Positions 1 through 41,938 of a stretch of 41,938 nucleotides of DNA are shown in pieces (the stretch's first letter is position 1; each line of letters starts with the position of its first letter). Under the pieces are notes generated by a model that searched no databases, was not told the DNA's origin, and worked only from the letters and a program-made list of their open reading frames with translations. Location: contig JAKBCS010000032.1 in NCBI GenBank assembly GCA_021807595.1, positions 1 to 41,938 on the forward strand. The letters are read 5' to 3'. Source of the DNA: Planctomycetota bacterium. GTDB lineage: Bacteria; Planctomycetota; Planctomycetia; Gemmatales; Gemmataceae. The position numbers and the translations under genes are program-made.

Positions 1-787
1 GGCCTCGAGCATAGCGCGTCGATTCAAACGAGGCCAGCGAACCGTTGTGGAAACGGCCCATGAAAATCGCCGCGTCGTCGATGCCGACCTTCTCGACCTT
101 GCCGGTCAGATTGTGCTTGCGCTCCTTCACGAAGGTTTCCGTCATGGCGTTGATGCTATCGAGATTGCCATTGAGCCATAGCGCCGTGTCGATGCAGTGG
201 GCGAGCAAATCGCCGGTGACGCCGCTGCCGGCGGCGGCGGCATCGAGTCGCCACAACGCCGCGCCGCCCTGCGGCAGTTCCGGGTTGATGGTCCAATCCT
301 GCAAGAATTTGGCCCGATAGTGGAAGATGCGACCGAGGCGTCCCTCGTCGATGAGTTGCTTGGCCAATGTCACCGCAGGCACACGGCGATAGTTGTACCA
401 TACCATGTTCGGCACTTTCGCCTTCTCGACTGCTTCGACCATTTGTAGACCTTCGGGTCCAGTCATGGCCAAAGGCTTCTCGCACAGAATCATCTTGCCG
501 GCCTTGGCCGCCGCCAGCGCGATTTCGGCGTGCGTGTTGTTCGGCGTGCAGATGTCGATCAGGTCGATGTCTTTGCGTTCGATCAGCTTGCGCCAATCGG
601 TTTCGATCGATTCATAACCCCAAGTCGCGGCAAACGCTTGGGCCTTCTCGGCGCTGCGAGCGCAGACGGCTTTCAAGACAGGACGATATTGCAGATCGAA
701 AAAGTGATTGACGGTGGCGTAGGCGTTCGAGTGCGCCTTACCCATAAAGCCGTATCCGATGGTGCCGACGTTGAGAGGTTTCGTCAT
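1..787 (-). CDS. Gfo/Idh/MocA family oxidoreductase, partial (C-terminus off the window)
   Basis: NAD(P)-dependent dehydrogenase of the Gfo/Idh/MocA family, which usually oxidises or reduces sugars, inositols or sugar derivatives in the cytoplasm. About 262 codons are visible. The N-terminus carries a Rossmann nucleotide-binding motif (IGYGFMG, about residues 10-16) and the family EKP motif (about 103-105), whose lysine normally helps catalysis. A later segment, [14 protein letters not shown], fits the conserved histidine region. The ATG at 787-785 is preceded by AAGGG at a good distance. The gene is last in a minus-strand run, 17 bases after a beta-lactamase-like gene and downstream of a sugar-phosphate isomerase/epimerase; oxidoreductases and isomerases of these two families often work together in planctomycete sugar catabolism. 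The substrate cannot be told. The 3' end lies beyond base 1. Confidence 0.92.
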
Positions 788-804
788 AAGAGAGTCCCTT
801 AGTG

Positions 805-1710
805 TCATTTGGGTTTTGAGGTTTCGACGATGGAAAAGTGTTCGTAAACTTCCTTCGCCACGCGCGCGCACAGAAGATTGCCGGCGTTATCCGACTGCCA
901 GCGACGGTCGCTGTTATTGGTCGTCAAGACACACACCGCGACGATGCCGCCAGGCGCGAGGATCAATCCGGCATCGGTGCGCGTGTCGCTGGTTGAACCG
1001 TCCTTGTGGTTGACGACGGCATCCGAGGGCAACATTCGTTTGAACTTGTCCTTGTCCGCATTCTTACTCAGATGGTTGAGGACGGCTTGTTTGTAAAAGG
1101 GGCGCAAACGGTCGCCGGTTTGCAGCTGTTCCAGAATGCCGACCATTTCGCGGGCCGTGGTCGAGCCGAGACCGAAACGGCGCGTGCGTTCGGGATCGAC
1201 GGAGGTTTTCGAACCGCGAAACACCTTGGCGTTGATCCTCGTTTCGGGGAAACCCCACGCTTTCGTGCGTTCGTTGACGGACTTGATGCCGACGCGCTCC
1301 AGAACGAGATTCGTAGCCGTATTGTCCGAGAAGGCGATCATCAGTCGTGCCGCGTCGCGCAAAGAGAACTCCGCACCGTCGCTGAAATGCTCGGTGAGGA
1401 TGCCGCTACCGGGCACCTTGTCGGCGGCGCGTAACACGACGCGATCCGTCAGCTTGAGTTTGCCTTCCTGGGCTTGCTGATACAAGTCGATCAGCACGGC
1501 GATCTTGATGAGGCTGGCCGTCGGCATCACTTCGTCTGCGTTGAAGTAGTAGCTCTCGCCGGTCTCCAGATTCTTGACGGCGAGAGCGACCTTGCCCTTG
1601 TGATCCTTGGCCAACGGGGCGAGTCGATCTTCCAACGAATGTTCACCACAAAGACACACAGGGCACAAAGAAAAGAATAGAACTGCACTCAGGCCCATCC
1701 GAACGCTCAT
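805..1710 (-). CDS. Class A beta-lactamase-like serine hydrolase, exported
   Basis: A 301-residue protein with the three landmarks of class A beta-lactamases and related penicillin-interacting serine hydrolases: SxxK as SLIK (66-69, Ser66 the likely nucleophile), SDN (128-130) and a KTG-box equivalent, KDGS (236-239). Glu174 is a possible counterpart of the class A general base, but the usual ExxLN context is absent, so real beta-lactamase activity is uncertain. The N-terminus is hydrophobic and looks like a signal peptide, so it probably acts outside the cytoplasmic membrane. Residues about 13-23 contain three cysteines and are encoded by a copy of a dispersed CACAAAG-type repeat, which is odd. 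GGAGA precedes the ATG. It sits between an isomerase (54 bases upstream) and an oxidoreductase (17 bases downstream) on the same strand, so it is probably co-transcribed with sugar genes. Confidence 0.88.
1642..1674. repeat. CACAAAG-type repeat, copy A (inside the beta-lactamase gene)
   Basis: This copy begins TTCACCACAAAGACACA and continues with GGGCACAAAG. It matches, in opposite orientation, the copy at 1727-1757. It lies inside the coding region for the signal peptide of the beta-lactamase-like protein and encodes its cysteine-rich stretch. Purine-rich repeats of this kind occur between genes in several environmental bacterial genomes; I recognise the pattern but know no proven function. 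Confidence 0.7.
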
Positions 1711-1726
1711 CTGTTTCTCCGTTTCG

Positions 1727-1757
1727 CTCTTTGTGTTCTTTGTGTCTTTGTGGTGAA
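1727..1757. repeat. CACAAAG-type repeat, copy B (upstream of the beta-lactamase gene)
   Basis: Reads CTCTTTGTGTTCTTTGTGTC and then TTTGTGGTGAA on the plus strand, the inverse of copy A at 1642-1674. The two copies could pair in a transcript to form a long-looped stem enclosing the beta-lactamase start codon and its ribosome binding site. It fills most of the 54-base gap after the isomerase gene. Confidence 0.7.
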
Positions 1758-1764
1758 TTTGTCG

Positions 1765-2691
1765 TTACGCGCCATACTTCTTACGCATCTTGTCGAGAAA
1801 CAGCTTGCTGTCGGCGGTCACGTCCCAGGCGTGCGGCCAGAAGCAGAGATCGACGCACCACCAATCGTTCGGCACACTCGCCTCGTTGATGGCCGGCAGT
1901 AGGGTATCGAAATCGAGCTTGCCAGTGCCGAACGGATTGTGCGTACTCGTTTGATGTTCGTTGAGCGAGCCGTCGGAGTCGATCAGATGAACGTGCGTGA
2001 TTTTGCCCTTGAGTTTGTGCAACATCTCCAGCGCGCCGCCGGGCAGTGTTTCTTTCTCGCCCTGCTGATTGGCGGCGACGGCGGCGCACATGTGGGCATG
2101 GCAAGTATCGTACAGCACGCCGAAGTTCGCATTGCCCTTGGCCCGCACGCCGTCCACTATGGTCAACACTTCCGAAGGCTTATTGAAGACGAAGCCCGGC
2201 TCGAACTCGAAGGTGATATTCATGCCGTGGTCGGCGGCAATCTTGCTGCACTTGTCCCACACGTTGATGAGCCGTTCCATGCCGACCTTCGCGTCCATCT
2301 TCGAGGTCTGAAAGAAGTCGGGCGGCTCGACGGTATCAACGCGAATGGTCTTGATGCCGAGATCGGCGGCGAAGACGGTGTAGCCGAGGAATGCGGAAAT
2401 GTAGGGCAGTGGAGCCTCATCCAGAATCGACGGTCCTGGCTTCTTGAAACTCCACAGATCGACGGCGATGCCGGAAAACTCCAAGCCGTGATCGGCGACT
2501 TCCTTTTTCAGCGCCAAGCGCGATGCCTTGGTGGGATGCGACAACGGCGTGGGGTGCAAGCCGAAGCTGCCCAGTTCGACGCCGTCGTAGCCGAGATGGT
2601 GCAATTTGTGCAGGATTTCATGGAAGTCGTTGGTCGGCTTCTCTTGATTGAAGATGTAGGCCCAACTGCCGATGGAGAGTTTTTTCTTCAT
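1765..2691 (-). CDS. Sugar phosphate isomerase/epimerase (AP endonuclease 2-like TIM barrel)
   Basis: A 308-residue cytoplasmic protein of the xylose isomerase-like TIM-barrel family (AP_endonuc_2), whose members isomerise or epimerise sugars using a divalent metal. Candidate metal ligands are Glu164 in FEFEPG, Asp195 and His198 in LYDTCHAH, and His235 in HVHLIDSDG. The length is normal for the family. The ATG is preceded by AGGAG seven bases upstream. It is first in a probable three-gene minus-strand operon with a serine hydrolase and a Gfo/Idh/MocA oxidoreductase. Pairing with an oxidoreductase suggests a sugar or polyol catabolic step; the substrate is not evident. There is no signal peptide. 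Confidence 0.88.
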   Translation of the reverse strand: MKKKLSIGSWAYIFNQEKPTNDFHEILHKLHHLGYDGVELGSFGLHPTPLSHPTKASRLALKKEVADHGLEFSGIAVDLWSFKKPGPSILDEAPLPYISAFLGYTVFAADLGIKTIRVDTVEPPDFFQTSKMDAKVGMERLINVWDKCSKIAADHGMNITFEFEPGFVFNKPSEVLTIVDGVRAKGNANFGVLYDTCHAHMCAAVAANQQGEKETLPGGALEMLHKLKGKITHVHLIDSDGSLNEHQTSTHNPFGTGKLDFDTLLPAINEASVPNDWWCVDLCFWPHAWDVTADSKLFLDKMRKKYGA

Positions 2692-2738
2692 GGTTGCTCC
2701 TTAAATCGTAAACGCCCTTTTCGTGGCCTATCATACGG

Positions 2739-2757
2739 AGCCGAACGCTTGTCGGCT
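2739..2757 (-). terminator. Possible hairpin terminator after the LysR gene
   Basis: AGCCGA and TCGGCT form a perfect six-base stem around a seven-base loop, just downstream of the LysR stop codon and before the isomerase operon. There is no clear run of T on the LysR side, so intrinsic termination is only possible. Confidence 0.35.
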
Positions 2758-2767
2758 GAAAAATGCC

Positions 2768-3685
2768 TCAGCGTTGCTTGCCGCACTCAGGCCGCAGGAA
2801 ATCGAGGAACGCCTGACTGGCGGTGGACAGCCGTTCGCCGCGCCGCAGAAGGACGCCGGAGTGAATGGGCCGGATGCGTTCGCCGAGGCTGCGGCAGCCG
2901 ACGCGATGGCCGCGTGTCACGACGCCGCTGGGCATCAACGGCACGATCGACACCCCCAACCCCGCCTCCACCATGCGCACGATGATTTCCGTGTTCGTCG
3001 TCTCCATTTCGACGCGCGGCGACAAGCCCGCACCGTGGAAGGCGTCGATCACATGCTGCCGCCCCGTCGAGCCGCGCTCGAAGAGAATCAGCGGCAAATC
3101 GGTCAGATGGCGCAATTCCAGAGTTTTCTTGCGTAACAGCGGATGGTGCGGCGGCGCGATGAGGCTCCAATCCATCGAAAAGAGATGGCGATACTCCAAT
3201 TCCGGCGACGATTCGTAAGGAGCGGCCACGCCCAAAACAATATCGGGATCGCGCAGCAGATCTGTCTCGATCTCCTGTTCGGTGCGATTGCTCAAACGAA
3301 CGCGGATGTGTGGATACGCCGCATGGAAGCGGCGCACGGCGTCGATGAGAACATAGAGGATGAGATACTGCGTAGCGGCGACGTGAATTTCGTGTGCTTC
3401 GTCGGCGGCGTCGAAGACTTCGACGAGCTGGCGAGCGCGTTCGAGGAAGGCGACGGCGTGCGGCAGAAAGCGGCGTCCGTTTTCGGTCAACGGCTGCACG
3501 CGCCGCGGTCCGCGCTGTTTGCGATAGAGTTGCACTTTCAACCGCCGTTCCAGAGAAATCAAGCGATTACGCACGCCTTGCTCGGTGATGTGCAGCATCG
3601 AAGCCACACCGCGCAACGTACCCTGCCGGGATAACTCCACAAAGGCGGCCACCTGGTCCGTGGACAGCGAAACGACAGTGGGCAT
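2768..3685 (-). CDS. LysR-family transcriptional regulator
   Basis: A 305-residue LysR-type regulator. An N-terminal winged helix-turn-helix lies at about residues 5-65, with the segment RGVASMLHITEQGVRNRLISLE as the DNA-reading helix region. A linker helix follows, then a periplasmic-binding-protein-like effector domain to the C-terminus (GLGVSIVPLMPSG is typical of its second half). The reading frame stays open upstream to 4387, but that part overlaps the divergent exported protein; the ATG at 3685 has GGAG nine bases upstream and begins at the normal LysR N-terminus. It is divergent from the CxxCH protein at 3818, with a 132-base gap holding a LysR-type palindrome, so by the usual logic of the family it may control that gene and itself. 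The effector is unknown. Confidence 0.9.
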   Translation of the reverse strand: MPTVVSLSTDQVAAFVELSRQGTLRGVASMLHITEQGVRNRLISLERRLKVQLYRKQRGPRRVQPLTENGRRFLPHAVAFLERARQLVEVFDAADEAHEIHVAATQYLILYVLIDAVRRFHAAYPHIRVRLSNRTEQEIETDLLRDPDIVLGVAAPYESSPELEYRHLFSMDWSLIAPPHHPLLRKKTLELRHLTDLPLILFERGSTGRQHVIDAFHGAGLSPRVEMETTNTEIIVRMVEAGLGVSIVPLMPSGVVTRGHRVGCRSLGERIRPIHSGVLLRRGERLSTASQAFLDFLRPECGKQR

Positions 3686-3711
3686 CGTCGATCTCCGGAA
3701 AACAACAATTC

Positions 3712-3728
3712 GCTTGATGGATTCAAGC
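3712..3728. promoter_or_regulatory. Candidate LysR operator (T-N11-A palindrome)
   Basis: GCTTGA-TGGAT-TCAAGC is a perfect inverted repeat with T and A eleven bases apart, the usual LysR box form. It lies near the LysR start, in the gap between the divergent lysR-type gene and the CxxCH protein gene, and is flanked by AATT on both sides. Position and symmetry are seen; binding is inferred. Confidence 0.55.
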
Positions 3729-3817
3729 AAAAACAATTTGATCTCGGCAACATCTCTTTTTATTCTCAATACCGTGGTGATGCAACAGATCTCAACTTGC
3801 CGATGGAGGTTTGCGCC

Positions 3818-5005
3818 ATGAATCGTTCGAGAGTGTATCCGGCTGCGGCGATAGCTTGCTTGGTCGTGCTGGGCATGCTGTCCGCCGAGACGCAACCAAA
3901 AGCCGAGAAAGCGAAAGACGAGACGGCGGTGACGCTGTTCGATGCCGATCCCGCCCATCCCTGGAACCGTTTGTATCAATTCCTGTATGTTCCCATAGGA
4001 AACGAGATAGGCGGCTCCGAGTGTCGCGGCGCTGATGCGCGGCGTCAGGAACCCTTCCTGCTCCACAACGCTGCCTACGACAAGGCCGTGCGGATGCTCG
4101 ATGCCTTCTTGCAGTCCAAGGACGACGAGCGCGTTAAGGATCCCGTCAAACGGGCGCTGCTCCAGCGCGACTTGTGGTATGCCTTCGATTCGCTGGGGGA
4201 AATTCCTTACCCTGGCGAGCGCGGCATCCATGAGGAACCGACCCAGCGGCGGCGAGCGCTCCAAAAGCGTCTGGCGCAGCTGATGCGCCGATTGGAGCAA
4301 CCGGCAAGCCGTCTGAAAGCGCTGCCGGACAACTACGGTCTCACCGTCAAGAAGGGCACCTATCCGGCAAAGTTTGATGCGGAACATCCGGAGCGACCCT
4401 ATTTGCCGGCGGATCTACGCCTCGACGACAAAAGCGATTGGGTAATCGTCCGCGCCGCCTCGACGGACTTGTCCGCGCCGGCACACAATCTCTTCGTCGA
4501 AGGAAAGTCCGTTTTTTTGACCCTGCTGCGTTTGCCGGGACCACGCAAGAAAACCGAGGACTATCTTGCGGACATGCCCGAGGATAGGGGGAAGAAGGGT
4601 TTTCAGCCGCTGCCCGACGGCTCGCAAGTCGCGCTGGTGCGGCGAATGCTGCTTCCGGACGACAAGGGTGAACTGCGGCCAACGCCGCTAATCGAGGATG
4701 TCCGGCTGCGTATCTTCTCCAAACGCAGAGAACAACACGCTTATGAATTCACTCTCGCCCGTGGCGGATTGCTGTCCGGCCGCAGCGCATTATGGGCAAG
4801 GGGCGGCGATGAACTGAACTGCAAAGTCTGTCACAAACCGGAGGACGGTGTATTCAGCCTCAATACCTTCGGATTCGGTATGACCCAGGGATACCATGGG
4901 GCAGCGCGAACCAATCTAACCGAGCAAGTGAACGGCACGGTGAACCTCAAGAAACAGAGCTATTCCTGGGGCTTGCTCCAAGGTCTGCGCGAAACGACGC
5001 CGTGA
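3818..5005 (+). CDS. Exported protein with one CxxCH haem-binding motif, family not recognised
   Basis: A 395-residue protein. Residues 1-25 form a clear signal peptide (charged start, hydrophobic core, cleavage possible near LSA-ET). Near the C-terminus, CKVCH at about 335-339 is the covalent haem c attachment motif; I see no second one. A glycine-rich and aromatic tail follows (NTFGFGMTQGYHG). The middle is charged and mostly helical in look, with no domain I can name. A single late CxxCH is compatible with a diverged monohaem cytochrome c domain in the cell envelope, but the axial methionine cannot be assigned. The frame could begin at TTG 3797, but ATG 3818 has GGAGG nine bases upstream and starts the signal peptide directly. 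It is divergent from a LysR regulator that may control it. Confidence 0.75.
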   Translation: MNRSRVYPAAAIACLVVLGMLSAETQPKAEKAKDETAVTLFDADPAHPWNRLYQFLYVPIGNEIGGSECRGADARRQEPFLLHNAAYDKAVRMLDAFLQSKDDERVKDPVKRALLQRDLWYAFDSLGEIPYPGERGIHEEPTQRRRALQKRLAQLMRRLEQPASRLKALPDNYGLTVKKGTYPAKFDAEHPERPYLPADLRLDDKSDWVIVRAASTDLSAPAHNLFVEGKSVFLTLLRLPGPRKKTEDYLADMPEDRGKKGFQPLPDGSQVALVRRMLLPDDKGELRPTPLIEDVRLRIFSKRREQHAYEFTLARGGLLSGRSALWARGGDELNCKVCHKPEDGVFSLNTFGFGMTQGYHGAARTNLTEQVNGTVNLKKQSYSWGLLQGLRETTP

Positions 5006-5011
5006 AGGCCG

Positions 5012-5067
5012 GTAGGTCCGGCGAGCCGAGCCGGACCCCGTGGTGCCGCTCGGCTCGCGGCACCTAC
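5012..5067. repeat. Double GC-rich hairpin between convergent genes
   Basis: Two adjacent stems: GGTCCGGC/GCCGGACC (eight pairs, seven-base loop) and GGTGCCG/CGGCACC (seven pairs), enclosed by GTAGGT and ACCTAC. It fills the gap between the CxxCH gene and the convergent DUF1559 gene. It could end transcription from both sides, but has no T run. The GAGCCGAG and CTCGGCTCGCGG core resembles the repeat at 35540-35641, which suggests a dispersed intergenic repeat. Confidence 0.55.
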
Positions 5068-5072
5068 TCCGT

Positions 5073-5804
5073 TCACCACTCCGGCCCCAATGTTTCGCCG
5101 CCGTTGCGCGTGATGGCGGCGCGAAGGGTTGCTTCGCCGATGTCCTTATGGACATAACGAACGGAGCCGTCGGCGAGCGCGATGCGGAACCCATCGTGGA
5201 AAAGTCGGTCGAGGCGCGGCAGCGGAGCATCGGCATCGTAAGGCAAATCTTCCGGCTTCGTCCACGGCGTCGGCATCCCCGCTTCGACGATCAAGATCGT
5301 ATTTGATGTACCGTCGGGAAAACTATCGCGATATTTAAGTTCCTTTTTGTACTCAAAAGCCGCGCCTTTGCCCATGAATACATGGTAAACGGTGTGATAA
5401 GCCGGAACGAGCGATTGCTTACCCGTCGGCGGCGCATAAGCGGCCGGCATGGATTCGAGCAGTTTTCGATTGTGCGGACTGTCCCAGGCTTCGTCGAGAT
5501 GAAACCGACCGTACAGCTCTCGTTGCTCCATGTACGGTAGAATCAATACGCGCCAACTATGGAGTGGGCGGCCATCTTCGCCGTACACGACGGCGGGAGG
5601 CATTCGGCCATGCTCGGCCTGGTAATTGAGCATGGCCAAAGCCAGCTGTTTCAGGCTTCAGGTGGCGAGATCGGACGCATCGCGTATTCTCACAACGACA
5701 ACATACGTCGTTAGGCCCAAGACCAAGAGTATCGACAGAACCAACGCTGCGTAGAGGGGCCACGACCGTGATTTCGGTCGGCTCGAAAGGGAATTGCGAG
5801 TCAT
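5073..5804 (-). pseudogene. DUF1559-family secreted protein gene interrupted by an in-frame TGA
   Basis: DUF1559 proteins are pilin-like secreted or surface proteins greatly expanded in planctomycetes; their exact role is unsettled. Here an ATG at 5804 opens a frame with a basic start and a membrane helix (PLYAALVLSILLVLGLTTYV). After 48 codons comes TGA (5660-5658), and the same frame then continues with SLKQLALAMLNYQ, the normal DUF1559 follow-on, to a stop at 5073, including PDGTSNTILIVEAG and a C-terminal FRIALADGSVRYVHKDI. So one base change appears to have split the gene without shifting the frame. The downstream part could restart at TTG 5639 or ATG 5633 but would lack its membrane anchor. 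Typical relatives have C-x-N-N-L-K-Q; the stop falls on the first N of that string. A sequencing error or stop read-through would explain it equally well. Confidence 0.75.
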
Positions 5805-5842
5805 TTTTCATTCTCGATTTCAAGGTCGAACGGTTCGTCTTG

Positions 5843-5851
5843 TGTTAGAAT
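5843..5851 (+). promoter_or_regulatory. Possible extended -10 element for the S9 peptidase
   Basis: TGTTAGAAT matches an extended -10 (TGn plus TAGAAT), with no good -35. If real, transcription starts near 5858 and the first possible ATG of the peptidase at 5850 would not be in the message, which supports the start at 5901. Confidence 0.3.
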
Positions 5852-5900
5852 GATACCACGATGGAAGGGGATAAGAATCGTTTTTTTGCGAGACTTCGTG

Positions 5901-8009
5901 ATGGGGCGCTTGCACCCAGCAATGGTTTGTGTCCTGATCCTTTTGCGGATCCCCGCTTCGTCCGGGCTGGCGCAGGGGACGGCGGAAGATTACGAGCGTT
6001 CGGTCAAGCTCCGCGCGCTCGTCCAAAACAAAGTCTACAAAGACCGTGTAACTCCGCATTGGTTGGCCGATAATCGACGCTTCTGGTATCGCAACGATCT
6101 GCCGGGTGGAAAGGTCGAGTTTATCCTGATCGATGCCGAGAAGGGCGAACGTCGAACCATCGTCGAGAAAGACATTGCCGCGCTTGGAAAATCTATCGAA
6201 GCGAAACAACCGGACGTTTCTCCGCGAAGAGATCGACGCGGCGAACGACCGCGCGCCGATTCTCCCGATGGCAAATGGACGGCATTCGTCAAGAATCACA
6301 ACTTGCATCTGCGAGCGAAGGAGGGTGGCAAGGAAGTTGCCTTAAGCAAGGATGGAGACGCGGAAGACGGCTACAACGAGGGCGCGTTCTGGTCGCCGGA
6401 TAGCAAAAAACTCGTGGCCTTACGCACCAAGAAAGGTCAAGAACACAAGGTCCACCTCCTCGAATCGTCGCCCAGCGATCGGATGGAACCGAAGTTGCAC
6501 ACCCTCGATTACTTGAAGCCCGGCGATCGGATCGACGCGACGAAACCCCATCTATTCGATGTGGCCGAGCGGAAGGAAATCGTTGTCGCGGACACGTTGT
6601 TCTCCAACCCGTGGAGCGTGCGAGATGTGCGCTGGTCGCCCGATTCGCGGCGTTTTACATTTCTTTACAATCAGCGCGGCCATCAGGTGTTACGCATTCT
6701 CGGCGTGGACGCCGATAGCGGAACGGTTCGCGCCGTTATCGACGAACAGAATAAGACATTTATCGACTATAATAGTAAGTTTTTCGCGCATTACCTCAAT
6801 GCCACGAACGAAATCGTGTGGATGTCCGAACGCGATGGCTGGAATCATCTCTATCTGTACGATGCGACGACGGGGCGCGTGAAGAATCGGATCACCAAGG
6901 GGCCGTGGGTGGTGCGCGGCATCGACCACCTCGACGACAAGGCGCGGCAGATCTGGTTCCGCGCTGGCGGCATTCATCCGGGCCAAGATCCGTACCACGT
7001 TCACTTTTGCCGCATCAACTTCGACGGCAGCGGCTTGACCCTCCTTACCGAAGGCGACGGGACACACACTATCGCCTATTCGCCGGATCGCCGTTACTTT
7101 CTCGATACCTATACCCGCGTGGACATGGCCCCCGTGACGGAACTGCGCCGCGCCGAAGACGGCAAACGGATCTGCGAACTCGAACGAGCCGACATCAGCG
7201 CTCTATTGAGAACGGCATGGAAAACACCTAAACGCTTCGTCGCCAAGGGACGCGACAAGAAAACCGACATTCACGGCGTCATCTTTCGACCGAGCAATCT
7301 CGACGTTCATAAAAAGTATCCGATTGTCGAACAAATCTATGCCGGGCCCCAAGGCTCGTTCGTGCCTAAGGCGTTCCGCGCATTCCACTATCCCCAAGAG
7401 CTGGCCGAACTCGGTTTCATCGTCGTTCAGATCGACGGCATGGGTACCAACAACCGCTCGAAAGCGTTCCACGACGTCTGTTGGAAAAACCTCGGCGACG
7501 CCGGTTTCCCAGATCGCATTTTGTGGATGAAGGCTGCTGCGGCGGAATATCCGTATCTCGATCTGAAGCGCGTCGGCATTTACGGCGGGTCGGCCGGCGG
7601 ACAAAATGCCCTCCGAGCCGTCTTGGCTCACAGCGATTTCTATAAGGCTGTCTCGGCGAATTGTGGTTGCCACGACAATCGCATGGATAAAATCTGGTGG
7701 AATGAGTTGTGGATGGGTTGGCCCATCGGCCCACACTACGCCGAGCAGTCCAACGTCACCAACGCCCATAAGTTGCGCGGCAAACTCTTGTTGACGGTTG
7801 GCGAGATGGATCGCAATGTCGATCCCGCGTCGACGATGCAGGTAGTCAACGCCCTAATTAAAGCCGGTAAGGATTTTGAACTGCTCGTCGTCCCGGGGGC
7901 GGGGCACGGGACGCCTGGAGGGTATGCCAAGAGGCGCGAGCAAGACTTTTTCGTCCGTCATCTGCTTGGCGTCGAGCCGCCGGATCGCAACGCGTTCAAC
8001 TCGAAGTGA
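5901..8009 (+). CDS. S9 family prolyl oligopeptidase (dipeptidyl peptidase IV-like), exported
   Basis: A 702-residue serine peptidase of family S9. After a signal peptide (residues 1-25, ending near GLAQG) comes a beta-propeller domain with repeated SPDSK/SPDRR-type blades, as in DPP IV N-terminal domains, then an alpha/beta-hydrolase domain. The catalytic triad can be read: Ser564 in GGSAGG, Asp637 in GEMDRNVDP and His669 in GAGHGTPGG. Such enzymes cut peptides after proline or small residues, here probably in the periplasm or outside. The frame extends to an ATG at 5850, but that lies in a possible -10 element, and 5901 gives a cleaner signal peptide; both starts lack a strong ribosome site. 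The next gene, DUF58, starts 168 bases later. Confidence 0.9.
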   Translation: MGRLHPAMVCVLILLRIPASSGLAQGTAEDYERSVKLRALVQNKVYKDRVTPHWLADNRRFWYRNDLPGGKVEFILIDAEKGERRTIVEKDIAALGKSIEAKQPDVSPRRDRRGERPRADSPDGKWTAFVKNHNLHLRAKEGGKEVALSKDGDAEDGYNEGAFWSPDSKKLVALRTKKGQEHKVHLLESSPSDRMEPKLHTLDYLKPGDRIDATKPHLFDVAERKEIVVADTLFSNPWSVRDVRWSPDSRRFTFLYNQRGHQVLRILGVDADSGTVRAVIDEQNKTFIDYNSKFFAHYLNATNEIVWMSERDGWNHLYLYDATTGRVKNRITKGPWVVRGIDHLDDKARQIWFRAGGIHPGQDPYHVHFCRINFDGSGLTLLTEGDGTHTIAYSPDRRYFLDTYTRVDMAPVTELRRAEDGKRICELERADISALLRTAWKTPKRFVAKGRDKKTDIHGVIFRPSNLDVHKKYPIVEQIYAGPQGSFVPKAFRAFHYPQELAELGFIVVQIDGMGTNNRSKAFHDVCWKNLGDAGFPDRILWMKAAAAEYPYLDLKRVGIYGGSAGGQNALRAVLAHSDFYKAVSANCGCHDNRMDKIWWNELWMGWPIGPHYAEQSNVTNAHKLRGKLLLTVGEMDRNVDPASTMQVVNALIKAGKDFELLVVPGAGHGTPGGYAKRREQDFFVRHLLGVEPPDRNAFNSK

Positions 8010-8177
8010 GGGGCGATCTCGGCCCGGAGCGAAACCGAGAGGGCTTCTCTGGCAATTGCGGTTGCGAGAAGTGTATACTTACCAATGGGGATTCGCGGCA
8101 AATAGGTCGTGGCTAATGGAGATCGTTCGAGATATTTGAGTTCGCCATCCTCGCCGCGTCCTCCGTAGAGACTATTC

Positions 8178-9107
8178 ATGCAAGACACGCACCAATATCT
8201 CGATCCCGTCGCGCTGGCCAAGATTCGCAATTTGGAGATGCAGGCTCGGTTGATCGTCGAGGGGTATCTCTCCGGCATGCACAAAAGTCCCTATCACGGC
8301 TTCTCGGTCGAGTTCGCCCAGCACCGCGAGTATGTCCCCGGCGACGATTTGAAGCATCTCGATTGGAAGGTGTACAGTCGAACCGGACGCTTTTACCTGA
8401 AACAGTACGAAGAAGAAACGAATCTTGCCTGTTGGCTGCTCGTCGATGCGAGCGAGTCGATGCAGTATAGCTCCGGGCCGATGGGCGACGACGGCGAACC
8501 CCTCGTCAGCAAATACGATTACGCCTGCATGAGCGCCGCCGCCTTGGCGTATCTCATTCTGCATCAGCAAGACGCCGCCGGACTCGTCACCTACGACAAT
8601 CAAGTGCGGCAACTGCTGAAACCGGCCAGCCAGCCTTCGCACCTCAAGCAGATGATCGCCTGCCTGAGCAAAGGAGCCGGGCGCGAACGCACTCGACTGG
8701 CTCCCATCTTTCACGACCTCGCCGAGCGCGTGACGCGCCGCGGCATCATCGTCATCCTCAGCGATTTTTTCGACGACATGACGGATATTCTTAATGGACT
8801 AAAGCACTTGCGGCACAAGCGACACGAGGTCATCGTCCTACACGTCCTCGATCGTGCCGAGTTGGACTTTCCATTTCAAGAGGCGACTTTGTTTCGCGGC
8901 CTGGAGCAATATCCCGAAATGCTCGCCGATCCGCGCTCGCTCCGGGACGGCTATCTCGAACAGATTCAAGGCTTTATGACGGAGCTGCAACGCGGTTGTT
9001 TGGCGCAGAACATCGACTATGTGACGCTGCGAACCGACATGCAGTTGGGGATTGTCTTATCCAGTTATTTGGCGCATCGCCTGGCCCGGAGCAGTCGTCA
9101 TTCGTAA
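8178..9107 (+). CDS. DUF58 domain protein (vWA-like fold)
   Basis: A 309-residue cytoplasmic-looking protein of the DUF58 family. The family signature region is present (EYVPGDDLKHLDWKVYSRTG, about residues 53-72), followed by a vWA-like MIDAS start, DASESM (about 95-100). DUF58 genes typically lie in operons with MoxR ATPases and BatA-type vWA membrane proteins, where they are thought to act in metal-dependent maturation or envelope stress; the exact role is not settled. Here it is followed 81 bases later by a giant BatA/vWA protein, but no MoxR ATPase gene is next to it in this window. The ATG at 8178 begins at the normal family N-terminus; its ribosome site is weak. Confidence 0.92.
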   Translation: MQDTHQYLDPVALAKIRNLEMQARLIVEGYLSGMHKSPYHGFSVEFAQHREYVPGDDLKHLDWKVYSRTGRFYLKQYEEETNLACWLLVDASESMQYSSGPMGDDGEPLVSKYDYACMSAAALAYLILHQQDAAGLVTYDNQVRQLLKPASQPSHLKQMIACLSKGAGRERTRLAPIFHDLAERVTRRGIIVILSDFFDDMTDILNGLKHLRHKRHEVIVLHVLDRAELDFPFQEATLFRGLEQYPEMLADPRSLRDGYLEQIQGFMTELQRGCLAQNIDYVTLRTDMQLGIVLSSYLAHRLARSSRHS

Positions 9108-9188
9108 CCGATCCGTCTCGAATGGCGGCGAGGGCTATCCATCGCTCTCCGCCAACACTTCGAGGACACCTTGAGGGAGATGTTACTC

Positions 9189-12100
9189 GTGCATTGGCTC
9201 CCCTTCGCATTCGTGGAAGCTCCTCTGACCGTCGCCGCGGTGGCCGGCGGCGCGCTGTCGATTCCCATCATCATCCACCTACTCAATCGACGGCGTTTCA
9301 AGGTCGTCACCTGGGCGGCCATGCGTTTCTTACTGGCGGCTCAGAAGAAAAACTCGCGCCGACTGCGTCTGGAACAGATCCTGTTGCTGGCGGTGCGTTG
9401 CCTGTTGATTCTCTTACTGGTATTGGCGATGGCGAGCATTACGCCGTGGGCCGAGGCGATGTGGCGCTGGTTTGCGCCGGACGGAGCTTCCACCCTTGTC
9501 GCCAATGGGCAACGCACCCATAAGATTCTGGTCGTCGATGGCTCGTTCAGCATGGCGATGAAAGCCGAGGGGGGCACCTGCTTCGATCGCGCCCGAGCTT
9601 TTGCCGGTCAAATCGTCCGGGAATCGAGCGGTGGCGATGCGTTCAGCGTGGTTCTCATGGCTTCGCCGCCGCGCCGCATTGTGCCGGAACCGTCGGAGGA
9701 CTCGCGCAAGGTTCTCGCCGAGATCGACAAGCTGCGGCTGACGCACGGCAACTCCGATTTGGCCGGTACCCTCAACACCGTTGAAAGTCTCGTTCGCGCC
9801 TCGCCGGGGAAGTATCCGGCTCGCGAAGTCTACTTTCTCACCGATTTGCAGCAATCGACATGGATCGCGCGCCAACCCGCCATGCTCTCGGCGACTTTGC
9901 AAAAGATAAAGGAGCGCGCTCAAACCATTTTCATCGACGTAGGCCGACAGGGAGCCGACAATCTGGCGGTAACGAGTCTCGTCCTCGACGATTCGATGGC
10001 CTCCTCCGGACGATTGACCCCCCTGGTCGCCACTGTCACGAATTATGGCGACGTGCGTTCCGATGTGGGCGTTCGACTCTTCGTCGGTAAAGCACGGGCC
10101 GCCGCCAGCGACAAAGCCTTCGATCTTCACGAAGTCGAAGAAAAGATCGTCAAGCAGATCAAGCGCGGCGAGGCAGCACCCGTTACGTTCGCTTATAAGT
10201 TTCCATCGCCCGGCGATTATGTCCTGGTAGTGCAAGTCGCTCACGACGATCTCGAACTCGACGACATGCGTAGCGCCGTGGTCACGGTCAAGAACACAGT
10301 CCCGGTTATGCTAGTGAACGGCAAACCGGCCATTGAGGTGTTCGACCGCGCCACCGAATGGTTGCGGGTGGCGCTGAATCCATTCGACGACAAAGAGACG
10401 CCCGGCTCCATCGCGGCTCGACCGAAGGTACTGTCGTTGTCGCAGTTCGCGGACGAGGGGCTTGGCGATCTGACTCGATACGATTGCGTCTTCTTGTGCG
10501 ATGTGCCGCGTTTCAGCTTGGCTGAGGTGCGGCGCTTGGAAACGCACGTTCGCCGCGGCGGCAGCGTGGTATTCTGTCTCGGTCCGAACGTCGATCTCTC
10601 CGCCTATAACGATTTGCTCTATCGAGACGGGAAGGGGTTACTCCCGGCGCGGCTGACGGAACATGAAAAGGCCAACCTGCGTTTCAACTTCCAGCTGGCG
10701 ATGGACGCGGAGGCAGACCGCGAAGCACCCTTGAAGCCGTTCCGCAGCGAGTCGGCGCGCGAATTCCTGTTGTCGTCTCGCTTCCAGCAGTTCGTGCAGA
10801 CCGAACCCGCGCCGCGCGCCAGCCCGCGCCGCATCTTGACCTTCGCCCCCGCGCCCATTCCCGGTGGATCGAAGTCGGCTTTGGAAGCCGGTCAACCCAC
10901 AATGCCAAGGGGCGGCTCGGCCGTTCTCGATTGGCAACCGCTCGAGACGCGAGAGGTGGAACGTCAACGGTCGGCCCCCGCCGGGGAGCGCGGCGGTAAA
11001 GGACGAATGCGCGGGCGCGTCGTCCTCATCACCACCACGGTCAACGCCGACTGGAACAATTGGCCGAGTTCTCCCAGTTTTCCACCTCTGATGCAAGAGC
11101 TTCTCTTGTATGCCTCCTCCCCTCTCTTGCGCGAACAAGCGTTGCAGGTTGGCGAGCCGATCGAACTCTACCTTCCTAACGTCGCCGGGGGGGGGGAAGC
11201 CGTCGTCGGCCTCCCGGACGGACGCACTGAGTCGGCCCACCTGGAAAACGAAGACGACTCCACCGTGTTACGTTGGATCGACACGGACATCAGTGGTATC
11301 TACAGCATCGTCGTCGGCCAACATCCTCAACAGCACCTCTTCGCCGTCAACGTGCCCGCACTCAATGAGGCTCAGCAACTCAGCGAGAGCGATCCGACCC
11401 GTGCCAGCCGAGAAGATTTACAAAAAACCTATCCCGAATGGGAGATACAAGTTGTTCCCGACCCCACTCAGGTGAAGCACGCGAAGTCGGCGGAGGGTGA
11501 ACCGGAGAACGTCGTGCGACCGCTCGGTGACATCGTGGCCCGTTGGCTCTTACTGACGGTTCTCGCGTTGGTGTTGGCCGAGATCGTGTTGGCCTGGCGA
11601 TTCGGTCACTTTAGCACCGGCGTCGCGCCGCTCGAAGAGCCCGTTCGACCGAGACGACGCACGATAGCCGCCGCGGCGCTGTTGGCTCTGCCTTGGCTGT
11701 TGTTCGGTTGCGTCCTGGCGGTGGGCGCGATTCTCGTTCACGACGCCGTAAGCGGCGATTTTCTCGCCTTCCTGCCCGAGACTGGACGGCGCGCGATGGA
11801 GTCCATCACGGGAATCGAACCGCCCGCTCCCGGAGAAAACAGCCATTGGCGATTGGAATATCGGTCTTATCTGTGGGACAATCGCGCCGACCCTTGGTTG
11901 GCCGGCGCGCTGGCGATCGGCACGGCCCTACTCATCCACGCAGTTTCTCGCCGCGAAGGCAGTTCGCTGCGGCAACAGAAGCGAAACGGAGGACGCTATC
12001 TCCGTCTGGGGCTGCGCATGAGCTTGCTGTTCCTCCTCCTTGCCGTGTTACTGCCGCGCGATCGCATCTGGTTCGAGCGCCAGAGTTGGCCGGACATCGT

Positions 12101-14267
12101 CCTTATGCTCGACGACTCGGCGAGTATGTCCAACGTGGATCAGTACAAGGAAACGCGGATTAAGGAGATCGCCGACCGCCTGGCTCAGCACGAAGGCATC
12201 GCCGACGGACAACGGTTATCGCTGGCTAAGGCGCTGATCGCGCGGGGCGACTCCGATTGGCTGACGGCCATGCTGACGCGCCGCAAGATTCGCGTTCACG
12301 TCTATCACTGCTCTAGCCGCGCCCATCGTCTCAAAGATGCGACCGAGCTGAACGAAGTGCCCTCGGCACTTGAGGCCATTCGGTTGTTGAAGGCCGAGCC
12401 GACCAACGATTCGAGCCAGCTAGGCATGGCGGTGCGCCAGGTTCTCAACGACTTCCGTGGATCTTCGTTGGCCGCCGTCGTCCTACTCACCGACGGCGTG
12501 ACGACCGAAGGCGAGGATCTCGTCAAAGTCTCGAAATATGCCCGTCAATTGGGTGTGCCCTTGTACTTCGTCGGCATCGGCGAAGCCCAGGAAACGCGCG
12601 ATCTGTATCTGCACGACCTAACCGCTCCGGATAGCGCCTATGTCAACGACCGCCTCGTCTTTACCGTCAACGTCACCGCGCGCGGTTTCCCTCGACTTTC
12701 CGTGCCGATCGCCCTGCGCGAAAAAGGCAAGGATCGACCGCTCGATCGCAAGACGATTTCCTTCGACGGCACAAAAAAGACCGTTAAAGTGATTCTCACG
12801 CATCAACCCTCGGAACCCGGCGAAAAGACGTTCGTTCTCGACGTTCCCGGTCAAGAAGAGGAAGTTTCAACGGAGAACAATCGCTTGCAAAGATCGGTCT
12901 TCGTTCACGAGTCGAAGCAGATCAAGGTTCTCTACGTCGAAGGCTATCGCCGTTGGGAGTTCCATTATCTGAAGACTTTGCTGGAACGCGAAAGCAATCG
13001 CATCAAAGGGAACAAGAGCATCGACCTGAAAGTCTTGCTCTTGGACGCCGACGCCGAATTCGCCTCGCAAGATCGCAGCGCCATTTCCGAATTTCCCGCC
13101 AAGACAGAGTTGAATACATTCGATGTCGTTATTCTCGGCGATGTCGATCCGCAAGCGAAGTTCGACGGCAAGATGACCGAACATCTGAAGGATCTCGCCG
13201 ACTTCGCGCGCGAGCGCGGCGGCGGCCTGCTCGCCATCTCCGGCGAACGCTTCATGCCTTCGGCGTATAAAGATTCGCCGCTAAAGGACGTGCTGCCCAT
13301 CGATGTGACGACCGCCGAAGCGCCGCCGGATGTGGATATAGCGGAAACTTTTCGTCCGCAGTTGACGCCGGTGGGCCGAACGCACCAGATCTTCCAGTTC
13401 AGCCCCGGCGACGAGCGCGAGAACGAGACGATCTGGAATCGTCTTCGAGAGATGTACTGGCACGCCGACGGGTATAAACTCAAGCGTGCCGCCGAAGTGT
13501 TGGCCGTCGTACCGAAACGGGACGGGGAGAATAAAAACCCGATGGGAACGGACGGGAAGCCGTTGGTCGTGCAGCAGTTCGCCGGCGCGGGCCGCTGCTT
13601 GTTCTTGGGCTTCTGCGAGACGTGGCGCTGGAATTGGCGCGAGGATCAGGCGTATTACAATCGCTTCTGGATCGAAACGGTGCGCTATCTGGCACGGACG
13701 CGCCTGGGCCGCATCGAATTGCGTCTGGATCGGCAAACTTCGTATCGACGGGGCGAGCCGATCAAGATGACGGTGCGCTTTCCAGACGACGCGCCGCCTC
13801 CTTCCACCGATCTAGGCGTCAAAGTTACCGTCGAGCGCCGTAATCCCGCCAAGCCCGGCGACTCCGAGGTGAGGACCGTGCAGCTGTCCAAAGTCGAGGG
13901 TAGCCGCGCTACTTATGAGGCATTGTTGACGCAGACACCGGAAGGCGATTATAAATTCTGGCTCGACTCGCCGACCGCCACGCCCCGCCCCCAAGTCGAG
14001 TGCAAGGTCGTGCGTCCGCCCGGTGAGATGGAAAATCTTCGGATGAACCAAGCCGACCTGGAGCGCGCCGCCGACGAATCGCACGGTCGATTTTATACCC
14101 TTGCCGACGCCGACCGCCTAATTGACGACTTGCCTACTGGCACGCGCGTAACAGTGAACGCTCCAGGCCCTCCGTACATTCTGTGGAATCACTTCGCGCT
14201 GTTCATCTTGGCGATTGGCCTGTTAACGACGGAATGGCTGATGCGCAAGGAACAGAATCTATTGTGA
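9189..14267 (+). CDS. Giant BatA/vWA membrane protein with two vWA modules (about 1,692 residues)
   Basis: Order of parts: a BatA-type N-terminus with two membrane helices (about 8-32 and 62-84) and the ALSIPIIIHLLNRRR signature; first vWA domain with MIDAS DGSFS at about 117-121; a glutamine-amidotransferase-like stretch around 370-480; a helix near 781-800; further helices near 824-850, 902-920 and 940-956; second vWA domain with MIDAS DDSAS at about 975-979; a beta-rich region; a second amidotransferase-like domain from about 1247 (VLYVEGYRRWEFHYLKTLL); and a C-terminal helix (about 1667-1683). It looks like two complete BatA-type proteins joined near residue 810. GTG 9189 is chosen because AGGGAG ends nine bases before it; ATG 9180 and TTG 9171 are in frame upstream. 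It follows DUF58 by 81 bases and likely shares its operon. A G10 tract lies inside (11187-11196). Confidence 0.88.
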   Translation: MHWLPFAFVEAPLTVAAVAGGALSIPIIIHLLNRRRFKVVTWAAMRFLLAAQKKNSRRLRLEQILLLAVRCLLILLLVLAMASITPWAEAMWRWFAPDGASTLVANGQRTHKILVVDGSFSMAMKAEGGTCFDRARAFAGQIVRESSGGDAFSVVLMASPPRRIVPEPSEDSRKVLAEIDKLRLTHGNSDLAGTLNTVESLVRASPGKYPAREVYFLTDLQQSTWIARQPAMLSATLQKIKERAQTIFIDVGRQGADNLAVTSLVLDDSMASSGRLTPLVATVTNYGDVRSDVGVRLFVGKARAAASDKAFDLHEVEEKIVKQIKRGEAAPVTFAYKFPSPGDYVLVVQVAHDDLELDDMRSAVVTVKNTVPVMLVNGKPAIEVFDRATEWLRVALNPFDDKETPGSIAARPKVLSLSQFADEGLGDLTRYDCVFLCDVPRFSLAEVRRLETHVRRGGSVVFCLGPNVDLSAYNDLLYRDGKGLLPARLTEHEKANLRFNFQLAMDAEADREAPLKPFRSESAREFLLSSRFQQFVQTEPAPRASPRRILTFAPAPIPGGSKSALEAGQPTMPRGGSAVLDWQPLETREVERQRSAPAGERGGKGRMRGRVVLITTTVNADWNNWPSSPSFPPLMQELLLYASSPLLREQALQVGEPIELYLPNVAGGGEAVVGLPDGRTESAHLENEDDSTVLRWIDTDISGIYSIVVGQHPQQHLFAVNVPALNEAQQLSESDPTRASREDLQKTYPEWEIQVVPDPTQVKHAKSAEGEPENVVRPLGDIVARWLLLTVLALVLAEIVLAWRFGHFSTGVAPLEEPVRPRRRTIAAAALLALPWLLFGCVLAVGAILVHDAVSGDFLAFLPETGRRAMESITGIEPPAPGENSHWRLEYRSYLWDNRADPWLAGALAIGTALLIHAVSRREGSSLRQQKRNGGRYLRLGLRMSLLFLLLAVLLPRDRIWFERQSWPDIVLMLDDSASMSNVDQYKETRIKEIADRLAQHEGIADGQRLSLAKALIARGDSDWLTAMLTRRKIRVHVYHCSSRAHRLKDATELNEVPSALEAIRLLKAEPTNDSSQLGMAVRQVLNDFRGSSLAAVVLLTDGVTTEGEDLVKVSKYARQLGVPLYFVGIGEAQETRDLYLHDLTAPDSAYVNDRLVFTVNVTARGFPRLSVPIALREKGKDRPLDRKTISFDGTKKTVKVILTHQPSEPGEKTFVLDVPGQEEEVSTENNRLQRSVFVHESKQIKVLYVEGYRRWEFHYLKTLLERESNRIKGNKSIDLKVLLLDADAEFASQDRSAISEFPAKTELNTFDVVILGDVDPQAKFDGKMTEHLKDLADFARERGGGLLAISGERFMPSAYKDSPLKDVLPIDVTTAEAPPDVDIAETFRPQLTPVGRTHQIFQFSPGDERENETIWNRLREMYWHADGYKLKRAAEVLAVVPKRDGENKNPMGTDGKPLVVQQFAGAGRCLFLGFCETWRWNWREDQAYYNRFWIETVRYLARTRLGRIELRLDRQTSYRRGEPIKMTVRFPDDAPPPSTDLGVKVTVERRNPAKPGDSEVRTVQLSKVEGSRATYEALLTQTPEGDYKFWLDSPTATPRPQVECKVVRPPGEMENLRMNQADLERAADESHGRFYTLADADRLIDDLPTGTRVTVNAPGPPYILWNHFALFILAIGLLTTEWLMRKEQNLL
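11187..11196. repeat. G10 homopolymer inside the double-vWA gene
   Basis: Ten consecutive G encode the GGG of NVAGGGEAV at about residue 668. Gain or loss of one base would shift the frame and end the protein after the first vWA module. It could be a slippage site or a place where the reads are unreliable; the frame as given is open. Confidence 0.6.
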
Positions 14268-14270
14268 GTT

Positions 14271-14305
14271 GGACGGTGGGTCTCGCTTTGCTTGACCCAC
14301 CATCC
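14271..14305. terminator. Bidirectional hairpin between convergent double-vWA and pyrE genes
   Basis: GGACGGTGGGTC and GACCCACCATCC pair over twelve positions with one mismatch, around an eleven-base loop. It fills the 48-base gap between the two stop codons, so it can serve both genes. GGTGGGTC/GACCCACC hairpins of this kind are also seen as intergenic repeats. Confidence 0.65.
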
Positions 14306-14315
14306 TACGAATTGT

Positions 14316-14885
14316 TTACGTTGTGCTCGATGCTTCGACGTTGACGCCGAAATCTCGGATCGTGAAGATCGGCTGATAATTCTCGATGCCCAGGCTCCGA
14401 AACAGCGCCTCCGCCCCTTGCAAACGGTCCACCAAAGCGAGTACGGTCACAACCTCGCAGCCGATCTCGCGGACGGCTCGAATGGCCTTTGCGGCGGAAC
14501 TGCCCTTGGTAAACACGTCGTCCACGATGGCCACGCGAGCGCCTTTGGCAAGGTTGCCTTCGATAAGTTTCTGGGTTCCGTGGCGCTTTACCTCGTCGCG
14601 GACCCAAAACCCTTCCATTTTGCGTTGGTGCAAGTGGTAGCTGAAGACGGCAGCCGCGGCCAAGGGAACCGCCCCGACTTCGAGACCGCCCAGGGCGTCG
14701 ATGCCGAGCGACTGGGTGCGCTGGTAGAGGATCTCACCAATCAGAGGGACCGCCTCGGAGAAAACCTCGGTCATTTTTCCGTCGATGTAGTAATCGCTGA
14801 CCCCTCCGGAAGACAATTGGAACTTCCCGCGTTTGAACGAGCGGTCGTGTAGCAGTTGAAGCAATTGCGATTCGGCGGCGGTCAT
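14316..14885 (-). CDS. pyrE: Orotate phosphoribosyltransferase
   Basis: Converts orotate and PRPP to orotidine 5'-monophosphate, the fifth step of pyrimidine synthesis, in the cytoplasm. The 189-residue protein has the family PRPP-binding motif, RVAIVDDVFTKGSS (about 117-130), the N-terminal substrate region KFQLSSGGVSDYYID (about 21-35), and the mobile-loop region VRDEVKRHGT (about 95-104) with its lysine. Length is normal. The frame opens at 14921, but ATG 14885 has AGAGGG eight bases upstream and starts where relatives do. It stands alone on the minus strand; no other pyr gene is nearby. It ends against the giant vWA gene, with a hairpin between. Confidence 0.93.
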   Translation of the reverse strand: MTAAESQLLQLLHDRSFKRGKFQLSSGGVSDYYIDGKMTEVFSEAVPLIGEILYQRTQSLGIDALGGLEVGAVPLAAAAVFSYHLHQRKMEGFWVRDEVKRHGTQKLIEGNLAKGARVAIVDDVFTKGSSAAKAIRAVREIGCEVVTVLALVDRLQGAEALFRSLGIENYQPIFTIRDFGVNVEASSTT

Positions 14886-15082
14886 TAATCGAACCCTCTG
14901 CACGCGGCACACCATCTCCATTTCGACAAAAACTATAGTCTAATCTTACTCTCGCTCTCTATCGCGGCCAGACCTCGGGGGATTTCCATGTGGTCTTGCG
15001 CGCGACGCCGATCGACCCGTAAGACGGCGAACGTTGGCCGTTCCAGTGCGTTCGGCCCTTAGATCGTTCTTATCTCACCTAC

Positions 15083-15113
15083 TTGGCGACAAGATTTCTA
15101 TTAGCGATATAAT
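15083..15113 (+). promoter_or_regulatory. Possible sigma-70-type promoter for the ACT-domain gene
   Basis: TTGGCG at 15083-15088 and a perfect TATAAT at 15108-15113, separated by 19 bases, which is slightly long. The start codon lies 42 bases after the -10. The rest of the 269-base gap back to pyrE shows nothing else I can name. Confidence 0.5.
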
Positions 15114-15154
15114 CTGATTCTGGACGTTCGATTCCTTCCGTGAGGGTGGTTGTC

Positions 15155-15592
15155 ATGGGTTTCAAACTAGATCGAGTGCATGTTTGGTCGGGCGAGGTGA
15201 TGGATCAAGCGGGCGGCGTGGCGACAAAGCTATCGCTCTTGGCCCATGCCAGTGCCAACCTCGAATACATTTACACGCGGCGACAAGTGGATCGACCGGG
15301 CATCGGCGTTCTGTACGTCGCCCCGATTACCGGCGCGATGCAGGTGCGGGCGGCGCGATCGGCGGGACTGACCGAGACCGACAATCCCATTGTGTTACGA
15401 GTCGAGGGCGACAACCAAGCCGGTTTGGCGCATCGCCTGACGCAGCAATGGGCGCTGGCGGGACTGAGTCTCCAAGGTTTAATGATGTCGGTCCTGGGCG
15501 ATAAGTTCGTCGGTTACGCCTCCTTCGACACCGTGGCCGACTCCAATCGCGCTGCCGCCATTCTCGGCGACTTGGGTGCGGTTGCATCGTGA
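15155..15592 (+). CDS. Small ACT-domain-like protein
   Basis: A 145-residue cytoplasmic protein. Two halves each resemble an ACT ligand-binding fold: about 8-65, and about 78-140 where VEGDNQAGLAHRLTQQWALAG has the typical turn and helix of an ACT domain that binds a small effector. Proteins of this type are conserved in planctomycetes as stand-alone regulators; the ligand is not known. ATG 15155 follows GAGGGTGG at a good distance; an in-frame GTG lies at 15140. It appears to be a single-gene unit with its own promoter. Confidence 0.7.
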   Translation: MGFKLDRVHVWSGEVMDQAGGVATKLSLLAHASANLEYIYTRRQVDRPGIGVLYVAPITGAMQVRAARSAGLTETDNPIVLRVEGDNQAGLAHRLTQQWALAGLSLQGLMMSVLGDKFVGYASFDTVADSNRAAAILGDLGAVAS

Positions 15593-15855
15593 TCGCGTCC
15601 GAAGGACAACGAGCGACGATTGCCGTACTCGGGGGAGTCGTCGCGGTTTATCGTCTCCCTTATGCGATCGACCGCGAGACTCCCTCCGCGGCTGAGTCTC
15701 ACTCGTGGATTCCCTTCCGATATGGGGAAGTCACACGGCCCGTCGTGTTCCACGACCGGACTCCCTGGAGACGACGATCTCGCTGCAAACGGCGTTCGCG
15801 CCTGCTGACTCCTTATACTTCTTGACCGATTCGTACACACGCTTGGAGATTTGAC

Positions 15856-16446
15856 ATGCCACAATGGAAAGACGAAGGCCTCGATCTGATTTTCCGCGAA
15901 GCGCGTACGCACAACGGCTGGCTGAACAAGGCCGTGGACGATGCCTTGCTCGTTCAGGTGTACGATCTTGCGAAACTGGGTCCGACCTCTGCCAATATGT
16001 GTCCCATGCGGGTGGTTTTCGTTAAAACGAAGGAAGCGAAGGAGAAGCTCAAGCCGGCGCTCGACGCGGGCAACGTGGAGAAGACGATGCAAGCGCCGGT
16101 CACGGCCATCGTCGGTATGGACACTCGGTTTTACGAGCATCTGCCACGGCTTTTTCCGCATGCCGATGCCAAGGCCTGGTTCAAGGATCTGCCGGAGAAT
16201 GTCCTGGAGTACCTCGCGCTGCGCAATAGTTCGCTTCAAGGCGCTTACCTGATGTTGGCGGCTCGGTCGCTCGGTCTGGATTGCGGGCCGATGTCCGGTT
16301 TCAATAACGCCAAGGTGGATAGCACCTTTTTCGCGGGTACAAGCGTGAAGTCGAACTTCCTGTGTAACCTCGGGTACGGCGACAAGAGCAAGCTCTATCC
16401 GCGCGGACCACGCCTGAGCTTCGAGGAAGCCTGTTGGATTCTTTGA
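15856..16446 (+). CDS. RutE/HadB-like nitroreductase family protein (malonic semialdehyde reductase type)
   Basis: A 196-residue flavin-dependent reductase of the nitroreductase superfamily. The start ([14 protein letters not shown], then [21 protein letters not shown]) closely follows the RutE/HadB pattern, where RutE reduces malonic semialdehyde during uracil breakdown. The C-terminal [16 protein letters not shown] and FLCNLGYGD segments also fit. No other rut gene is nearby, so the real substrate may be different. It is cytoplasmic and needs FMN by family knowledge. GGAG precedes the ATG by seven bases. The 263-base gap before it shows no gene. Confidence 0.88.
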
Positions 16447-16605
16447 CAATTCGTCTTCGAGACGGGTACTCGTCGCCCCGGATCGCAATCCCGACTGCGC
16501 GATGGCGGTGTACCCCCCTTCGCCCGGTCGAGAACGAGAATCGTTGAGGTGAGGGGACCGGGAAGGGGATTCCCGTCAAGAACACTACTATTCGGCGATG
16601 GATTG

Positions 16606-17568
16606 GTGAGCCGTTCTCTATTCGACGACGATGAGGTTCCCCCGTTGGCCGCGCGGCTTGCACCGAGACTGCGCACGTTGGCCGAGCGGGGTGTCTACTT
16701 TGGCACAAGCTCCTGGAAGTACGAGGGATGGCTAGGGTCGATATACAACAGAGAGCGCTACATTAGCAGGGGCAAGTTCTCACATAAGAAATTTGAGGCG
16801 GAATGCCTTCGAGAATACGCGGAGACCTTTCCAATCGTCGGCGGCGACTTCAGCTTTTACCGCTTTCCGACACCGGACGACTGGGCGAGGATCTTCACGA
16901 GCGCGCCTTCGAGCTTGGCCTTCGGGCTGAAAATCCCTGAAGATATTACCGTGGCCAGATGGCCGGGACATGCCCGCTACGGTGGGCGCGCGGGGCGGCT
17001 CAACGAACATTTCCTCAACGCCGCGCTACTGGAGACCAAGTTCCTCAAGCCTTTGGAGTCGTATCGTCGGCAAGCGGCGGTTCTGATCTTCGAGTTCGGC
17101 CAATTTAGCCGCGCGGATTTTTCCACCCCGGCCGACTTTCTCCCACGACTGGAGCGGTTTCTGGCCGCGCTGCCCGACGGATGGCCCTATGCGATCGAGA
17201 TCCGAAACGCTGAATATGCGACGTCCGACTACTTCGCAGTCTTGGCTCGATATAAGGTCGCTCATATCTTTAATGCGTGGACACGGATGCCGTTGGTGGC
17301 CGATCAAATTGCGATTCCGGAAGCGTTCGGCGCGGACTTCTGCGTGGTGCGGGCTTTGTTGCGGAAGGATCGATCCTACGAGAAGGCAGTGTCGATGTTT
17401 GAACCGTACCGCGAGGTTCAAGAGCCGGACCACTCGACCCGCGCTGCCCTGCGCCACATCGCCGCTCGCGCTTTGCAGACCGGCCAACGCGCCTATATCT
17501 TCGTGAACAATCGCTTGGAAGGAAACTCCCCCGGGACCATTGAGGCCATTGTCTCCAGCGACTTGTGA
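16606..17568 (+). CDS. DUF72 (YecE-like) domain protein
   Basis: About 320 residues with a DUF72 TIM-barrel-like domain. The signature GTSSWKYEGWLGSIY lies near residues 34-48; ETFPIVGGDFSFYRFP, LKIPEDITV and AIEIRNAEY are other family blocks. DUF72 proteins are common and conserved, but their activity is not established. The frame extends to GTG 16549, but the segment before 16606 looks unlike the family; GTG 16606 (SRSLFDDDE) is my choice, with no strong ribosome site for either. It stands between RutE-like and DUF2760 genes on the same strand, with gaps of about 160 bases on each side, so it may be its own unit. Confidence 0.8.
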   Translation: MSRSLFDDDEVPPLAARLAPRLRTLAERGVYFGTSSWKYEGWLGSIYNRERYISRGKFSHKKFEAECLREYAETFPIVGGDFSFYRFPTPDDWARIFTSAPSSLAFGLKIPEDITVARWPGHARYGGRAGRLNEHFLNAALLETKFLKPLESYRRQAAVLIFEFGQFSRADFSTPADFLPRLERFLAALPDGWPYAIEIRNAEYATSDYFAVLARYKVAHIFNAWTRMPLVADQIAIPEAFGADFCVVRALLRKDRSYEKAVSMFEPYREVQEPDHSTRAALRHIAARALQTGQRAYIFVNNRLEGNSPGTIEAIVSSDL

Positions 17569-17732
17569 GACCGATGGCATCCGTCGCGCTCGCACCATGT
17601 TTGCATGACAGCGCTATTCGCTTCTCCGCCGAATACACAGAAGAGGGGACCAGCGCCGTCGTGTTCGCTTTCGTGCGAGCGGTTGATATAACAGTGCCGT
17701 AGCGAAGTGCAATTTTGGAGAAATCGACGCTC

Positions 17733-18320
17733 ATGGAAACCTATCAAGTCGTCTTGCTGACCTTGGCCGGGGCTGCGGTCCTGAAATTACTCGTCCTGTT
17801 TATATTGGGCAAAGGGAGCTTCTCTCGATTTGGGCTGGCGGTGAGGACGTATTTTCGCGTTCTCGGCGATGCGGCAACGGCGGAGCGCGTGCGACCGTTG
17901 CTCGAACCGCCGGCCGACGAGCCGAAGAAGCCCGCCAGGCTGTCGCCTGAACCTCTGCGCTTGGTGACCCTTCTGCAGCGCGAGGGGCGCTTGCTCGATT
18001 TCTTGCTGGAAGACATTCAGGCCGCCTCGGACGAACAAATCGGCGCGGGTGTTCGGGAACTCCATCGAAAGGCGCAGACGGTCGTGAAGGAGCATCTCGT
18101 CTTGGAACCGGTGCTGGCCAAAAGCGAGGGCGAGAACGTGGAAGTGCCAGCCAATTTCGATCCGTCGGCCATTCGTCTCACGGGCAACGTCACCGGCCAA
18201 CCGCCATTTCACGGCGTCTTGCAACACCACGGCTGGCGCGTCAAGAGCTATTCCTTGCCCGCCCTGCCCGAAGGACAAGATCCCTTCATCCTCGCACCGG
18301 CGGAGGTCGAACTACCATGA
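17733..18320 (+). CDS. DUF2760 family protein
   Basis: A 195-residue protein with one N-terminal membrane helix (about 5-27, VVLLTLAGAAVLKLLVLFIL) and a soluble DUF2760 part: ALVTLLQREGRLLDFLLEDI-like core (here LRLVTLLQREGRLLDFLLED, about 75-94) and a C-terminal HHGWRVKSYSLPALPEGQD. In other bacteria this family often lies next to Hsp70/DnaK-like genes, suggesting a chaperone partner; no such gene is here. ATG 17733 is chosen over TTG 17715; GGAG lies upstream with a spacing of about 12. Its stop overlaps the start of the GH32 gene (ATGA), so the two are probably translated together. Confidence 0.85.
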   Translation: METYQVVLLTLAGAAVLKLLVLFILGKGSFSRFGLAVRTYFRVLGDAATAERVRPLLEPPADEPKKPARLSPEPLRLVTLLQREGRLLDFLLEDIQAASDEQIGAGVRELHRKAQTVVKEHLVLEPVLAKSEGENVEVPANFDPSAIRLTGNVTGQPPFHGVLQHHGWRVKSYSLPALPEGQDPFILAPAEVELP

Positions 18321-20482
18321 GCTGCCAGTCGATACGTCCTCTTTCTGGTAAAAAAGCGATATTCTCTATCCTCGTTGTTCTCGCCTTCGCTCGTTCCCCC
18401 ATCGAGGCGGTGGGACAAACGGATATTCTCATTGCGGACTTCGAGGGCGACGATTACGCCCATTGGAAGACGACGGGGGAGGCTTTCGGTTTGGGACCGG
18501 CGCGCGGCGCGCTGCCGAATCAGATGCCCGTGACCGGCTATCGGGGCAAGGGGTTGGTCAACAGCTTCCACGGTGGCGACGGCTCGACCGGGACTCTGAC
18601 CTCGCCGGAGTTCAAGCTCGAGCGTCGCTACCTCAATTTTCTGATCGGCGGCGGCAAGCATCCCGGCGAAACCTGCATGAATCTGCTCGTGGACGGTAAG
18701 ATCGTTCGCACCGCGAGCGGACCCAACGACAAGCCCGGCGGCAGCGAGCAATTGAAATGGCACACATGGGATGTTGCCGAATTCGCAGGCAAGAACGGCT
18801 CGTTGCAGGTTGTCGATAAAGCGACCGGCGGGTGGGGACACATTAACGTCGATCACATCGTTCTCAGCGACCGCCCAAGGTCCGATAAACCCGCCCGCCG
18901 CGACATCGTCGTGGGCATGAACTTTTTACATCTGCCGGTCAAGAACGGCGCGCCCAAACGTCTCGTGCGATTGCTGATCGGCAAAGACACGATGCGCGAG
19001 TTCGAGATCGAACTGGCCGATGGACCAGCCGACTTCCAAGTCTTCTCCGATGTGAGCGCCTACAAGGGCAAGACAGTGACCGTCGCCGTCGATGCGTTGC
19101 CCGCGGATTCAAAGGCTCTGGCGGCTATTCGCCAAGACAATGCCCTACCGGCGGCGAACGTACTCTATCGAGAGAAACTGCGTCCGCAATTTCATTTCAC
19201 CTCTCGACGCGGCTGGTTGAACGATCCCAACGGCCTCGTCTGGTGCGACGGCGAATATCATTTGTTCTATCAGCACAACCCCTACGGTTGGGCCTGGGAC
19301 AACATGCACTGGGGCCACGCCGTCAGCAGCGATCTCCTCCATTGGCGCGAGCTGCCGGAAGCGCTCTATCCCGCGCGCTTCGGCGACTGGGCCTTTTCCG
19401 GTAGTGCCGTAGTCGATCGGCACAACACGTCGGGCTTCCGCAAAGGCGACACCTCGCTCCTCGTCGGCGCGTTCACAAGCACCGGACGCGGCGAGTGCAT
19501 TGTCTTCAGCAACGACCGAGGCCGCACTTGGAAGGAATACACCGGAAATCCCGTCCTCAAGCACGCCGGGCGCGATCCGCGCCTGCTTTGGCATCGCGGC
19601 CGCAAATGTTGGATCATGGCTGTCTACGATGAATTCGAGGGTAAACAGTCGATCGCTTTTTACTCCTCTAACGATCTGAAAAAGTGGAAATTCGAGAGCC
19701 GCATCGATGGATTCTTTGAATGCCCCGATCTCTTCGAGTTGCCGATTGAAGGTGAGCCGGGGAAGACGAAATGGATACTCCACGCCGCCGACGGTCAATA
19801 TCTCCTCGGCGATTTCGATGGCCGCGTCTTTCGCAAAGAGTCCGGCAAACACCGGCTATGGTTCGGCAATTTCTATGCGGCGCAGTCGTTCAGCGACACG
19901 CCAGACGGACGCCGCATCCAGATCGGTTGGGGGCGGGGCATCACCTTTCCTCAAATGCCTTTCAATCAACAGATGACCCTCCCCTGCCAGCTGACCTTGC
20001 GGAAAACCGCCGACGGCGTTCGATTGTTCGCCGAGCCGACTCGCGAGTTCGAGAAACTTCGCAACGGGCACCACTATTGGGGGCAAACCAACCTCAATCC
20101 CGGCGACAACCCCTTGGAAAAACTGCGGGGAGAACTGTTCGAGATACACGCTGAGGTCGAGGTTGCCGACGGGCCGGGATTTTCGTTCAATCTTCGCGGC
20201 ATCCCGGTGGTATACGATGCCAAGAAGAATGAATTAACCTGTAAGGGTGTGACGGCTCCGCTATCGCCGATAAAGGGACGAGTGGAGTTGCGTTTGCTGA
20301 TCGATCGGGGTTCGATCGAGATATTCGGCAATCGAGGCCGTCTCGCCATGTCGGTCGCCGCGCTTCCGGCGGACGCCGATCGCAGCCTGGCAGTGTCCGG
20401 CCTCGGCGGTTCGGTTCGTCTGCATTCCTTGGACGTTTACGAACTTTGTTCGACGTGGCGCAACGAGAAGGAGAAGCGCTGA
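18317..20482 (+). CDS. Glycoside hydrolase family 32 (fructan or sucrose hydrolase) with N-terminal extra domain
   Basis: A 721-residue secreted enzyme that by family cleaves beta-fructosidic bonds in levan, inulin or sucrose. Residues 1-34 are a signal peptide. A beta-rich domain follows (about 35-190; it has GGDGSTGTLTSPEF and GGWGHINVDHIVLSD), as found attached to levanases in planctomycetes. The GH32 five-bladed propeller starts near 285: WLNDPNG with Asp303 as nucleophile, GRDP with Asp420 as transition-state stabiliser, and ECPD with Glu468 as acid/base. A C-terminal beta-sandwich ends the protein (RGSIEIFGNRGR). All catalytic residues are present. The start overlaps the DUF2760 stop by four bases. 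Whether it acts in the periplasm or outside is not seen. Confidence 0.93.
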   Translation: MSCQSIRPLSGKKAIFSILVVLAFARSPIEAVGQTDILIADFEGDDYAHWKTTGEAFGLGPARGALPNQMPVTGYRGKGLVNSFHGGDGSTGTLTSPEFKLERRYLNFLIGGGKHPGETCMNLLVDGKIVRTASGPNDKPGGSEQLKWHTWDVAEFAGKNGSLQVVDKATGGWGHINVDHIVLSDRPRSDKPARRDIVVGMNFLHLPVKNGAPKRLVRLLIGKDTMREFEIELADGPADFQVFSDVSAYKGKTVTVAVDALPADSKALAAIRQDNALPAANVLYREKLRPQFHFTSRRGWLNDPNGLVWCDGEYHLFYQHNPYGWAWDNMHWGHAVSSDLLHWRELPEALYPARFGDWAFSGSAVVDRHNTSGFRKGDTSLLVGAFTSTGRGECIVFSNDRGRTWKEYTGNPVLKHAGRDPRLLWHRGRKCWIMAVYDEFEGKQSIAFYSSNDLKKWKFESRIDGFFECPDLFELPIEGEPGKTKWILHAADGQYLLGDFDGRVFRKESGKHRLWFGNFYAAQSFSDTPDGRRIQIGWGRGITFPQMPFNQQMTLPCQLTLRKTADGVRLFAEPTREFEKLRNGHHYWGQTNLNPGDNPLEKLRGELFEIHAEVEVADGPGFSFNLRGIPVVYDAKKNELTCKGVTAPLSPIKGRVELRLLIDRGSIEIFGNRGRLAMSVAALPADADRSLAVSGLGGSVRLHSLDVYELCSTWRNEKEKR

Positions 20483-20494
20483 TCCCTCGGCGAC

Positions 20495-21043
20495 TCACGC
20501 CTTCAGCTTGTCCGTGAAGTGCGAGCGACACTTCGCCACCTTGGGCGCGACGACGGCTTGACAATAGCCGTGGTAAGGATTGTTGCGAAAATAGCCCTGG
20601 TGATAGTCCTCCGCTCGATGAAATGCCTCAAACGCGATCAATTGAGTGACGACCGGGACGCGATAGCCCCCGGATGCGTTCAGCGCGGCTATCTTTTCTT
20701 CGGCGAGTCCTTTTTGTTCCGGCGAGTGGTAGAAGATTGCCGAACGATATTGCGTGCCCACATCCGCACCTTGACGATTAAGCGTTGTAGGATCGTGAAT
20801 GACGAAGAACACATCGAGCAACTCGGCGAACGAGAGAACGTCGGGATCGAAGGTGATTTGCACGACCTCGGCATGGCCCGTGTTGCCGCCGCACACTTGT
20901 TCGTAGCTCGGCTTCGGGGCGTGCCCTCCAGAGTAGCCGGATTCGACGCGCTCGACGCCTTGCAGCTGCTCAAAGACGGCTTCCAAACACCAAAAACAAC
21001 CGCCGCCCAGTGTGGCGACTTCTCTCGCTTCACTCTCGTTCAC
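20495..21043 (-). CDS. msrA: Peptide methionine sulfoxide reductase A
   Basis: Reduces methionine S-sulfoxide in oxidised proteins back to methionine. The 182-residue protein has the MsrA motif GGGCFWC, with Cys16 as the catalytic residue, then YSGGH, GNTGHAE, FFVIHDPTTLNRQG and GTQYRSAIFY, all hallmarks of the family. A further cysteine near the C-terminus (YHGYCQ and KCRSHF) may resolve the disulphide. The frame stays open to 21235, but that extension has no family match; the GTG at 21043 has AGGAG eight bases upstream and sets the usual length. It converges on the GH32 gene with a gap of only 12 bases, and is divergent from the two-component genes. Confidence 0.93.
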   Translation of the reverse strand: MNESEAREVATLGGGCFWCLEAVFEQLQGVERVESGYSGGHAPKPSYEQVCGGNTGHAEVVQITFDPDVLSFAELLDVFFVIHDPTTLNRQGADVGTQYRSAIFYHSPEQKGLAEEKIAALNASGGYRVPVVTQLIAFEAFHRAEDYHQGYFRNNPYHGYCQAVVAPKVAKCRSHFTDKLKA

Positions 21044-21327
21044 GATGGCTTCTCCTCGCGCCCCGCAATCGCCCGTTCGTAGCCCTTCGATACGGTAGAC
21101 GTTCGCCGCACTGCCGGCAACGGCAGCCGCGCGGAGGCAATCGCGGCGCAAGGCGAAGCGTTCGGATAGTACGGGGGTACCGAAAATTCCACCAACGGTT
21201 CCTTCATGTCGCAACAACCATCTCTCGCCTCTCATAGTGCTTTAATCGCAAATGGGTATATTGAGAGTTGCGAGGACGCTGGGATTCCGGCATTCCCAAT
21301 CGGCCCACTTTAGAGAGATGTGCAATC

Positions 21328-22008
21328 ATGCGCGTGCTGCTCGTCGAGGATAACAAACCACTCGTCCGCGCTCTCAAACAAGGCCTGGAAGAGGAGGGCT
21401 TTGCCGTTGACTCGGCTCTCGACGGGCAAGAGGGGGACTTCAAGGCTCGCACCGCCGAATACGACGTGATCGTTCTCGACGTGATGCTGCCGCACGAGGA
21501 CGGTTTGTCGCTGCTGCAACGCTGGCGCAAGGATGGGCTGAACACACACATTCTGATTTTGACGGCACGCGGCACGATGGAAGACAAGGTGAAAGGTCTC
21601 GATCTCGGTGCCGACGACTACATGACCAAGCCGGTAGCTTTAGAGGAACTCCTCGCCCGCATCCGCGCGCTCATTCGCCGCGTCCATCAAGTGAAAAGCC
21701 CGCTGCTCCGAATTCACGATCTGGAGATCGACACGGCAAGCCGTTCGGTCAAGCGCGGCGGCAAGTCGATCCATCTGACGCCGCGGGAATACGCTCTGTT
21801 AGAGTTTCTCGCCTTTCATCGCGGAAAAGTCACCACGCGCTCGATGATTTGGGAACATCTGTACGACGACCAGGACGAGAACACTTCCAACGTGGTCGAT
21901 GTGTACATTCGGTATTTGCGTAATAAGATCGACAAAGGGTACGATCCGCCGTTGATTCTGACGCGCTGGGGCGAAGGGTACATGCTGCGAGGCGACGACA
22001 ATCCATGA
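21328..22008 (+). CDS. OmpR-family response regulator
   Basis: A 226-residue DNA-binding regulator. The receiver domain has the acidic pair ED (7-8), phospho-acceptor Asp51 in VLDVMLP, Thr79 and Lys101 in MTKP. The C-terminal winged helix (about 130-225) has LTPREYALLEFLAFHRGKV and VVDVYIRYLRNKID, both typical of OmpR/PhoB. The frame opens at 21268; ATG 21328 starts the receiver exactly and is the likely start. Its stop overlaps the histidine kinase start (ATGA), so they form a coupled pair. Target genes are unknown; the nearby ECF sigma factor may be one output. Confidence 0.93.
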   Translation: MRVLLVEDNKPLVRALKQGLEEEGFAVDSALDGQEGDFKARTAEYDVIVLDVMLPHEDGLSLLQRWRKDGLNTHILILTARGTMEDKVKGLDLGADDYMTKPVALEELLARIRALIRRVHQVKSPLLRIHDLEIDTASRSVKRGGKSIHLTPREYALLEFLAFHRGKVTTRSMIWEHLYDDQDENTSNVVDVYIRYLRNKIDKGYDPPLILTRWGEGYMLRGDDNP

Positions 22009-23903
22009 AATCGATCCGGTTATCGCTGATGGTCTACTTTTTGGGGCTGCTCGCGGTGGCTCTCTCGGCGGCGTCGTTGCTCGTTTATCGCAATGCCCAA
22101 CAGACCTTGGAAGCGAAACGGCGGGCGATGGAGCAACTGGTACTTACACAGTATGAGGATCGTCGCCGCGAGGTGGAAGCGCGTTTGGACGAGACATTAT
22201 TGTTTCAGGCTCAATACCTGGCGGGATTGGTTCAGGTTCAGTTCGACCGCGACCGTGCCTCCACCATTCAAACGTTGTATTTGCTACTCGGCGCGTCCTC
22301 GCTCCACAATCCCTCCGCTTATCTGTTGGAGCCGACGTGGATTGCCGAGGGAGCGCCGCCGTTGCCCGTGCAGCCTCCACCGCGCAAGGAACCTCCTCCA
22401 GCGAGATCGGACTCGTCCCATAAAGAGGCATCGGCCTCATCGAGTCCTCGCCGAACGCCTCCCTGGTTCGAGCCTCCCACTCCGGTGTACCTCGAATTCC
22501 GAGACCGACTTCTCACTGGGGTCAAGCTGAAGCGCGACGAGTTGGTTCTGCCGGGAGACGGCGAGGGGAGCGACTATTTTCAAATCGACAACCCTCCCGG
22601 CAAGTCGTACTATTCCCCGTCGATGGCCGGTCGGATATTTCCTCTCGATTTGAACTCGTTTTCTCCCGGCCAGATGATTCAGTGGTATTTTGAGGATTCT
22701 CGCTTGGGAAGCACTTCGGTGCGCCGCGTTGTCTTCAAGGCGTCGGGAGTGGATGTGGTCACTGTCTGGCCGGGGCGACGCTCCAACCGCGGCGATCCGC
22801 CCAGGCCGCCCGAAACACATCGCTTCAGCGGGCCGACGGTTTACGTTCATTGTGCCGCCGAAACGCGAAAGCGCAACGCTGCCTTCGCCGAGTTGACGAC
22901 TTTCCGCGACGATGAGTTAGCCAAGATCGCCGGGGAAACCCGAACCTCCCTGGCCGACTTACGCACTTGGCTCTTGGTGATCGGCATTGCCGTCTTCGTT
23001 GCCACCGGCGTGGGTGGTTTCTGGCTCGTTCGTCTAGGTCTTTCGCCACTGCGCCGGATGACCGATGCCGTCAGCCGCGTCTCGGCCAAGGATTTCCGTC
23101 TACCGCTCGACGAACGCCCTCTCCCTCTGGAGCTTCGTCCCATCGCTCAACGCTTGACGGGTACCCTCGTCCAACTCAAACGCGCCTTCGCGCGCGAAAA
23201 ACAGGCGGCGGCGGACATTTCGCACGAGTTGCGTACTCCCCTGGCCGCTCTGCTCACCACCGCCGAGTTCGCGCTGCGCAAACCGCGCTCGCCCGAACAG
23301 TATCGAGAACTGTTCGGCGATTGTCACGCCAGCGCCAAGCAAATGAATCAGATCGTCGAGCGGTTGTTGACCTTGGCGCGGCTCGACGCTGGAGTCGATC
23401 GACTGCGTGCCCAGCCGGTCGATGTCGCTAGTCTGGCGACTGAGTGCGTCACGTTGATCCGCCCCTTGGCCGAAGCACGAGGGCTGCGATTGAGCGTGAA
23501 AGAACTGCCCTCTCCCCTTCGCGCGTTAGACGGCACGAACGGCGACGGCGCTTGTTTGATCGAGGCCGATCCCGACAAATTGCGCGAGGTACTCACCAAC
23601 CTATTGCACAACGCCATCCAATACAATCGGCCAGGTGGAATGGTCGATTTGCGCGTTGTGCGAGAGAATGGGACGCTTGAGGTCGAGGTAGAGGACACTG
23701 GAATCGGCATTGCTCCCGAGGCGCGCGATCTCATTTTCGAGCGTTTTTTTCGCGCCGATCCATCGCGTGGCGGCGATGATTTGCACGCCGGTTTGGGTTT
23801 GGCCATCGTCAAAGAATACATCGACTTGATGGGCGGAACCATTGAGGTCGAGAGCCGTGAAGGCAAGGGCAGCACGTTCCGCGTCTCGCTGCCGGTCCAT
23901 TGA
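22005..23903 (+). CDS. Sensor histidine kinase, partner of the upstream OmpR-type regulator
   Basis: A 632-residue membrane kinase. Parts: first membrane helix (about 7-27); an extracytoplasmic region of nearly 300 residues with a proline-rich stretch (about 118-160); second helix (about 322-345); HAMP (about 345-398); HisKA with phospho-acceptor His407 in DISHELRTPL; and an ATPase domain with N box NLLHNAIQYN, G1 VEDTGIGIA, F box FERFFR and G2 GLGLAIVK. All kinase motifs are intact. The large extracytoplasmic part is the likely sensor and is not a family I recognise. The gene overlaps the regulator by four bases, and an ECF sigma factor begins 37 bases after its stop. Confidence 0.93.
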   Translation: MKSIRLSLMVYFLGLLAVALSAASLLVYRNAQQTLEAKRRAMEQLVLTQYEDRRREVEARLDETLLFQAQYLAGLVQVQFDRDRASTIQTLYLLLGASSLHNPSAYLLEPTWIAEGAPPLPVQPPPRKEPPPARSDSSHKEASASSSPRRTPPWFEPPTPVYLEFRDRLLTGVKLKRDELVLPGDGEGSDYFQIDNPPGKSYYSPSMAGRIFPLDLNSFSPGQMIQWYFEDSRLGSTSVRRVVFKASGVDVVTVWPGRRSNRGDPPRPPETHRFSGPTVYVHCAAETRKRNAAFAELTTFRDDELAKIAGETRTSLADLRTWLLVIGIAVFVATGVGGFWLVRLGLSPLRRMTDAVSRVSAKDFRLPLDERPLPLELRPIAQRLTGTLVQLKRAFAREKQAAADISHELRTPLAALLTTAEFALRKPRSPEQYRELFGDCHASAKQMNQIVERLLTLARLDAGVDRLRAQPVDVASLATECVTLIRPLAEARGLRLSVKELPSPLRALDGTNGDGACLIEADPDKLREVLTNLLHNAIQYNRPGGMVDLRVVRENGTLEVEVEDTGIGIAPEARDLIFERFFRADPSRGGDDLHAGLGLAIVKEYIDLMGGTIEVESREGKGSTFRVSLPVH

Positions 23904-23940
23904 CCGCGGGAGACAGTCTTTTGCCATTAGGGAGCGATTC

Positions 23941-24609
23941 ATGGCGGCGCGGACACTGCTAGACCCCAAAGAAAACCGCCGACAAGCTGCGTCGACACGG
24001 CCGGCGAAAGATAGCTGGTTGGACGATCCCGATGTGCGACTCATGCTGCGTGTGCAAGCCGGAGAAGAGGACGCTTTTCGTCAGTTGGTGGACCGCTATC
24101 GATCCCGCATCTTCGGATTCTTCCACCAACATCTCGGCGATCGCCAAGAAGCGGAAGATCGCACGCAAGACGTCTTGTTGCGTCTCTTTCGTTCGCGGCA
24201 TTCGTATCAACCCCGCGCGAGCTTCTCGACGTGGGTGTTCCACATCACGCGCAACGTGGCGCGCAACGCCGTCCGATTTCGCCGTCGCCATCCGAGGGTG
24301 CAACTGCCGAACGCGACGGAAGAGCGTTACACGCTCGACACTTTTCGTTCCCGTGTGTCCGATTCGCCCTCTCGACCCTTGGAACGAGCCGAGTTAGCCA
24401 GCATGGTCCGTGCCGCGATTGCCGATTTGGGTGAACGACAACGGGTTGCTCTGGAGTTGCATCAATTTCACGATCGGACCTATGCTGAAGTGGCCAAGCA
24501 ACTCGACATGACTCCCAAAGCCGCGAAGAGTCTTCTTTATCGCACGCGCAACCTTCTGCGCGCACGTTTGACTTCGATCCTCTACGAGGACGGTTCGTCG
24601 CTCTTTTAG
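23941..24609 (+). CDS. ECF-type RNA polymerase sigma factor
   Basis: A 222-residue sigma-70 family protein of the extracytoplasmic-function type. After a variable start of about 35 residues comes region 2 (about 40-115, with EEDAFRQLVDRYRSRIFGF and the -10-reading ASFSTWVFHITRNVARN) and region 4 (about 150-205, helix-turn-helix in DRTYAEVAKQLDMTPKAAKSL). No long C-terminal extension or anti-sigma gene is next to it. The frame opens further upstream, inside the kinase gene; ATG 23941 with AGGGAG eight bases before it is the better start. It follows the histidine kinase by 37 bases and is probably in the same operon, which suggests joint signalling. A hairpin follows its stop. Confidence 0.9.
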   Translation: MAARTLLDPKENRRQAASTRPAKDSWLDDPDVRLMLRVQAGEEDAFRQLVDRYRSRIFGFFHQHLGDRQEAEDRTQDVLLRLFRSRHSYQPRASFSTWVFHITRNVARNAVRFRRRHPRVQLPNATEERYTLDTFRSRVSDSPSRPLERAELASMVRAAIADLGERQRVALELHQFHDRTYAEVAKQLDMTPKAAKSLLYRTRNLLRARLTSILYEDGSSLF

Positions 24610-24614
24610 CGTTT

Positions 24615-24637
24615 GTCTCGCTCGATTGACGCGAGAC
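24615..24637. terminator. Hairpin between convergent sigma factor and DinB genes
   Basis: GTCTCGC and GCGAGAC form a perfect seven-base stem with a nine-base loop, six bases after the sigma factor stop. No T run is present, so its role as terminator for either gene is likely but not certain. Confidence 0.5.
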
Positions 24638-24665
24638 GAGATCGTTGGGGAATGGGATGCTCGGC

Positions 24666-25166
24666 TCATTTCGATTGCGGGATTTGCTCGAGAACCCAAT
24701 AAACCATGTCGGACTCCGCCTGTGGAATGCCGAATCGCTTCAGCTTCGAGGCTACTTGCCCGCGGTGATACGTCGTGTGATTGACGATGTGACGAAGGAC
24801 TGCCCAAGGCGGCAAGGTCGCCGTTCGCCCGCCCCGCCGCAGAGTGATAGGCGTTGCCAGCCATTGGGGTGTGAGCGCGGCGAGTAAGCCATCGAGTCGT
24901 TGATAGGCTCGGTCGAGCAACCGTTCTGCATCCGCCACGGTCGTATGCTCCGCCTCGACCGGGATTTGGTCGTCCGGATCGTTCGTCAGGCCGCGCAGCC
25001 ATAACTCGGTGACAACAGCAATGTGAAACACCGTCGAACGCACGGGCGACCAGCCCGGCATCGGCTCGGCCAGGTACTGCTCCGGGGTCAACTGCCGGCA
25101 GGCATCGAGCATCTTGGCGTTCGCCCATCGGTTGAAAGCGAACAGAGAAACGAAGTCGTCTTGCAT
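24666..25166 (-). CDS. DinB family protein (metal-dependent four-helix bundle)
   Basis: A 166-residue DinB/YfiT-like protein. The family uses three histidines to bind a metal; candidates are His48 in RSTVFHIAVVTELW, and His125 and the HRG histidine in HIVNHTTYHRGQ near 125-133. The N-terminal FVSLFAFNRWANAKMLDACRQL is characteristic. Some family members are thiol transferases using bacillithiol or mycothiol; others have unknown activity, so I give no reaction. GGAGG lies nine bases before the ATG and a strong promoter lies further upstream, so this is probably a well-expressed single gene. It converges on the ECF sigma gene. Confidence 0.88.
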   Translation of the reverse strand: MQDDFVSLFAFNRWANAKMLDACRQLTPEQYLAEPMPGWSPVRSTVFHIAVVTELWLRGLTNDPDDQIPVEAEHTTVADAERLLDRAYQRLDGLLAALTPQWLATPITLRRGGRTATLPPWAVLRHIVNHTTYHRGQVASKLKRFGIPQAESDMVYWVLEQIPQSK

Positions 25167-25195
25167 GTTTTTTTCCTCCGGTTGGCACAGGAGGT

Positions 25196-25225
25196 TTTAT
25201 ACGAGTGTTCACCATCGACCGTCAA
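25196..25225 (-). promoter_or_regulatory. Near-consensus sigma-70 promoter of the DinB gene
   Basis: On the minus strand TTGACG (25225-25220) and TATAAA (25201-25196) stand 18 bases apart, about 30 bases before the DinB start codon, with a GGAGG ribosome site between. This is the closest match to a housekeeping promoter that I found in the window. Confidence 0.65.
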
Positions 25226-25432
25226 GACGTAATTACCCGATAACTCTTGGTAACTGAACTTGGCGGTTTCCGTGCGCGGTGCGATGAATCGATTCCGAAG
25301 TCCTTCCACCCGGGCAGTCTCAATGTGCGCGGGCCAACTTGCTCAATCGCCCGGTACGAACCGCACCAATCTTTCTAATATCACATCGGGGTGTAGAATG
25401 GGGGACGAGTTCATCGCCAGCGAGGGTGACGC

Positions 25433-25624
25433 ATGACGCCGACGATTCTTTCTCTACCCATTCAGGGGGAAATGGCAGAATTTCTCCGATTCAGCGTGGC
25501 CGAGTACCACAGGCTGATCGAGAGTGACGTTCTCGCCGAGGACGACAATCTCGAACTTTACCCTCGTTACCAAACTCCGTTTGGGAACCCCGTCCGCGAA
25601 ACTCTGGAACGCATTCTATTTTGA
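25433..25624 (+). pseudogene. Remnant of a Uma2-family (DUF820) nuclease gene
   Basis: A 63-residue frame whose sequence RFSVAEYHRLIESDVLAEDDNLEL matches the N-terminal helix-and-strand of Uma2 proteins, PD-(D/E)xK-fold putative nucleases that planctomycetes and cyanobacteria carry in many copies. The usual next part (the LLEG strand and catalytic Asp/Glu-x-Lys core) is missing; the frame passes into unrelated sequence and stops. A ribosome site, GAGGGTG, still precedes the ATG. It lies directly before the LarA-like gene, whose frame is open back into it. The 266-base gap upstream holds only the DinB promoter as far as I can see. Confidence 0.6.
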
Positions 25625-25661
25625 GCCAACTCGTTGGCCTTCTGTCCTCATGAGGTGTGCC

Positions 25662-26921
25662 GTGATCTATCCCCGTCTGATTCGCATCCGTCAAACCTTC
25701 GAGCGGCCGCGCGTCGCCGAGATTCCCGCCACCGTCGCGTCGGCGCTGGAAAAAATCGATCTGCCGCAGCGCATCAAGCCCGGTCAAAGCGTGGCGCTGA
25801 CGGCCGGCAGTCGCGGCATCGCCAATATCCCGCTGATACTCAAGAGTACCGCGGCCTTCCTCAAGAAACTCGGTGCGAAACCATTTCTCGTTCCCACGAT
25901 GGGCAGCCACGGCGGAGGCACGGCGGAGGGACAACGGCACATCCTCGAAAGCTACGGCATCAACGAAGCTTTCGTCGGAGTGCCGATCCGCGCTTCGATG
26001 GACACCGTACAAGTAGGCGTTACCTCGGAGGGTTTCCCGGTTCTGCTCGACCGCATTGCTTCGGAAGCGGATCATATCGGCGTCGTTGCTCGCATCAAGC
26101 CTCACACCGGCTATCACGGTCCCCTCGAAAGCGGACTGATGAAAATGATGATGATCGGCCTGGGCAAACACACGGGCGCGCTGGCCTACCATCGCATCCT
26201 TCTGGATCATCCGTTCGACAGTGTCGTCCGCTCGGTGGGCCGCACCCTGATGCGTGCCGCTCCCATCGCCTTCGGCCTCGGGCTCGTCGAAAACGCCTAC
26301 GACGAGACGGCCATCGTCGAAGGCGTCGCCCCGGAAGCGTTTGAGTCCGTCGAAGAACGCTTGTTGACCGAGGCGAGACGCCTGTTGATGCGTCTACCGC
26401 TCCGCGCCGCCGACTTGTTGATCGTCGATGAGATCGGCAAGAACATCAGCGGGTCGGGCATGGATACCAATGTCGCCGGTCGCAAGCGTGCCTTCCGCAC
26501 GCAACCGTCACCGGACGGCATGCCTTCGATGCGGCTGATCTATGTGCGCGGCCTCAGCGACAAGACGCACGGCAACGCCAGCGGCATCGGCCTAGCCGAC
26601 TTCACCTCCACCCGCCTCATTCGGGCGATGGATTATCGCGCTACCGTTATCAACTGTCTGACGGCGGGCTATCCCGAAGGCGCGTTCCTGCCCGTCCACT
26701 TCGCAACGGATCGAGAAGTGATCGACGCCGCCCTGGCCATCATCGGCACGCGAGCGCCGGAGCAAGCGCGGATATTACGCATCCGCAATACGATGCAATT
26801 AGAAGAACTCGAGGTGTCGGAGGCGTGCCTGGAAGAGAAAGATCGCCAGACGGAGTTCACGCCGATTGGTCCGCCGCGACCGTTGACGTTCGACGCAGCC
26901 GGCAATCTCCCGCCGTTGTAA
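25662..26921 (+). CDS. LarA-like (DUF2088) family protein
   Basis: About 419 residues. The N-terminal half has glycine- and histidine-rich motifs, GSHGGGTAEGQ (about 81-91) and RIKPHTGYHGPLESGLMKM (about 150-168), of the kind found in LarA relatives, where histidines hold a nickel-pincer cofactor and a lysine helps catalysis. LarA itself racemises lactate; relatives act on other 2-hydroxy acids. The reaction here is not known, and no cofactor-making larB, larC or larE gene is in the window. GTG 25662 has GAGG six bases upstream; ATG 25650 is also possible. It ends before a hairpin repeat and the Rpn-like nuclease. The family call is by pattern, so another DUF2088-like group is possible. Confidence 0.65.
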   Translation: MIYPRLIRIRQTFERPRVAEIPATVASALEKIDLPQRIKPGQSVALTAGSRGIANIPLILKSTAAFLKKLGAKPFLVPTMGSHGGGTAEGQRHILESYGINEAFVGVPIRASMDTVQVGVTSEGFPVLLDRIASEADHIGVVARIKPHTGYHGPLESGLMKMMMIGLGKHTGALAYHRILLDHPFDSVVRSVGRTLMRAAPIAFGLGLVENAYDETAIVEGVAPEAFESVEERLLTEARRLLMRLPLRAADLLIVDEIGKNISGSGMDTNVAGRKRAFRTQPSPDGMPSMRLIYVRGLSDKTHGNASGIGLADFTSTRLIRAMDYRATVINCLTAGYPEGAFLPVHFATDREVIDAALAIIGTRAPEQARILRIRNTMQLEELEVSEACLEEKDRQTEFTPIGPPRPLTFDAAGNLPPL

Positions 26922-26937
26922 CGAGCCGAAACGCCGG

Positions 26938-26986
26938 TAGGGCTTTCCAGCCCGATCATTTTCCGTGGCGGGGCCCAAAAGCCCTA
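26938..26986. repeat. Hairpin-forming intergenic repeat after the LarA-like gene
   Basis: TAGGGCTT (26938-26945) and AAGCCCTA (26979-26986) are perfect inverse copies, with further CAGCCCG/CGGGGC pairing inside. GTAGGGCTTTCCAGCCC-type repeats are common between genes in planctomycetes by my recollection. It may also end transcription of the LarA-like gene. Confidence 0.5.
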
Positions 26987-27033
26987 TGTCCCAGCCGAGG
27001 CTTCGCGCGAGGAAAGGGGGGTGACGACGCACC

Positions 27034-28011
27034 ATGAGCGACCAAGATTCCCCTTGGAAGGAAGCGCTTGAACGCTATTTGCCTTCATTTTTGTCGCTTT
27101 ATTTTCCGACCGTGTTTGCTGCCATCGATTGGTCGCGCGGCTACGAATGGCTTAACACGGAGTTGCGCCAAATAGTGCGCGACGCCGAACTGGGTAAACG
27201 TTTGGCCGACGTCCTGGTCAAAGTTTGGAGGCTCGACGGCACGGAAAACTGGCTGCTCATCCACATTGAAGTGCAAGGCTGGCCGGAAATCGACTTCCCC
27301 CAGCGGATGTTCGTTTATCACTATCGTATCTTCGATTGTTACAGCCGTCGGGTCATCAGTCTGGCGGTGCTGGCCGACGACCGACCGAATTGGCGACCCG
27401 ATCGCTTTGCCTACGATTTGGGAGTCTGCCGTTTGGACTTTCAGTTCGGGGTGGTCAAACTGCTGGATTTCGCCGATCGAGAATCGGTGTTGCAGGCCAG
27501 CGATAATCCCTTTGCGCTCGTGACGCGAGCACATCTGGCCATGCTGCGGACGCGGCACGATCCCGATTCTCGCTTTCAAAGCAAAGTGGGTTTGATCCGC
27601 GAGTTGTACGAGCGTGGTATGAGTCGGGACGATGTGTTACAATTGTTTCGTGTTCTCGATTGGATGATGGATTTGCCTTCGTCGTTAGAAAGACTTTTCA
27701 AACAGCAAGCGGAGCAAATCGAACGGGAGATGCACATGCCTTACGTTACCAGCGTGGAACGATTGGCCAAAGAAGAAGGACTGGCCGAAGGCCAAGCGGA
27801 AGGGCGAGTCCAAGGCCAAGCGGAAGGGCGAGTCCAAGGCCAAGCCAACATGCTGATCCGCGCTTTGACTCGACATTTCGGCGCTCCACCGCCGGAAGAA
27901 TTGACGGCACGCATTCGCGCCGCGAAAGATCCCGCTCTTCTCGAACAATGGCTCGACTTGATCTACGATTCGCCGACGCTGCAAGAGTACCAACAGCGGA
28001 TGAAATCTTGA
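27034..28011 (+). CDS. Rpn-type PD-(D/E)xK nuclease/putative transposase-like protein
   Basis: A 325-residue protein resembling the Rpn (YhgA-like) recombination-promoting nuclease group. The likely nuclease core is in the first half: a conserved Asp in LADVLVKVW (about 60) and ENWLLIHIEVQGW (about 71-83), whose Glu-x-Gln fits the family active site. The middle (SKVGLIRELYERGMSRDDVLQLFRVLDWMM) is a typical helical follow-on. Near residue 250 a run GQAEGRVQGQAEGRVQGQA is encoded by a 24-base tandem repeat. A short helical C-terminus ends it. Rpn proteins can promote RecA-independent gene transfer in other bacteria; here that is inference. It converges on the NtrC-type gene with a gap of 26 bases. 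Confidence 0.8.
   Translation: MSDQDSPWKEALERYLPSFLSLYFPTVFAAIDWSRGYEWLNTELRQIVRDAELGKRLADVLVKVWRLDGTENWLLIHIEVQGWPEIDFPQRMFVYHYRIFDCYSRRVISLAVLADDRPNWRPDRFAYDLGVCRLDFQFGVVKLLDFADRESVLQASDNPFALVTRAHLAMLRTRHDPDSRFQSKVGLIRELYERGMSRDDVLQLFRVLDWMMDLPSSLERLFKQQAEQIEREMHMPYVTSVERLAKEEGLAEGQAEGRVQGQAEGRVQGQANMLIRALTRHFGAPPPEELTARIRAAKDPALLEQWLDLIYDSPTLQEYQQRMKS
27790..27845. repeat. 24-base tandem repeat inside the Rpn-like gene
   Basis: Two identical 24-base units beginning GGCCAAGCGGAAGGGCGAG, plus the first bases of a third. Each encodes the eight residues GQAEGRVQ, so copy changes would keep the frame and only alter the length of a linker. Confidence 0.85.
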
Positions 28012-28037
28012 CGGATAAAGAAGATAAAAACGATCTC

Positions 28038-29483
<1,446 letters not shown>

Positions 29484-29491
29484 ACCGGATT

Positions 29492-29522
29492 CGGCTTTCG
29501 GCTATCGGCTATCGGCTATCGG
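29492..29522. repeat. 7-base tandem repeat (CGGCTAT)n upstream of the NtrC-type gene
   Basis: Three exact CGGCTAT units preceded by one variant (CGGCTTT) and followed by CGG, ending nine bases before the regulator start codon. It occupies the place of the ribosome binding site region of that gene. GGCTATCGGCTATC repeats occur between genes in other planctomycetes. Confidence 0.85.
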
Positions 29523-29545
29523 CCTCCATTTGGCGGAGAGGCCTT

Positions 29546-32500
29546 TCATTTACCCTTCGACATTTGCCGTGTGAATTCGCGGAAGGCGTCGCGGTAGCCG
29601 GGGGGCGGCTGCCCTCGGTCGGGTCCGTGGGCGTCGCCGGGACCGGAGCCGGAAGGTTCAATCGTTCGACCGCCCATGCTCGGCAGCGGCTTCGCCTGTT
29701 GGGGATCGACCGGGGCCTCCGGACGGGACGTTGCGCGCGGCACGACTTGCTTGCGCTTCGATTCGAGATATTTCTTCCACGCTTCCTCCGACACGCCGGC
29801 CTCTTTCAAAATGTCCTTATCGACGCGCTTGGCGAAGTCTTCGAGTTGCATCTGCGCGGCGCGATGACTGCCCGGCTTCTCGGGCTTGCTCGGCGTCGAC
29901 GCGCCTCCACGCCCGCCCTCGTCGGCTTTGCCGCTGTTGCGGTCGCCCCCGCCACCGTTCGCCGAGCCGCTGCCTTGCGTGTTCTGCCCATTCCGTTTGT
30001 CGCCTTTTTTTGATCCCGATTGTCCTTTTTTTTCTCCGTTCTTAGTGCCGGACGATTCATCTCCCTGGTTCGCTTCGTTCTTATCGCTGGAACCAGAGCT
30101 TCGCTGCTTTTTGTCGAGCGCTTCGCCGGCTTTTTCGCGGGCATCGGGATCGAACGCTTCTTTCTCGATCCGTTCTAGCTGGCGTTCGGCTTCTTCGCGG
30201 GCTGCGTCGTTCTTGTTCTCTAGTTCCCGCTGGAGGTCGCGCACGTCCTTGGCGCTGGCGTTGCGCGCCCGTGCGCCTCCGTCCGGCTTGCTCTGGGCTT
30301 GCGCCGATTGGTCTTTCTCTCCTTCGCCGGCAGACGGTTTGGCATCGCCTTTGGCGGACGAATCCTCTCTCGGCGACGATGGGTCCGGTTTCCGCTCGGC
30401 ATTCGCTCCGGACTTCGATTCGCCCTCGGTCTTGGCCTCGCCTCGGCTGGGATTGTTGTTGTCCTTGGCTTCGCCGGTCTGCTGCTGCGTTTGCTCCCCT
30501 TTCTCGCCGACAGGTTTGTTGTCGCTCGATTCTTTCCCTTGGCCCTGGGGTTGCGGTTTGCCTTCGCCGCCTTCTTTCTTGGTATCGGGATTGCCGCTGG
30601 GCTTATTCTCACCGGATGAAGGTGCGGCCTCGGGCTGGCCTTTGGGCTCACCCGACTTGCCTTCGCCGGATTGATTCTTCGGATCGCCGCCTTGCTTACC
30701 TTCGCCCTTGTCGCCGTCCGGAGGGGTGGACGCATTCTCACCCTTACCGTCGCCCTTCGAGGCATCGTTACCCGCTTGCGATTGCCCCTTCTCCTTGTTC
30801 TCGCTGGAAGTCTTGGACTCTTGCCCCTCCGCTCCCTTGTTCTCGCTCTGGGGTTTCGCGCCGGACGCTTCGCCGCCATCGGGCTGGTTTCGATCGCCCT
30901 TGCCCTCGCCCTGTTCGCACGTTTCCGGCTTGCCCTCGCCCTGTTTTTCTTCTTTTTTCTCCAGGGCGTTCTTTATCTGCTCTTCGGTCTTTTGGTCCTC
31001 GTTGGGCAGATCGTTCTTCTCGCCTTGGTCGTTCTTATTGTCTGCTTGTCCGCCGTTGTCGTTCTTGTTCGCGCCTTCGTTTTTCTCGCCTTGCCCGCCG
31101 TTGTCGTTCTTGTTTTCGGCGTCGTTCTTCCGTTCGCCGTCTTTCGCTTGTCCTGGCTCTCCCGTCCCCTTCTCGTTTTCCTTACTTTTGTTCTCTTCTT
31201 CTTGGTTGCGCGCTTGCTGTTCTCGTTTCTGTTGTTGGCGTTGCGCCTCTTCTTTTTGGCGTTGCTGATCCTGCTGTTGTTCGTGTTTTTTCTTTTCGAT
31301 CTCGGCTTGTTGCTTGTCTCGCTTCTGCTTGTCTTGGTTCTTCTCCGGCTCGGTCAGCAAGACGCGGAAGTGCTTGCTCTCGGTCACTCCGGCCTGGGGA
31401 TAATCGCAGGCATCGCTCGCTTCCAGCCAGTATTCCAATTCCATACCGGCTCGGAGCGCAACCGCGCGGCCATCTTCACCGCGAACGCCGGACAGTTCGA
31501 CAAAGTCCTTGTATTCGACTTCGCGCGGATAGCCGCCGTCGGCCAAGCGCATCTGCTCGTCGGAGCGATACGGCTTGTCCTGCAATTTATCGCCGCCGAT
31601 CACTCGCATCCGCAGCCGCACGCTCTTGACGCCGATGTCGTCGCTAGACTTGCCCCCTACCGACAACAGCCCATCGGCGGGCAAGCGAATGTCCTTCCCC
31701 GGTTCGGTCAACTCCACGACGGGCGGGGCGTCGGGAATCGCCGTCACGGGCGAGGCATCCGCGTCGGCATACGACTCATCCTCCGTCGAGAGGAAGAATA
31801 AACGATATTTACCATCTTCATTAAGCACCTGGCGGACGAGGAAGCAGCGCGGCTCGGTGGGATCGAGCGTGCCGAGTACGACGGATTTACCGTTTTTACC
31901 CTCAAACTCCAACCAGCCCTTGGAAAGGGTACGATTGGTACGAACGCGCAAGAGGACTTCGGTGCCGCGCAATTCCTTCAAGTCGCGCTCGCGGCGAAGT
32001 TCGTCGGCGCGGACGACGTAAGGCCGAAAATGATAGGTTGCCAGGAAGTCGGTGATGGCCGGCGCGGCGCGGACGGAAACGCGGTACTCCGGCGTGGTGG
32101 CATCGCCGCCGGCCACCCGATACCAAAATCCATTCTTGACCTCGGCGGCAGACAGAGAAGTCGTCCATTCGCGGCTCGGTTCCTGAAGCAGCGGTCGTTC
32201 CAGCCAGGGATCGCCATCTTCATGGCGATAGAGCAACCGAACCGCGTCCGCCGCTTTCGGATCGGGAACTCGACCGCCGACCTCGACGACAAAGGGAATA
32301 CTTTGTCCGACGGTGACGACGGCATCACCGCCCACTGGCTTCAGGATGTCCAGCTGGGTGCGGGTCGAGATCCCGGTCGCCGAGGAAAATGGATTGAACG
32401 TCCGCTTCAACAGCGAGAAGAAGGGCGCGGGGCCGAGCAACAGAAACGAAATCACAAAGGCGACGGCGAAGGCAGCGGCCAAGCCGCCCATCCAACCGGC

Positions 32501-32965
32501 TCGGCGTCCGCCGATCGCTCGTTCGAGATCGACTTGCACCACATCCTTCGCCGCCCGTTGACCCAGTGCCCCGCGGATGGCCGGGGGCAACGGCTGCGCG
32601 TGCAGATCGACCCAATTGACGATGCTGTTTTTGGCGTTGGGCAGCAGTTGTTCGACCCGCCGAGCCGCGTAGTAGGGATTGACGCGCAACCGCAGCGGGC
32701 GGAGGACGGCCCAAACGAGATACGCGCCGCCGCCGATGCAGAAGAGGACCAGCGACAGCTGCCGCGTTCGTGCCGCGAGCATCCAGTTGGCATCGCAGAC
32801 GACCATGAGAACGATGTAGGCTAAGCTCAACGACGTGAAACCGAGCAACCCCGCCGACAGATCGAGCAGACGAATGCGCTTCTCGGCCTCCTCCAGGTGA
32901 GAGGCAACGACGGAATCGTACTTGTTTGTCGCCGGAGACTTCACGCGGCCCAAATCCGTCGCCAT
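29546..32965 (-). CDS. DUF4175-like membrane protein with very long charged low-complexity region
   Basis: About 1,139 residues. Two hydrophobic helices lie near 35-57 and 68-90 and a third near 158-182 (AAAFAVAFVISFLLLG), then a beta-rich extracytoplasmic part (about 190-525). From about 535 to 1000 the sequence is almost only K, E, Q, N, G, D, S and P, with repeats such as NKNDNGGQ and GEKND, and heptad-like Q/R runs at the start. The C-terminus has a folded-looking segment (LEDFAKRVDKDILKEAGVSEEAWKKYLESKRK) and ends in YRDAFREFTRQMSKGK. The pattern fits DUF4175-like proteins seen near MoxR/BatA genes in planctomycetes and other bacteria; function is unknown. ATG 32965 has GGGGGAG seven bases upstream; the frame opens at 32998. 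The NtrC-type gene follows. Confidence 0.8.
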   Translation of the reverse strand: MATDLGRVKSPATNKYDSVVASHLEEAEKRIRLLDLSAGLLGFTSLSLAYIVLMVVCDANWMLAARTRQLSLVLFCIGGGAYLVWAVLRPLRLRVNPYYAARRVEQLLPNAKNSIVNWVDLHAQPLPPAIRGALGQRAAKDVVQVDLERAIGGRRAGWMGGLAAAFAVAFVISFLLLGPAPFFSLLKRTFNPFSSATGISTRTQLDILKPVGGDAVVTVGQSIPFVVEVGGRVPDPKAADAVRLLYRHEDGDPWLERPLLQEPSREWTTSLSAAEVKNGFWYRVAGGDATTPEYRVSVRAAPAITDFLATYHFRPYVVRADELRRERDLKELRGTEVLLRVRTNRTLSKGWLEFEGKNGKSVVLGTLDPTEPRCFLVRQVLNEDGKYRLFFLSTEDESYADADASPVTAIPDAPPVVELTEPGKDIRLPADGLLSVGGKSSDDIGVKSVRLRMRVIGGDKLQDKPYRSDEQMRLADGGYPREVEYKDFVELSGVRGEDGRAVALRAGMELEYWLEASDACDYPQAGVTESKHFRVLLTEPEKNQDKQKRDKQQAEIEKKKHEQQQDQQRQKEEAQRQQQKREQQARNQEEENKSKENEKGTGEPGQAKDGERKNDAENKNDNGGQGEKNEGANKNDNGGQADNKNDQGEKNDLPNEDQKTEEQIKNALEKKEEKQGEGKPETCEQGEGKGDRNQPDGGEASGAKPQSENKGAEGQESKTSSENKEKGQSQAGNDASKGDGKGENASTPPDGDKGEGKQGGDPKNQSGEGKSGEPKGQPEAAPSSGENKPSGNPDTKKEGGEGKPQPQGQGKESSDNKPVGEKGEQTQQQTGEAKDNNNPSRGEAKTEGESKSGANAERKPDPSSPREDSSAKGDAKPSAGEGEKDQSAQAQSKPDGGARARNASAKDVRDLQRELENKNDAAREEAERQLERIEKEAFDPDAREKAGEALDKKQRSSGSSDKNEANQGDESSGTKNGEKKGQSGSKKGDKRNGQNTQGSGSANGGGGDRNSGKADEGGRGGASTPSKPEKPGSHRAAQMQLEDFAKRVDKDILKEAGVSEEAWKKYLESKRKQVVPRATSRPEAPVDPQQAKPLPSMGGRTIEPSGSGPGDAHGPDRGQPPPGYRDAFREFTRQMSKGK

Positions 32966-33394
32966 CGCCGTACTCCCCCAGATGTGCAATTCGCGCAACT
33001 CGTCTTCTTATTATAACGGCGCGGGGTGGAATAGCTCAACGAATTTGTTCTTGTCTCCGATTCCGACCGCTGGTTTCAGGGAAGCACCTCCAGCGCAGAG
33101 AGGAAACTCGGGGAGGATTCTCGGACAAGCGAGGCAATTTGGATAACCTTTGGTAAAATCACCTGAAATACCAATGATAACCGGCGTGAGGCAGGAAAGA
33201 GACGTTCGATGGGCAAGTGAGGTTCAAATCGACTTGCCCGGCATACCGATAAGATGGAAGAGCGGGATCATTGCGTCCCGTCGCAGCGCGTTTGCGAACG
33301 AACGCCGCAAGGATTGTCGGTCGTTTCTTCGTTGCGGTCTTACCACCGCCGGACGCGCTTCCATACCGAGACTTACAACTTGAGGTACGGGATC
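32966..33394. other. 429-base divergent intergenic region
   Basis: Lies between the DUF4175-like gene (minus) and the Wza-like gene (plus), so it should hold both promoters. TAAAAT near 33150 could be a -10 element but lacks a partner at the right distance. I see no gene, RNA or strong hairpin. The open frames here are short and lack family features or ribosome sites. Confidence 0.5.
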
Positions 33395-34828
33395 ATGCCT
33401 GTCAAGAGCCGAGGATCGCTCCTGGCTGGATCGGCAACCCTCGCCGGCGTTTTGCTGGCGGGATTGGGTTGTCACTCGAGCCGAACCGACCGAGATTCGT
33501 TCTCGCTGCCCAACCAACCGAATCAATCGAAAGGCAGTCTTCTGTCGCGGCACGGCGCGGCGGCAGAAGTGATCGCCTCCTCCGAGAACAGCGTACCCGC
33601 CGGACAGGGTGTGCCGATCGCGGTCTTTCCCAATGCGTCGAGGGCGTCCATAACCTCCAACCCGGAGGTTCAAACGGCGGGACTGAACCGTCAAGTCATC
33701 GCCAGCTCGTATGAAAGCGACGTGCGGCCCGTCAACGCGGAGGCATCTCGGCTCGTACCGGAACCCCAGCCGTTCACTCCGAGCGTCGTCGCGCATACGA
33801 CATTGATGTCGGGGCGTTTGTCCCCCGCGCCCATGCCGGTGGGCAGCCCGGTCCCCGTGGCGAATGGCGGACCTGCCCTGGATGGAACCAATGGGACAGC
33901 CTCCGAGGGGACGAATCTATCCCAACCTCGCGTCCTCCCCAACTCTTCGTCCGTCCCTTCAAGCGCATGGGTAAACGATCCGCAATCGGCTCCCTATCCC
34001 CACGATCCAACCACCGGAGTGCCGCGCGAATTCGAGAAAATGGCCCTGCCCGCTTACGTCGTCGAGCCGCCGGACATTCTGCTCATCCAGGCTTCCAATC
34101 GCATCACCCTCCGGTTGCAGCCCATCGCCGGACAACATCTCGTCGCTCCGGACGGAACGGTCAATCTGGGTGTCTACGGGAAGATCCAAGTCGCCGGCAT
34201 GACGCTGGATCAAATCGGCTCGGCCGTCGCCTCGCGCCTGTTGGAAATGATGCCCGGACTCTTCGGCAAACTGAAAGAGGTCGATGAGAAAGGTAATGAG
34301 ATATCGAAAGGAGAAGAGCTGAAAACGATATTCCAAAACACCTTCACCTCCGTCGATCTGATTAAGCGTGAGATGCAAGTGGACGTGCTGTCGTATAATA
34401 GCAAGTTCTACTATGTCATCACCGACGGCGGCGGCTACGGGCAGCAGGTTTATCCCTTCCCGATTCGCGGCAACGAGACGGTTCTGGATGCGATGGCGAA
34501 TATCAACGGCTTGCCCTACGTCGCCAATAAGAGGCGCATCTGGGTTGCCCGTGCCACGCGCCCCGGCCAGCCACCGAAGATTCTGCCCGTAGACTGGATG
34601 GCAACGGCGAAGTACGGCTCCAGTGCCACGAACTATCAACTGTTGCCCGGCGACCGCGTCTACATCGATTCGAATCATCTGATCAAGGCGGACTCGTTCT
34701 TGGCCAAGGCGTTATCGCCCGTGCAGCGGATGTTCGGCGTGACTTTGTTGGGAGCCAGTACGGTGAACTCCATTAAACTCGGCACACTCAGCGGTTCGGG
34801 GCTGGGCGGCTTCGGCCTCTTCCGCTAA
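33395..34828 (+). CDS. Wza-like polysaccharide export lipoprotein
   Basis: A 477-residue lipoprotein of the outer-membrane polysaccharide export family. A signal sequence ends in the lipobox LAGLGC with Cys26. A long serine- and proline-rich stretch (about 30-210) is followed by the Poly_export domain from about 218 (PAYVVEPPDILLIQASNRI, then GQHLVAPDGTVNLGVYGKIQVAGMT), which in Wza begins the export channel, and then an SLBB-like part (YVITDGGGYGQQVYPFPIRG to LLPGDRVYID). An insert of charged residues, FGKLKEVDEKGNEISKGEEL, splits the first domain. ATG 33395 has GAGG nine bases upstream; the frame opens earlier at 33254. No glycosyltransferase or Wzc gene is adjacent, which is common in planctomycetes with many copies of this family. 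Confidence 0.88.
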   Translation: MPVKSRGSLLAGSATLAGVLLAGLGCHSSRTDRDSFSLPNQPNQSKGSLLSRHGAAAEVIASSENSVPAGQGVPIAVFPNASRASITSNPEVQTAGLNRQVIASSYESDVRPVNAEASRLVPEPQPFTPSVVAHTTLMSGRLSPAPMPVGSPVPVANGGPALDGTNGTASEGTNLSQPRVLPNSSSVPSSAWVNDPQSAPYPHDPTTGVPREFEKMALPAYVVEPPDILLIQASNRITLRLQPIAGQHLVAPDGTVNLGVYGKIQVAGMTLDQIGSAVASRLLEMMPGLFGKLKEVDEKGNEISKGEELKTIFQNTFTSVDLIKREMQVDVLSYNSKFYYVITDGGGYGQQVYPFPIRGNETVLDAMANINGLPYVANKRRIWVARATRPGQPPKILPVDWMATAKYGSSATNYQLLPGDRVYIDSNHLIKADSFLAKALSPVQRMFGVTLLGASTVNSIKLGTLSGSGLGGFGLFR

Positions 34829-34849
34829 CCCGAACACTGGCCGACAAGC

Positions 34850-34879
34850 GGAGCTACCCGGCGGCGGCTGGGTAGTTCC
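34850..34879 (+). terminator. Hairpin terminator after the Wza-like gene
   Basis: GGAGCTACCC and GGGTAGTTCC pair over ten positions with one G-T pair around a ten-base loop, followed by a T-rich TTCTCGTGTCTCTT. It lies 21 bases after the stop codon, a good place for an intrinsic terminator. Confidence 0.6.
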
Positions 34880-34990
34880 TTCTCGTGTCTCTTGCGACGC
34901 GAAAACAACCGCGATAGGCTGGCATGGTATTATGTCTGGGAGACCCAGTCCGAAATCGGATTCGTCCACCCAACACGAAAGAGATTGAAC

Positions 34991-35512
34991 ATGAAACGAT
35001 TGACGAGCATCGCGCTCGGCGTCTCAACCGGATGGTTGATCTTGGGTGTGGGGTTTGCGACAGCCCAATTTAACTATCCGTATCGTCCACCGGCCTACGG
35101 GCCAGGCTATGCGCCGCAACTCAGTCCCTACTTGAATATGTTGAGGCCCGGCGATCCCGCCATCAATTACTTTTCGGGCGTCATGCCGGAACTGCAAAGA
35201 CGCCAGGATCGCACGCTCATGTACGGTTCGCTTCAAGGATTGATGTCTCAGTTGCCCGCCCCGCCGAACCTTAACGAGCAAGATCTCGACGTTCCCCTGA
35301 TTTCCACCGGCCACCCCACAGCGTTCAACTATACGGGAATGTACTTCAATAGCGGGATGATCGGTCAAGGATCGGCTCTGCCACCGACCCAGCGGCGCGG
35401 CGGCCCGATGATGGGCCAACGAGGACCGGGAATGATGCCTGGAGCATCGGGTGGACAGTCTGGAAGGTGGCCGAACATGATGTCGGGCATGGGTAGCGGT
35501 TATGGCCGATAA
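34991..35512 (+). CDS. Small secreted protein, family not recognised
   Basis: A 173-residue protein with a signal peptide (1-25, cleavage likely after GFATA). The mature part starts with a Tyr/Pro-rich stretch (NYPYRPPAYGPGYAPQ), has a middle that looks folded (RPGDPAINYFSGVMPELQRRQDRTLMYGS), and ends in a Gly/Met/Pro-rich tail with GGPMMGQRGPGMMPG. I know no domain for it; planctomycete genomes hold many such small secreted proteins. ATG 34991 is preceded by AAAGAGA at a suitable distance. It is next to envelope genes on both sides, so a surface role is a fair guess but nothing more. A repeat block follows its stop. Confidence 0.7.
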   Translation: MKRLTSIALGVSTGWLILGVGFATAQFNYPYRPPAYGPGYAPQLSPYLNMLRPGDPAINYFSGVMPELQRRQDRTLMYGSLQGLMSQLPAPPNLNEQDLDVPLISTGHPTAFNYTGMYFNSGMIGQGSALPPTQRRGGPMMGQRGPGMMPGASGGQSGRWPNMMSGMGSGYGR

Positions 35513-35539
35513 CCGCTGGCTTGGTCCAAGAGATCTCGG

Positions 35540-35641
35540 TTAGCCGCGACGCGCAGCGGAGCGCGGGACAACCCACGCACTCCCCTTCGGCTCGCGGCTA
35601 ACCCACGCTCCCCTTCGGCTCGCGGCTAACCCACGCTCCCC
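35540..35641. repeat. Repeat block with tandem CCCTTCGGCTCGCGGCTAAC units
   Basis: A 28-base unit (ACCCACGCTCCCCTTCGGCT then CGCGGCTA) occurs about two and a half times at 35571-35641, preceded at 35540 by the inverse of its end (TTAGCCGCGA) and a GACGCGCAGCGGAGCGCGGG stretch. The last units overlap the 3' end of the PEP-CTERM gene. It resembles GC-rich dispersed repeats of Gemmata-type genomes and can form stems. Confidence 0.75.
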
Positions 35642-35949
35642 TCGACTGCGAGACGGCGACGACGCAGGTAAGCTAATGTTGCCGCGCCGGCACCCGTCAG
35701 CGCCAGGACGAGCGTACCCGGTTCGGGAGTACCGCTCGATGGTGGTACACTGCTCGTGTGGCCTCCCCCATCACCGGGATTGACCGAAGGCGGATTCGAG
35801 CCATCGGAGCCCGATCCATCCGACGTGGTTGGCGGCGGGGTCGGCGGCGGAAACACGGCATGGGCCGGCGACTCCATCGCTGCCAACACACAACAAATTG
35901 CCAAGTATGGGAGAAGGCGGAGACCGCGAGTGGTCAACGACGCATTCAT
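35626..35949 (-). CDS. Small PEP-CTERM sorting-signal protein
   Basis: A 107-residue exported protein. Signal peptide at 1-32 (ending SPAHA). The mature part, about 33-73, is almost only Pro, Thr, Ser, Gly and Asp (PPPTPPPTTSDGSGSDGS). The C-terminus is a complete PEP-CTERM signal: TPEPGTLVLALTGAGAATLAYLRRRR, that is a PEP motif, a membrane helix and an arginine cluster, which exosortase cleaves in species that link such proteins to exopolysaccharide. No exosortase gene is in the window. GGAG lies seven bases before ATG 35949. The last codons (EGSVG and stop) are encoded by a repeat unit, so the tail after the arginines seems to have been replaced or extended by the repeat. Confidence 0.85.
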   Translation of the reverse strand: MNASLTTRGLRLLPYLAICCVLAAMESPAHAVFPPPTPPPTTSDGSGSDGSNPPSVNPGDGGGHTSSVPPSSGTPEPGTLVLALTGAGAATLAYLRRRRLAVEGSVG

Positions 35950-36283
35950 CTTATCACTCCTCTATTTGTTCCGTTTCGGGTCGTGGGCAAACACTCGAAT
36001 CAGCTCGAGCAACACTTCCTTACCACGACGCGGCAGACGCCGTGAAGGCCAATCCTCTCCTTCTACGCTCGCCAATTGTGAAGATGGACAAACTCGGTAA
36101 TACGGAGCGATTGCCGAGCGGCATAGCAGCCGGTCGCCTGGGTCGGCGAGGAAAGCGCGCGGTGAACTGGGAGGATAATATGGATGAAATCACTTCTTTT
36201 CACTGTGCCGAATAGCCGAAAAAACTAGGCGAGAGGGGTGGCGCACGCGCCTCCGATTGTCGGCTCGTTCGAGGGATAAGAGG
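35950..36283. other. 334-base divergent intergenic region
   Basis: Lies between the PEP-CTERM gene (minus) and the BBP7 gene (plus), so both promoters should be here. I see no convincing -35/-10 pair, RNA gene or repeat. The several short open frames lack ribosome sites and family features. Confidence 0.5.
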
Positions 36284-37936
36284 ATGAGAAAGAACCGCTT
36301 TTGTGTGGGCATCGTAGTCCTCGCCGTATTGGGCAGCACTTCACCGTCGCGCGCGGAAGATTCGCCCTGGAAGAACGTCCGCGAGGTGCCGAACACCGAA
36401 CCTCCCCTTGCCGTACTCGGGTCGCCCATACTCCCCGACGCCGATCCACCCGCGCAAATCGAGAGGCGAACCCCTGCGCCCATTCCGGAAGATGGAGCGA
36501 TTCAAACGGTCAGTTATCAAACCGTCGTTCCCGCCCATGTGCCGGCCGGCAACCCAACGACGAAGTCGGAGATCATCGCCGTCAGCATGCCCACGTCGAA
36601 GTCGGGGACCGCGTCGGGCGACGAGTACGACGATTCCAGCGAGACGCTCTTCGCCGTGGATCGACCGCTCCGCCGACTCCGGCCGGTTTCGGCCTACAGC
36701 GACGGCCCGACGGGGAGTTCGGCTGGGGCTGCCGTCATCCCGAACGCATTGCCCCCCTCTCCCGAATGGGACGCCCCGACGAACGGCGGTTTTGAACTCG
36801 CCAACCCATCTACTCTCATTCAGGACGATTCCGATTCGCCCTTTGGCACTCCGTATAGTCCCCAAGGACGACGCCTGTACGCCGACGCGGAGTATCTCTT
36901 GTGGTGGATCCAGGGGCAAGCGACGCCCGTTCTGGCATCGACCGGCAACCTCACCGGGTTCGGCGTTCTGGGAGCGCCGGGCACGCAAACATTGTTCGGC
37001 GGCAATACGCTTGGATCGGGACCGTACTCCGGAGGACGCTTTACGCTCGGCTATTGGTTGAACGACGAACGATCCAAGGCATTCGAAGTAACCGGGTTCT
37101 TTCTTGGCCCTCTTTCCAGTTCGTTCAGCACCAATAGCTCCATGCACCCAGTCATCGCCCGTCCGTTCCTCGATGCGAATAACGGTCAAGAGTTCGCCCA
37201 ATTGACATCCGTGCCCGGCGAAGGCACTGGGACGTTATCGGTTAACGCGCCGACTTCGCTGTGGGGTTTGGAAGGCAATTTGCTCTGTTTGTGGTGTTGT
37301 GGCTGCAACTATCGTATCATGCCCTTGATCGGCTTCCGCAACATCAATCTCGACGAATCACTTACCATCACCGAAAACATACAGAGTCTGCCCACCGCGC
37401 CGCCGCCCTTTACCAATCAAACCATCACCGTCAACGATACCTTCAACACACAGAATCACTTTTATGGCGGCCAAGCCGGTTTGGCGGCTTGGTGGTATTG
37501 GGGCCGATGGAGCATTCAGACGCGCGGCAAGGTTGCCCTCGGCGACACGGTGCAACTGCTCGACATCAGCGGCAGCCAGCGTTTTGTCTCGCCCACCGGC
37601 GCGGTGCAGAACTTCACGGGCGGCCTGTTGGCTCTCAATAGCAACATCGGTCATTACTCCCATAACGCTTTCAGCGTGGTTCCGGAACTCGGCATCAATC
37701 TCGGCTATCAGATTCTGCCCTCGCTGCGCGCCTTCGTCGGGTATAATTTCTTGTATTGGAGCAACGTCATCCGTCCGGGCACGTCCATCGATCGTACCCT
37801 CGATGTGACGCGAATTCCCAATTTCCCACTCAACCCCGAACCGGCCCCCGTGCCAGGACTCCATCCCGCGCCGGTCTTCCACGAGGTCGGCCTGTGGGCG
37901 CAAGGGTTGACCTTCGGAATCCAATACAACTATTGA
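36284..37936 (+). CDS. BBP7 family outer-membrane beta-barrel protein
   Basis: A 550-residue protein of the BBP7 family, described in Rhodopirellula and expanded in planctomycetes. Signal peptide at 1-25 (ends PSRA-ED). A variable, Pro/Ser-rich region follows to about 185. The barrel part starts at RLYADAEYLLWWIQGQATPV (about 195-214) and shows alternating aromatic strands: SGGRFTLGYWLND, LWGLEGNLLCLWCCGCNYRIMPLIGFRNINLDE, QAGLAAWWYWGRWSIQTRGKVALG, LGYQILPSLRAFVGYNFLYWSNV, and a final strand GLWAQGLTFGIQYNY ending in an aromatic residue, as outer-membrane barrels do. ATG 36284 has GAGGG eleven bases upstream. The function of the family is not established; it is probably a surface or pore protein. 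A hairpin follows the stop. Confidence 0.9.
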   Translation: MRKNRFCVGIVVLAVLGSTSPSRAEDSPWKNVREVPNTEPPLAVLGSPILPDADPPAQIERRTPAPIPEDGAIQTVSYQTVVPAHVPAGNPTTKSEIIAVSMPTSKSGTASGDEYDDSSETLFAVDRPLRRLRPVSAYSDGPTGSSAGAAVIPNALPPSPEWDAPTNGGFELANPSTLIQDDSDSPFGTPYSPQGRRLYADAEYLLWWIQGQATPVLASTGNLTGFGVLGAPGTQTLFGGNTLGSGPYSGGRFTLGYWLNDERSKAFEVTGFFLGPLSSSFSTNSSMHPVIARPFLDANNGQEFAQLTSVPGEGTGTLSVNAPTSLWGLEGNLLCLWCCGCNYRIMPLIGFRNINLDESLTITENIQSLPTAPPPFTNQTITVNDTFNTQNHFYGGQAGLAAWWYWGRWSIQTRGKVALGDTVQLLDISGSQRFVSPTGAVQNFTGGLLALNSNIGHYSHNAFSVVPELGINLGYQILPSLRAFVGYNFLYWSNVIRPGTSIDRTLDVTRIPNFPLNPEPAPVPGLHPAPVFHEVGLWAQGLTFGIQYNY

Positions 37937-37946
37937 CCCTACCGGA

Positions 37947-37988
37947 CTGCTCCTCTCTACTCTGAATCGAATCGAGAGAGGGGAGCAG
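37947..37988 (+). terminator. Hairpin terminator after the BBP7 gene
   Basis: CTGCTCC-TCTCT and AGAGAGGGGAGCAG pair over about twelve positions with a small bulge, starting ten bases after the stop codon. No T run follows. The remaining gap to 38123 has an AT-rich GATATAAAATATC palindrome that may be a -10 element for the next gene. Confidence 0.5.
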
Positions 37989-38123
37989 AACGGTACGATC
38001 CCATCTTCGGGTCGCAATCCAGGCGAGAAATTGGCCGCGCATTCCCTTTTGCAAGCGACGATATAAAATATCCCGATTGATGTCCCGCCTGAATTAGCTC
38101 CATTACCCACCGAGAGACTCCCT

Positions 38124-39365
38124 ATGAATCGATCCGCCTTCGTTCTCACGCTCGTTTTCGCCGTTTGCCTCGTTCCGTCGCTCCGCGCGGACGATTGGCC
38201 GGAGTTTCGCGGACCAACTGGGCAGGGGATTCTTCTAAAGGGCACGCCGCCCCAGACGTGGAGCAAAGACGAAAACCTCGTTTGGAAGCGTGAAATACCC
38301 GGCAAGGGATGGTCGTCGCCGATTGTCGCCGGCGGTCGGGTGTATCTGACCACAGCCGTGACACTGGACAATGGCGATCGCTCGCTGCGGGCTTTGTGCC
38401 TGGATGCCGTCAAGGGAGAGAAGCTCTGGGACAAACAGATCTTCGTTGAAAACGGCAAGGAAGCGCCGAAGATACACGGCAAGAACAGCCACGCCAGTCC
38501 GACGCCGATTGTCCGCGACGGTAAGCTGTTCGTTCACTTCGGCCATCAGGGGACGGCTTGCCTCAATCTCGACGGTACGATCCGTTGGCGCAATACCTCG
38601 TTGGGCTACGCTCCCGTCCACGGCAACGGCGGCTCGCCGATCCTCGTCGAAGATATGCTCGTCTTCAGTTGCGACGGCAGCGACAAACGCTTCCTCGTCG
38701 CCCTCAACGTGTCCGACGGACAAGTACGCTGGAAAACGCCTCGCACCAACGAGGCTCCGCGCAAGTTTTCCTTCAGCACGCCGCTCGCCATCGAAGTCGG
38801 AGGGCGGAAGCAAATCGTCAGCCCCGGCAGCAACATCGTCACCGCCTTCGATCCAAAGGACGGAAAAGAGATATGGAGTGTTCGATATAATGGCTATTCC
38901 GTCATCCCGCGCCCCGTGTTCGCCAACGGTTTGCTGTTTATCTGCACCGGCTACGATCGACCGAGTCTATTGGCCATCAAGCCCGACGGCACGGGCGACG
39001 TTACCGAAACGCATGTGGCATGGAAGACGAGCAAGGCCGTCGCCCATTCGCCGTCGCTGCTGTCGGTCGGTGCGGAGTTGTACATGGTATCGGACAACGG
39101 CATCGCCAGCTGTTTCGATGCGAAAACGGGCGAGGTCCATTGGCAGGAACGAATCGGTGGCACCTACTCGGCTTCGCCGTTGTTCGCGGACGGCAAGATT
39201 TACCTGCTGAGCGAACAGGGCACCACCGTCGTCCTCCGAGCCGGCAAGAGCTACAAGTTGCTGGCAAAAAATGTGTTGGACGAAAGGACTCTCGCCTCGC
39301 TCGCCGCAGTCGATGGCACCCTGTATCTTCGCACCGAGAAGCACTTGTATCGCTTGGGGAAATGA
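38124..39365 (+). CDS. Secreted PQQ-type beta-propeller protein
   Basis: A 413-residue exported protein. Signal peptide at 1-22 (ends LRADDW). The rest is a series of propeller blades with the PQQ-like pattern: DWPEFRGPTGQGI, VWKREIPGKGWSSPIVAGGRVYL, LCLDAVKGEKLWDKQIF, VALNVSDGQVRWKTPR, VTAFDPKDGKEIWSVRYNG, CFDAKTGEVHWQERIGG. The WPxFRGPxGxG opening is typical of planctomycete outer-space PQQ-like proteins. It lacks the extra domains of true quinoprotein dehydrogenases, so a binding or assembly (BamB-like) role is as likely as an enzyme. It stands between two hairpins and is probably a single-gene unit. Confidence 0.9.
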   Translation: MNRSAFVLTLVFAVCLVPSLRADDWPEFRGPTGQGILLKGTPPQTWSKDENLVWKREIPGKGWSSPIVAGGRVYLTTAVTLDNGDRSLRALCLDAVKGEKLWDKQIFVENGKEAPKIHGKNSHASPTPIVRDGKLFVHFGHQGTACLNLDGTIRWRNTSLGYAPVHGNGGSPILVEDMLVFSCDGSDKRFLVALNVSDGQVRWKTPRTNEAPRKFSFSTPLAIEVGGRKQIVSPGSNIVTAFDPKDGKEIWSVRYNGYSVIPRPVFANGLLFICTGYDRPSLLAIKPDGTGDVTETHVAWKTSKAVAHSPSLLSVGAELYMVSDNGIASCFDAKTGEVHWQERIGGTYSASPLFADGKIYLLSEQGTTVVLRAGKSYKLLAKNVLDERTLASLAAVDGTLYLRTEKHLYRLGK

Positions 39366-39393
39366 CAACCGACTTCACCCCCCGTACCCCAAA

Positions 39394-39424
39394 CCCTCTC
39401 CCCCCTGAGTGCAGGGGGAGAGGG
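39394..39424. terminator. Bidirectional hairpin between PQQ-type and vWA genes
   Basis: CCCTCTCCCCC and GGGGGAGAGGG form a perfect eleven-base stem with a nine-base loop. It lies 28 bases after the propeller stop and faces the convergent vWA gene. This CTCTCCCCC..GGGGGAGAG form is a very common intergenic repeat in many bacteria. Confidence 0.65.
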
Positions 39425-39492
39425 GAATCCGGAACCGTTTCTGAGCGAGGGATTCCAATCGGGCCACCCAACGCTAACGGTTGGGATCGCGC

Positions 39493-40647
39493 TCAATAGT
39501 CGATGTTATACTTTTTGGCCTGTTTGCGCAGGCTTTCGAGTACCTGGTTGTCGAAACTGTCTTTTGCGTCCTTGCCTTCTTTCTTGGCACGCTTGGCCAA
39601 CTCTTCCTTGATGTACGCGCCGCGCTTTTTGTCCAGTTCCAGAGCTTTTTTGTTCAGTTCGGCGCGGCGTTTCTCCAGCTTTTCGAGATACTCCTTGCGT
39701 TCCTTGGCGTCCATTTTTTTCATCTGATCGGGTAATTCGTCTTGCTTCACGTCTTCGAGCTTGACCTTGCCGCTCTTGATGGCATCGAGGAGATCGTAGG
39801 CGGCGGCTTTGCCGTCCTTGGCTCGGAAGGCGGCCCGGTCGGCGGCGGCGGGCGCGGGTAAAGCGCCAGCGGCGCGGGCTTTCTCTTCGCCATCCTTTTT
39901 CATGGCGCGGCCTCCATAAACCAGCGTCGTTCTGGCCAATTCGCCGTTGATGTCGGCGAGTTCTTTATCGAAGGGGGTGGCCACGGCCACGACGCCGCCG
40001 GTCTGCGCGATTTGGGCGTAAGAGCCTTCGGCTAGTTTGCAGATCTCTTTCCAGTGCTTTTGACATTCGGCGTCGCCGCCACATTGAATGGTGTTGACGA
40101 TGATGCCTTTCTCGCAGGCTTTCTTGCAAGTGACGGGATATTTCACGTCGTCGGCGTAGTCCATGTGCGGAGGCGCGTCACCGACCAGGAAAATGATGCG
40201 CAGCGTCTTTTTGTCGGCACTCCACTTGATTTTATTGACGGCGTCGTCGAGCGCTTGATTGACGCTCTCCGGGCCGTCGCCGCCGCCACCCGCCTGAAAC
40301 TCGCGCAGTTTGCCGTGAATGGCGTCGAGATCGTCGGTCAGTTCGACGATTTTGGTGAGGTACTCTTCAGGACCGCGATCGCGGAACGCGACCAAACCGA
40401 TCTTCAGATCCGGCCCCGGTTTGCCCCCAGCGATCTGATTGCTAATCGCCCAGATTTTATCCTTGGCCCCCTGGATGAGGCCGCCCATGCTGCCGGTGGT
40501 ATCGAGACAGAAAACCACTTCGATTTTCGGTTTGGCTTTCTTGGCTGGGGCTTTGTCGTCTGCCGCACCGGCGGGGGCGACGAGGACGGCAACGGAAACC
40601 GCTGCCACCCAGAATACGAGACGGCGAAGGGAGGAGCGAAAAGTCAT
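39493..40647 (-). CDS. Secreted vWA-domain protein with coiled-coil C-terminus
   Basis: A 384-residue exported protein. Signal peptide at 1-29 (ends PAGAAD). A vWA domain fills about 42-240, with an intact MIDAS: DTTGS at 49-53 (a DxTxS variant of DxSxS), a later threonine and GDAPPH. GGGGDGPESVNQALDDAV is a common loop in this subgroup. Cysteines near 176-206 (KKACEKG, QCGGDAECQKHW) may form disulphides. The C-terminal 85 residues are Lys/Glu-rich and predicted coiled coil (MKKMDAKERKEYLEKLEKRR). By family it binds a partner protein through a metal ion; partner unknown. AGGAG lies seven bases before the ATG. Not linked to the DUF58/double-vWA genes. Confidence 0.88.
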   Translation of the reverse strand: MTFRSSLRRLVFWVAAVSVAVLVAPAGAADDKAPAKKAKPKIEVVFCLDTTGSMGGLIQGAKDKIWAISNQIAGGKPGPDLKIGLVAFRDRGPEEYLTKIVELTDDLDAIHGKLREFQAGGGGDGPESVNQALDDAVNKIKWSADKKTLRIIFLVGDAPPHMDYADDVKYPVTCKKACEKGIIVNTIQCGGDAECQKHWKEICKLAEGSYAQIAQTGGVVAVATPFDKELADINGELARTTLVYGGRAMKKDGEEKARAAGALPAPAAADRAAFRAKDGKAAAYDLLDAIKSGKVKLEDVKQDELPDQMKKMDAKERKEYLEKLEKRRAELNKKALELDKKRGAYIKEELAKRAKKEGKDAKDSFDNQVLESLRKQAKKYNIDY

Positions 40648-40891
40648 GGTTTACTCCTGCACGAAAAGAAATTGAGGGACACTCCTCAATATAAGACGAT
40701 CAAAACCGGCGATGGATTTCCTCGATCGAGCGCGCAGCGCGGAAACGGGAGTCGGAATAACTCCGCGTCTCGTCCCTCGCGCCGTGGACCGGCCGGTCTC
40801 CCGTTTCTCGGCTCCGCGCTCGAAGTCGAACCTATCGACAGGTAAAAACTTAAAAACGCATCCATTTTGTCCGCTTCGGCGAGGGCCGACT

Positions 40892-41938
40892 TCATGAGAA
40901 TCCGCCCCGTTTCGTCCATATCCCCTTCCGAAGGAGTCTCGCGTCACTTCCCGACAGCGTGACTCCTCGCCCACCCCCCACGCGGTTCGCCGGACAGACA
41001 CCATCGAGGCGCTGCAACTCCTCAGTTACGTCGGCATAATTCTCCTGTTTCAATCCCAGGCATCGTCCCAGTTCGGCGACCACCGTTCCATTGTGGGCCG
41101 TATGGCTATGGCAGGCGAGACAGAAATCAGCTAGCCCCTTCTCATGGAGCCTGCGCTGGACCACTTCTAGCGCCGCCGCCTTCTCGCTGACGAACAGTAC
41201 GGTCTTCCCGATGGCCAAGAACTCGGCAATGATATTGGCGATTGTTTGACTTTTGCCAGTCCCAGGCGGCCCGTCTAGCACAAAACTGGCTCCGCGCGTG
41301 GCTGCGCAGATTGCCTTGTGTTGGCTGCTGTCTGCGTCCAGAATATGGAAAGTCTTAGACGGATGCGTTCGTTGATCGAGTTCACTGTCTTCTGGAAGGT
41401 CTTTCGGTTGGCGCGACTCGAGCGTAGGGTCGCGGGCGATGGCCCGGCACAGGTCGTGGCACGCGATGCGGTCGCGGCTTTTTCCCAGATCCTCCCACAT
41501 AGCGAGTTTCTGGAAACTGAACGTCCCCAGCGCTACCTTATCTTGCACCTCCCAGCGCAGTAGGTGGCGGATGGATCGCTGAATTTCCTCAAAGTATCGG
41601 GTACGATAATTCGTGTCTTCGACGTTTCCCGCTTCGTCTTCGAGCATGGGTAATTGGAGCTTAAAATCATCGGCGAGTAATTGAGCGAGGGAGTGGTTCG
41701 GGAGGATGTCCTCGTCTTCTGCCAAAAGTTTCCACGGAGCCTCTACATTGTCGCGCTCCAACCGCACGGGAACGAGTAGGAGCGGCGAGAGGATCTCATC
41801 CTTGCTGTCTATCGACTCGAACCAGCGCAAGAAACCGAACACGATGTAGAGTGTGGCGACACCTTGCTCGGCCAGTGCTTCGCGGGAGTTCATTGCCAAG
41901 CGCTTTAGTCGGGCTGACAACTTCTCGTCGGGAAAGTC
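40892..41938 (-). CDS. DUF4011-type superfamily 1 helicase, 5' end off the window and prematurely ended
   Basis: The frame is open to the right edge, so the N-terminus is missing. What is seen begins in the region before the helicase core (IVFGFLRWFESIDSKDEILSPLLLVPVRLER) and reaches a Walker A motif, GPPGTGKSQT, then the next helicase block LFVSEKAAALEVVQRRLHEKGLADFCLACHSH and LGRCLGL. Family proteins go on for many hundred residues with Walker B and motifs III-VI. Here, after EELQRLDG (near 41005), the sequence turns into an unrelated Gly/Arg-rich tail of about 38 residues and stops at 40892. So the gene seems cut by a deletion or rearrangement and cannot be an active helicase as read. Such helicases are often fused to nucleases and are found in mobile or defence contexts. 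Confidence 0.75.
   Translation of the reverse strand, partial: DFPDEKLSARLKRLAMNSREALAEQGVATLYIVFGFLRWFESIDSKDEILSPLLLVPVRLERDNVEAPWKLLAEDEDILPNHSLAQLLADDFKLQLPMLEDEAGNVEDTNYRTRYFEEIQRSIRHLLRWEVQDKVALGTFSFQKLAMWEDLGKSRDRIACHDLCRAIARDPTLESRQPKDLPEDSELDQRTHPSKTFHILDADSSQHKAICAATRGASFVLDGPPGTGKSQTIANIIAEFLAIGKTVLFVSEKAAALEVVQRRLHEKGLADFCLACHSHTAHNGTVVAELGRCLGLKQENYADVTEELQRLDGVCPANRVGGGRGVTLSGSDARLLRKGIWTKRGGFS

Follow-up and report, generated by a model that had tools for sequence, protein, structure and literature searches.

Genes for BatA-type vWA proteins were described in an earlier note on this locus as usually forming pairs of separate genes with DUF58 and a MoxR ATPase, whereas the window, i.e., the whole 41,938-nt stretch of DNA analysed here and the entire contig C251 of its source assembly, appeared to carry two such modules fused in one protein beside DUF58. 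MoxR-vWA systems are widespread and poorly understood. The locus raises the questions of whether this fusion is genuine and recent, what it takes to join two membrane modules in one chain and what has become of the MoxR gene.

The reading frame and its domains

Read directly from the window, the fused gene (Table 1) is one stop-free frame with a GTG start; an ATG at 9180 and a TTG at 9171 are alternative in-frame starts. The same frame runs unbroken in two further assemblies, L039 and L040; this bears out the earlier note's view of a single uninterrupted frame, and no frameshift parts the halves at this locus. The closest named records to the protein are from Planctomycetota MAGs, with 95 and about 77-78% identity. 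A gap of 81 bp (9107-9189) separates the gene from that of the DUF58 protein, which has a weak vWA match of its own (VWA_2, E 1.4e-5) and a DASES motif, and a phosphoribosyltransferase-like gene lies 3' of the fused gene on the opposite strand. The S9 peptidase gene takes the place that MoxR has in operon-keeping relatives, and the same neighbour is seen in L039; it is not part of the MoxR-vWA system. In L039 (from G003, the 95%-identical relative), DUF58 and the fused gene are held apart by some 1.9 kb of inserted DNA containing two DUF4058 ORFs (5080-6734). Elsewhere in the window, a putative 1,150-aa ORF on the minus strand (29546-32998) had no Pfam match at E 0.001.

Table 1. Positions in the window of the fused gene, its neighbours and the features of its product (residue numbers refer to the fused protein).
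Feature	Positions	Strand	Evidence
S9 peptidase, 5' of DUF58	5850-8009	+	Pfam
DUF58 protein, 309 aa	8178-9107	+	PF01882 E 1.9e-43; operon-type DUF58 clade in tree
Membrane protein of 1,692 aa with two fused vWA modules	9189-14267	+	Frame reading, relatives
BatA N-terminal double-TM domain, residues 19-82	9243-9434	+	PF07584 E 9e-13, TIGR02226 E 1.3e-15, hydropathy
TM1, residues 14-32, and TM2, residues 64-82	overlapping 9243-9434	+	Hydropathy
vWA domain 1, residues 113-219	9525-9845	+	VWA_2 E 4e-20; MIDAS DGSFS 117-121
First amidotransferase-like stretch, about residues 361-490, without conserved Cys	10269-10658	+	Alignment, HHalign
TM3, residues 782-800, the final helix in module 1	11532-11588	+	Hydropathy
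Insert of about 57 residues (804-860, approximate borders) carrying TM4; proposed topology adapter	11598-11768	+	Hydropathy of fused rows
TM4, residues 832-850	11682-11738	+	Peak in 58/58 fused rows
TM5 (902-920) and TM6 (937-955), the helix pair that opens module 2	11892-12053	+	Hydropathy, HHalign to TM1/TM2
vWA domain 2, residues 969-1139	12093-12605	+	VWA E 7e-17; MIDAS DDSAS 975-979
Second amidotransferase-like stretch, about residues 1240-1400	12906-13388	+	HHalign to first; subthreshold DUF7408 match (E 0.0045)
TM7, residues 1663-1681; C-tail predicted cytosolic	14175-14231	+	Hydropathy; C-tail net positive 55/57

The vWA domain of each half carries a DxSxS MIDAS motif, as had been claimed from the sequence of the window. 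Among 58 aligned fused proteins (three fused rows under 1,600 aa, from G002, G012 and G068, were left out), the first motif is conserved at D117 (58/58), S119 (57/58) and S121 (54/58), and the second at D975 (58/58), S977 (55/58) and S979 (58/58). A Kyte-Doolittle (KD) scan with a 19-residue window and a threshold over 1.4 gave exactly seven hydropathy peaks where about seven membrane helices had been expected, and four of them make up the cluster at residues 781-956 in which two proteins had been proposed to join. Bit scores for the BatA domain exceeded the curated cutoffs in the first half (PF07584, 48.9 against 25.9; TIGR02226 two_anch, residues 21-83, 57.4 against 23.05), which was the sole matching stretch; neither model matched the second half. 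When profiles of the halves were compared, they aligned along 630 columns (HHalign E 2.5e-15), with TM1/TM2 paired with TM5/TM6 and vWA with vWA. On this profile comparison, the second half is a diverged homologue of the first in which the module plan is repeated, HHalign being the only method that detected the homology. The earlier description as two BatA/vWA modules is therefore right as to the vWA domains but fits the BatA model in the first half only.

The two amidotransferase-like stretches that were also proposed fared less well. Although the regions that hold them match one another (HHalign E 9e-8), Pfam gave no amidotransferase support even at E 5, the best match being that to DUF7408, and there is no conserved Cys at the candidate nucleophile elbow, where C occurs in 5/58 rows at best in either half. 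Assignment as a class I glutamine amidotransferase was dropped, as neither a nucleophile Cys nor a Pfam match was found. A sequence search of the PDB with the fused protein (phmmer) matched no solved chain, and modelling the structure of each half on alignments of 4 and 3 rows gave pLDDT values too low for use (37.5 and 39.1).

Distribution of the fusion and of its operon partners

In family f1 of the genome sample, which we take to be the Gemmataceae, 80 of 95 genomes had a match at E <= 1e-70; in a phylum sample, 64 of 392 genomes did. In the sister family f2, the matches in seven genomes were all weak (best E 3.7e-54, about 30% identity). The DNA around 103 loci was fetched and the frames were read directly, covering 69 f1 loci (67 genomes, with 12 of the 80 matching f1 genomes left out) and 34 others, namely 33 from other families plus a paralogous operon that the window genome itself carries on C273. 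Both halves lie in one frame at 60 of the 69 f1 loci, a count that includes G002 and G068, which are cut by contig ends, and G026, which changes frame near the end of the C-half. Four f1 loci are broken, by an in-frame TAG (G029, G110) or by frame switches (G080, G113), and five are fragments at contig ends. Fission at the joint was considered for G080, where the match shifts frame inside TM4; the first frame stays open for about 65 codons more, and the locus was read as carrying one indel. The fused loci come from many assemblies, single-contig genomes among them, and their products range in identity to the window protein from 95 through about 77-78 and 59 down to about 40%.

None of the 34 other loci is fused: 25 carry tandem genes, seven, all in family f4, show the C-half alone within the fetched DNA and two are cut. 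The five phylum-sample genomes outside f1 with apparent frames over 1,500 (G288, G260, G242, G381 and G398) proved to have tandem genes on the DNA, and apparent fusions elsewhere outside f1, the paralogous operon included, likewise had stops between the genes. A further 12 paralogue-type loci were likewise unfused. One in-frame stop is all that parts the halves in 8 of the 25 tandem loci and all that lies between the genes in 7 of the 12 paralogue-type loci. The paralogous operon of the window genome (G000:C273:17389-24106, L102) has the order MoxR-DUF58-vWA-vWA, with the vWA genes one in-frame TGA apart and no propeller gene. At the f4 loci (L096, L100, L162, L165, L166, L167 and L169), a lone C-half orthologue was seen, and the N-half, DUF58 and MoxR were not found in the fetched upstream DNA.

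In the N-half tree (89 rows), all f1 rows form one clade (SH-aLRT 100), as do the 62 f1 rows in the C-half tree (95 rows, support 100); the four broken f1 loci and the contig-cut G002 were left out of both trees, and each tree holds a single change between fused and split when contig-cut rows are ignored. The fusion is old and f1-wide, with a single origin in both half trees. The earlier note was thus correct in calling the fusion natural, given that the two vWA units are separate neighbouring genes elsewhere, but its suggestion of a new fusion fails, since close relatives share the same long protein, an outcome that the note had itself named as a refutation. The 1:1 ratio of vWA units that it inferred follows trivially from the fusion.

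Relatives show the operon order beta-propeller, MoxR, DUF58, BatA/vWA, vWA. Where enough DNA was at hand, all 24 of 24 tandem loci, the window genome's own paralogue included, had both MoxR and DUF58 upstream, versus 20 of 56 f1 loci other than the window; DUF58 alone was found in four, as in the window, and neither gene in 32. A gene was counted as upstream if it lay on the same strand at any point of the DNA fetched there (6-7 kb in most cases). Left out of the count were two fragments from G036, along with 13 loci (11 f1, 2 other) whose upstream DNA was shorter than 3.5 kb; the four broken loci and a single fragment are counted among its f1 rows. None of the 13 MoxR matches of the window genome lies on the window contig, in keeping with the earlier note, which found no MoxR gene adjacent and advised a search beyond the locus. 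The orthologue is on contig C102 of the same genome (659-1732) and is 94% identical to the MoxR of the intact operon in G001; the propeller and MoxR are on C102, and DUF58 and the fusion on C251. As the S9-DUF58 neighbourhood recurs in G003, a misassembly is an unlikely cause of this split.

A long gene for a PQQ/BamB-type beta-propeller lies 5' of MoxR in 15 of 16 f1 loci and in 15 of 16 other loci of the same class with at least 2 kb of room. It was found in none of five loci outside the class and in none of 42 loci without MoxR (4.5 kb upstream), and it is missing in G007, G466 and the C273 paralogue. A PQQ/BamB-like propeller is a likely partner of the MoxR-vWA system, staying with MoxR in the tested loci. 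Propeller genes were located at G000:C102:1948-6000 (L222) and at 16-4035 of L040.

MoxR and DUF58 are inherited together with the fusion. Of the 89 rows in the DUF58 tree, those of operon type from f1, linked or unlinked, make up one clade of 43 (SH-aLRT 99), and in the MoxR tree (86 rows) the operon-type clade has 36 rows (support 92), among them 15 of the 16 that come from genomes with no linkage or partial linkage. The exception is G003 (93% complete), in which the fusion is present and an operon-type MoxR was not found. The trees also cover five f1 genomes (G004, G017, G024, G027 and G100) out of the 15 in which no match was found; none of their 13 DUF58 and none of their 16 MoxR rows falls in the operon-type clades. 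These five genomes without the fusion thus also lack its MoxR and DUF58 types, although the five, which span four genera, may represent fewer than five losses.

The joint and the predicted topology

Four hydropathy peaks are found at the joint in 57 of the 58 fused rows, and TM4 is found in all 58, with a peak strength of KD 1.76-2.94. By comparison, unfused C-halves, with start codons picked by rule, have two peaks only before the vWA core in 30 of 33 rows, the exceptions being G381 and G197 with a third peak and G398 with one peak in a short stretch. Unfused N-halves stop a few residues past their last helix, and this tail is net positive in 22 of 24; in unfused C-halves, the N-tail is net positive in 2 of 30 and the loop after the first helix in 29 of 30. 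In the fused proteins, the loop is net positive in 46 of 57 rows between TM3 and TM4, in 15 of 57 between TM4 and TM5 and in all 57 between TM5 and TM6, and the C-tail in 55 of 57. The charge counts omit G398, G381 and G197 (C-half), G242 (N-half) and the fused row of G034, which does not have four peaks. Judged from these charges, an unfused N-half should end inside and an unfused C-half should begin outside, so that, with a direct join, the chain would cross the membrane three times from one vWA domain to the other and the second would face inward. TM4 brings the number of crossings to four and is thus predicted to keep both vWA domains outside. For the window protein, charge and hydropathy agree on a predicted N-out/C-in module, in which the vWA domain would be periplasmic. 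TM4 is apparently an extra helix gained at the joint, which would give a 3+1+3 plan with TM4 as topology adapter. The earlier note overlooked this helix; the charge argument and the presence of the extra helix at the joint in all fused proteins are new here.

Taken together, we consider it probable that an old, f1-wide fusion joined the last two genes of the operon and gained TM4, leaving both vWA domains in the periplasm. Each half would be a module of two helices, a periplasmic metal-binding MIDAS vWA domain, further domains and one C-terminal helix, with its N-terminus outside and its C-terminus inside, and joining two such modules head to tail would require one more membrane crossing, which f1 would have gained as TM4. 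Cytosolic MoxR (an AAA+ protein) and DUF58 may drive or load the membrane protein through its loops and tail on the cytosolic side, while the paired periplasmic vWA domains may bind metal and engage an envelope client, at which the beta-propeller, presumably also periplasmic, probably joins. A broader statement seems to us only slightly better than an even bet: that two diverged N-out/C-in modules of a MoxR/BatA envelope system could be fused only with a new parity-restoring helix, that this barrier explains why many tandem pairs one stop apart stayed separate, and that the operon was then free to break up with its parts co-inherited. The tandem pairs one stop apart that remain unfused fit such a barrier, short of proof, and, as all fused sequences stem from one event, the fusion and its adapter helix count as a single data point.

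Other explanations can be set against these observations. An asymmetric topology, in which TM4 is no true crossing or is a re-entrant hairpin, would leave the first vWA domain periplasmic and the second cytosolic, possibly as a direct partner of MoxR. It draws on the vWA finger of NorD, which enters the pore of the NorQ hexamer and hence is on the side of MoxR (PMC13036017), and on the modest charge difference across TM4, the TM4-TM5 loop being weakly negative and the TM3-TM4 loop not positive in 11 of 57 fused rows. However, the consistently positive TM5-TM6 loop, its counterpart in unfused C-halves and the positive C-tail place the second vWA domain outside, and the TM4 peak is strong in every fused row, making this topology unlikely. 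Neutral read-through, whereby one stop was lost and TM4 came later or is incidental, without any topological need, would suit tandem genes that are so often a single in-frame stop apart. Still, three crossings would invert the second vWA domain, TM4 is present in all fused rows, and none of the 34 loci outside the f1 orthologues or the 12 paralogue-type loci is fused even though in many a single mutation would suffice; helix parity speaks against simple stop loss as a full explanation, and we regard this route as improbable.

The lower linkage of MoxR and DUF58 to fused than to tandem loci could also indicate that fusion freed the vWA pair from these partners. Against this, all 12 wholly unlinked genomes that were searched have an operon-type MoxR and 11 of them an operon-type DUF58 (G065 is represented in the tree by a paralogue). 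In eight of the 12 (G088, G034, G065, G010, G064, G066, G080 and G076), no more than 1.5 kb separates the best MoxR from an operon-like DUF58, and in G013, G022, G026 and G035 the two are on separate contigs. With both partner types also missing from the five examined genomes without the fusion, such a release is very unlikely; as a single clade is involved, cause is not separable from ancestry. A fusion confined to a recent lineage, or an assembly artefact that merged two genes, might be suspected from the tandem genes of other families and the lone stops between them, but the single frame recurs in most f1 loci, in many assemblies and in single-contig genomes, and is intact at 95% and 78% identity; the direct reading of f1 frames refutes both ideas, to which we give practically no credence.

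If the old fusion with a gained helix is accepted, the covalent link suggests that the two vWA modules work side by side and offers them as a single chain for purification. It also makes a strict topological prediction, with both vWA domains outside and TM4 obligatory, and the fused family could serve as a test case for the limits that topology sets on gene fusion.

Comparison with known systems

In other planctomycete families (e.g., G044, G057 and G055), the tandem MoxR-DUF58-BatA/vWA-vWA operon has the same products, order and module plan, with the propeller upstream in most of the class, and differs in its two separate vWA genes and the lack of a TM4 insert. RL3499-RL3502 of Rhizobium is another MoxR/DUF58/two-membrane-protein operon. 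The Bat (Bacteroides aerotolerance) proteins of Bacteroides, Leptospira and Borrelia likewise combine a BatA domain and vWA with MoxR and DUF58 genes in the cluster (PMC5700661), but have one vWA domain each. The BatA-like BB0173 of Borrelia, a single-vWA spirochaete protein of 341 residues, has been mapped as N-lumenal/C-cytosolic with three TM helices and a translocated vWA domain (PMC5700661). Other bat gene fusions are on record, namely batB-batC and bb0170 (PMC3557215, PMC5700661); a vWA-vWA fusion is absent from the Bat passages of these two papers and from the titles and abstract starts of the literature searched in one library. The function of the Bat proteins is left open in the Bat literature (PMC3557215).

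NorQ/NorD and RavA/ViaA also pair a MoxR AAA+ ATPase with a vWA partner, and for NorQ/NorD a mechanism has been described in which a finger in the hexamer pore acts with twisting (PMC13036017). The NorD and ViaA partners are built differently from the fused protein, which, as noted above, resembles no solved chain in sequence.

For the helix plan, the DUF606 fusions (PMC3962082) were set aside as a precedent, the SWEET plan being closer. SWEET proteins, compared to SemiSWEETs, have a 3+1+3 arrangement in which two parallel three-helix modules are connected by the linker helix TM4 (PMC7162841). The likeness is one of helix plan, with no homology seen, MtN3/SWEET not being among the five Pfam families found in the fused protein at E 0.1, and the SWEET helices form a transport fold whereas those described here would anchor large periplasmic domains. 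Unlike in the SWEET comparison, the fused vWA protein joins two genes that had already diverged.
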